DNA from: Candidatus Krumholzibacteriia bacterium
GTDB lineage: Bacteria; Krumholzibacteriota; Krumholzibacteriia; LZORAL124-64-63
NCBI GenBank assembly: GCA_024762975.1
Contig: JANTGJ010000016.1
Coordinates: 1 to 40,862, forward strand
DNA length: 40,862 bases
Direction of reading: 5' to 3'
The notes beneath the pieces are model-generated. The model worked only from the letters and a program-made list of their open reading frames with translations, ran no database searches and was not told the origin of the DNA. Positions 1-40,862 of the stretch are shown here, one piece after another (the first letter of the stretch is position 1; each line of letters opens with the position of its first letter). A program made the translations under genes and the position numbers.

Positions 1-1818
1 GTTCTTGCGCAGGACCAGGAAACCACCCTCGGTCGCCGTGAGCCGGAAATAGTTGCCCGGATCGAAGCCGTCGCACACCAGGACCCGGTCCTGGATCCCC
101 TGGAGGTCGACTTCCACATCCTCACTCTCATCCGGCGCTTCGGCGTCCTCTTCGGTGCCTGAAATCTCCACCGTGACATCATCGCCGTAGAAGGGGGAGC
201 GCAGATCGCCGCGCAGCAGCATCACGTAGGGCTTGGCCGTCTTCAGGAAGATGTGATTCTGGTCCTGCCGGCCCATGGTCGGCTGAAAGGTCCGGTTGGA
301 CAGGAAGTACAGATATTTGCCGCCCGGATCGAATGACGGCGACCAATCCTGCGTCATGTCGCCGGTCAGCTTCGTATTCTTACCGCTTTTCGTGTCGTAC
401 AGCCAGATCGCCTCGTTCATATTGCCGGTCTGCGAGGTATATGAGATCCACCGACTGTCCGGGCTCCAAACGTAGTCCATGATGCCCCAGCGTTCCCAGG
501 CATCGTCATAGTCGCTGTGTGCGATGGTTTTCGCACCGCCATCGGCCGAAGCCAGGTTCAGGCGCAGATACTTGTCCGCGAACAGCAGCGACCGGGAGTC
601 GGGCGACCAGACGAGCTCCTTGATCAGCCCGTATTCGCCGTCGGTGATCTGCTTCCATTCATTTTCGCCGCGCTGGTCGATGAGGTAGATCTGCTGCTCG
701 CCGGTCCGGTCACTGACCAGGGCAATCCAGCGACCGTCCGGGCTCCAGACCGCGTTCCTCTCTCGTGAGCCGGAGGTGCGGGTCAGATTCAACGCATCCC
801 CCTGATCCGCCGGCAGATTCAGAATCTCGCCGCGGGCCTCGAGCAGGGCGCGCTGCCCGGCAGGAGATAGCGCAAAAGAGCCGCTCGGCCGCGGCTGAAT
901 CAGTTCGACGCGCACGTGACGGCGGTCCGACGGGATGTTGATTTCCACCGCATGGGGCTGGCCGGTTTTCAGATCGAAGACCGCCAATCCGGGCCCGTGC
1001 TGGAAAACGATCTTATCCCCGCCCAGGGACGGATATTTCACATCGTATTGCCGGTAGTGCGTCAGCGCTGTGATCTCCCTGGAAGTCGTGTCGTAGCGGA
1101 AGAGATTCAGGGTGCCGTTCTCCCGGTCGCTGGCGAAATAGATCGCCCCATCGCCCCACATCGGGAACTGGTCCGACCCATCCCAGTCGGTGATCTTCTC
1201 GATATCGCCGGTAGCGAAGTCCTTTACCCAGATATCCTGGGCCAACCCTCCCTCGTAGCGTTTCCAGGTCCGTGTATGCCGCCCGATCCGGTTGTACGCA
1301 ATGGCACTCCGGTCCGGGGCGATCGACGCCAACGATCCGCGGTCGACCGGAATCCGCTCGGCCATGCCGCCGCCCACAGGAATGCGATACAGCTCGTCCG
1401 AGTAGCCCGGAGCGATCCGATTCGCGCGGAAGATCAGGCCCTCGCCGTCGGGGCACCAGTCCAACAGGACCGATCCGCCGGCATGGTAGGTCACCCGCCG
1501 CGGCACACCGCCCAGCACATCCATCACATAGACGTCGGTGCCCCCATCGTAGCCGGCGGTGAACGCCAGTTGCTTGCCGTTCGGCGAGAATTTCGCGCTC
1601 GTTTCACGACCCTCATGGCTCGTGATCCGCCGGGCGTTTCCTCCGGAGTCGGAAACGAGCCACAGGTCGTCCTCATAGGTAAAAACGATCTGCCCGTGTC
1701 CGATGTCCGCGAATCGCATCACGTAACCGGGCGAATCATCGGATGACGCGGCAGCGGCCACGCTCAAGGTGGAGACGAGCAGGAGGACGAACAATGCGGG
1801 TACGATCAGGCGCTTCAC
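1..1818 (-). CDS. Tricorn protease homologue, N-terminal part (truncated by window edge)
   Basis: The frame is open from a GTG at 1818 to base 1 (606 codons); the C-terminus lies outside the window. GGGGAGG sits 6 nt before the GTG. The protein starts with a signal peptide (KRLIVPALFVLLLVS...), then carries beta-propeller repeats typical of tricorn: 'DLWLVSDSGG', 'RRITSHEGRE', 'FSPNGKQLAFTA', 'GYDGGTDVYVMD', and later 'WSPDSRWISY' and 'SNRTFQP'. An acidic Glu/Asp stretch around residues 545-565 precedes 'VLVCDGFDPGNYFRL'. In the family these propellers gate substrate to a C-terminal PDZ plus S41-like serine protease core, which is not visible here. The signal peptide suggests periplasmic peptide degradation. 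I did not see a stop in the stretches I read codon by codon. A TolB-like propeller protein is the alternative, but the order and motifs fit tricorn better. Confidence 0.85.
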   Translation of the reverse strand, partial: MKRLIVPALFVLLLVSTLSVAAAASSDDSPGYVMRFADIGHGQIVFTYEDDLWLVSDSGGNARRITSHEGRETSAKFSPNGKQLAFTAGYDGGTDVYVMDVLGGVPRRVTYHAGGSVLLDWCPDGEGLIFRANRIAPGYSDELYRIPVGGGMAERIPVDRGSLASIAPDRSAIAYNRIGRHTRTWKRYEGGLAQDIWVKDFATGDIEKITDWDGSDQFPMWGDGAIYFASDRENGTLNLFRYDTTSREITALTHYRQYDVKYPSLGGDKIVFQHGPGLAVFDLKTGQPHAVEINIPSDRRHVRVELIQPRPSGSFALSPAGQRALLEARGEILNLPADQGDALNLTRTSGSRERNAVWSPDGRWIALVSDRTGEQQIYLIDQRGENEWKQITDGEYGLIKELVWSPDSRSLLFADKYLRLNLASADGGAKTIAHSDYDDAWERWGIMDYVWSPDSRWISYTSQTGNMNEAIWLYDTKSGKNTKLTGDMTQDWSPSFDPGGKYLYFLSNRTFQPTMGRQDQNHIFLKTAKPYVMLLRGDLRSPFYGDDVTVEISGTEEDAEAPDESEDVEVDLQGIQDRVLVCDGFDPGNYFRLTATEGGFLVLRKN

Positions 1819-1942
1819 GAGGAACCTCCCCGGTTCGATGGGTCGACAAAAGGCAGTCCGGCACGCGGTCGGTGGGAGTGCGGCGGCCGGCAAGAGCCTA
1901 CATTCGGATTCGGTGAGCAAATGTTTCACGTTCGGCGCGGTT

Positions 1943-1973
1943 TTGACAACTGATGATTCGCCTGTCGAATCAT
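1943..1973 (+). promoter_or_regulatory. Putative promoter with overlapping 8-bp dyad operator
   Basis: A perfect TTGACA (1943-1948) is followed after 16 nt by TCGAAT (1965-1970), a 4/6 match to the -10 box. Overlapping this is a perfect inverted repeat, ATGATTCG (1953-1960) and CGAATCAT (1966-1973), separated by CCTGT. It lies in the 222-bp gap between the divergent tricorn homologue and the methyltransferase at 2041. The arrangement suggests a repressor site over the core promoter. No adjacent regulator gene identifies the binding protein. Confidence 0.4.
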
Positions 1974-2040
1974 TGCCGGCGACCGCACTGTCAGCTAGTC
2001 TGGGCGTCGACGGCCCGCAGACTGCGGAGAGGTGTACGGT

Positions 2041-2856
2041 ATGACCCCCGAGCGAGACGGTTTCTACGGCGACCCGGCCATCTACGACATTCTCTATGGA
2101 CCGGATACCCATCGCGAGCTCGATGTGCTGGAGCGCATCGAGCGCAAACAATCCGGGGAAGCCCTGCGAAGGGACCGTCTCTGGCTCGAACCGGCCTGCG
2201 GTTCCGGGAGGTACCTGCGTGTCGCCGCCGGACGAGGCCGACTCACCGCCGGCTTCGACCTGGACCCCGCGATGCTCGCGTATGCGGCAGCCAGGCGCCT
2301 GCGGCCCGGTTCGACTCCGACGAACTATTTCGTGGCCGATATGGCCGATTTTTCCGCCGCTGCGCTCGGTGCAGGGCTGATCTGTGGCTCCGTGGACCTG
2401 GCCTTCCAACCCGTCAACTCGATCCGACATTTGCGACGGGATCACGACCTGGTCCGGCATCTGGACCAAGTGGCCGAACTGCTGCGCCCGGGCGCTCCCT
2501 ATATTATCGGGATCAGTTTGACGGACTATTCGGCTGCCCTGGAGGAGGAAGACCTGTGGTCCTCCACCCGCGGCTCCTGCCGTGTCAGCCAACTGGTGAA
2601 CTACCTCCCGCCCGAAGCCGGTACCCCCTTCGAGCGCTTCGAACGGGTTCTTTCCCACCTGACGATTCAACGACCGACGCACACCGAGCACCGGGACCAC
2701 GCCTATGAACTGCGAACCTACGACCGCGACCAGTGGCAGAGCGTGATTCATCGCTCGCAGTTGCAGTGGGCGGGGACCTATGACGCCTACGGCAACCTCG
2801 CCCCCGAAAGGACCCTTCCCTACCAACACGAGGTGCTGATCCGCCCCCGGGTTTGA
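2041..2856 (+). CDS. Class I SAM-dependent methyltransferase
   Basis: 271 aa soluble protein. SAM-binding motif I is visible as 'EPACGSGRYL' near residue 50, followed by the acidic strand end 'AGFDLDPAML' and, later, 'VDLAFQPVNSIRHL' and 'LLRPGAPYIIGIS', the usual Rossmann methyltransferase layout. The substrate cannot be told. An upstream in-frame GTG at 2032 is only 2 nt from the purine-rich stretch, whereas ATG 2041 has AGAGG (2028-2032) at 8 nt, so I chose 2041. It is transcribed away from the tricorn homologue and appears monocistronic. The AT-rich 255-bp gap after it (2857-3111) holds no gene and carries the promoter of the cytochrome operon. Confidence 0.8.
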   Translation: MTPERDGFYGDPAIYDILYGPDTHRELDVLERIERKQSGEALRRDRLWLEPACGSGRYLRVAAGRGRLTAGFDLDPAMLAYAAARRLRPGSTPTNYFVADMADFSAAALGAGLICGSVDLAFQPVNSIRHLRRDHDLVRHLDQVAELLRPGAPYIIGISLTDYSAALEEEDLWSSTRGSCRVSQLVNYLPPEAGTPFERFERVLSHLTIQRPTHTEHRDHAYELRTYDRDQWQSVIHRSQLQWAGTYDAYGNLAPERTLPYQHEVLIRPRV

Positions 2857-3010
2857 TCCTTTCCATCCTTTCCCGGAACCGGCAGCCATGACATTTGTGT
2901 GAATTTTCCGAAAATTTCCCTTTCCGAAGAAAACGACGAATTCCCGTTTCAGTGCCAATCCCGGCAGTTATTGTGACTTTGCCAGCTTTCGATTATTTTT
3001 TACCAACACC

Positions 3011-3053
3011 TGTTAACAAATGTCTTGTTTATGCCATCCCCTGACCCTACAGT
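3011..3053 (+). promoter_or_regulatory. Putative promoter region of the electron-conduit operon
   Basis: TTGTTT (3025-3030) and TACAGT (3048-3053) are spaced by 17 nt, a weak sigma-70-like pair (3/6 and 4/6), in an AT-rich island of a GC-rich sequence. Just upstream and overlapping are the palindrome TGTTAACA (3011-3018) and an inverted repeat AACAA-5nt-TTGTT (3015-3029). These could be the site for the TetR regulator encoded inside the operon, which is inference only. Confidence 0.35.
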
Positions 3054-3111
3054 ATGCGGGTCAATCAACGTTTACTTCTAGCACCGTACTTCAACGGTCC
3101 GGAGGTCTCAG

Positions 3112-4095
3112 ATGCGGCGTCTCAGTGTGACCTTGGCGAGCCTGCTCCTCCTGCTCGCCGTGCAGGTATTCGCAGGCAATTCCTACCTCGGCCGATTCGA
3201 GATTGCCGAGAATGCGACCTATGTCGGCTCGGAAACCTGTCTCGACTGCCACGAAGACGTTGGCGAGTTCTACGCGAACTCTCCCCACGCCCCCGAGCGC
3301 GGCCTGACGGTACCCGGCACGAACATCTCGGGCTGCGAGGCCTGCCATGGACCCGGCAGCCGTCACATCGAAGAAGAGGGCGACGGCTACATCATCGGCG
3401 TTGAGTTGTTCAGCGAACTGGACGAGGACGGCAAGGTGGAGATGTGCGTTCAGTGCCACCTGGGCCAACGCGTCGACTGGATGGGCGGCCCCCACGCCGG
3501 AAGTGGAATCGGCTGCGCCGAATGCCACGCCGACCAGGTGCACTTCGGCGGCGACACGCGCCCGGCGCATCAGTTCTCGAATCCTTCCGAGTTCTGCCTG
3601 CAGTGCCACACCGAGCAGATCGCGGACTTCCGGATGCCCTTCCGGCATCGCGTCCTGGAAGGCGAGATCGAGTGCCGCGACTGCCACGATCCGCACGCCG
3701 GCCCCCGCGAAACGGGCTGGAACGGTGCGAATGACGCCTGCCTGAATTGCCACACCGAGATGGCCGGACCCTTCGTTTTCGAGCATGAAGGCGTTGCGGA
3801 CGAGGATTGCGCTACCTGCCACCGTCCGCACGGCTCGATGCACGACAAGCTGCTGATTACGGACGGCAACACGATGTGCCTGCAGTGCCACTACGACATC
3901 CAGTTCAATCAGGATGACGTTCTGGCCATCGGCGGATTCCCGCACGGTGATGTGACCGGCCTGTGCTCGCAGTGCCACCCGTCGATTCCCTCGGGTCCGA
4001 GTCCCCACGTACCTGCCGGCGGCGAAGCCCGCTGCACGGACTGCCACTACGAAATCCACGGCTCGAACGTCTCGGCGACGTTCAAGAACCAGTAA
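3112..4095 (+). CDS. Periplasmic multiheme c-type cytochrome, MtrA/DmsE-like, 11 CxxCH motifs
   Basis: 327 aa with a signal peptide (residues 1-21, LASLLLLLAVQVFA) and eleven CxxCH haem sites from C43 (CLDCH) to C308 (CTDCH): CLDCH, CEACH, CVQCH, CAECH, CLQCH, CRDCH, CLNCH, CATCH, CLQCH, CSQCH, CTDCH. Length and spacing resemble the DmsE/MtrA decahaem family, whose members carry electrons through an outer-membrane porin; one extra motif is present here. The downstream gene, 12 nt away, is a beta-barrel, as in mtrAB or pioAB pairs. GGAGG lies upstream of the ATG at 3112. Its likely role is the wire inside the porin, linking periplasmic carriers to the surface cytochrome. High confidence for multiheme cytochrome, moderate for the MtrA-like role. 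Confidence 0.9.
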   Translation: MRRLSVTLASLLLLLAVQVFAGNSYLGRFEIAENATYVGSETCLDCHEDVGEFYANSPHAPERGLTVPGTNISGCEACHGPGSRHIEEEGDGYIIGVELFSELDEDGKVEMCVQCHLGQRVDWMGGPHAGSGIGCAECHADQVHFGGDTRPAHQFSNPSEFCLQCHTEQIADFRMPFRHRVLEGEIECRDCHDPHAGPRETGWNGANDACLNCHTEMAGPFVFEHEGVADEDCATCHRPHGSMHDKLLITDGNTMCLQCHYDIQFNQDDVLAIGGFPHGDVTGLCSQCHPSIPSGPSPHVPAGGEARCTDCHYEIHGSNVSATFKNQ

Positions 4096-4107
4096 AGGAG
4101 TGCGGCC

Positions 4108-6036
4108 ATGAAGCAGACCCTGAAGTTCTCCGCGGCGATCACGGCTTGCACGCTGTTGCTGCTGTCGATCGCCCCGCTGGCGATGGCCGGCACCCCGATC
4201 CAGAACACCTGGGCGCCCGAGGGCGATCGCGTGGGCCTGGAAAACCACTGGGCACTGGGCTTCGATGCTCTGGACTCGTACGGCAGCGCGACCAAGACCC
4301 TCGAGGACTGGCAACTGGGCGAGGAATACTCCGGCTACGGTTTGTTCTCCTATCGGCGTGCCTTCGGCCCGGACCGTCGCCTCAGCCTGCGTGGCTACGG
4401 CACGAATGCCGACGGCAAGGACCTGACCGGCCGCTTCGTGTTGCAGGCCGGCTGCATCGGGAAGCGCACGCTGACCTTGAAACATCGTGGCTACAATTTC
4501 TTCAGTGACGATACCAGCGAACAGCGGAACCTGACGTTCGCCGCCGGCCCGGTACCCGACGCATTGGATACCGAGACCGGGATGGCCTGGTGCCGCAACG
4601 ATGTCGATCTGCGTTACCACGTCACCGACCGTTTGGATCTCTCGGTCGGGGCCATGCGCAGCGTTCGCGACGGCGCCAAGGCCAGCCTGTTGCGCGCAGC
4701 CACGGGATCGGCCGTGCCGGGACTGAAAACCTTCGATACCGAGATCATGGAATTCCGCTGGGGCGGCGCCCTGGCCCTGGGCCCGTTTGCCACGGATCTG
4801 CGAATGAGCTACCGGACGGCCGAGGGACAGCGCGATCTGGACGATCGTCACCTCAGCACCGACGACCAGAGGCTTTTCACCACGCGTGTCGGTGCGACCT
4901 ACGATATCGCTCCGGACACGCGCCTGCTCGGCCATTTCGTGAACTCGAAGCTGGAAAACGATGGCGTCGAGGTCCTCGGCAGCGACTCCTACCTGCCGGG
5001 TGTCGAGGCAACGACCAACGCCGGCGGCCTGTCCGTGGTTCACGCCCTGGGCTCGGCTACGTTGATCAATGCCAGCGCCAGGTTCCGCAGCCAGACCCTG
5101 GAGACCCGCTCGGACCTGGACGGGGTCACACGGCAATACGCCGACCGGGACCGCACTCGCCAGGAGTACCGCATCGACGTGCGCCACACCGGCATCCAGA
5201 AGACCCGCCTGAACGGCTACTACCGCTTCCAGTCCAGCGAACTGGACGGTACCACGACGGCCGGAGCCAATGTGCTGCCCGGCAACGTCGAGACCGGCGA
5301 TTTCCAGACGACGGTACAGGAGAAAACGCGTCAGGAATTGGGCGCCAAGGCCCAGTACCGGCTCGGCAGGAATACCAGGCTGAAAGCCAGTCTGATCTGG
5401 ACGGACGAGGATGTGAATCAGACCGACACCTGGCAGACGACCGACAACCAGCCCTGGTACTACTGGCTGGGCGACCGCACTACGACCCAATTGAACTGGA
5501 GACTGGCGCTGCACACACGCCCGGCAAAGAACTTCAGCCTGGACCTGGGTCACCAGATGCTGGACCGCGATTTCGAACTCGATGGCGCCGGCAAGGCGCA
5601 GACGTCGTGGAAGTCGCAACGCGGATTCGCGGCCGCCTACTGGCGCGCGGACGATATTTTCACGCTGCACTTCAACGCCTCGGTGGGCCGCGACCAGGCT
5701 GAACTGGTCGACGGTCCGGAGACTGCCGACTCACTCAGTCCGGTCGCGTACGACGGTACGACCTGGCGCATGGCGCCCGGCATGGTGGTGCAACTGAGCG
5801 CCAGGCTGCAGCTGGAAGCCCAATACGAAACGGTCCGTTTCGAGGACGACGGAGACGACCCGACCGGCCTGAACAAGCTGAGTACCGACTATGACCGGAC
5901 GACGGTTCGCGCCCGGTACCGCCTGCTCGACAGGATCAGCACGACCGCCTCGTACCGGCGCTACGTATTCGAGGAGAACCGGTGGGACGACACGATCAAT
6001 GACATCTACTCGCTTGCGCTGAGCGGGTCGTTCTAG
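4108..6036 (+). CDS. Outer-membrane beta-barrel of a porin-cytochrome conduit (MtrB/ExtI-like)
   Basis: 642 aa. Signal peptide MKQTLKFSAAITACTLLLLS...AMA, then alternating polar/hydrophobic strands throughout, such as 'LRLTYR'-type, 'TRVGATYDI', 'RTRQEYRIDV', 'RLNGYYRF', 'LGAKAQYRL' and 'TVRARYRLLD'. It ends in a terminal phenylalanine (LALSGSF), as outer-membrane barrels do. AAGGAG lies 8 nt before ATG 4108. I do not see the N-terminal CxxC typical of MtrB, so it could belong to another conduit-porin family such as ExtI. It sits directly between the 11-haem cytochrome and the regulator/lipoprotein cytochrome genes. Role inferred from position and barrel features: the sheath that lets the periplasmic cytochrome reach an outside partner. 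Confidence 0.75.
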   Translation: MKQTLKFSAAITACTLLLLSIAPLAMAGTPIQNTWAPEGDRVGLENHWALGFDALDSYGSATKTLEDWQLGEEYSGYGLFSYRRAFGPDRRLSLRGYGTNADGKDLTGRFVLQAGCIGKRTLTLKHRGYNFFSDDTSEQRNLTFAAGPVPDALDTETGMAWCRNDVDLRYHVTDRLDLSVGAMRSVRDGAKASLLRAATGSAVPGLKTFDTEIMEFRWGGALALGPFATDLRMSYRTAEGQRDLDDRHLSTDDQRLFTTRVGATYDIAPDTRLLGHFVNSKLENDGVEVLGSDSYLPGVEATTNAGGLSVVHALGSATLINASARFRSQTLETRSDLDGVTRQYADRDRTRQEYRIDVRHTGIQKTRLNGYYRFQSSELDGTTTAGANVLPGNVETGDFQTTVQEKTRQELGAKAQYRLGRNTRLKASLIWTDEDVNQTDTWQTTDNQPWYYWLGDRTTTQLNWRLALHTRPAKNFSLDLGHQMLDRDFELDGAGKAQTSWKSQRGFAAAYWRADDIFTLHFNASVGRDQAELVDGPETADSLSPVAYDGTTWRMAPGMVVQLSARLQLEAQYETVRFEDDGDDPTGLNKLSTDYDRTTVRARYRLLDRISTTASYRRYVFEENRWDDTINDIYSLALSGSF

Positions 6037-6046
6037 GGGCCGGCCG

Positions 6047-6643
6047 ATGCGAAACCGACGACAACAAATCACGGAAAACGCATCGCATCTGTTTGCCGAA
6101 AAGGGATACGAAGGCACCACAATGCGGATCATCGCCCGTGCCTGCGGCATCACCGAAGCGGCGATCTACCGGCACTTCCGCAACAAGGAAGATCTCTACG
6201 AGGCCGTCATCCGGTCCAAGGTGCAGAGTCACGATCTGGCAAAACTTCGGTCCCGCGAGGTGGGCGAAGGAACGATGGAAGAAGCGCTCACGAGCATTGC
6301 CGACCACATCCTGAGCCTGGTCGACCGGGATCCGGAACTGATCCGGCTGATGTTCAACAACAGTATGGAGACCGGAGACCTTGCGGCCATCCTCTTCAAG
6401 GAAGTCCGCCTCCCCTACATCGAATACATGGTCAGCGAATTGAACTACCGGATCGCCCGGGGCGAGGTTCGTCCGGTCGAGTCATTCATCACCAGCCGTT
6501 GCTTCGTGGGCATGGTCATGGACTGTGCCCTGAACGTCAGCGTCTGGTCGAAGATCAATCGGCAGGAGTTCATCGCGCACGATGTCGTCTGCAACAATGT
6601 CCCGATTTTCGCTCGTGGTCTGCTGAACGACGGTGTGGCCTGA
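6047..6643 (+). CDS. TetR/AcrR family transcriptional regulator within the conduit operon
   Basis: 198 aa. The N-terminus is a textbook TetR DNA-binding domain: 'ITENASHLFAEKGYEGTTMRIIARACGITEAAIYRHFRNKEDLYEAVI' (in pieces: helix 1 'ASHLFAEKGYEGTTM', HTH 'IIARACGITEAAIYRHF', then 'KEDLYEAVI') at residues about 8-55. The rest is an all-helical ligand/dimer domain. The ATG at 6047 is 10 nt after the barrel stop, so the gene is cotranscribed with the conduit and probably controls it; the ligand is unknown. The Shine-Dalgarno is weak (GGGGCCGGCC), consistent with low or coupled translation. Placement between barrel and surface cytochrome, rather than at an end, is unusual. Confidence 0.9.
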   Translation: MRNRRQQITENASHLFAEKGYEGTTMRIIARACGITEAAIYRHFRNKEDLYEAVIRSKVQSHDLAKLRSREVGEGTMEEALTSIADHILSLVDRDPELIRLMFNNSMETGDLAAILFKEVRLPYIEYMVSELNYRIARGEVRPVESFITSRCFVGMVMDCALNVSVWSKINRQEFIAHDVVCNNVPIFARGLLNDGVA

Positions 6644-6671
6644 GCCGACCGTTCAACACAGGAGAAGTTCG

Positions 6672-8234
6672 ATGAAACGTACACTCGCGATCCTCACCTG
6701 CCTTCTGTTGCCGGCGATGCTGGCCGTGGTCGGCTGTGAGAACGACACCTCGAACGATCTGGGCGGCCCGGGCGGCGGCACCCAGTTGACGGACCTGACC
6801 TGTCTCGGCTGCCACTCCAGCGAAACCATGTTGCAGGAGACCCTGGGCGAGGTGGCATCGGCGAAAGTCGACGTGGCCATCAAAAGCGACGGCTGAGGCG
6901 GCTCCGTACCCGCGCTGGAAGCGTGGGAAAAGGTTTATATCCAGACCGACCGCCGCAATGGCCAGATTTTCATGGAGAGCACTCACGGACAGATGAGTTG
7001 CCAGACCTGCCATTCCGGACCTGCGGACCGCACCTTTGCCAGTGCCGAAGAGGCTCACGTCGGCGTGTTGCGAGATCCCAGCAGTTTCAATGAGGAAGGA
7101 ACGATTCCCGCCTGTGTCGGATGCCACCAGAACGAAGTCGAGTCGTCGGCAAGCAGCCTGCACACCAATTTGTGGGGTGAGATCAACGCGATCGAGATTC
7201 GCGGCGGCGCCACCTGCACGGTGCTGGGCACCGATCTGGAGGACTCCTTCCGGGGCAAGTGTGCGACCTGCCACGCCACCTGCGGCCAGTGCCATATCAG
7301 CCGGCCGACCAGCGTGGGCGGCGGATTCCCGGTCATCGCAACGCAGTACAACTCGCATCGTTTCCGCAGCCCGGATATGACCGAGCAGTGTACCGCCTGC
7401 CACGGCAGCCGCGTCGGGACCGATTTCCAGGGCGAGCTCGAAGGCAATGTTCCGGACGTCCATTACAGCCGGGGCATTTTCTGCAAGGACTGCCATTCGG
7501 CCACCGAGATGCACGGCGACGGCCAACAGACCGGCGACCACTACGACCACCGCTATGAAGTCGCATCGATGCCGCGCTGCGAGGATTGCCACCGCGACGG
7601 AACCGCCCCGAGCGTTGTCGTCGATACGGACAGCGACTGCACGCGCTGCCATATCAACGGTGTCGGTTCCCAGCCGATCGTACCGCCCGCCGCGCTGGTC
7701 AACCACGCCCATCACATTTCCAACAACTCGGATTGTGCACACTGCCATCGCGATGGTGTGCCGGCATCGACGCCGACGAACATGCAGTGCCAGGTATGCC
7801 ACTCGCAGCCCTACAAGAACTGCACGAACTGCCACAATCTCGACACCGACGAGGCTGCGGGGGAGAAGTTCGATATCAACCCCTCGCGGATCCAGTTCAA
7901 GATCGCGCGCAACCCCAGCCAGTACCGCGACGAGTATGACAACGTGCTGGTTCGCCACGTACCAGTCGATCCGGATACGTATGCCGACTGGGGCCTCGAG
8001 CTGCCCGACTACCTGGTTGCGCCGACGTGGAAATACACGTCACCGCACAACGTGATCCTGCAGACCCCGCAGACGACCGTCCCCGAGGGCGGCAGCTGCT
8101 ACACGGCCTGCCACAGCACGCCGGACGATCCTGACAGTGGGTGGTTCCTGCGCGCTTCCGATCTTGCCGGTTTGCCGGACGAGACGGCAAATCAACAGCT
8201 CGTCATCCCGGCTGGGTTCCCGGGTGACAGATGA
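6672..8234 (+). CDS. Multiheme c-type cytochrome lipoprotein with in-frame UGA read as selenocysteine (U75)
   Basis: 520 aa if UGA 6894-6896 is decoded. Start ATG 6672 has AGGAG at 7 nt. Signal peptide ends in lipobox VVGC (C22). The first haem site is C44LGCH; U75 lies in 'SDG-U-GGSVPALEAWEKV'; eleven further CxxCH motifs follow (CQTCH, CVGCH, CATCH, CGQCH, CTACH, CKDCH, CEDCH, CTRCH, CAHCH, CQVCH, CTNCH) plus one CX3CH at C476. The frame is the same on both sides of the UGA and only the joined product has lipobox plus all haems, so the upstream 74 codons and the downstream part form one gene. A SECIS-like hairpin follows. From memory, Geobacter ext clusters contain a cytochrome lipoprotein (ExtKL) annotated in places as a (seleno)protein; this may be its relative. 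Likely place: outer-membrane surface partner of the porin conduit. A nonsense mutation is the alternative. Confidence 0.8.
6894..6927 (+). promoter_or_regulatory. bSECIS-like element after UGA of the multiheme cytochrome
   Basis: UGA is at 6894-6896. A 7-bp stem CCCGCGC (6909-6915) / GCGTGGG (6921-6927), with one G-U pair, closes a 5-nt loop TGGAA (6916-6920). The loop starts 19 nt after the UGA and has G at its second position. This fits the known bacterial SECIS rules: a stem-loop in the coding region 16-37 nt after UGA with a G in the first two loop bases. Confidence 0.75.
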
Positions 8235-8317
8235 CCGACCGCCAATCGATAGTCCGCTGAAATGGCGGCGCGAGCCGCACAACAACGAGCCGACAGGCTC
8301 AAACTGGGAGTGTAGCG

Positions 8318-10255
8318 ATGAACAAGAGATGGACATGGCTGGCCCTGCTGCTGGTCACGCTGGTTGCCTTTGCCGGTTGTTCGAGTGACGACAACAATCC
8401 GATCACGCCCGTCGACGAAGATACCGCATTCGAGGTGCTTGCCGCCGCCGGCGCCGCCTACATCAACGATAGTACGGACTGCCCGGGCGTCGCGTCCCCG
8501 ACCGATCTGGGCATGATCGGTCACGAGGACGAATTCACCATCATCGATATCCGTTCGGAGGAAGACTACCTGGCCGGACACATTCCGGGCGCGTACCACT
8601 CCGGCCTGGGCACGCTGGTCGACGACCTGCTGACCTTCCCGACCGACCTGCCCTATGTGGTCGTATGCTACAGCGGCCAGGCGGCCGGTCACGCGAAGAT
8701 CGCCATGGAATTGCTGGGCTACGAGGACGTCAAGTCCATCGGCTTCGGTATGTGCGGCTGGAGCACCGAGACGAACGGCTCGTGGGAAAGCAACCACGGC
8801 GACAACCTGGTCGGCAACATCGAAACGACCAACAACAACGGTGATCTGACGGCTCAGACCTGGCCGGTCCTGGAAGACCTGGGCTACGAAGCGGGTTCGG
8901 TGGTCGTCGAGCGTGTTCGTGACACGCTGGCCGGGGGCTTCAAGGGGATCAAGTACCTGAACCCGACGACCCCCAGCGCTCAGCTATCCGGTCACGAGGA
9001 CGAATACTTCATCATCAACTACTTCGGGGAAGCCGACTATCTGGGTACCGGTACCGCCGGCGCCCCGGGCCACATTCCCGGCGCCTACCAGTTCACACCG
9101 TACGCCAGCATGGGCATCGACCAGATGCTGGAAGACGTGCCGACCAATATGCCGGTCGTGGTGTACTGCTGGACCGGCCAGCACTCGTCTCAGATCACGT
9201 TCTACCTGAATATGCTGGGCTACGATGCCTACAGCCTGACCTTTGGTTCCAACGGTCTATTCCACTCCGACCTGACGGCCCACAAGTGGGCGCCCGGCGG
9301 ACCGACCCCGACCCAGGGTGTTGTCGAGGGCCCCGTGGCCCTGCCGGCCTACGCCGCCCTGTATGATGGTGTGGACGACTACTTCACGGACAATAGCGTG
9401 TGGTACTACAACGCGGGCCAGCTGGAGACCCTGGTCGAAGACAGCGCCGTAACCGTGCTGGATATCCGAGCCGCTGCCGATTGGGAAGCCGGCCATATCA
9501 GCGGAGCCATCAATGTGGCTTCGGCAGACATTCCGGCCCGGATCGCCGACAATACGATTCCGACCGACCTGCCTTTCGCCGTGGTCTGCTACACGGGCCA
9601 GACCGCCGGTTGGGCCTCGGCCTACCTGAACGTCATGGGCCACGAGTCACGGACGCTGCTCTTCGGCATGTGCGGCTGGACCCAAACGCTGACCAGCGCC
9701 TGGGACAACAACGTCAACGACTACCTGAGCGATCCGGAGACGACCAACAACAACGGCGACCTGGACTGGCATATGTACCCCGAGTTGGCCGACAATACCG
9801 TAGCCGGTCGCGCTGCGGCCGTATTGGCCGAAGGCTTCCAGGGCGTCTCGTACGGAGGCGCAACGGGGATCTCCCCCGAGCGCGACGACTATTTCCTCGT
9901 GAACTACTGGGGCGAGGCCGACTACTCGGGCACCGGTACCGCGGGAGCTCCGGGCCACATTCCGGGAGCCTTCCAATACACGCCGGGCACCAGCATGACG
10001 CTGGAAACGATGCTGGGCAACCTGCCCTCGCAGCTCGAGGATCCCCAGATCATCGTCTACTGCTGGACGGGGCAGACCTCCTCGCAGATCACCATGTTCC
10101 TGCGCATGATGGGCTACGATGCCTACAGCCTCAAGTTCGGTGCGAACTCCCTGTTCCACAACGACCTGACGGCTCACGTCTGGCTGGGCAACAACCAGAC
10201 GCGGGACCTCTACGACGCAGCGGGCAATCTGGTTGACCAGAGCGGCGGCATGTAG
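8318..10255 (+). CDS. Lipoprotein with four rhodanese domains (ExtH-like)
   Basis: 645 aa; lipobox FAGC (C21) after a signal peptide. Four rhodanese-like domains, each with an active-loop cysteine: C117 (CYSGQAAG), C284 (CWTGQHSS), C424 (CYTGQTAG), C582 (CWTGQTSS). Domains 1 and 3 are alike ('DIR...AGHI.GA', 'FGMCGW'), and so are 2 and 4 ('GTAGAPGHIPGA', 'MGYDAYSL.FG'), giving an ABAB order from duplication of a two-domain unit. Rhodanese domains carry sulfur or selenium as Cys-persulfide or perselenide. It closes the conduit operon, 83 nt after the Sec cytochrome, with GGGAG at 7 nt from ATG 8318 and a strong terminator downstream. As I recall, the ext clusters of Geobacter also pair a rhodanese-like lipoprotein (ExtH) with a porin and cytochromes. 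The exact substrate is unknown. Confidence 0.85.
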   Translation: MNKRWTWLALLLVTLVAFAGCSSDDNNPITPVDEDTAFEVLAAAGAAYINDSTDCPGVASPTDLGMIGHEDEFTIIDIRSEEDYLAGHIPGAYHSGLGTLVDDLLTFPTDLPYVVVCYSGQAAGHAKIAMELLGYEDVKSIGFGMCGWSTETNGSWESNHGDNLVGNIETTNNNGDLTAQTWPVLEDLGYEAGSVVVERVRDTLAGGFKGIKYLNPTTPSAQLSGHEDEYFIINYFGEADYLGTGTAGAPGHIPGAYQFTPYASMGIDQMLEDVPTNMPVVVYCWTGQHSSQITFYLNMLGYDAYSLTFGSNGLFHSDLTAHKWAPGGPTPTQGVVEGPVALPAYAALYDGVDDYFTDNSVWYYNAGQLETLVEDSAVTVLDIRAAADWEAGHISGAINVASADIPARIADNTIPTDLPFAVVCYTGQTAGWASAYLNVMGHESRTLLFGMCGWTQTLTSAWDNNVNDYLSDPETTNNNGDLDWHMYPELADNTVAGRAAAVLAEGFQGVSYGGATGISPERDDYFLVNYWGEADYSGTGTAGAPGHIPGAFQYTPGTSMTLETMLGNLPSQLEDPQIIVYCWTGQTSSQITMFLRMMGYDAYSLKFGANSLFHNDLTAHVWLGNNQTRDLYDAAGNLVDQSGGM

Positions 10256-10288
10256 TTCGTCCGCAATTGCCATCCGGCATATCAAGCG

Positions 10289-10317
10289 AAGGGAGGGCCA
10301 TCCGGCCCTCCCTTTCC
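10289..10317 (+). terminator. Intrinsic terminator of the conduit operon
   Basis: An 11-bp perfect stem AAGGGAGGGCC (10289-10299) / GGCCCTCCCTT (10304-10314) with loop ATCC, followed by TCC. It stands between the rhodanese gene and the convergent small gene at 10340, so it can serve both strands. Confidence 0.8.
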
Positions 10318-10339
10318 TGTATCAGCAGTTCCACAAGAA

Positions 10340-10537
10340 TCAGTCGGACTCGGCTTCCTCCGGGAAGGCCTCGTTGAAGATCCGATTCAGCTCTTCCAAC
10401 CTCAACTGCGTGCGCAGGCGGGCTCCGTCGGCCTCCTGGATCGACCGGGCGCTGTTGATCGCCTTCAGTCCGTCCTCCAGGGTCTTCTGCATGCGCTCGA
10501 AGTGGATTTCGCGCGCCTTCTTTCGGTCCCAGGTCAT
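10340..10537 (-). CDS. Small helical protein of unknown function
   Basis: 65 aa from ATG 10537 (MTWDRKKAREIHFERM...), preceded on the minus strand by GGGGGAGG with a short spacer. The frame is open further upstream, but those residues look like translated intergenic sequence (Gly/Pro/Arg rich) and have no ribosome site, so I took the inner ATG. The product is highly charged and predicted helical (QKTLEDGLKAINSARSIQEA, then LRLEELNRIFNEAFPEEAESD), ending in acidic residues. I do not recognise a family. It converges on the conduit operon, and its leader carries the large inverted repeat at 10653-10724. Confidence 0.6.
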   Translation of the reverse strand: MTWDRKKAREIHFERMQKTLEDGLKAINSARSIQEADGARLRTQLRLEELNRIFNEAFPEEAESD

Positions 10538-10652
10538 GGGCCTCCCCCTTGCGCCCTGCCACCCGCAGGCAGCGGACGCTGTTGTGTCGTGCAATCCCCT
10601 CGGAAATCCGCGAATCGACCACGGACCTACGTTGGTGTTCGGCCGGTCGTCC

Positions 10653-10724
10653 CCGAAAATTGAGCGATTTTCGGCGCCCGATCCGATTCCTGTGGCAGGA
10701 TTCTGATCGGGCGACACCGAAAAT
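10653..10724. repeat. Structured intergenic inverted repeat with alternative pairing
   Basis: The 364-bp gap 10538-10901 holds no gene I can support apart from this element and the promoter at 10825. Three 8-mers occur: CCGAAAAT (10653-10660), ATTTTCGG (10667-10674) and CCGAAAAT again (10717-10724). The middle copy can pair with either neighbour. The outer choice is extended by CGCCCGATC (10675-10683) with GATCGGGCG (10705-10713) and by CGATTCCTG against CAGGATTCT around a TGG loop, giving a nearly perfect 58-nt hairpin. It could be a leader switch of the minus-strand small gene, a small RNA, or a REP/MITE-like repeat; a single copy is visible here. Confidence 0.6.
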
Positions 10725-10824
10725 CCATGGAACTCGCCTGTTCGAGCAAGCAGATGCAAGGTGCGTGCACGCTTCGTCGGGGCTGGCTCGCCCGAAGATT
10801 CGATCCTCCCGGGGGGATCCGGGC

Positions 10825-10853
10825 TTGACTCGATGCCGCCGTCATTTTATCCT
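10825..10853 (+). promoter_or_regulatory. Putative sigma-70 promoter for the aaRS-like gene
   Basis: TTGACT (10825-10830, 5/6) and TATCCT (10848-10853, 4/6) are separated by exactly 17 nt, 48 nt upstream of the start at 10902. Confidence 0.5.
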
Positions 10854-10901
10854 CCGGGCGGTCCTTTAACCGGCGACAGCGAGCGCCAGAAGGAGAGCGT
10901 C

Positions 10902-11756
10902 ATGATGACCGCCCCAGAGAAATCGGCCCTGCAACCCGACCCCGGGCCCACGAATCCCCCCTCCCACTTCCAATCCGCGATGTCCCAGTTTCCGGGACGC
11001 CCCTTGCCACTGGCTCGCCGACTTGCGGTTTACAATCGGGTCAAACGGATCCTGCGCGGATTCATGGACGATCAGAAGTACAATGAAGTACCCGCCCCCG
11101 CGGCCGGCGTTGCCGCCTACCTGGGCCAGATGATCGACCGGGGTTTTCCCGCCGTGTGGTGCGAATGCCAGATCGAAGGGGTCGGGGGCGGCCCCGCTGG
11201 CGAGACCCGGCAGGAAACACTCGGCCTGATGGGCACGGAGTTGGACGAAGATGCGTTGCTCCTGTTGCAGATGTCCCTGCTGGAAGAAGTCGTGCGCAAT
11301 CTGAGCGCAAACCTGCTGGGCGGGCGACAGATTACGCGCCTGGATCGCGTACTGACCTGTGGCCAACGGCGCCTGAGCTATCGCGAGGCCTGCGAAATCC
11401 TGAATGATCACGGGCACGCGATCGAGGCGACCCAGGCCATGGATCCGCGGATGCAGGCAGCCCTGTCGCGCCTGTGCCACAACATGCCGTTGCAGATCAC
11501 GGAAATGCCGCACTCGATGGTTGCGGCCGGCCTGATGGCCACTGCGGTGCCCGGTGAACTCCCCGACTACCATGGCATCCTGTTGCCGTATTCCGGTCTG
11601 ACGATGATCGGGTATGAAATTCCAGGGGCAATAGAGGGAAAATTCCGGAGGGGCGGCTTCACGATGAATCTGGGCCGTCTATTGCAGTTCCTGATGGGCC
11701 TGGCCTCGGTACTCGATACGGTGATCAGCCCGAGTCGCGGGATGCCGCAACGGTAG
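10902..11756 (+). CDS. Stand-alone class II aminoacyl-tRNA synthetase-like core (AsnRS/AspRS paralogue)
   Basis: 284 aa from ATG 10902, with AGGAG at 6 nt. The C-terminus 'FTMNLGRLLQFLMGLASVLD...SPSRGMPQR' follows the class II motif 3 pattern G-x-G-x-x-R...GL..I.D...FPR..R of AsnRS/AspRS. 'LSYREACEILNDHG' and 'MPLQITEMP' resemble the AsnRS core, and 'LARRLAVYNRVKRILRGFMDDQKYNEVPAP' (two halves around residue 55) resembles motif 1. There is no N-terminal OB anticodon-binding domain, and the motif 2 FRxE is not evident. Such cores can be amino-acid ligases (AsnA-like or archaeal-type asparagine synthetase) rather than tRNA synthetases. Several otherwise common catalytic residues look changed, so activity may differ. 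The family assignment is by eye and moderate. Confidence 0.6.
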   Translation: MMTAPEKSALQPDPGPTNPPSHFQSAMSQFPGRPLPLARRLAVYNRVKRILRGFMDDQKYNEVPAPAAGVAAYLGQMIDRGFPAVWCECQIEGVGGGPAGETRQETLGLMGTELDEDALLLLQMSLLEEVVRNLSANLLGGRQITRLDRVLTCGQRRLSYREACEILNDHGHAIEATQAMDPRMQAALSRLCHNMPLQITEMPHSMVAAGLMATAVPGELPDYHGILLPYSGLTMIGYEIPGAIEGKFRRGGFTMNLGRLLQFLMGLASVLDTVISPSRGMPQR

Positions 11757-11760
11757 CCTC

Positions 11761-12501
11761 CTAGCGCCAGATCTCCTGCTCCAGCAATTGGCGCTCGGCG
11801 GCTTCGGACCATCCGCGGTTGGCCGCCGGGCTGGCGGGGCTGGGATGCAGGATCACACCGATCCGGAAGCGGGCATCCTCTTTGCCGAACAGTTTTTCCA
11901 GCTTCTGGCGGGCGAATCCGCCGACGCCGACCAACCACTGCGGCTGGAAGAGATCCACGACGTGCTTCAGATGCGCATCACAGGCCGCGAACAACGCCTT
12001 GCGTTCGGCGATCGGCAGCTTGTCGGGTGTGCGGTTGCGACCCGACTCTTCCAGGAAAGCCAGGGGACAATAGTTCAGTACGAAGTGTTCAGCGAAAAAC
12101 GCTTCCGGTGTTTCGAATTTCTCGGCGAAGAAGCCCCAGAGGCGGCGCCCACTGACCTCGCTGCGGGTACAGTCCAGGCCCCGGATCAAACGCTTCGGGT
12201 GCTGATCGGCCGGGCCCTCGAAATCGGCCGCAATTCGCAACCAATCGCGCACCACGGCCACCTCGCCGAACGGGATTCCTGTCTGGACCATCCCCCACGG
12301 TCCCGGATTCATACCCAGCAAAAGGACCCGCTTCGGCCCGGCCCCGAAACGCCGCACGAAGGCCTCGTGCATCGGCCAGGCGTAGTTCATGGGATTGTAG
12401 ACATGAGCGACGGGCTCGGCAAAACGCAGTCCATCAACGGCGTCACGCAGTTCGGCGCCGGCGGCGAGCATTTGGTCTGCGAAGTCGTATCTGCGAGGCA
12501 C
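11761..12501 (-). CDS. smug1: SMUG1-type uracil-DNA glycosylase
   Basis: 246 aa. The family signature 'LLGMNPGPWGMVQTGIPFGE' (residues about 60-79) carries the water-activating Asn and DNA-binding loop, and 'HPSPASPAANRGW' near residue 225 is the second active-site loop with His. SMUG1 removes uracil and oxidised pyrimidines from DNA in base excision repair. The frame is open to a TTG at 12531, but GTG 12501 has GGGAGAG at a good distance, so I chose it. The gene converges with the aaRS-like gene (4 nt between stops) and diverges from the amidohydrolase at 12611. Length agrees with bacterial SMUG1 proteins. Confidence 0.88.
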   Translation of the reverse strand: MPRRYDFADQMLAAGAELRDAVDGLRFAEPVAHVYNPMNYAWPMHEAFVRRFGAGPKRVLLLGMNPGPWGMVQTGIPFGEVAVVRDWLRIAADFEGPADQHPKRLIRGLDCTRSEVSGRRLWGFFAEKFETPEAFFAEHFVLNYCPLAFLEESGRNRTPDKLPIAERKALFAACDAHLKHVVDLFQPQWLVGVGGFARQKLEKLFGKEDARFRIGVILHPSPASPAANRGWSEAAERQLLEQEIWR

Positions 12502-12610
12502 GATTCTCTCCCGGGTTGGGGTTCGGGGCAATCTATCGCAACGGAGCCGTTGCCTCCAGCGACGATTTCCCGGATGATCCGGTCCGACCTCGAACCGGAA
12601 GGAATGCTCG

Positions 12611-14281
12611 ATGCTTCGTTACCTGCCGTTGCTCGCTTTGGTCCTGTTGACAGCGTGTACCCCTGCCCCCGTTCCACCAGCCGATCTGGTGCTGATCGGT
12701 GCCCGCGTGCTCACCCTCGACGAGGACGATTCCCTCGCCAGTGCCGTCGCGATTTCCGCCGGACGGATCGTCTATGTCGGCGACGATCAGGGTGCTCTGG
12801 ACCTGGCGACCCCCGGCGCCCGGATCGAAAATCTCGACGGTGCCGTCCTCATTCCGGGTTTCTCCGACAGCCATTGCCACCTGTACGGATTGGGCAAGGC
12901 ACTGGCCGAAATTGATCTGACGGGCACGCTCGACGCCGCCGACGTGGTCGCGCGCGTGGCGTCCGAAGCGGCGGCCAACCCGCAGCTGGAATGGTTGCAG
13001 GGCCGTGGTTGGGACCAGAACGACTGGCCCGTGCAGGAATATCCCACCCACACATTGCTGGATGCGGCCGTCGGCAATCGACCGGTCTACCTGCGCCGTA
13101 TCGACGGGCATGCCGCCTGGGTCAATGCCGTTGCCTTGCGCCGGGCCGGGATCGATCGCAACACCCCCGATCCCGCGGGCGGCAGGATCCTGCGGGGAGC
13201 CGATGGCGAGCCGACCGGCGTGTTGATCGACAATGCGGCCGACCTGGTGCGCGCGCGAATTCCATCCGTCGATCCGGCCGAAGTGCGCCGTCGCGTCCTC
13301 CTGGCCAGTGAGCACTGTCTGAAATACGGCATCACCGGCGTCCACGAGGCCGGGATCAGCCGGGAGCGCGCCCTGCTCTACCGCGACATGGTCGCCGCCG
13401 GAGAGTTGCCCCTGCGCATTTACGGAATGTACCAGGACGATGCCGCAACGCTCGACAAGGGCCTGGCCGCCGGGCCGATCCGGACAGACGACGGTATGCT
13501 GACGGTGCGCGCCGTGAAATTGTATGCCGATGGAGCCTTGGGCAGCCGGGGCGCCCTGCTGCTCGAGGATTACGCCGATGATCCGGGCAACCGAGGCCTG
13601 GCCGTCACCCCAAGGGAACACCTGACGGAGGTGGCCCGCCGCGCAGCCGCCGCCGGCTTCCAGGTCTGCACCCACGCGATCGGGGAGGGCGGCAACCACC
13701 TGATGTTGGATATCTACGAAGAAGTTCTCGGCGAAACCGCGTTGCAGGACGCCCGCTGGCGTATCGAGCACGCGCAGGTCCTGACGCCCGATGATATCCC
13801 GCGGTTCGCACAGCTCGGAGTGATCGCCGCCATGCAGCCCACTCATTGCACCAGCGATATGGACTGGGCCGAGGACCGCCTCGGCCCCGACCGCGCCAAG
13901 GGAGCCTACGCCTGGCGCAGCCTGCTCGACAACGGCGCACACCTCTGTTTCGGGACCGATTTTCCGATCGAGCGCGTCGATCCGCTGGCCGGACTCTACT
14001 CGGCCCGGACACGCACCCACCCCGATGGCACCCCCTTGGGAGGTTGGCAGCCCCAGGAACGGCTGGACGGTCTGACAGCCCTGCGACTGTACACCGCAGG
14101 CAGCGCCTATGCATCGTTCCGAGAAAACGAATTGGGCCGGATCGCCCCCGGCTTCCGGGCCGACCTGACGGTGTTGAATCTGGATCCTGCCGCCTGCAGC
14201 GATGAAGAACTGCTCCAGGGCAAGGTCCTGCTGACCGTGGTCAACGGCAAGGTCCGATTCGAAAACCCGGCGGCCCGGTGA
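12611..14281 (+). CDS. Amidohydrolase lipoprotein (YtcJ-like)
   Basis: 556 aa; lipobox LLTAC (C16). Metal-dependent hydrolase of the YtcJ-like group: HxH in 'DSHCHLYGLG' (about residue 84), 'VKLYADGALGSRGALLL' near 300, 'CTHAIGEGGN' near 355, 'RIEHAQVL' near 387 and 'CFGTDFPIE' near 448. The beta-sandwich flanks ('ADLVLIGARVLTLDEDD' and 'FRADLTVLNLDP...VVNGKVRFE') are complete. The family hydrolyses amides or N-formyl groups; the substrate here is unknown. The lipid anchor puts it in the periplasm or outer membrane. AAGGA precedes ATG 12611 by 7 nt. The divergent SMUG1 gene starts 109 nt away. A hairpin after the stop separates it from the seleno-thioredoxin. Confidence 0.88.
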   Translation: MLRYLPLLALVLLTACTPAPVPPADLVLIGARVLTLDEDDSLASAVAISAGRIVYVGDDQGALDLATPGARIENLDGAVLIPGFSDSHCHLYGLGKALAEIDLTGTLDAADVVARVASEAAANPQLEWLQGRGWDQNDWPVQEYPTHTLLDAAVGNRPVYLRRIDGHAAWVNAVALRRAGIDRNTPDPAGGRILRGADGEPTGVLIDNAADLVRARIPSVDPAEVRRRVLLASEHCLKYGITGVHEAGISRERALLYRDMVAAGELPLRIYGMYQDDAATLDKGLAAGPIRTDDGMLTVRAVKLYADGALGSRGALLLEDYADDPGNRGLAVTPREHLTEVARRAAAAGFQVCTHAIGEGGNHLMLDIYEEVLGETALQDARWRIEHAQVLTPDDIPRFAQLGVIAAMQPTHCTSDMDWAEDRLGPDRAKGAYAWRSLLDNGAHLCFGTDFPIERVDPLAGLYSARTRTHPDGTPLGGWQPQERLDGLTALRLYTAGSAYASFRENELGRIAPGFRADLTVLNLDPAACSDEELLQGKVLLTVVNGKVRFENPAAR

Positions 14282-14333
14282 GAACGTGCATTTTGCTGGA
14301 ACTCGCCCTGCACTTCCGCGTATGTTCCCACTT

Positions 14334-14360
14334 GGCGACTATGAATTGTCGCCCTTTCTT
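14334..14360 (+). terminator. Possible terminator after the amidohydrolase gene
   Basis: GGCGAC (14334-14339) and GTCGCC (14348-14353) form a 6-bp stem with an 8-nt AT-rich loop, followed by CTTTCTT. It could instead be an operator for the next gene, whose start is about 100 nt downstream. Confidence 0.4.
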
Positions 14361-14449
14361 GTATCCGACGACCGGACGACCCGGCGACGCCGTATTCGAC
14401 ACCTCATGGCGACCCGATGAGGCCATCACATTCCAGCAGGAGCCACCTC

Positions 14450-15667
14450 ATGCACCTGAACCGTAGATCCCCTTACGGCATACTTGCCGCCCTCACTCTC
14501 GTTCTCATGGCCAGCAGTGCGCTGGCCGGCGACGAGGGTCCGATTACAATGAGCCAATTCGACGAAGCGCTGGCCCGCGCGAAGGCCGAGAACAAACCGG
14601 TGGTCCTGGATTTTTTCACCGATTGGTGACCCAGCTGCCAGATGTTCGCCCGTGCGGCGAAGAGTGACGAAGACATCCTGGGCGCCCTGAAGGACGTCTT
14701 GTTGGTGCAGATCGATTGTGAAAAGGGCGATGGCCCGCAGATCGCCGAGAAGTATGAAGTCCGCGGCTATCCGACCTTCTTGGTGGTCGATCCGGCCGGA
14801 AACGTGACCGACGGGTGGATCGGCTATCCCGGCCCGCAGAAATGGGCCGAGTTCGTGGCAGCCGGCGGCAAGGACCGTCGCCCGATCGAGAAGAAAAAGG
14901 CATCCTACGAGCAAAAGCCGTCGCTGGATTTGGCCAAGTCGCTGGCCAACTATGCTTCGACGGCTTCCCGGTATCGCGATGCGGTCGAGTACTTCCAGAA
15001 GGCCCGCGAACTGGACCCCGCGAACGCACCCGACTACACGCAGGAGATCATGTACAGCCTGTACTACGGTGCGGGTGACAAGGTATTCACCGCTGACGAG
15101 GTACGCGCGGAAGCCGACTACGCCTTCGCCTCGGAGGGGGCCAGCGCAGCCGACCAGGTCGAATATGCTTCCATGATCACGGCGTTGGCCGGGGACATGG
15201 ACGATCCTCAACTGGCCGTCCCCTACCTGAAGCAGGCCCTGCAGGCGAGTGAAGGAACCACGGACGAAGACGTCGCCTCGACGCGCATCGAGTTGGAAAT
15301 CGCCTATGCGCTGATCGCGGAAAACGACAAGGAGAAAGCCCTGGCGCTGAAGAAGTCCACATTGGATGCGGACTGGCGCGAGGATCTGCGCGGAGTGAAT
15401 CGATTCGCGTACTGGTGCTTCGAGAACCAAGTCAATCTGGCCGAGGCGGAAGAGCTGGTTCTGGCGGGAATCGAGAAATCCGGCGATGATGACACGATGC
15501 GCAATCGCTACCTGAATACGGCTGCCGAACTGGCGCACCTGGACGGTCGCAACGGCGAAGCCGTGGCTTTCATCCAGCGGATCCTCGAGACGGATCCGGA
15601 TCGCGGCTATTTCCAGCGGCAGCTGGTTCGATTCGAAAACGCCCTCTCGGACCGGAACGGCGGTTGA
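14450..15667 (+). CDS. Secreted thioredoxin-like selenoprotein (WUPSC) with TPR-like C-terminus
   Basis: 405 aa when UGA 14627-14629 is decoded as Sec60. ATG 14450 has AGGAG at 7 nt; signal peptide ILAALTLVLMASSALA. The thioredoxin fold follows: 'KPVVLDFFTDW', then U60-P-S-C63, 'QIDCEKGDGPQIAEKYEVRGYPTFLVVD' (split at YEV; cis-Pro in GYPTF) and 'GYPGPQKWAEFV'. The UGA is exactly where the first redox Cys of WCxxC belongs, a known selenoprotein pattern. Residues about 150-400 are helical TPR-like pairs ('RYRDAVEYFQKARELDP', 'QLAVPYLKQALQAS', 'NGEAVAFIQRILETDP'). The upstream 59 codons and downstream 345 codons are in the same frame. A SECIS-like hairpin follows. It probably acts as a periplasmic disulfide reductase; partner unknown. 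Downstream biotin ligase begins 27 nt later. Confidence 0.9.
14627..14661 (+). promoter_or_regulatory. bSECIS-like element of the thioredoxin selenoprotein
   Basis: UGA 14627-14629 is followed by a perfect 6-bp stem TTCGCC (14645-14650) / GGCGAA (14656-14661) with 5-nt loop CGTGC. The loop begins 21 nt after UGA and has G at its second position, as bacterial SECIS elements need. Confidence 0.75.
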
Positions 15668-15694
15668 TCCACTGAAGAGGAACGGAGTCCGGAG

Positions 15695-16744
15695 TTGATT
15701 GTCCTGACCGATACCCGCAACTGGGCCGAACAGCTGGTCGCGACATTCCACTCCGACTCCGCTTCCGGGCGCCCGGGGCCACGACCGGCAGTCCCCCGAC
15801 ACCTGGAGCGCTGGCAACCCCTGGCTTCGGAAACCCTGGCTCCGGACGAACGAGAGTTGTGGCACGTCACCGCGGGCGCCGACTCGTTGTTGCGTGCCCA
15901 TGTCGAGGTCAACGGTGCTCTGGCTGCGTGGGACTACCTCGTGATCACCGATGAGGCTCCCGGCTCGCAATTCGACGCGCTGCGCTCACTGGACCCGGAT
16001 TCGCTACCGGGATCGGTCGCCTGTTTGGCGGCCGGTGGACGTGGTTTCCATGGCCATCATGGCCGCGGATGGCAAACCCTGCACGGCAATCTCCACCTCA
16101 GCACCTGGTGCAATCCTCAGCTCGAGGCCGCGCGTTGTGGGCTGGCCATGACCACGCTGCCGGCGATCGCGGTACTGGACACGCTGGATGCCACCGGCCC
16201 CTGGCAGCAGAAGCCGGGAATCAAGTGGGTTAATGATATCCTGATTGGCGAGGCCAAACTGGCCGGCGTATTGACCGCGACACAGAGCCTCCGCGGCGAT
16301 TTGAGTTCGCTGACACTCGGCATCGGACTGAATGTTGCGGTCGCTCCGGAAGTCCCCCCGACACCCTATGTCCCGTCAACCACCTGTATCGAATCGGAGT
16401 TTGCGGGTGAGGGCTCCGCGCCCACCTGCGGCGATCTGCTGTGCAGGCTGCTTGCGGCGATTGCGCTCCGATTGGATACCGTCGCCCGCCGGGGCCCCGA
16501 CTCGATGGTCGACGACTATCGGAACCGCAATGTCATCCTCGGCAAGCGCGTTGCCATCTGGGCCGACAGTTCGCTCCCCGGCCAGACTGATGCCGCATCC
16601 GCCCCTCTGGCGATGGGGGTCGTGCGCAGCATCGACCGCGACCTGTCGCTCACACTCGAAGGTCATCCCGACCCGATCCGATGTGGCCGACTGGCGCTCC
16701 AACCTGACGGCAGGCCGTCGGAAGATGCCGGGAATACACTCTGA
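15695..16744 (+). CDS. birA: Biotin--protein ligase
   Basis: 349 aa. The BPL/LplA catalytic core is clear: biotin/ATP loop 'GRGFHGHHGRGWQTLHGN' (about residues 114-131; the usual form is GRGR..R.W), 'GIKWVNDILIGEAKLAGVL' with the catalytic-site lysine K188, and 'LGIGLNV' (strand and Asn). A C-terminal SH3-like domain follows ('GKRVAIWAD...GVVRSIDRDLSLTLEG'). The first ~105 residues match no HTH repressor domain and I do not recognise them. Start TTG 15695 has GGAG at 7 nt; no better start is seen. It probably loads biotin on the carrier domain of the decarboxylase alpha subunit encoded just downstream. The 173 bp to the next gene holds no gene. Confidence 0.85.
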   Translation: MIVLTDTRNWAEQLVATFHSDSASGRPGPRPAVPRHLERWQPLASETLAPDERELWHVTAGADSLLRAHVEVNGALAAWDYLVITDEAPGSQFDALRSLDPDSLPGSVACLAAGGRGFHGHHGRGWQTLHGNLHLSTWCNPQLEAARCGLAMTTLPAIAVLDTLDATGPWQQKPGIKWVNDILIGEAKLAGVLTATQSLRGDLSSLTLGIGLNVAVAPEVPPTPYVPSTTCIESEFAGEGSAPTCGDLLCRLLAAIALRLDTVARRGPDSMVDDYRNRNVILGKRVAIWADSSLPGQTDAASAPLAMGVVRSIDRDLSLTLEGHPDPIRCGRLALQPDGRPSEDAGNTL

Positions 16745-16917
16745 TTTTCTGAAAACCCGGTGTTGCGCTTCGCGGGACGGAGTGGGATTTTGGGAGAAAC
16801 GGATCGCATCCACCTTGTCGGGTCTCGGCCGGGCCGTCACCCCTCGAACCATCGGATGATGGAGGTCCTTTCCCTTAGCGGGCCGGACCCTTCGCTCCAC
16901 CTCGGAAAGGTGATCCC

Positions 16918-17121
16918 GTGAGTCTTCTCAGTGCCTGTGGCATCGCATTCCTGGCCGTCTTCGTACTCCTGTCCCTGCTGGCCGGACTGATGCAGCTCAT
17001 CACGATCGTATTCCCGAAGCGGGAACCCCGTATCGAATCCTCCCTGGTGGCTGCCGTCAGTTCCGCAGTCGCCGTCCTGATCCCCGGAGCCCGCGTGACG
17101 AAACTCGAGGAGAAGCCATGA
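16918..17121 (+). CDS. oadG: Na+-pumping decarboxylase gamma subunit
   Basis: 67 aa with one membrane helix at residues about 7-32 (CGIAFLAVFVLLSLLAGLMQLI), then a short cytoplasmic tail (ITIVFPKREP). Its length and its position directly before the alpha and beta subunits match OadG/GcdC-type gamma subunits, which hold the complex together at the membrane. GTG 16918 has AAAGG upstream. The stop overlaps the ATG of the alpha subunit by 4 nt (ATGA), so translation is coupled. Sequence conservation in this family is low, and context carries much of the call. Confidence 0.8.
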   Translation: MSLLSACGIAFLAVFVLLSLLAGLMQLITIVFPKREPRIESSLVAAVSSAVAVLIPGARVTKLEEKP

Positions 17122-18962
17122 TCTTTACAGACAATCCGAAGAAAATCCGAGTGATGTTCACCGCCTTTCGGGACGGCCTGCAGAGCGCCTTCGGTGGCAA
17201 GGTCCGTCTGGAGGACATCCTGCCGGCCATGGAATTTTCGGCGCAGCGCGCCGGGATCCGACACTTCGAATTCGGCGGCGGTGCGCGTTTTCAGGCCCCC
17301 TACTTCTACGTCGGGGAAAATCCCTTCGAGTGTCAGGACAAGATGCGCGAAGCCGTCGGACCGGACTCCGAACTGCAAATCCTGACCCGGTCGGTCAGCG
17401 GCGTGACACTGACCACGCAAGCACTGCCCGCGCTGACCCTGCAAGCGCAGATGATGGCCAAGCACAACACGACCTGGGATCGCAATTTCGACTTCATGAA
17501 CGATGTGGACAACCTGGTCAAGACCGGCCAGCCGATTGTGGACGCGGGTATGCATCATCAGGTGTGTGTTTCGATGATGGGCCTGCCGTTCGCCGATGAG
17601 AAGGTGCACACACCCGAGTTCTATATCGATGTCGTGCGCAAGCTGCTCAAGAGCGGCCTGCATTTCGATTCGCTCTGCATGAAGGACGCCTCCGGTACGA
17701 CCGATCCACTGACGGTCTACAAGACCGCCAAGGGCATCCGTGAGATCCTGCCGCCCGAGGTGCTGTTGTGGCAACACTCCCACGACACCGCTTCGATCGC
17801 CGTTTCGCAGTATATGGCCGGTATCGAGGGCGGCGTCGACGGCGTCGATCTCTCGGTGCGACCGTTGGCCAGCGGCACGGTGCAACCGGATGTGCGCTCG
17901 ATGGCCCACGGTCTGAAGGGAACGGGCTATTCGCTGGATCTCGATGTCTCGCGAATGAACGAAATCGAGAACCTGCTGCTCGACGGCATGCATGACTACT
18001 ACTTCAATCCGGTCACGACCACGGCTGATGCGCGAGTCGTTGGCTTCCCGATGCCCGGCGGCGCGATCGGACCGAATGTGCACATGATGAAGGAAGCCGG
18101 CATCCTGAACAAATACGACCAGGTGCTGGCCGAATTTCCGGTCGTGGTCCAGGCCGGCGGTGCATGGACTTCGGTTACCCCCGGCAGCCAGCAGTACTGG
18201 CTGCAGGCTTTCAACAACGTGCTGCACGGTCGCTGGAAGAAGATGGATCAGGGCTACGGCAAGTCCGTGCTGGGCTACTTCGGCAAAACGCCACTGCCCT
18301 CGGACCCGCACGTAGTAAAGATGGCATCGGAGCAATTGCAGTTGCCGCCGTTCGATGGCGATCCTCTCGAGGCGGCACCGGACAGCCTGGCTCCGGCGCG
18401 TCAGGCCCTGCACGAACGGGGACTGGAACCAAGTGACGAGAACGTCTTCCTGGTCGCAGCCGCGATCATTCCGGGCAAGAACATGGAACTGAACGAAGGC
18501 ATCCGCCTGCTGACGGGAAAACCCAAAATCGTACTGCCCCTGAAGGAGGAATCGCAGCCCAAGGCCAAGCCGGCGACGGCCGCAGCGGTGCCCGCTGCGC
18601 TGACCGGCCCCGTCACCACGACCTGCCGGGTGAATGAGGGCGGCACCACCCGTACATTCGAGATCACGATTGAACCGCCAGCCGGCGGTGGAGCAGCTCC
18701 TGCAGCGGCACCTACCGCCACCGGCGGATCCAGCACACCGGTGTTTTCTCCCTTCGAAGGAAAAACGGAGCTGGTCGAGATCAACGTCAAAGTTGGTGAC
18801 ACAGTCAGTGAGGGCCAGGTCGTCGCCGCGGTGGAAGCGATGAAAGCCAAGCACGACGTGAAGGCGCCGTGCGCCGGAACCGTGGCCACCGTCGAGGCCG
18901 AACTGGGCGCCGACATCGAGGCGGGTCAGCCGATCCTGACTCTCGCGACGAACGGGGGATGA
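17118..18962 (+). CDS. oadA: Biotin-dependent decarboxylase alpha subunit (OadA/pyruvate carboxylase B-like) with biotin carrier
   Basis: 614 aa. The carboxyltransferase TIM barrel starts with 'FRDGLQSAFGGKVRLEDIL' (family RDxxQS), followed by 'LCMKDASGTTDP' (active-site Lys) and the metal-binding 'WQHSHDTASIAVSQYMAG'. A Pro/Ala linker at about 480-530 leads to a biotinyl domain with 'VEAMKAKHD'; K576 is the biotin site. The usual site is EAMKM, so Met to Ala after Lys is a deviation. With OadG and OadB this makes a membrane decarboxylase that couples decarboxylation of oxaloacetate (or a related acid such as methylmalonyl-CoA) to Na+ export. The barrel suits a keto-acid substrate such as oxaloacetate. 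The N-terminal metal region diverges from classical OadA (GARFQ in place of GATFD). Confidence 0.88.
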   Translation: MIFTDNPKKIRVMFTAFRDGLQSAFGGKVRLEDILPAMEFSAQRAGIRHFEFGGGARFQAPYFYVGENPFECQDKMREAVGPDSELQILTRSVSGVTLTTQALPALTLQAQMMAKHNTTWDRNFDFMNDVDNLVKTGQPIVDAGMHHQVCVSMMGLPFADEKVHTPEFYIDVVRKLLKSGLHFDSLCMKDASGTTDPLTVYKTAKGIREILPPEVLLWQHSHDTASIAVSQYMAGIEGGVDGVDLSVRPLASGTVQPDVRSMAHGLKGTGYSLDLDVSRMNEIENLLLDGMHDYYFNPVTTTADARVVGFPMPGGAIGPNVHMMKEAGILNKYDQVLAEFPVVVQAGGAWTSVTPGSQQYWLQAFNNVLHGRWKKMDQGYGKSVLGYFGKTPLPSDPHVVKMASEQLQLPPFDGDPLEAAPDSLAPARQALHERGLEPSDENVFLVAAAIIPGKNMELNEGIRLLTGKPKIVLPLKEESQPKAKPATAAAVPAALTGPVTTTCRVNEGGTTRTFEITIEPPAGGGAAPAAAPTATGGSSTPVFSPFEGKTELVEINVKVGDTVSEGQVVAAVEAMKAKHDVKAPCAGTVATVEAELGADIEAGQPILTLATNGG

Positions 18963-18963
18963 C

Positions 18964-20127
18964 ATGGAATCCCTGACGACGCTGTTGGCAGGCTCCGGTT
19001 TTGCGGGGCTCGCCTGGCAGAATCTGGTCATGTTCGCCGTCGGCGGAGTGCTGATCTTCCTGGCTGTGACCAAGAAGTACGAGCCGCTGCTGCTGGTGCC
19101 GATCGGCTTCGGCGCGATCCTGGCAAATCTGCCGGAGGCACACCTCTCGGCATCGCACGGCTTCACGCAGAATCCGGCGGCACCGACGCACTTCCTGCTG
19201 CAGATGGTCTATGACGCGGGCATCCGCACCGAATTCCTACCCCCGGTGATCTTCCTGGGGGTCGGATCATTGACCGACTTCCGCCCGTTGCTGGCCCGGC
19301 CGGTCACCTTCCTGCTCGGCGCGGCGGCACAGCTGGGCATCTTCGTCGCCGCGCTCGGCGCATACTACCTGTTCGGCGGCACATTCAGCATCGAGCAGGC
19401 TGCCTCGATCGGGATCATCGGCGGCGCGGACGGTCCGACTTCGATCTTCCTGGCTTCCAAGCTGGCGCCCGAACTCCTGGGCGCCATTGCCGTGGCGGCC
19501 TACAGCTACATGTCGTTGGTGCCGGTGATTCAGCCTCCCATCATGCGGCTGCTGACCACGAAGAGTGAGCGACAGATATCGATGAAGCAGGCCAAGCCGG
19601 TTTCGCAGACGGCGGTCATCCTGTTTCCGATCCTGACTGCGGTCTTCGCGATTCTGGCCGTGCCTACCTGCGCACCGCTGCTGGGTATGTTGATGTTCGG
19701 CAATCTGCTGCGCGAGTCGACCGTGACCGAGCGACTGTTCAAGACCGCGGGTGGCCCGTTGGTGAATATCGTGACCATCTTCCTGGGCATCACCGTCGGC
19801 GCGACGATGGAGGGTAGCAGCTTCCTGCAGGCACGTACGATCTTCATCCTGATCATCGGCGCGATCGCGTTCAGCTTTTCGACCTTCGGCGGCGTAGTCT
19901 TTGCCAAGCTGATCAACCTGGTTCTGCCCCAGGGCAAGAAGATCAATCCGTGCATCGGCGCGGCCGGCGTCTCGGCTGTCCCCATGGCTGCGCGTGTGGT
20001 ACAGACCTTCGTCTCCGAAGAAACGGGCGGAAAGGTCAATCCACTGATGGCCGCGATGGGACCCAATGTCGCCGGGGTGATCGGCTCGGCGGTTGCCGCG
20101 GGGGTCTTTCTGCAACTCTTCGGCTAG
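18964..20127 (+). CDS. oadB: Na+-translocating decarboxylase beta subunit
   Basis: 387 aa integral membrane protein with about nine helices. The diagnostic motif 'GGADGPTSIFLAS' (residues 153-165) holds the Asp (D156) known to be needed for Na+ transport, and 'AAYSYMSLVPVIQPPIM' and 'ATMEGSSFLQ' are typical of OadB/GcdB/MmdB. The start is 1 nt after the alpha stop, so the three genes are one unit. The beta subunit decarboxylates carboxybiotin while moving Na+ out of the cell. Full length for the family. A GC-rich hairpin follows the stop. Confidence 0.95.
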   Translation: MESLTTLLAGSGFAGLAWQNLVMFAVGGVLIFLAVTKKYEPLLLVPIGFGAILANLPEAHLSASHGFTQNPAAPTHFLLQMVYDAGIRTEFLPPVIFLGVGSLTDFRPLLARPVTFLLGAAAQLGIFVAALGAYYLFGGTFSIEQAASIGIIGGADGPTSIFLASKLAPELLGAIAVAAYSYMSLVPVIQPPIMRLLTTKSERQISMKQAKPVSQTAVILFPILTAVFAILAVPTCAPLLGMLMFGNLLRESTVTERLFKTAGGPLVNIVTIFLGITVGATMEGSSFLQARTIFILIIGAIAFSFSTFGGVVFAKLINLVLPQGKKINPCIGAAGVSAVPMAARVVQTFVSEETGGKVNPLMAAMGPNVAGVIGSAVAAGVFLQLFG

Positions 20128-20144
20128 ATATCCGTGCAGGGAAC

Positions 20145-20170
20145 GGCGGCGGTTCTGCGGGACCGCCGCC
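20145..20170 (+). terminator. GC-rich hairpin after oadB
   Basis: GGCGGCGGT (20145-20153) and ACCGCCGCC (20162-20170) form a 9-bp stem with an 8-nt loop. No T-run follows, so it may be a weak terminator or a transcript-end stabiliser. Confidence 0.4.
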
Positions 20171-20248
20171 ACGGTCACAAACCCACACTCCACACAGTCT
20201 CCTGACACAAAGCCCAGAGAACCCGTTGCCTATCAATCTGTTTAGCAT

Positions 20249-20277
20249 TTGTGAATCATGGATACTTCGGATACAAT
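20249..20277 (+). promoter_or_regulatory. Putative sigma-70 promoter of the subtilase gene
   Basis: TTGTGA (20249-20254, 4/6) and TACAAT (20272-20277, 5/6) are spaced 17 nt apart, 79 nt before ATG 20357. An ATG at 20258 in the same frame lies inside this promoter, which speaks against it as the start. Confidence 0.55.
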
Positions 20278-20356
20278 CGGAGACCCTACGGGGAGGTGGT
20301 TCTGCGGAAGCACCCCGCCCCGCTCGCCAAATTGGGCCCCCAGCAAGGAGACCCCG

Positions 20357-23300
20357 ATGCTATCCCGATTCCTCTCGAGACGCACGATCCTCGCCCTCCT
20401 GACCCTCCTGATTCTCATTCCCATCGGAGGTGCGCTCGCGGCGGATGAACTTGCCCCGCGCGACTTCGCACCGGTCCAGGGCGGTTTCACCGACCAGGGG
20501 CAGAAAGTTCTTCCCTATCATCCCGAACGGATCCTGATCCAGTTGACCTCGCGCGCATTCGAGGACGCCGACGTGCACTTTGGCCGCCAGAAGGGCGCTG
20601 TCTCGCCGACCGCTCGCACCGGTTTGCCGTCGTTGGACGCCTTGTGTGACGCTGCCGGTGTTCGCCGGATCAGCAGACCCTACATCCAGGTCCGCAACCA
20701 GACCAAAGCCAACGAACTGGGCCTGGAACGCTGGTTCCTGCTCGAGACCGACGGTTCGGTCGACGTCGGCCAGATGGCCCGGCGATTCGAGAGTGATCGA
20801 TCGATCGCCGCGGCTACGGTCGACTGGCGAGCCTTCCCGGCCGCCGTCCCCAGCGACCCCCTCTACAACGACCACTGGGGCCACAACAACACCTCCCAGA
20901 TGGTCAGCTACGACTGGTCGGTACACGACCACACCGGACCGACCGTCGGTACGGTCGGATTCGACAGCAACGCCCAGGCGGCGTGGGACGAAGCCCAGGG
21001 TTATGGCAGCACCTCGGTCGTGATCGCGATCATCGACAGTGGCGTCGAAGCGGGCCACCCCGATCTGTCCCAGGTCACCGGCTACGACTATGGCGACAAT
21101 GATTCGAATCCGGATGATGACAGTTCGCAACCGGGTCACGGCACCGCATGTGCCGGTGTTGCCGCGTCGCAGGTCAACAATGGCCTCGGTGCGGCGGGGA
21201 TCGCCCCCAACTGCAAGATCATGCCGCTGAAGGTCGCAAACAGTGCCGGATCGATGTATTTCTCCTCGATCCAGAACGCGTTGTACTATGCGGCCGACAA
21301 CGGCGCCGACGTTGCCAGCATGAGTCTCGGCGCCGCGATCAGTACCGACAGCGCCACCGACACGGCACTGCAGTATGCCTACAACGCCGGCGTTACACTG
21401 CTGGCGGCCACCGGGAACGAGAACGCCTCGACGATCAGCTACCCGGCCATCAACCAGTACGTGATCGCCGTCGGCGCGGCTTCGCCCTGTGGCGAGCGCA
21501 AGCGCTCCTCGAGCAACAGTTCGGAAGTCAACTCCGGCGTCAGCACCGACCCGAACGGCTACACCTGTGACGGGGAACGCTGGTGGGGATCGAACTACGG
21601 TGTGACGACCCAGGACAGCAACGCGGCCGTGGACGTGATCGCTCCGACGATCCTGCCGACGACCGATCTGCTGGGCTCGGCCGGGTACGACCCGAGTGAC
21701 TATTCGATGTGGTTCAACGGCACCAGTTGCGCCACCCCGTACGCGGCGGGCGTCTGCGCGTTGATCAAGTCGGCCTATCCGACCTACACCCCGGCCCAGG
21801 TCCGCGATCGCCTGACCTCGACGGCCGAGGACGTGACCAGTGTCGAATCCGGCTCCGGCTGGGATCGCTATTCCGGTTACGGCATGGTCGACGCGGCGGC
21901 AGCCGTCGGCGGCGGCAGCCCCGTGGGCAATCCGCCTGTGGCTGCCTTCAGCGGCACACCAACCAGCGGCGATGCCCCGGTGACCGTGAATTTCACGGAC
22001 AGCTCGACGAATACGCCGACCAGCTGGAGCTGGACCTTCGGGGATGGCGGCACGTCCAGCGCCCAGAACCCGAGCCACACCTACACCGCGGCCGGTACCT
22101 ACACCGTGGTGCTGACGGCCAGCAACGCCTACGGCTCGGACTCCGAGACGAAGACGGGCTACATCACCATCACCGATCCGCCCGTCGGCGGCGACTACGC
22201 GACGTTGCCCTACTCTACCGGCTTCGAGAGCGGCACATTCGACCCGTACTGGTCCAACTCATCGACCAACAACGGCCGCATTCTGCTGACCACGGCCAAC
22301 ACGCCGCACAGTGGCAGCTATCACATGACGATGGACTGCTCCAGCAACGGCACCTACAGCTACAACGAAGCGTGGCTGCATCTGAATCTGGCCGGCGAAG
22401 GCCAGGTCGACCTGAACTTCTGGTGGAAGGATTTCTCCGACGAGACCCACTCCCCCGACGGCGTGTACATCTCGGATGATGGAGGAGCCAACTTCACCAA
22501 GATCCAGGATCTGAACGGCGGCAGCTACACCAACAACTCCTGGTCCGAATGGAATATCGACATCGACGCGGTGGCCGCCGCGAACGGCATCTCGCTGAAT
22601 TCGACCTTCGTGATCAAGTTCCAGCAGTACGACAACTACATGGCCACGACCGACGGAATGGCGTTTGACGACATCGCCGTCAGCAGTGGACCGACGGGTA
22701 CGGCGCCGGTGGCCGCCTTCAGTGGCTCCCCCACCAGCGGCGAGGCCCCGGTCTCGGTCTCGTTCGTCGACGCGTCGACGAACGCACCGACGAGCTGGAA
22801 CTGGACCTTCGGCGACGGTGGCACCTCGACGGCCCAGAACCCGAGCCACACCTACACGTCGGCCGGCTCGTACACGGTTTCGTTGACGGCCGCGAACGCC
22901 TTCGGTTCGAATGTCGAGACCAAAACGTCGTACATCACCGTCACCGATCCGCCCGTTGGCGGCAACTACGCGACGGTTCCCTACTCGACCGGGTTCGAGA
23001 GCGGCACGCTGGATCAGTACTGGACCACGGCCTCGACCAATAACGGCCGCATCCAGGTGTTCAGCTCGTACTCGCCGCACAGCGGCAGCTACCAGCTGGC
23101 TATGGACTGCTCGGCCAACGGTACATTCAGCTACAACGAAGCCAACCTCGCGCTGAATTTGTCCGGCGAGACCGAAGTGGAACTGAATTTCTGGTGGAAG
23201 GAGTTCGGGGACGAAACGCATTCCGGCGACGGGATCTACTTCTCCTCGAACGACGGTGCCACCTTCGTGAAGGTCCAGGACCTGAACGGCAGCAGCTACA

Positions 23301-24145
23301 CGAACCAGACCTGGCAGTACTTCAGTCTGGATGTCGACGCCCTGGCCGCGGCCAACGGCCTGACGCTCAGCTCGACGTTCATCGTGAAGTTCCAGCAGTA
23401 CGACAACTACCAGATGACCAGCGACGGCTTCACCTTCGACGACATCGAAGTCATCGTCGGCAGCAGCGGCGGGGGCGGCAGCGCCATCACGGCCGAGACC
23501 GAGCCGAACGCCAGCATCGCCGAAGCCAACGGACCGGTCGGAAACGGTGTGGCCGTCAGCGGCACCATCAGCTCCAGCAGTGACGACGACTACTTCTGGT
23601 TCGACGTCGACACCGCCGGTAACATCAACATCAGCGTGGCCATCGGCAGCAGTGCGGATCTGGACTGGTACCTGTACAACAGTGCCGGCACGCAGGTCGA
23701 TCGCGGCTACACGGTCAGCAACCCCGAAGCTGGCTCCTACAGTGCCTCGGTGGGTCGCTACTACGTACGTGTCGATGGCTACAATGGAGCCACGAGCAGC
23801 TACACGCTGACCGTGGACGGCGGGTTGGCACCGGTCAGCGAGGCACCTGAGAAGCAGGACCTGCCGCTGATTTTCACGCTGCGCCAGAATTCGCCGAATC
23901 CGTTCAACCCGATGACTACGATCTCGTTCGATCTGCCGAAAACCAGCCAGGTGAAGTTGCGCATCTACGATACGCGCGGCCGACTGGTTCGTACGCTCAT
24001 CGACGAGACCCTGTCCGCGGGGATGCGCGACGCGGTCTGGAACGGTGCCGATGACAGTGGGGCCCGTGTCCACTCGGGCATCTACTACTACCTGATCGAG
24101 GCGGACGACTACCGGGCGACTCGCAAGATGACCCTGCTCAAGTAG
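20357..24145 (+). CDS. Secreted subtilisin-family serine protease with PKD modules and FlgD/T9SS-like sorting domain
   Basis: 1262 aa; AAGGAG 6 nt before ATG 20357, signal peptide RRTILALLTLLILIPIGGALA. Catalytic triad of S8 peptidases: D227 ('IIDSGVEAGHPD'), H261 ('GHGTACAGVAA'), S457 ('NGTSCATPYAAG'). Then come PKD1 (about 526-608, 'WTFGDGG...NPSHTYTAAGTYTV'), a MAM/jelly-roll-like domain (about 611-778), PKD2 (784-865), a second jelly-roll (869-1036), a PPC domain (about 1045-1155, 'DDDYFWFDVDTAG') and a C-terminal FlgD-like domain with 'RQNSPNPFNPMTTISFDLP' and 'SGIYYYLIEADDYRATRKM', typical of type IX-like sorting in FCB bacteria. It is likely exported and cell-surface attached or released, degrading external protein. 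The promoter, and a terminator after it, make it a single-gene unit. Confidence 0.93.
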   Translation: MLSRFLSRRTILALLTLLILIPIGGALAADELAPRDFAPVQGGFTDQGQKVLPYHPERILIQLTSRAFEDADVHFGRQKGAVSPTARTGLPSLDALCDAAGVRRISRPYIQVRNQTKANELGLERWFLLETDGSVDVGQMARRFESDRSIAAATVDWRAFPAAVPSDPLYNDHWGHNNTSQMVSYDWSVHDHTGPTVGTVGFDSNAQAAWDEAQGYGSTSVVIAIIDSGVEAGHPDLSQVTGYDYGDNDSNPDDDSSQPGHGTACAGVAASQVNNGLGAAGIAPNCKIMPLKVANSAGSMYFSSIQNALYYAADNGADVASMSLGAAISTDSATDTALQYAYNAGVTLLAATGNENASTISYPAINQYVIAVGAASPCGERKRSSSNSSEVNSGVSTDPNGYTCDGERWWGSNYGVTTQDSNAAVDVIAPTILPTTDLLGSAGYDPSDYSMWFNGTSCATPYAAGVCALIKSAYPTYTPAQVRDRLTSTAEDVTSVESGSGWDRYSGYGMVDAAAAVGGGSPVGNPPVAAFSGTPTSGDAPVTVNFTDSSTNTPTSWSWTFGDGGTSSAQNPSHTYTAAGTYTVVLTASNAYGSDSETKTGYITITDPPVGGDYATLPYSTGFESGTFDPYWSNSSTNNGRILLTTANTPHSGSYHMTMDCSSNGTYSYNEAWLHLNLAGEGQVDLNFWWKDFSDETHSPDGVYISDDGGANFTKIQDLNGGSYTNNSWSEWNIDIDAVAAANGISLNSTFVIKFQQYDNYMATTDGMAFDDIAVSSGPTGTAPVAAFSGSPTSGEAPVSVSFVDASTNAPTSWNWTFGDGGTSTAQNPSHTYTSAGSYTVSLTAANAFGSNVETKTSYITVTDPPVGGNYATVPYSTGFESGTLDQYWTTASTNNGRIQVFSSYSPHSGSYQLAMDCSANGTFSYNEANLALNLSGETEVELNFWWKEFGDETHSGDGIYFSSNDGATFVKVQDLNGSSYTNQTWQYFSLDVDALAAANGLTLSSTFIVKFQQYDNYQMTSDGFTFDDIEVIVGSSGGGGSAITAETEPNASIAEANGPVGNGVAVSGTISSSSDDDYFWFDVDTAGNINISVAIGSSADLDWYLYNSAGTQVDRGYTVSNPEAGSYSASVGRYYVRVDGYNGATSSYTLTVDGGLAPVSEAPEKQDLPLIFTLRQNSPNPFNPMTTISFDLPKTSQVKLRIYDTRGRLVRTLIDETLSAGMRDAVWNGADDSGARVHSGIYYYLIEADDYRATRKMTLLK
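21932..23462 (+). repeat. Tandem PKD plus jelly-roll module, two copies
   Basis: Unit 1 (21932 to about 22687) and unit 2 (22706 to about 23462) encode the same PKD plus jelly-roll pair, with many identical short stretches such as 'FGDGG', 'QNPSHTYT' and 'FQQYDNY'. They arose by internal duplication in the subtilase gene. Confidence 0.85.
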
Positions 24146-24167
24146 TTCAAACCGATCGGAACGCAAG

Positions 24168-24200
24168 ACGGCCCCGGACCAGCTGCCCGGGGCCGTTTCC
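24168..24200 (+). terminator. Bidirectional intrinsic terminator
   Basis: ACGGCCCCGG (24168-24177) pairs with CCGGGGCCGT (24187-24196) around a 9-nt loop, followed by TTCC; on the other strand a short pyrimidine run is present. It lies between the convergent subtilase and DUF2461 genes. Confidence 0.8.
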
Positions 24201-24217
24201 TATCGCACACATCCGAA

Positions 24218-24904
24218 TCAGTACTGCTGCCCCAATGCCTCGCAGATGAACTTCACCAACGGCGAACCGGTCTTGCAGAGCGCCGCGAATTCGTCCATGA
24301 ATCCGACCGACGTGACCTGCTTCTGCGACAGCGGCGCAAAGCAGGTGAAGTCCTTCAGTTTCAATACTTCGATCAACGGATGCTCAGGATCGAAGCCCCG
24401 GGGTGGCCGCTTCAGGCTCTCGCCGGTGACCTTGAAGTGCTCGGTAAAATTCTTCCCGCCGACGGCTTTCTTCCAGGCTGCCGGGTCGCTCACGATGCGA
24501 TCGCGAATCTTCTTCAGTGTCGGATTGTCCGGATGCCACAACCCCATCCCGAGGAAGCTCTTGCGCGGCTCCAGGTGCAGGTAGAAGCCCGGCGTATAGG
24601 CGTCCTTGCCCGCTTCGTGGCGGAAATGCAACCCCGCATGCGTCTTGTACGGGCTCTTGTCCCTGCTGAAACGGACGTCTCGGTAGATGCGGAAGAGCGA
24701 TCCGCCACTGGGTCGCGGATCGGCTCGAAAATGGGGGCTGATTCTGCGCAGATGCGGCGAAAAATCGACGACGAACCGCAGGGCGGGCACCTTCAGGTCT
24801 TCCTCGTAGCGCGATTTGTTTTCCTGAAACCATTCCCGCCTGTTGTTTGCGGTCAGATCCTTCAGGAAACGAAACAATGCAGGACTGAAGTACCTGTCAC
24901 TCAT
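24218..24904 (-). CDS. DUF2461 family protein
   Basis: 228 aa from ATG 24904, with AAAGGAA upstream. The family pattern is clear: 'FSPALFRFLKDLTANNRREWFQENKSRYEEDLKVP' (in order at the N-terminus; W..N...Y), 'SLFRIYRDVRFSRDKSPYKTHAG' near residue 70, 'FYLHLEP' and a C-terminal 'GFDPEHPLIEVLKLKDF'. DUF2461 proteins are widespread and of unknown function. It lies 46 nt downstream of the CGGC gene on the same strand and may be the last gene of that operon or separately expressed; its phyletic spread suggests a separate role. Confidence 0.88.
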   Translation of the reverse strand: MSDRYFSPALFRFLKDLTANNRREWFQENKSRYEEDLKVPALRFVVDFSPHLRRISPHFRADPRPSGGSLFRIYRDVRFSRDKSPYKTHAGLHFRHEAGKDAYTPGFYLHLEPRKSFLGMGLWHPDNPTLKKIRDRIVSDPAAWKKAVGGKNFTEHFKVTGESLKRPPRGFDPEHPLIEVLKLKDFTCFAPLSQKQVTSVGFMDEFAALCKTGSPLVKFICEALGQQY

Positions 24905-24950
24905 GGAAATTCCTTTTCTGAACGGGAAGTCCGAAACTGCCGATCCGGTT

Positions 24951-25388
24951 TCAGTCATACGCCCGGCGGGTCGCATCGTCAGCCAGCAACTCCGTCAGAT
25001 CGTTCCGATTCCGCATCTCGGACCAGGTACCCAGGCGCTCATGCACCCAATGGTATTTTTGGGGAATGGGATGGGTACCGATGACGACCTCCACGCCGAA
25101 CTTCTGCGGGATAAAATCCTCGAAATAGTCCAGGTACGGACAAGGCGGGTACCCCACGACCAATCCGGTGGCCAGGTGGATGACCTCGGCTCCGTTCTTC
25201 AACATTTCCTCGGGAGCGTTCTCGATATTGCCGCCTGGACAGCCCCCACAGGACGTGAAACCGACCAGTTCCACCTCCTGATCGCGGTAGCGTGCAAACC
25301 CGCCTTCCCTTGCCCGAAGCGAACGAAAGCACTTGCCGCCGGCACAGGACCGGTACCGGTCACAGATAATAATTCCGATCTTCTTCAT
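24951..25388 (-). CDS. CGGC domain protein
   Basis: 145 aa. It carries 'IIICDRYRSCAGGKCFRSL' at the N-terminus and the name-giving 'GFTSCGGCPGGN' near residue 45, plus 'YPPCPYL' near 82. The cysteine clusters suggest binding of a metal or Fe-S cluster; this family (CGGC) has no firm function that I know of. It follows the two NifX-like genes by 15 nt and belongs to the minus-strand operon that starts at 29447. The likely job is in metal or redox cofactor handling, inferred only from context. Confidence 0.85.
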   Translation of the reverse strand: MKKIGIIICDRYRSCAGGKCFRSLRAREGGFARYRDQEVELVGFTSCGGCPGGNIENAPEEMLKNGAEVIHLATGLVVGYPPCPYLDYFEDFIPQKFGVEVVIGTHPIPQKYHWVHERLGTWSEMRNRNDLTELLADDATRRAYD

Positions 25389-25403
25389 GGCCTCTCCTGA
25401 CGT

Positions 25404-25802
25404 TCAACTCCTGCGGAGATCCAGAAAACCGCGCTCCTCGCCCAACTCCCATTCCGTGGCGATCAACGGGAAACTCTCGCGCGCGAGTTCCAGCCCCGGT
25501 CCCACCTTGTCGTGCGAGGTCAACACACACACGAACTTCGATCGGATCCGTTTGATGTTCGGCCCGAACACGCGGGTCATCGCGACCTGCACACCCTGTT
25601 TTTTCAGGAGGCCGGCGATGCCTTTCGCTTTCTTCGGATCGGCATGGCCGTCCTCCTCACCGGTCCGGTTCGGCACCCGCAGAACGAACTCTGCTCCCTG
25701 TGGCGTCAAATCATACAGGTCATAAAATTCGGCATCACCGAAATGACGTGCGACAAAGGAATCTCCATCATCCGTGGCCAGCGCGATTCGAAATTTGTCC
25801 AC
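25404..25802 (-). CDS. NifX/NifB-type dinitrogenase cofactor-like protein (1)
   Basis: 132 aa, GTG start at 25802 with GGAGG 9 nt upstream. 'RIALATDDGDSFVARHFGDAEFYDLYDL' (N-terminal, two parts joined at HFG) and 'LKKQGVQVAMTRVFGPNIKRI' fit the NifX/NafY/DiNase iron-molybdenum cofactor fold. Outside nitrogen fixation such single-domain proteins accompany Fe-S ATPases and probably carry metal clusters. The C-terminal third ('VCVLTSHDKVGPGL...') departs from the short forms. It starts 2 nt after the neighbouring NifX-like stop. Confidence 0.8.
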   Translation of the reverse strand: MDKFRIALATDDGDSFVARHFGDAEFYDLYDLTPQGAEFVLRVPNRTGEEDGHADPKKAKGIAGLLKKQGVQVAMTRVFGPNIKRIRSKFVCVLTSHDKVGPGLELARESFPLIATEWELGEERGFLDLRRS

Positions 25803-25804
25803 GG

Positions 25805-26152
25805 CTATACGCCTCCGAATTTCTTGAGGGCTCCGCTACGGTAGGCTTCGTACGCCTCGCGCACGGTCATCTCGCCGGCCCCGACGTAGATCTCGGTCCC
25901 GGTGGTCTGCAGCACAGCGGCCGCGTTCCCCCCGGGGCCATTCCCGGTAATCAACACCTGGGCGTCGAACTCCGAGAGTTTCTGCGCCGTTTTCGGTCCC
26001 GCCCCGTGGGCCTCGTTTTCGATCGCGGTGTTGTCGTAGGTCTGGATCTTATCGGATTCCTCGTCGTACACGAAGAAGAACTGTGTTCTGCCGAAGCGTG
26101 GATCCATTTTCGAATCCCAATCGGTACCCGTGGTCGTAAAAATCAGCTTCAT
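25805..26152 (-). CDS. NifX-type dinitrogenase cofactor-like protein (2)
   Basis: 115 aa, full length for the family, with GGGAGAG 5 nt before ATG 26152. Motifs: 'KMDPRFGRTQFFFVYDEES' (RFGR site), 'EFDAQVLITGNGPGGNAAAVL' with the glycine loop, and 'VGAGEMTVREAYEAYRSGAL'. Family members bind FeMo-co precursors or other metal clusters; here no nif genes are near. Its neighbours on both sides are another NifX-like gene and the ferredoxin-MinD ATPases. Confidence 0.9.
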   Translation of the reverse strand: MKLIFTTTGTDWDSKMDPRFGRTQFFFVYDEESDKIQTYDNTAIENEAHGAGPKTAQKLSEFDAQVLITGNGPGGNAAAVLQTTGTEIYVGAGEMTVREAYEAYRSGALKKFGGV

Positions 26153-26187
26153 GGATCTCTCCCTGGTGTGAATTGCCTACCGTCTCG

Positions 26188-27072
26188 TCAAATCTGGTGG
26201 TCGCCCGCCAGTTCGGTGATTTTTTTCCAACAGTCGCCCAGGAGTCGTGCCAGGTCCGGGTCCCACTCGACGATCGTCCTGCCCTGGGTGATCGCCGAGG
26301 TGAACCTTTCGTCGTACGGGATCTCGGTCAGGATGGGAATCTCCTCGTTCTCCAAAAATTCCCGCAACTCCCGGCTCACCTTCGCATTCAGATCCGCCTT
26401 GTTGATGATGCAACCGGCGGCGATTCCGAACATCTTGACCAACTTGTACACTCGCCGCAGATCGTGCAGCCCCGAGACCGTGGGTTCGGTCACCAGCACG
26501 ACCAGCGAGGCACCGGAAAGGGAAGAAACGACCGGGCAACCGACACCGGGCGATCCATCGACCAGGACCCAGTCCTTGCCCTGTGCAGCGGCCGCTTCGC
26601 GGGCCATGCGCTTGACCTTCGCCACCAGCTTGCCCGAGTTGTCCGCCCCGATCTTCAGCCGCGCATGGATCATCGTCGAACCGGTACGGATTGCCGAGCG
26701 ATACCACTGGCCGACATGTTGTTCGATATTCTCGATCGCATCGTCGGGACACACGCGCGCGCAATAGCCGCAGCCTTCGCAGCCGAGTTCGTCGATGACA
26801 TGGCGGCCACCGATCACCTCGACGGCGTCATAGCGACACACGGCCGCACATTGTCCGCAATCGCTGCACTTCGACGGATCGATCACCGCCAATTCGCCGC
26901 TATGGAAATCCTCGCGATCGGCGAAGTCGGGCTCCAGGAGCAGATGCATGTCGGCCGCATCCACGTCGCAATCGGCCACCACGAGTTCAGCACCTCCCAG
27001 CACCGCGAACGATGCCGTCAACGAGGTCTTTCCCGTGCCGCCCTTGCCGGAGAGAACCACGATTTCCTTCAT
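26188..27072 (-). CDS. MinD-superfamily P-loop ATPase with inserted ferredoxin domain (1)
   Basis: About 294 aa. Deviant Walker A 'SGKGGTGKTS' at the N-terminus, 'VVADCDVDAADMHLL', then an inserted 2x[4Fe-4S] ferredoxin ('KCSDCGQCAAVCRYDAV' and 'GCEGCGYCARVCPDDAI'), then 'VDGSPGVGCPVVSSLSGA' and 'VTEPTVSGLHDL', as in COG1149. A GTG (27075) and an ATG (27072) are adjacent; GGGAGG is 6 nt from the ATG, which I chose. The stop of the upstream gene overlaps the start. Related ATPases (Mrp/NBP35) load Fe-S or metal clusters onto targets; the ferredoxin insert suggests a redox-coupled version. Confidence 0.92.
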   Translation of the reverse strand: MKEIVVLSGKGGTGKTSLTASFAVLGGAELVVADCDVDAADMHLLLEPDFADREDFHSGELAVIDPSKCSDCGQCAAVCRYDAVEVIGGRHVIDELGCEGCGYCARVCPDDAIENIEQHVGQWYRSAIRTGSTMIHARLKIGADNSGKLVAKVKRMAREAAAAQGKDWVLVDGSPGVGCPVVSSLSGASLVVLVTEPTVSGLHDLRRVYKLVKMFGIAAGCIINKADLNAKVSRELREFLENEEIPILTEIPYDERFTSAITQGRTIVEWDPDLARLLGDCWKKITELAGDHQI

Positions 27073-27935
27073 CACGATCCTCCCGCGGCGTGAGCATGAA
27101 TCAGGCTTGCGATCGCATCCGTAGCCTCCGCCACTTCGGGAATCTCGCGATACAGGAGTTTTCCGGCCGCGTAGGTCTCGGCAATCCGGCGCTGGTTCGG
27201 GATGCGGGCCGCCAGATGGATTCCCTCTGCAGCGCAGTATTGCTCGACCTGGTCGTCACCGATTCCGTACCGGTTCAGCACGACGACAAACTCCTTCCCC
27301 AAGCGGCGAACGGTATCGACCGCCAGTTTCAGATCGTGGAGTCCGAAAGGAGTAGGCTCGGTGACGAGGATCACCAGATCGGCACCCCGTGTCGCTTCGA
27401 TGACGGGACAGGAGGTTCCCGGCGGCGAATCGAGGATCTTGACGACCTCCGGCGAAAAACTTTCATCCACGTAGCGGAGCGTCTGATGAATCAGGGGAAC
27501 GGCCTGCTCTTCGCTGATCATCAGCCGGCTCTCCACAAAATCCAGAGCGCCGGATCGCAGGTGTTTCAGCTCGCCCATCGGCTTTTGCTGCATGGGCAGC
27601 GAGGCGGTCGGACAAAGCTCGGAACACGCGTAGCATCCGTGGCAAAGCTCGGGAAAAATCATGATGCGATCGCCCATCTTCAGGATCGCATTGAAATTGC
27701 AGACCTCCTGACAGTTGCCACACAGGGAGCACGTTTCCGACTCCCAGACGGGAATCATCTTGTACTTGGGCTCGTCGTGGAATAATTCACCGGCAACGAA
27801 GAGGCCCGAGTTGGGCTCCTCCACGTCCAGATCCACCAGCACCACCGGCTCGGATTCGGCCATGAACCGGGCCAGATTCGTGGACAGGGTCGTCTTCCCG
27901 GTTCCTCCCTTGCCACTGGCGATCGCGACCTTCAT
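27072..27935 (-). CDS. MinD-superfamily P-loop ATPase with inserted ferredoxin domain (2)
   Basis: 287 aa. 'ASGKGGTGKTTLSTNLA' (Walker A), 'VVLVDLDVEEPNSGLFVAG', ferredoxin insert 'TCSLCGNCQEVCNFNAI' and 'CHGCYACSELCP', then 'LDSPPGTSCPVIEATRGA' and 'VTEPTPFGLHDLKLAV'. It is a paralogue of the next gene; the two probably form a heterodimer, since tandem pairs of COG1149 genes are common in anaerobes. It starts 2 nt after the stop of the NifX-like gene at 27938; the ribosome site (GGGG) is weak, so translational coupling is likely. Confidence 0.92.
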   Translation of the reverse strand: MKVAIASGKGGTGKTTLSTNLARFMAESEPVVLVDLDVEEPNSGLFVAGELFHDEPKYKMIPVWESETCSLCGNCQEVCNFNAILKMGDRIMIFPELCHGCYACSELCPTASLPMQQKPMGELKHLRSGALDFVESRLMISEEQAVPLIHQTLRYVDESFSPEVVKILDSPPGTSCPVIEATRGADLVILVTEPTPFGLHDLKLAVDTVRRLGKEFVVVLNRYGIGDDQVEQYCAAEGIHLAARIPNQRRIAETYAAGKLLYREIPEVAEATDAIASLIHAHAAGGS

Positions 27936-27937
27936 CG

Positions 27938-28309
27938 CTACGCCCCACAGTTGGGTTCGTGATCCGGCTCCCCATGATTGCAGAGGTTGCCCCCGGCCTG
28001 GAGCTCATCGCGCAGGTACCGCTCCACGAGCTCACGGGGTTCTTCCTCGCCCACCCCGAGGTGGACCTCGATCTGGTTCTCGCGAAACAGGTTCTGCGCC
28101 ATCACACCCATGCCTCCGGCGATGATGATATCGACTCCGTTGTCCGCCAGGAACCGGGGATAGCTCCCGGGCTGATGAACCGGCGGGTCCAGAAACTTCA
28201 GTTCACCCAGCTGATCGCCATCGGCCTCCACGACGGCGAAACTCTGGCAATGACCGAAGTGGGCACAGGCCTTTCCGGCCAGTGTGGGAATCGCGAAAAC
28301 ACGCTTCAT
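27938..28309 (-). CDS. NifX-type dinitrogenase cofactor-like protein (3)
   Basis: 123 aa from ATG 28309 with GGAG upstream; the longer open frame is Gly/Arg rich shadow of the previous gene. 'RVFAIPTLAGKACAHFGHC' (HFGxC site), 'PRFLADNGVDIIIAGGMG', 'AQNLFRENQIEVHLGVG' match the NifX/NifB C-terminal fold, and the tail 'GGNLCNHGEPDHEPNCGA' adds Cys/His residues that could bind metal. The start overlaps the stop of the zinc-ribbon gene by 4 nt. Confidence 0.9.
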   Translation of the reverse strand: MKRVFAIPTLAGKACAHFGHCQSFAVVEADGDQLGELKFLDPPVHQPGSYPRFLADNGVDIIIAGGMGVMAQNLFRENQIEVHLGVGEEEPRELVERYLRDELQAGGNLCNHGEPDHEPNCGA

Positions 28310-28545
28310 TTCTTTTCTCCTGCCTTGTTGTTCTTTTCCAGCAATTCCTCGCGAACCAGGGTACGCCCGCAATCGGGGCACTTCAGCGTCGTACATTTTT
28401 GGCCTCTTTGATGGGGGACCTTCGCGCCGCATCCCGCGCAAACGCAGAATCCTCCCGCCCCGAAGCCTCCGCCGCCGTTGCGACCACGACCGCCGCCGTT
28501 GTGGCCACGCCCCCCGCCGGCTCCCGCTCTTCCTCCGCCAGACAT
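28306..28545 (-). CDS. Small Gly-rich zinc-ribbon protein
   Basis: 79 aa. A Gly/Arg-rich first half (SGGGRAGAGGG...GGGGFG) leads to a zinc ribbon 'CVCAGCGAKVPHQRGQKCTT' and 'KCPDCGRTLVREELLEK'. ATG 28545 has GGAAGAG about 5 nt upstream; a GTG at 28569 would add eight residues but has a poor ribosome site. Such proteins occur in NifX/MinD/DUF134 operons and may act as metal-binding accessory factors; function unknown. Confidence 0.75.
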   Translation of the reverse strand: MSGGGRAGAGGGRGHNGGGRGRNGGGGFGAGGFCVCAGCGAKVPHQRGQKCTTLKCPDCGRTLVREELLEKNNKAGEKK

Positions 28546-28581
28546 ATCTCTTCCTTTCTTTCGAGTCACCGGACCGGATCC

Positions 28582-28986
28582 TCAATCATCCTGCGCCAGG
28601 GTCTCGATACGATCGGCAAGAACCCGAATCTGCTCCTGCAAACTCACAATCTCGTCGCGAAGTTTCGGGGTTGCTGGCGATTCTTCGCTGCCGGTCCACC
28701 GGCGATCAGCATTCCTCGATCGCCAACGGTTCCCTCGACCCTCACCGACGCCGTAGCCCCGGCCGAAACCACGGCCATACCCATTGCCGCCTCCCCAAGC
28801 ATCGTGAGCGCCGCGGCCTCGGCCCCTACCATGCCCCGAACCGAATCGCCGTCCGAATCCGCCCCCTCGGCCGGCCGGCGGGTCGCCCGCTTCGAATCCG
28901 GCATGATCATTTCCCGCACAGTATCCCAATCCCCGTCCCGTCATGGGACCTCGCTCGTCGGGACCCTTCTTGTTTCCACCAGCCAT
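28582..28986 (-). CDS. DUF5320 family protein, Gly/Arg-rich
   Basis: 134 aa. The N-terminus 'RGPMTGRGLGYCAGND' is the DUF5320 signature (GPMTGRG.GYC). A long Gly/Arg-rich low-complexity middle follows, then a coiled-coil-like end 'LRDEIVSLQEQIRVLADRIETL'. ATG 28986 has AGGA 4 nt upstream. The family is small and of unknown role, nearly always found beside NifX-like and DUF134 genes. It may be a nucleic-acid or membrane-surface binder, which I cannot tell from the sequence. Confidence 0.82.
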   Translation of the reverse strand: MAGGNKKGPDERGPMTGRGLGYCAGNDHAGFEAGDPPAGRGGGFGRRFGSGHGRGRGRGAHDAWGGGNGYGRGFGRGYGVGEGRGNRWRSRNADRRWTGSEESPATPKLRDEIVSLQEQIRVLADRIETLAQDD

Positions 28987-28991
28987 TTTTC

Positions 28992-29447
28992 CTACCTCCG
29001 TCTGTTGCGATGGTGCCGGGTACAGCACCGGCCGTGACCGAATCGATCCGCCAGATCGGCGAGATTCGTCGACCCGCAGTCCGGGCACCGTGTCGTTTCC
29101 GAGTCGAAAGCGATATTTACGAGATGGCCACAGTCTCCACACCGGAGCAGATTTCGTTGGAAGTGAACTTCCCCGCCCTCGATTTGCAGGAGTTTTCCCT
29201 CGATCAGGAACCGTGCAACCTTTTGCCTCGCCTTTTCGATGAGTCGCGAAAACGTCGAGCGGGAGATCTCCATCTCCCTTGCTGACTCGGCGTGGTCCAG
29301 ACCCTCGAAATCAGCCAATCGAATGGCTTCGAGTTCGTCCAATGCCATAGAAACGGTGTCCAGATGCCGGCTGCGTACGCCGGTCGGCTTGAAGCTGGAG
29401 AACGCCGGCGGACGGTGGACATTTCGTTTCTTCTGGGGTCGAGGCAT
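28992..29447 (-). CDS. DUF134 family DNA-binding protein with HTH and zinc ribbon
   Basis: 151 aa from ATG 29447 (AAGGAG at 5 nt). The DUF134/UPF0251 sequence 'MPRPQKKRNVHRPPAFSSFKP' (in two halves) and sigma-region-4-like HTH 'MALDELEAIRLADFEGLDHAESAREMEISRSTFSRLIEKARQKVA' (read in parts) are clear. A zinc ribbon 'CGDCGHLVNIAFDS...CPDCGSTNL' and a His/Arg tail 'FGHGRCCTRHHRNRRR' follow. It is the first gene of the minus-strand operon and probably its regulator, since a dyad operator overlaps the promoter just upstream. Confidence 0.88.
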   Translation of the reverse strand: MPRPQKKRNVHRPPAFSSFKPTGVRSRHLDTVSMALDELEAIRLADFEGLDHAESAREMEISRSTFSRLIEKARQKVARFLIEGKLLQIEGGEVHFQRNLLRCGDCGHLVNIAFDSETTRCPDCGSTNLADLADRFGHGRCCTRHHRNRRR

Positions 29448-29480
29448 CTGATCTCCTTCGCTTTCGTTAGTCTCTACATT

Positions 29481-29503
29481 ATGCACTTATGTGCATTATA
29501 GCA
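29481..29503 (-). promoter_or_regulatory. Extended -10 promoter overlapped by a palindrome, DUF134 operon
   Basis: On the minus strand TGCTATAAT (29503-29495) is a perfect extended -10 element. Overlapping it on the plus strand is ATGCAC (29481-29486), TTAT, GTGCAT (29491-29496), a 6-bp dyad. The position, 34-48 nt before the DUF134 start, suits a repressor site, most simply for DUF134 itself. A TTGACT is also present at 29524-29529 but is too far for a standard -35. Confidence 0.5.
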
Positions 29504-29598
29504 AGCGATATTTTTCCCGGCCCAGTCAACGCCAGCCTGGGGCCCGATTTTTTGTCAATTCCCCCTCAAATCTGGATAAGGATCGTGTAATCCCAACC

Positions 29599-29651
29599 TT
29601 GACAAAATCAAACAACTGTTTTAATCTATGAATTCATTCACTTGTATGAAT
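29599..29651 (+). promoter_or_regulatory. Promoter and dyad operator of the RND efflux operon
   Basis: TTGACA (29599-29604) is followed after 15 nt by TTTAAT (29620-29625, 5/6). Downstream lie ATTCAT (29632-29637) and ATGAAT (29646-29651), a 6-bp inverted repeat with 8-nt spacer, and the palindrome TGAATTCA (29629-29636). The TetR gene begins at 29677, so this is the likely autorepression site. Confidence 0.5.
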
Positions 29652-29676
29652 CAATTGATTGAAATAGGGAGCACGC

Positions 29677-30375
29677 GTGAACGAGGACAGATCGGGGACG
29701 AAAGACCGGCTGCTGGACGCGGCCGAGGATCTTTTCCTCCACCATGGCTACGAAAAAGTGTCGATCCGGGAACTGGCCCTGGCAGCGGATGTGAATATCG
29801 CAGCAATCAACTATCATTTCCAGGGGAAGGACAATCTCTATCGGGAAGTGATCAAGCGGCGGTTCACCGTGCAGAGGGACCGGATTCTACTGGCGCTCGA
29901 AGAGGTCACCATCCGGCATGCGGGATCCCCTCCATTGGAGGACGTGATTCGCAGCATGGTTCAGGGACAACTGAGTGACGCCCTGTCCGACATTCCGGCC
30001 GGGAACCTTTTCAAGCTGATCGTACGGGAAGTACACACAGAAAGCAGGCATTCGACGGCCTTGTTTCTGCGCGAGATGGTTGCGCCCGTGTTCCGCGCCT
30101 TTTCCGATGCGATGATGCAGGCACGTCCCAATCTGACCCAGGAGCAGGTCGATTGGATCGTGGCGAGCATCATCGGCCAGGTACACCACTTCATTGGGCG
30201 CTGGCAGAAAAGCCGCGTCCTGTTCGACTCCTCTGACGATTCCGTCGAGGTCATGCTCGAAGCCTTCCCGGTCCTGAGGCAACCCGTCGAACAATACGTC
30301 CAACAAACGACCGACCACATCACTCAATTCTCTGCAGCGGCGATCGATGCGCTGTATCCGGAGGTCACTTCATGA
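29677..30375 (+). CDS. TetR/AcrR (CecR-like) regulator of the RND efflux operon
   Basis: 232 aa, GTG start with a GGGAG motif about 7 nt upstream. HTH domain: 'TKDRLLDAAEDLFLHHGYEKV' (read in parts), 'SIRELALAADVNIAAINYHF', 'GKDNLYREVI' at residues about 8-58. The C-terminal ligand domain has 'LIVREVHTESRHS' and 'VREV...FLREMVAPVF', reminiscent of CecR/DUF1956 proteins. The stop overlaps the start of the efflux outer-membrane gene (ATGA). It most likely senses an efflux substrate and represses the operon. The operator just upstream fits this. Confidence 0.9.
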   Translation: MNEDRSGTKDRLLDAAEDLFLHHGYEKVSIRELALAADVNIAAINYHFQGKDNLYREVIKRRFTVQRDRILLALEEVTIRHAGSPPLEDVIRSMVQGQLSDALSDIPAGNLFKLIVREVHTESRHSTALFLREMVAPVFRAFSDAMMQARPNLTQEQVDWIVASIIGQVHHFIGRWQKSRVLFDSSDDSVEVMLEAFPVLRQPVEQYVQQTTDHITQFSAAAIDALYPEVTS

Positions 30376-31817
30376 CAGGACGAGTCCTGTTGGGACTTTT
30401 ACCGTTCCTCTTGGCCGGGTGCGCTGTCGGCCCGGACTTCGAACGCCCGACTCCCGCGACCACTCTGCCCGGGCAATGGCAATCCGAACCGGCGACGAAT
30501 TCTCTCCCCCGGGATTTCCTCGAGGGCCGGGAAGGGCTCCGGTGGTGGACCGCCTTCGGGGACACGGTGCTGAACGGCCTGGTCCGCGAAGCCCTGGAGC
30601 ACAATCATGATCTCACCGCGGCAGCCGCACGGGTCCAGGAGGCACAGGCAAAACTCGGCCGGGCGACATCTGCTCTCCTGCCCGCCGTCAGCCTTGCCGG
30701 CACCGCCACCCGGAGCGGCAGCAGTTCGGATCTGGCGCCCCCGGGCGCGACGCTGACCAGCAACTACTTCAACGTCAATGCGACCGCCGGATGGGAAGCC
30801 GATCTGTGGGGCAAGCTGCGCCGCGGCCGGGAAGCCTCGGTGGCCGGATTCCTGGCCAGCGAACAGGAGCAACGGGCGGCAGCACAGGCCCTCGTGGCCA
30901 ATGTGGTCCTGGCCTGGTTGCAGGTGAAAGAGTTGCAGCTGCAGAGCCAACTGACCGGGAACACGGTGGCCAGTTACCAGGAAAGCCTCGATGTGGTGGA
31001 CGACCGGTTCCAAGCGGGTCTGATACCCAGCCTGGATGTGCAGTTGATCCGGCAGAGCCTGGCCGCAACCCAGGCCAATGAGCCCTCGCTCGCCCAGAAA
31101 CTGCTCGAAGCACGTCGCGGTCTGGAGATTCTGGTCGGACGATATCCTGCCGGCGCGATTTCTTTTACCGATTCACTGCCCGACCCGCTGCCGCCGGTAC
31201 CGGCAGGTATTCCGTCGCAACTGCTGAACCGCCGGCCCGATCTGCTGGCGGCCGAAGCGAGGCTCCACGCGGCAACGGCCGGCATCGGTAGCGCCCGGGC
31301 CGCCCTATTTCCGAGTTTCAAGTTGACGGCCCAGGGCGGCAGTGCGACCGCGGAATTGGCCAACCTGTTGACCGAACCGACCAAAGTCTGGAATCTCGCC
31401 GGCAGTCTTTTTATGCCGCTGATCAATCGCGGGGCCACGCAGGCCCAGATCAAGATTGCTGAAGCCCAGACCGCCCAGGCTCTTGCGGCCTACCAGTCGG
31501 CGGTTCTCAGGGCGCTGGCCGAAGTCGAGAACGCGTTGGACCGGGACCGGAATCTGACGTTGCAGGAATCGCTGCTGATCGACTCCGTCGAACAGGCGGG
31601 GTTGTCGGTCGAATTGGCCGAAGACCGCTATACCAGCGGACTGGATGACCTGCTGTTGTCCCTGGACGCCCGCAGGCGTCTGGACGCGGCACGAAGCCAG
31701 CTACTCTCCATCCAACGCTCCCGTCGTGCCGCCCGTGTCCAGTTGATCCTGGCCCTGGGCGGTCCCTGGGACGATATGAATTTCCCCTCCGCATCGAACG
31801 AAGGAGCCGTACAGTGA
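30372..31817 (+). CDS. RND efflux outer-membrane factor lipoprotein (NodT/OprM-like)
   Basis: 481 aa; lipobox LLAGC (C17). Two homologous halves of OMF type: 'NHDLTAAAARVQEAQAKLGRATSALLP' (in parts, about residues 78-103) and 'RRPDLLAAEARLHAATAGIGSARAALFPSFKL' (about 287-317). These are the family's paired signatures of long periplasmic helices, with barrel strands in between. It forms the trimeric exit duct of a tripartite pump with the two genes downstream. The ATG overlaps the TetR stop and its own stop overlaps the next start, so four genes are translated in series. Confidence 0.93.
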   Translation: MTGRVLLGLLPFLLAGCAVGPDFERPTPATTLPGQWQSEPATNSLPRDFLEGREGLRWWTAFGDTVLNGLVREALEHNHDLTAAAARVQEAQAKLGRATSALLPAVSLAGTATRSGSSSDLAPPGATLTSNYFNVNATAGWEADLWGKLRRGREASVAGFLASEQEQRAAAQALVANVVLAWLQVKELQLQSQLTGNTVASYQESLDVVDDRFQAGLIPSLDVQLIRQSLAATQANEPSLAQKLLEARRGLEILVGRYPAGAISFTDSLPDPLPPVPAGIPSQLLNRRPDLLAAEARLHAATAGIGSARAALFPSFKLTAQGGSATAELANLLTEPTKVWNLAGSLFMPLINRGATQAQIKIAEAQTAQALAAYQSAVLRALAEVENALDRDRNLTLQESLLIDSVEQAGLSVELAEDRYTSGLDDLLLSLDARRRLDAARSQLLSIQRSRRAARVQLILALGGPWDDMNFPSASNEGAVQ

Positions 31818-33013
31818 GCAGCTCTCGTACCCGCAGAATCCTGTTGCCGGTCATCATCGTAGTTCTGGCTCTGGTGGTCACCGTCGTGTTGATCCGGATT
31901 CGACCCAAGCCTGCTCGCCGGCCGGCAACCGCGCCCCGGCCCGTCGTCGAGGCCTATACGGTTGGCGACACGGTGGGAACCGTGCGCATTCAGGGCTTCG
32001 GTCCGATTCGCGCCAAGCGCAAAGTCAATCTCACCCCGCGGGTCGAGGGAGAGATCGTCATGAAGTCGGATCGGTTCGAGCCGGGCGCCGTGTTTCAGGC
32101 CGGCGAGACACTGATGCAGATCGACGACACCGACTACGCCCTGGCTCTGGCCCAGGCGGAGGCCAATGTGGCGCAGGCGGAATACAATCTGGAGCGGGCC
32201 GAGGAAGAGGCCCAGGTTTCCCTCGACGCATGGAAACGCACCGAGACCACCGAGGCCAGTCCATTGGTTCGACATGAGCCGCAACTGAAACTGGCACGGG
32301 CGAGTCTGGCCGCTGCCAGGGCGGCCGTTCGGCAGGCCCGCCTGAATCTGGACCGGTGCACCGTGACCGCTCCCTTCGATGGCATGGTCATCCGTGCCGA
32401 TTCCGACGAAGGCCAGTACCTGCGCGCGGGAACGGCCGTCGGTGTGATCATCGCCACGGATGTGGCCGAGGTCACGGTTCCGGTGGCCGACAGCGATCTG
32501 GGTTGGATTCGCGTGGGCACCGAGAGTACGACTCCCACTTCCGTCACCGTCCGGGCCGACTTCGCCGGCCGGAGGCATCAATGGGCAGCTCGTCTGGTCC
32601 GGGTCGGCGGCGCGGTGGATGAGCGAAGTCGCCAGATCCCCGTAGTCATCGAGATCGATGCCCCGTTCCTCTCGACCGGGGAACGCCCGGCCCTGATCGA
32701 AGGCATGTTTGTCCAGGTCGAGTTCGCGACCGAGCCTGCCGGTGATACCGTGGTCATCCCCCGCTCGGCGCTCCGCCCCGAGAATCACATCTGGGTCATT
32801 CGTGACGACAACACACTGGATATCCGCACGGTGGAACTCGCCCGTGCGGGCGTCGATGAAGCGGTGATCCGGCAGGGGATCCGGCCAGGGGAACGGCTGT
32901 GCGTATCGAACATGCAGTTCGTGACACAGGGACTTCCCATCCGGGTCGAGGGCGAAACGTCGCCCGAAGGAGCCGGCAAAACGGACCGGGCAGCGAAGGG
33001 CGGTAAGCGATGA
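31814..33013 (+). CDS. RND efflux periplasmic adaptor (membrane fusion protein)
   Basis: 399 aa, GTG start in the overlap with the outer-membrane gene. An N-terminal membrane anchor (RRILLPVIIVVLALVVTVVLI) without a lipobox, then a lipoyl-like half motif 'KVNLTPRVEGEI' and 'GETLMQIDDTDY', a coiled-coil hairpin (about 110-175, 'ALAQAEANVAQAEYNLERAEEEAQ' in parts), the second half 'TVTAPFDGMVIRADSDEGQYLRAGT' in parts, and a beta-barrel/MP domain ('VIPRSALRPENHIWVIRDDN'). Typical HlyD-like adaptor linking the inner pump and the outer-membrane duct. Confidence 0.93.
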   Translation: MSSSRTRRILLPVIIVVLALVVTVVLIRIRPKPARRPATAPRPVVEAYTVGDTVGTVRIQGFGPIRAKRKVNLTPRVEGEIVMKSDRFEPGAVFQAGETLMQIDDTDYALALAQAEANVAQAEYNLERAEEEAQVSLDAWKRTETTEASPLVRHEPQLKLARASLAAARAAVRQARLNLDRCTVTAPFDGMVIRADSDEGQYLRAGTAVGVIIATDVAEVTVPVADSDLGWIRVGTESTTPTSVTVRADFAGRRHQWAARLVRVGGAVDERSRQIPVVIEIDAPFLSTGERPALIEGMFVQVEFATEPAGDTVVIPRSALRPENHIWVIRDDNTLDIRTVELARAGVDEAVIRQGIRPGERLCVSNMQFVTQGLPIRVEGETSPEGAGKTDRAAKGGKR

Positions 33014-36000
33014 ATCCGCTGATTCGCTGGTTCTCCGACAATCACGTCGCGGCCAACCTACTGATGCTGCTGATCATGGCGGCGGGCCTGATGAGCGCTT
33101 TGAGCATCAAGCAGGAGGTCTTTCCCGAGATCACGATGGACATCATCACGGTCCGGGTTCCGTTTCTGGGGGCCACCCCGTCCGAAGTCGAGGAAAGCGT
33201 CTGCATCCGCGTCGAGGAACAGGTGCAGGGCGTGGACGGCATCAAGAAAATCACCAGTAGCGCCGCCGAGGGAATGGGCACCGTTACCATCGAACTGGAT
33301 CGTGGCACCGACAAGCGCAAGGCCCTGGACGACGTCAAGGCCGAGATCGACCGGATCATCACCTTTCCGGCCGAGACCGAGAAGCCGATCGTGTCGCTCG
33401 TCGAGCCCAAGCAACAGGTGATCGACATCGTACTGTACGGCGACGTTCCCGAGCGCGTGCTCAAGGTGGTGGCCGACCGCGTGCGCGATGACGTACTCGC
33501 ATTGGACGACATCACCTACGCCCAGACCAACGGCACGCGGCCCTACGAAATCTCCATCGAAGTCAGCGAGCAGGCGCTGCAGGCGTACGGACTGAGTCTG
33601 GCGCAGATTACAGCAGCGGTTCGCGCCAACAGTCTCGATCTGCCCGGCGGTAGCGTGAAGACCTCGGTCGGCGAGATTCTGGTCCGCACCAAGGGCCAAC
33701 GCTACACCGGCGAGGAGTTCGGACGCATCGTGGTCATCTCGGCCGCCGACGGATCCGAAGTTCGTCTGGCGGATATCGCCCGGATCCGGGACGGATTCGA
33801 GGACGTCGATATGGCGAGTTTCCTGGACGGCAAGAACGCCGCCATGGTCTCGGTCTATCGAACCGGTGACGAAGGCGTCGTCGATGTGACGAACGCCGCG
33901 AAAAACTACGTCGAGGAAAATCGCGAACTGATGCCTCCCGGCGTTGACATGGCCATCTGGCGGGATCGCTCCACGATCTACAAGAGTCGTATGGACCTGT
34001 TGCTGAAGAACGGTGCCATGGGACTGATCCTGGTGTTCGTCTGCCTGGCCGTGACGCTGGAAATTCGTCTCGCGTTGTGGGTCAGCCTGGGAATCGTAGT
34101 TTCGTTCCTGGGCGCATTCTGGGTCCTGCCCTTCTTCGGCGTTTCACTGAACATGATTTCGCTCTTCGCGTTCATTGTCTCGCTGGGTCTGGTGGTCGAT
34201 GACGCCATTGTGGTGGGTGAAAACGTCTACGCCCATCGCATGATGGGACGGAAACGAGGCTCCGCTTCGAAGTTCGGCGCACTCGAAGTCGGCAGTCCGG
34301 TGACCTTCGCCGTCCTGACGACCGTCGTAGCCTTTCTGCCTCTCGCTTTCGTCGAAGGCATGATGGGCAAGTTCATGTACAACATCCCGGTTGTGGTGAT
34401 CTCGATCCTGCTCTTCTCACTGGTCGAATCGCTGCTGATCCTGCCTGCCCATCTGGCTACGATTCCGACGACCGTGACCGAAAACACGGCCCCGCCTTCC
34501 GGCGTTGTGGGTCGATTCAAGGAGGGCTTCGATCGTCGGATGCAGCATTTCGTGGACGTCACCTACCGCAACAACCTGGAATACGCGCTGCGGCACCGCG
34601 GCCTGGTCGCCGCGATCGCAACAGCGGTCCTGTTGTTGACCGTCGGCTGGTTCGCCGGCGGGCACATCAAGTTTACCTTCATGCCGAAGGTGGATGCCGA
34701 CAACGTAATCGCAGCGCTGACGTTGCCTCAGGGTTCGACCGTGGCCGACGCCCGCAAGGCCGTGTTGCAACTGGAACGTTCACTGAACGAAGTCGCCGCC
34801 GGGTACGACGCCCAGCGCCCCGAGGGCGAACCCTCGATTGTCATGCACCTGTCGACTTCGATCGGATCGCAGCCGATGTCTTCGGGAAGCGGCGGTCCGG
34901 GCGGCGGGACATCGACCGGAGCAGGCGCTCATCTCGTCGAGGTCAATGCCGAGTTGCTGCGCGCCGAGATCCGGAACATACCCAGTCCCGAGATCGCCCG
35001 GAAGTGGCGCGAAGCCTGTGGTCCGATTACCGGCGCCGTCGCGCTCAGCTTTTCGGCCAACCTGTTCCGGGGCGGCGCGCCGGTCTTCGTCGAGTTGACC
35101 TCGTCGGATCCCGAGCAGCTGCACAGCGCGTCGATACGCCTGAAGGAAGAGTTGGCTTCGTATCCGGGAGTCTTTGATATCTCGGACAGCTTCCGGGCCG
35201 GCAAGGTCGAAATGAAGCTGAACCTGAAACCGGCTGCCCGCACGTTGGGACTGACGCTCAGCGATCTGGCGCGTCAGGTGCGCCAGGGCTTCTACGGCGA
35301 CGAAGCGATGCGCATCCAGCGCGGACGGGACGAAGTGAAAGTCATGGTTCGCTACCCCGCGGACGAACGGCGATCCATCGGAAATATCGAAAGCATGCGG
35401 ATCCGCACCCCACAGGGAGCGGAAGTGCCCTTCGACCGCGTCGCCACCGTCGAGACCGGACGCGGTTTCGCCACCGTCGAGCGAGCCGACCGGCAGAGAA
35501 TCGTCAATGTCACAGCCGACGTGGACCAGGGTGTCACCAACGCCGAGGAAATCAACGCCGATCTGCGAGCCACGATTCTGCCTCAACTGCTCGCCGACCA
35601 CCCGGGCCTGCGCTACTCGATGGAGGGCCAACAAAAGCAACGGGCCGAGTCGATGGGCAGCCTCAAGAGCGGATTCATGCTGGCCCTGATGCTGATCTTC
35701 GTGCTGCTGGCGGTGCTTTTCAAGTCGTACTCCCAGCCGATCATCGTCATGTCGGCGATTCCGTTCGGCATTGTCGGAGCGGTCGGCGGCCATGTCTTGA
35801 TGGGCATCGACCTGACCCTGATCAGCATGTTCGGAGTCGTGGCCCTGACCGGTGTCGTCGTCAACGATTCCTTGATCATGATCGATTTCATCAACCGCGC
35901 CCGCAAGAGCGGCGCCACGATGCGCGATTCCGTGCTCGCAGCGGGTAGCCGGCGCTTCCGCCCGATCATGCTGACCTCGGTGACGACTTTCGCCGGCTTG

Positions 36001-36225
36001 ACGCCTTTGTTGCTGGAAAAAAGCCTGCAAGCGAAGTTCCTGATCCCGATGGCCACCTCGTTGGCCTTCGGCGTGCTCTTCGCCACGGCCATCACGTTGA
36101 TCGTAATCCCCGTGAACTACACCATTCTGGTCGATCTGAAGCGTGCCCTGGGCATGAAGGACGATCTGGCCGAGGTGCCGGACGATGAGGACGACCTCGA
36201 GATCACGGAACCGAGAATCATCTAG
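33010..36225 (+). CDS. RND efflux transporter permease (AcrB-like)
   Basis: 1071 aa, the normal length. N-terminal helix 'NHVAANLLMLLIMAAGLMSA', porter loop 'FPEITMDIITVRVPF', TM4 proton-relay aspartates in 'GLVVDDAIVVGENV' (D397, D398), second loop beginning after 'FAGGHIKFTFMPK', and TM10 'GVVVNDSLIMIDFINRARKSG' (split at IDF). Twelve helices in two halves can be read. It uses the proton gradient to expel small molecules; the substrate is unknown, and the sequence is not clearly metal-type (HME). The stop is followed by a strong terminator. Confidence 0.95.
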   Translation: MNPLIRWFSDNHVAANLLMLLIMAAGLMSALSIKQEVFPEITMDIITVRVPFLGATPSEVEESVCIRVEEQVQGVDGIKKITSSAAEGMGTVTIELDRGTDKRKALDDVKAEIDRIITFPAETEKPIVSLVEPKQQVIDIVLYGDVPERVLKVVADRVRDDVLALDDITYAQTNGTRPYEISIEVSEQALQAYGLSLAQITAAVRANSLDLPGGSVKTSVGEILVRTKGQRYTGEEFGRIVVISAADGSEVRLADIARIRDGFEDVDMASFLDGKNAAMVSVYRTGDEGVVDVTNAAKNYVEENRELMPPGVDMAIWRDRSTIYKSRMDLLLKNGAMGLILVFVCLAVTLEIRLALWVSLGIVVSFLGAFWVLPFFGVSLNMISLFAFIVSLGLVVDDAIVVGENVYAHRMMGRKRGSASKFGALEVGSPVTFAVLTTVVAFLPLAFVEGMMGKFMYNIPVVVISILLFSLVESLLILPAHLATIPTTVTENTAPPSGVVGRFKEGFDRRMQHFVDVTYRNNLEYALRHRGLVAAIATAVLLLTVGWFAGGHIKFTFMPKVDADNVIAALTLPQGSTVADARKAVLQLERSLNEVAAGYDAQRPEGEPSIVMHLSTSIGSQPMSSGSGGPGGGTSTGAGAHLVEVNAELLRAEIRNIPSPEIARKWREACGPITGAVALSFSANLFRGGAPVFVELTSSDPEQLHSASIRLKEELASYPGVFDISDSFRAGKVEMKLNLKPAARTLGLTLSDLARQVRQGFYGDEAMRIQRGRDEVKVMVRYPADERRSIGNIESMRIRTPQGAEVPFDRVATVETGRGFATVERADRQRIVNVTADVDQGVTNAEEINADLRATILPQLLADHPGLRYSMEGQQKQRAESMGSLKSGFMLALMLIFVLLAVLFKSYSQPIIVMSAIPFGIVGAVGGHVLMGIDLTLISMFGVVALTGVVVNDSLIMIDFINRARKSGATMRDSVLAAGSRRFRPIMLTSVTTFAGLTPLLLEKSLQAKFLIPMATSLAFGVLFATAITLIVIPVNYTILVDLKRALGMKDDLAEVPDDEDDLEITEPRII

Positions 36226-36248
36226 CGCACGCAGGAGCCCCCCTCCCT

Positions 36249-36279
36249 ACCGGCCTCCCTCATGGAGGCCGGTTTTTTT
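36249..36279 (+). terminator. Intrinsic terminator of the RND operon
   Basis: ACCGGCCTCC (36249-36258) pairs with GGAGGCCGGT (36264-36273) around loop CTCAT, followed by a run of seven T. It is a textbook terminator. Confidence 0.95.
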
Positions 36280-36417
36280 ATCGATCTGCGCTGGACCTGG
36301 CCCGCACACGCGTTCTGCTGAGCAAACGCGGTTCCATCCCCGAATCCGCCCATGCGAGATTCTCCCCGGGTAACGGTCCCGCGGCGGCCTGCGCCCTCTC
36401 TGAAAGCGAGTATTGCG

Positions 36418-37098
36418 GTGAAAAACCCGATTCTGATCTCCTTCCTCCTGCTGACAGCCGCGGTCTCCGGGAGCACGGGCGCCGCCTGCGCCGAAGAAAG
36501 CCTCTCTCTCCTCCCGGAAGACTTCAACGGTACCTGGGTGCTGAACCCGGGGCAGAGCGAAGACCTGTTGGTGACCCTGCGAGAGCTCCGGGGGACCTCG
36601 CCTGGGAATCGTGACGGAATGAGAGGGGAAACGGGCGGTGGCAGGGGGCGTGGCCGCGGCATGAGCGGCGCAAGGGGGAGCGGCCGCGGCACCGGATCTG
36701 GCCGGGGTCGCAGCAGTGCCGGCAAGAACGGCGGCGAGGCCCTGCAAACCCAGTTGCAGAAGCGCGCCCAACGTCTACAGGCGGAGTACTCCCGAATCGA
36801 GATATTCCTCGAGGTGCCGGAACTGAATCTGACCGACGGCCGTGATATCACGCAGTTGTTCTACACCGATGGTCGCAAGACCAACGTCTGGACCGAACGG
36901 GGCGAACTGACCGCGTCGGCGGAATTGCGGGACGGCACTCTGCAGGTCCGAACCCGCGGCGGGCGCATGGATTCCGGACGCACTCGCTCCTTCACATTGT
37001 CCCAAGACGCCCGTCAACTAATCCTGACGGAGGAGCGGCTCCTTCCCGGCGGGAAAGAGCCGCTCCGGATTCGCATGGTCTACGACCGCGCGAATTAG
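36418..37098 (+). CDS. Secreted protein with RGG-like low-complexity region, unknown function
   Basis: 226 aa from GTG 36418 (VKNPILISFLLLTAAVSG...AACA, a signal peptide). An ATG at 36352 is in frame but would put 22 Arg/Pro-rich residues before the signal and has no ribosome site. After 'EDFNGTWVLNPGQSEDL' comes a Gly/Arg/Ser stretch of about 40 residues (GGGRGRGRGMSGARGSGRG...), then a folded C-terminal part 'YTDGRKTNVWTERGELTASAELRDG...FTLSQDARQLILTEE' (in parts), which reads like a lipocalin or META-type beta-sheet pattern. Such proteins with 'F.GTW.LN...S' starts occur in many periplasmic proteins. Function unknown. Confidence 0.7.
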   Translation: MKNPILISFLLLTAAVSGSTGAACAEESLSLLPEDFNGTWVLNPGQSEDLLVTLRELRGTSPGNRDGMRGETGGGRGRGRGMSGARGSGRGTGSGRGRSSAGKNGGEALQTQLQKRAQRLQAEYSRIEIFLEVPELNLTDGRDITQLFYTDGRKTNVWTERGELTASAELRDGTLQVRTRGGRMDSGRTRSFTLSQDARQLILTEERLLPGGKEPLRIRMVYDRAN

Positions 37099-37106
37099 CT
37101 GTCGCC

Positions 37107-38840
37107 CTACTCAATCGACAGCGGCGGCATCACGGCCAGATGCTCGGAGTTGACGTACTGCCAGGTAACGGCGGCCTCTCGGCGCATCTCTCGATAAACA
37201 CTCCACCGGGCCGCCTGGGCAACCGCATCACCGCCGCCGAGCACGGAACTGATGAGGTCCTGCTTCTGCGGCAGGTGCCACAAGGTGACCGGCTCGTTGA
37301 CGGCCAGGCCGGCCTCGGCCTTGGCCAATTCGACGGCCTCATGCTGTCCTCCGAGGGCATCGACGAGTTTCAGGTCCACGGCCCGCTGGCCCGACCACAC
37401 GCGCCCCATACACAGACTGTCGATGTCCGCGGCGGCGATGCCTCGCTGCCGGGCCACGTCCATCATCCAGCGGCGGAAGTCGCGCCAGTGATTGCTGGAG
37501 AACTTTTCCCATTCCTCGTCCGTGAAGGGCCGGTTGCCCGACATCAGCAGCGCGTTCGGTCCCTTGGTGACCGAATCGTGGGACAGCCCGATCTTCTCGT
37601 TGAAACCGCTCATGTTGAATTTTCCGGAAATGGAACCGATCGATCCGGTGACGGTCGCGGGATCAGCCACGATCTTCGTCGCCCGGTAGGAAACGGAATA
37701 GCCTCCGCTGGCCGCGACATCGACCATCGAGACGATGACGGGCTTCGTCTGGCTGACCTTCTGGACCGCGTGCCCGATCAGGTCACTGGTCAGGGAGTCG
37801 CCGCCGCCGCTGTCGACCCGCAGAACGATGGCCGCGACATCCTCGTCCGCCTCGGCCCGCATCAGTTCGCGTACGATCGACTCGTGTCCCATCATGATGC
37901 CCAGTACCGGGTTCACCGCATTCTCACGACCGCCGATATTTCCCTGGGCGTGGATCACGGCAATCTTCCGGTCACCTTTCAGACCCAGGTCCTCCGGTGA
38001 CTCGTCTGCGTAGCGCGAGTTCGAAACGACGCGCAACTGGTCGTCGCCCTCCAGTTTCAGCATCTCCTCGATTTCGTCCCAGTAGGCGATCCGGTCGAAC
38101 AGCCCCATCGAAACCGCCTCGTCGGGCGTGAACAGGGCATGCTCCATCAACTCGACGACACGCTCCTCGGACAGCCCGCGATCCTCCAGCAGCGCCTGGC
38201 CGACGATCTGCCAGATGTCGGTGAGCAACAGCAATCGATTTTTCTTCGCCTCAGGCGTCAGGTCCGTGCGCGTCAGCATCTGCGCGGCCGACTTGTAGTG
38301 ACGGATCGCGTGCAATTCGGGATCGATGCCCAGTTTCTCCAACAGGCCCTTCAGGTGCATCGACTCTCCCCCGACACCCTGGAAATTCACGTAGGCGCTG
38401 CCCGGGCAGTACAGCGAATCACAAACCGCAGCCAGATAGTAGGTCGGGGTATTCATCGCATCGGCGTAGCCGTAGACGGGCTTGCCGGCGGCCTGCACGC
38501 GCTGAATCGCACCGCGGATCTCCTGCATCTTGGCCGTACCGGCGCTATGGCTGGCGGACATCTGCAACAACACACCGTCGATGCGATCATCGACGGCCGC
38601 CTTGTCCAGATTCTCCAGAATTTTCTGTAGCGTCAGGGCATCACTACCGGTGATCTCACTCATCACACCGCCGGGCGGGTCGTACTCCAACACCTCCCCG
38701 TACAGATCGATGTGTAGCCAACTGTGGTCCTTGATCTCGCTCTTGCTGTCGAACTTCACGACCGCGATCCCGATGATGATCGCTAACAGAATCAGCAGGG
38801 CGAGCAGGGACGCGGCGAAGGAACGCAGGAATGCAACCAC
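37107..38840 (-). CDS. sppA: Signal peptide peptidase SppA, 67K type (S49)
   Basis: 577 aa from GTG 38840 with AGGAGG 8 nt upstream; the frame is open further upstream but without a ribosome site. N-terminal anchor helix 'FAASLLALLILLAIIIGIAVV'. Two S49 domains: catalytic Lys in the first ('RHYKSAAQ', K183) and catalytic Ser in the second ('VDVAASGGYSVS', S378), as in double-domain SppA. 'DSGGGDSLTSDLI' and 'TGSIGSISGKF' are typical. It cleaves leftover signal peptides in the membrane. It converges on the RGG protein with 8 nt between the stops. Confidence 0.95.
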   Translation of the reverse strand: MVAFLRSFAASLLALLILLAIIIGIAVVKFDSKSEIKDHSWLHIDLYGEVLEYDPPGGVMSEITGSDALTLQKILENLDKAAVDDRIDGVLLQMSASHSAGTAKMQEIRGAIQRVQAAGKPVYGYADAMNTPTYYLAAVCDSLYCPGSAYVNFQGVGGESMHLKGLLEKLGIDPELHAIRHYKSAAQMLTRTDLTPEAKKNRLLLLTDIWQIVGQALLEDRGLSEERVVELMEHALFTPDEAVSMGLFDRIAYWDEIEEMLKLEGDDQLRVVSNSRYADESPEDLGLKGDRKIAVIHAQGNIGGRENAVNPVLGIMMGHESIVRELMRAEADEDVAAIVLRVDSGGGDSLTSDLIGHAVQKVSQTKPVIVSMVDVAASGGYSVSYRATKIVADPATVTGSIGSISGKFNMSGFNEKIGLSHDSVTKGPNALLMSGNRPFTDEEWEKFSSNHWRDFRRWMMDVARQRGIAAADIDSLCMGRVWSGQRAVDLKLVDALGGQHEAVELAKAEAGLAVNEPVTLWHLPQKQDLISSVLGGGDAVAQAARWSVYREMRREAAVTWQYVNSEHLAVMPPLSIE

Positions 38841-38880
38841 GGAACAAACCTCCTGGGGAATCATGATATCGAGAGACCGG

Positions 38881-38923
38881 ATACAGACGGATCCGGGACC
38901 CTCAGGGTTCCAGAAACCTGTAT
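38881..38923 (-). other. Two-tier hairpin in the sppA leader
   Basis: ATACAG (38881-38886) pairs with CTGTAT (38918-38923) and encloses GGGACCC (38895-38901) / GGTTCC-type partner (38905-38911) with a 3-nt loop. It lies 41 nt before the sppA start in the 302-bp gap 38841-39142 that has no gene. The rest of this gap includes an AT-rich patch with TTTGATTTGATTTG (38999-39012). No clear promoter was seen there. Role unknown. Confidence 0.35.
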
Positions 38924-39142
38924 TTCGTGCAAGATCGATTCGTGAGCTGTTAATCAGGCCACAGCGATCGGGCCGACAAAGGTTGCAAAACATTTTAATT
39001 TGATTTGATTTGTGCCGAGAGAATAAGTGGGAAATCGGTCGCGGTGCGAATCGCTTCCGAACTGCCGGCAACGGCGGTTTCCCGGATCATGGTGCGCGGA
39101 ACGAATCCGCGCGCGGGTTGCGACCCGGAAGAGAGGAACGAA

Positions 39143-39484
39143 GTGAGCGAACTGAACCTGATCGCCGTCAGCGATGCGGCCGACGAAGCCTTCCAGGGCT
39201 TCGACTGGACCGAGCACGACGGCAAGGGCGTGCGCCTGTTCATCCAAGGCTTCGGCTGAGGCGGCCCGAGCATCGGAATGGCTCTGGATGAGCCAAAAGG
39301 CGATGACCTGGTCATCGAAAACAACGAGATCAAGTTCGTGGTGGACAACCAGACAGCGGACGTGTTGCGCCAGAGTGGCGGGCTGACGGTAGACTACCTG
39401 AACGAGGAGCACCGGCACGGCTACATGCTGACGCTCGGTTCGGCCAGCGACTGCAGCGACGGTGGATGCAACGGCTGCGGCTGA
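39143..39484 (+). CDS. HesB/IscA-like selenoprotein (U39)
   Basis: 113 aa when UGA 39257-39259 is decoded. GTG 39143 has AGAGG at 6 nt. 'DGKGVRLFIQGFG-U-GGPSIGMALDEPKGDD' (read around U39) is the A-type carrier pattern GFGCGGP, with Sec in place of the first cluster-binding Cys. 'FVVDNQTADVL' and the C-terminal Cys cluster 'SDCSDGGCNGCG' follow. HesB-like selenoproteins of this kind are a known family. A-type proteins hold or pass on Fe-S or other metal clusters; in this Sec branch the role is not settled. The frame is identical before and after the UGA and a SECIS-like hairpin follows. Without readthrough only 38 residues, with no cluster motif, would be made. Confidence 0.92.
39257..39295 (+). 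promoter_or_regulatory. bSECIS-like element of the HesB-like selenoprotein
   Basis: UGA 39257-39259 is followed by a perfect 6-bp stem TGGCTC (39279-39284) / GAGCCA (39290-39295) with loop TGGAT (39285-39289). The loop starts 25 nt after UGA and has G in position 2. The loop shares TGGA with that of the cytochrome element. Confidence 0.75.
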
Positions 39485-39501
39485 TTCGACTCCACTCGAA
39501 T

Positions 39502-39558
39502 AGAATACCCCGGGCCGGTTCCGCGCGATCGCGCGACAACACCACCCGGGGTATTCTT
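39502..39558 (+). terminator. Long bidirectional terminator hairpin with nested palindrome
   Basis: AGAATACCCCGGG (39502-39514) and CCCGGGGTATTCT (39545-39557) form a 13-bp perfect stem. Within the loop sits the palindrome CGCGCGATCGCGCG (39522-39535). It lies between the convergent HesB-like and acidic zinc-finger genes. No long T-run follows, so it may end transcription on both strands weakly or stabilise transcript ends. Confidence 0.6.
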
Positions 39559-39592
39559 GTGCTAGGGGCCCGCTCAACGACGAACGGTCGAC

Positions 39593-39868
39593 CTAGAAAT
39601 CGTCGGGATCGATCGCGAAGTCATCTTCGTCGAAATCCTCGAGCCCGGATTCGGTGCGGTAGCCCAAGTCCTCACTCGTGGCTGCGACGAACTCGTCCTC
39701 ATCCAGTACTTCCAGCTCGTCGATCTCTTCCATCTCCAGCTCGTCTTTTGCCAGGAGCTCTTCCTCGAACTCGTCACAGCAAACGTCGCCGCAGAAGACC
39801 CGACCGCGAAACTGCACGCCCTGGCCTTCGATCTTTTTCCCGCACTGGGAACACGCGTCAAAATCCAT
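39593..39868 (-). CDS. Small acidic zinc-finger protein
   Basis: 91 aa. N-terminal treble-clef-like knuckles 'DACSQCGKKIEGQGVQFRG' and 'RVFCGDVCCDEFEEE' (CxxC ... CxxxCC) probably bind one zinc. The rest is extremely acidic ('EMEEIDELEVLDEDEF', 'GLEDFDEDDFAIDPDDF'). I recognise no named family; the zinc part resembles TRASH/MYM-type knuckles. GAGG precedes ATG 39868 closely. It could be a metal chaperone or a protein-interaction partner; this is speculation. Confidence 0.75.
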   Translation of the reverse strand: MDFDACSQCGKKIEGQGVQFRGRVFCGDVCCDEFEEELLAKDELEMEEIDELEVLDEDEFVAATSEDLGYRTESGLEDFDEDDFAIDPDDF

Positions 39869-40001
39869 CGCCTCGTCACGCTCCAGGAAACAGATTCAAA
39901 TCACCGCGAACGATCACCATCCGATCGAACCGTACCTGCGCAATATCGGACCCCACACCGTGCGCCTGAACCCTGAAATTTTCCGGAATCGGATTCCGAA
40001 A

Positions 40002-40826
40002 CTAGCGATAAGCCAGGATGTAGGCCACCCATGCGGGTGCCAAATCACCCTTTTCGCTGGGCCGGAACACGCCGCTCGGCTCACCGTCCTTGTCCGTTCC
40101 TTCCCAGAAAACCACCGTTTTTCTGAAACCGCAATCGGCCAGCAGATCCCGGGTCTCGGGCAGCGACCAAAGCCGCCAATCGTAGCGGAAGGCTTTCTTC
40201 AACTTGCTGCCGTCGGGAAAACAGAAATGGATCATGTTTCGCACTTCCCCCGTGATCGGGTTGAAGTGGTCCTGATCCCACTGGTAGTCGAAACCGTCCT
40301 GCTCGCGCTCTTCGATCTGCGGCACCTGCGCCTCGGGACCACCGTAGCAATCGAGTACCAGGATGCCTTCGGAACGCAGATTGGCGTAGGCGCTGCGAAA
40401 GTAGCCCGCCAATTCCTTGCGGGTCTTGAAGCCCCACCAGCTGAAGTTCATGGCGGCAATGACATCGGCCGGATCGTCGGTGACGTTGCGCACGTCGTCC
40501 TGCACCAGGGTGACCGCATTGGCACGTTCGCCCAGCGGCGCCAGATTGTTGCGGCGGCCCCAATCCAATGTCGGACCGTCGAAATCCACTCCCAGGGCGG
40601 TGTTTTCCGCTCGCTGGCCCACCCACCGGGCGCACAGCAGCGCCGTTCCGCAAAAATCCTCGCGCAGGCAGGTCGGTTTGCGGCCGTACTCCTTCCGGAA
40701 CACACGATCGATGAAGTGCGCCTCGAAATCGACGTTCTGCACCGACTGCTCGTACAGCCAATGCAGATCCGCGTTGCGGGCCGTCAGTTCTCCCCGCCCC
40801 GCCAGCCGGGCCATGCGCTCGCCCAC
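40002..40826 (-). CDS. Class I SAM-dependent methyltransferase (5' end possibly beyond the window)
   Basis: 274 aa counted from GTG 40826. 'REDFCGTALLCARWVG' (motif I, acidic/glycine region around residue 55), 'ALGVDFDGPTLDWG', 'VTLVQDDVRNV', 'DVIAAMNFSWWGFKTRKELAGYF' (split at WWG) and 'GILVLDCYGGPEA' form a complete Rossmann methyltransferase. The frame stays open to the right edge (VRDSKQDRSNET...) and neither GTG 40826 nor ATG 40814 has a convincing ribosome site, so the true start may lie outside. Substrate unknown. The 133-bp gap to the acidic zinc-finger gene has no gene. Confidence 0.82.
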   Translation of the reverse strand: MGERMARLAGRGELTARNADLHWLYEQSVQNVDFEAHFIDRVFRKEYGRKPTCLREDFCGTALLCARWVGQRAENTALGVDFDGPTLDWGRRNNLAPLGERANAVTLVQDDVRNVTDDPADVIAAMNFSWWGFKTRKELAGYFRSAYANLRSEGILVLDCYGGPEAQVPQIEEREQDGFDYQWDQDHFNPITGEVRNMIHFCFPDGSKLKKAFRYDWRLWSLPETRDLLADCGFRKTVVFWEGTDKDGEPSGVFRPSEKGDLAPAWVAYILAYR

Positions 40827-40862
40827 CGTTTCGTTCGACCGGTCCTGCTTCGAATCCCGTAC

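Follow-up and report, generated by a model that had tools for sequence, protein, structure and literature searches.

A UGA codon inside the frame of a multihaem c-type cytochrome gene (UGA 6894) in a Krumholzibacteriota genome is, judging from comparative sequence evidence, virtually certain to be read as selenocysteine (Sec), with SelB, tRNA-Sec, and a hairpin just downstream directing the decoding. Overall, the product is likely to be a Sec-containing multihaem cytochrome lipoprotein acting as a surface or near-surface subunit of a conduit, together with a DmsE-like cytochrome and an MtrB-like barrel. The original prediction, a Sec residue in a multihaem lipoprotein belonging to an electron-conduit operon, is backed by the homologue comparison, by RNA structure, and by the decoding machinery. 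The window, that is, the whole stretch of 40,862 nucleotides analysed, is one contig of the source genome (G000; 3.8 Mb, 96.1% complete), and the phylum genomes examined appear to be MAGs. The features of the locus are listed in Table 1.

Table 1. Features predicted at the Sec-cytochrome locus and the evidence for each
Feature	Position	Strand	Evidence
Periplasmic DmsE/GSU2203-like multihaem cytochrome (MtrA position), predicted	3112..4095	+	TIGR03508, 201.8 bits (cut-off 192.2); conserved in place
Outer-membrane beta-barrel, MtrB/PioB-like, predicted	4108..6036	+	PF11854, 23.2 bits (cut-off 23), borderline
TetR-family regulator, between barrel and cytochrome	6047..6643	+	PF00440; in place in most relatives
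c-type cytochrome lipoprotein gene with 13 haem motifs, almost certainly Sec-containing	6672..8234	+	Translation; haem motifs; 28 homologues elsewhere in the phylum
Lipoprotein signal peptide, lipobox cysteine C22	6672..6737	+	C22 invariant in 26 full-length UGA homologues
UGA, almost certainly read as Sec 75, in the invariant G-U-G-G motif	6894..6896	+	27/29 homologues
bSECIS-type hairpin, 7-bp stem, 5-nt loop UGGAA	6909..6927	+	Synonymous null; covariation; absent in two non-UGA homologues
Four-domain rhodanese lipoprotein, Cys C117, C284, C424, C582	8318..10255	+	PF00581, 4 stretches; co-occurrence with the Sec cytochrome

Read through the UGA, the cytochrome gene encodes 520 residues (6672–8231). 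The only internal UGA corresponds to residue 75, and the terminal stop is another TGA (8232–8234). Twelve CxxCH motifs (C44, C110, C148, C197, C204, C240, C271, C303, C323, C355, C373, and C384) and one CX3CH motif (C476) are found in the translation. Residue 75 is located between haem 1 (C44) and haem 2 (C110), and haem 1 is the only one upstream of the UGA. The translation and the motif count bear out the earlier reading that the UGA splits a cytochrome with 12 CxxCH sites, a CX3CH site, and a lipobox, and the motif positions agree with its placing of the lipobox and the first haem before the UGA and of the remaining haems after it. The AlphaFold2 model of the cytochrome, calculated from 13 homologues, has a mean pLDDT of 34.5 and a pTM of 0.20, too low for use, and a PDB sequence search with the family profile gave no match.

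The cytochrome is encoded in 29 of 80 Krumholzibacteriota genomes. TGA occupies the identical alignment column in all but two of these homologues, always as G-U-G-G, and the open frame holds TGA in the same 27. The codons at this column in the other two are CAA (Gln, genome G043) and TGG (Trp, genome G066). The original prediction proposed aligning the homologues at position 75 and looking for Cys or Sec; the Sec column was found as expected, but Cys was not (0 of 29 phylum homologues), and neither His nor Met was ever seen at the site among the 29. When the N-terminal Sec module was used as the sole query, the same 29 genomes were retrieved, each with a single copy and none with a Cys paralogue. 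Cys-containing homologues are the usual, though not strictly required, criterion for a bacterial selenoprotein, and they are absent among these 29 phylum homologues. A wider contig search with one query sequence, which is weak for distant homologues, gave 12 loci that are titled Krumholzibacteriia or Krumholzibacteriota or match phylum loci already found. No relative was detected by a plasmid tblastn search or an IMG/VR scan. A sequencing error as the source of the UGA is rejected, since 27 separate assemblies carry it.

If the UGA were a real stop, the locus would yield a lipoprotein fragment with one haem plus an independent cytochrome initiated at a downstream ATG (6972), and an ORF from this ATG is indeed present (6972–8234). 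However, this ORF lacks an evident signal peptide, and periplasmic haem attachment would therefore fail. Moreover, the 16 codons directly after the UGA are under purifying selection at the protein level (pN/pS = 0.16 within genera), no different stop codon ever replaces the UGA among the 29 homologues, and the hairpin is found only where the UGA is. Contradicted by the selection, the homologues, and the hairpin, termination at the UGA is rejected as extremely improbable. The conservation of TGA, the pN/pS value, and a hairpin exceeding the synonymous-codon null together argue that the reading of this UGA as Sec is not due to chance. The case for TGA 6894 rests on comparison; a codon-usage scan of the window did not select it. 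As TGAs with coding sequence on both sides, the scan picked only those at 14627 and 39257, and both are real candidates, in agreement with the two clear selenoproteins claimed for the window. The former (14627–14629) is an in-frame TGA in a gene for a thioredoxin-like secreted protein (DW-U-PSC), and the latter (39257–39259) lies in frame in a HesB/IscA-like gene (GFG-U-GGPS) with a GG-loop hairpin downstream; both products are likely selenoproteins.

The hairpin (CCCGCGC-TGGAA-GCGTGGG) was originally described as having a 7-bp stem and a TGGAA loop and as starting 19 nt past the UGA. The hairpin itself stands, but it is the loop that starts at 19 nt; the stem starts at 12 nt. The hairpin folds with 8 bp and a GGA loop; its MFE is −13.6 kcal/mol, and the UGA-to-loop distance is 19–20 nt. 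In the published bSECIS model, the apical loop has 3–9 nt with G in its first two positions, the stem has 4–16 bp, the UGA-to-loop spacing is 16–37 nt, and the MFE is at or below −7.5 kcal/mol (PMC13188914). The hairpin falls within every constraint of this model. Compared with synonymous recodings with the codon usage of the same gene, the hairpins of the UGA rows give a mean z of −2.55, versus −0.15 across 209 control windows taken from these genes, with some rows individually weak, most of all those of the distant family f4, whose stem is slightly shifted in register. The fifth stem pair is A-U instead of C-G in 8 of 25 distinct rows. All eight have GAG for GCG, an Ala-to-Glu change, together with a synonymous GCT for GCG in the opposite arm, and they are spread over several separate branches of the tree. 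The covariation score was matched in none of 500 pair shuffles, a significance that relatedness can inflate. The hairpin is selected beyond coding needs, with compensatory synonymous change. Rfam at the gathering threshold gave no match over the window, and the SECIS case therefore rests on the comparative test.

The genes named for checking in the original prediction, selA, selB, selC, and selD, are all present in the source genome (SelA, 454.7 bits; SelB, 318.1 bits; SelD, 358.7 bits; tRNA-Sec, 68.4 bits). The SelD gene (L142, G000:C59:13950-14870) has an in-frame TGA, and SelD is probably a selenoprotein itself. The complete Sec machinery should be considered when asking if the UGA stands for an amino acid other than Sec, by near-cognate Trp readthrough or by reassignment, for which the TGG codon at the Sec site of G066 could be cited. 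Contrarily, the cytochrome gene itself terminates in TGA, the SECIS-type hairpin is under selection and is lost together with the UGA, and the second non-UGA relative has Gln. With the machinery, these observations lead us to reject decoding as Trp, and decoding as any amino acid other than Sec has a negligible probability.

The two relatives that have lost Sec serve as natural controls. GDGUGG is changed to GSGQAG in G043 and to GDAWVG in G066, and the hairpin is gone in both (z = −0.09 and +0.89, respectively). SelB and tRNA-Sec are retained in both genomes, indicating that the Sec loss is local. Each relative is nested in a UGA-bearing clade (support 100/99 and 100/98, respectively), and two independent losses are thereby indicated. 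The haem motifs are retained in both cytochromes; since the cytochrome persists without Sec in two lineages, haem conduction as such does not require Sec. The branches of the non-Sec cytochromes are longer than those of their sisters (0.86 vs. ~0.22 for G043, L012/L081; 0.37 vs. ~0.1 for G066, L031), which suggests relaxed or changed constraint after the Sec loss.

The genes around the cytochrome point to a conduit. A DmsE/MtrA-family cytochrome, an MtrB/PioB barrel, and a lipobox cytochrome, the set by which MtrAB/DmsEF-type conduits are recognised, are all present, and a conduit architecture of the operon is predicted from these families. The barrel gene is an uninterrupted ORF without Sec. 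The order decaheme cytochrome, beta-barrel, TetR, Sec cytochrome, and rhodanese recurs in relatives throughout the family wherever the contigs permit, and TetR, cytochrome, and rhodanese are still recognisable in more distant families. Each of the four rhodanese domains has an active-site-type loop, C-[YW]-[ST]-G-Q.

The rhodanese is present in all 26 testable UGA genomes, found genome-wide in 25 and at the locus in G010; G009, whose contig breaks off within the cytochrome, was left out. The G043 locus is on a 2.1-Mb contig, with unrelated genes following the cytochrome and the rhodanese missing. The TetR gene is lost there too, so the change in this lineage is not confined to Sec and rhodanese. 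In G066, the best genome-wide match to the rhodanese has 29% identity over a short stretch. The contig there extends only 116 nt beyond the cytochrome, and the rhodanese may thus sit in an assembly gap; these 116 nt are unlike the spacer with an AAAGGAG site in the sisters. Absence of the rhodanese from G066 is probable but not certain. The distribution (26 of 26 UGA genomes vs. 0 of 2 non-UGA genomes) gives a Fisher p of about 0.003 when genomes are counted as if unrelated. The selenium site of the cytochrome thus appears to be tied to the neighbouring rhodanese.

As the most likely role, we tentatively propose that the Sec is a redox contact between the haem wire and the sulfane-sulfur or selenium chemistry of the rhodanese, or chalcogen oxyanion chemistry. 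The cytochrome would be a surface or near-surface subunit of the outer-membrane electron conduit, its Sec occupying a Gly loop (G-U-G-G) flanked by haems 1 and 2. The selenolate would attack sulfane sulfur or selenium held as a persulfide on the rhodanese lipoprotein, or would attack a chalcogen oxyanion, and the resulting Se–S or Se–Se intermediate would be reduced by electrons from the haems. One-electron haem flow would in this way be turned into two-electron chemistry on chalcogens. When selenium is lacking, translation would yield no more than a 74-residue fragment with one haem, suggesting that expression of the cytochrome may also depend on the selenium supply.

The remaining probability is divided among haem ligation, the binding of metals or oxyanions, and a redox switch. 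The original prediction named a haem ligand, a substrate-binding or catalytic residue, and a switch side by side. Of these, a catalytic or substrate-binding role is favoured over a haem ligand, though not proven, because Gln and Trp replace Sec with the haem motifs kept and because Sec is lost with the rhodanese in at least one lineage. The position of the Sec between two haems of the same chain would suit an axial haem ligand, with an Se–Fe bond and an altered potential, rather than a chalcogen-reactive site. However, haem ligands are rarely swapped for Gln or Trp, neither Cys, His, nor Met ever takes the place of Sec, and the loss in G043 accompanies that of the rhodanese; axial ligation is therefore improbable. 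A further alternative gives the Sec a role in binding metal ions or metal(loid) oxyanions (Te, Se, As, or Hg) in extracellular respiration or detoxification, independently of the rhodanese. The partly analogous extHIJKL of Geobacter, linked to the reduction of selenite, tellurite, and metal oxide (PMC5877670, PMC6148476), speaks for this alternative, but rhodanese and Sec are co-present or co-absent in the testable genomes, albeit with only two independent losses, one of them uncertain. Such binding is possible but rather unlikely. Returning to the redox contact, a more speculative form of it makes the Sec the exit port of the haem wire, handing electrons to rhodanese-held sulfane sulfur or selenium in a respiratory module, with at least three unrelated Sec proteins (this cytochrome, ExtKL, and GSU2204) putting DG-U sites in outer-membrane conduits; we regard this form as a doubtful possibility.

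ExtKL, long predicted to be a Sec cytochrome (PMC1914089, PMC5877670, PMC6148476), resembles the cytochrome in several respects. Both are multihaem cytochromes with a UGA-encoded Sec, in clusters where an outer-membrane barrel is encoded alongside a rhodanese-like lipoprotein, and in both the Sec follows Asp-Gly (IPDG-U-PTPNR in ExtKL). In contrast, ExtKL has five haems followed by a C-terminal Sec domain (PMC1914089), while here one haem precedes the Sec and twelve haem motifs follow it, and the barrel and rhodanese of the window differ from those of extHIJKL by NCBIfam. The ExtKL model NF040886 (cut-off 250 bits) gave no match to the cytochrome up to E = 1 and none in the source genome at E ≤ 1e-8, and matches to the NCBIfam ExtM model were weak and local (19 bits vs. 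a cut-off of 800). The suggestion that the cytochrome may belong to the known ExtKL family is thus rejected, also in view of the true ExtKL of the phylum, which carry Sec in another domain. These true ExtKL genes (L069–L072; PDG-U-PTPNR) were found in four phylum genomes, all without the Sec cytochrome of the window.

GSU2204, catalogued like ExtKL (PMC13188914), forms with the decaheme GSU2203 an outer-membrane conduit with a DmsE-like cytochrome, as in the window, and has its Sec in a DG-U-AGH motif. The Sec of GSU2204 is in the beta-barrel, whereas here it is in the cytochrome. Identity with GSU2204 is rejected, since the cytochrome has no match to NF041027 and the barrel, which lacks Sec, scores 27.3 bits against a cut-off of 350, a remote similarity. 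The D-G-U tripeptide common to the three proteins may reflect convergence or chance. MtrABC and DmsEF-type conduits share the combination of multihaem cytochrome, beta-barrel, and lipoprotein cytochrome, but to our knowledge they have neither Sec nor rhodanese, the two components that characterise the conduit of the window. NCBIfam has no entry above its cut-off for the cytochrome, no family list naming the protein was found, and a search of the available papers found none pairing Krumholzibacteriota with a selenoprotein. As far as the libraries searched show, the cytochrome appears to represent a distinct, uncatalogued family of Sec cytochromes.

Sec in multihaem cytochromes and conduits has been little studied, as with ExtKL, GSU2204, and an octahaem tetrathionate reductase family. 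The Krumholzibacteriota cytochrome would add another conduit type in another phylum, with a different Sec position and no Cys counterpart. Since no Cys homologue was found, searches for Cys/Sec pairs would miss this family. The natural Sec-loss variants also lack the partner rhodanese, firmly in one case and probably in the other, which leads to the specific, testable proposal that Sec couples haem conduction to the chemistry of sulfur or selenium.

Several other features were observed. The source genome carries a second Sec-bearing conduit, in which a GSU2204-family barrel with a predicted Sec (L065, G000:C66:815-2560; FDG-U-AGH) adjoins a DmsE-like cytochrome. The hairpin loop is mostly G-U in the GSU2204 genes of the phylum, and GG or GU in its ExtKL genes and in the HesB-like gene of the window. 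The minus strand of the window at 24951–29486 encodes, as judged by eye, MinD/Mrp-type ferredoxin-bearing ATPases, NifX/NafY-like small proteins, and a CGGC-type protein.
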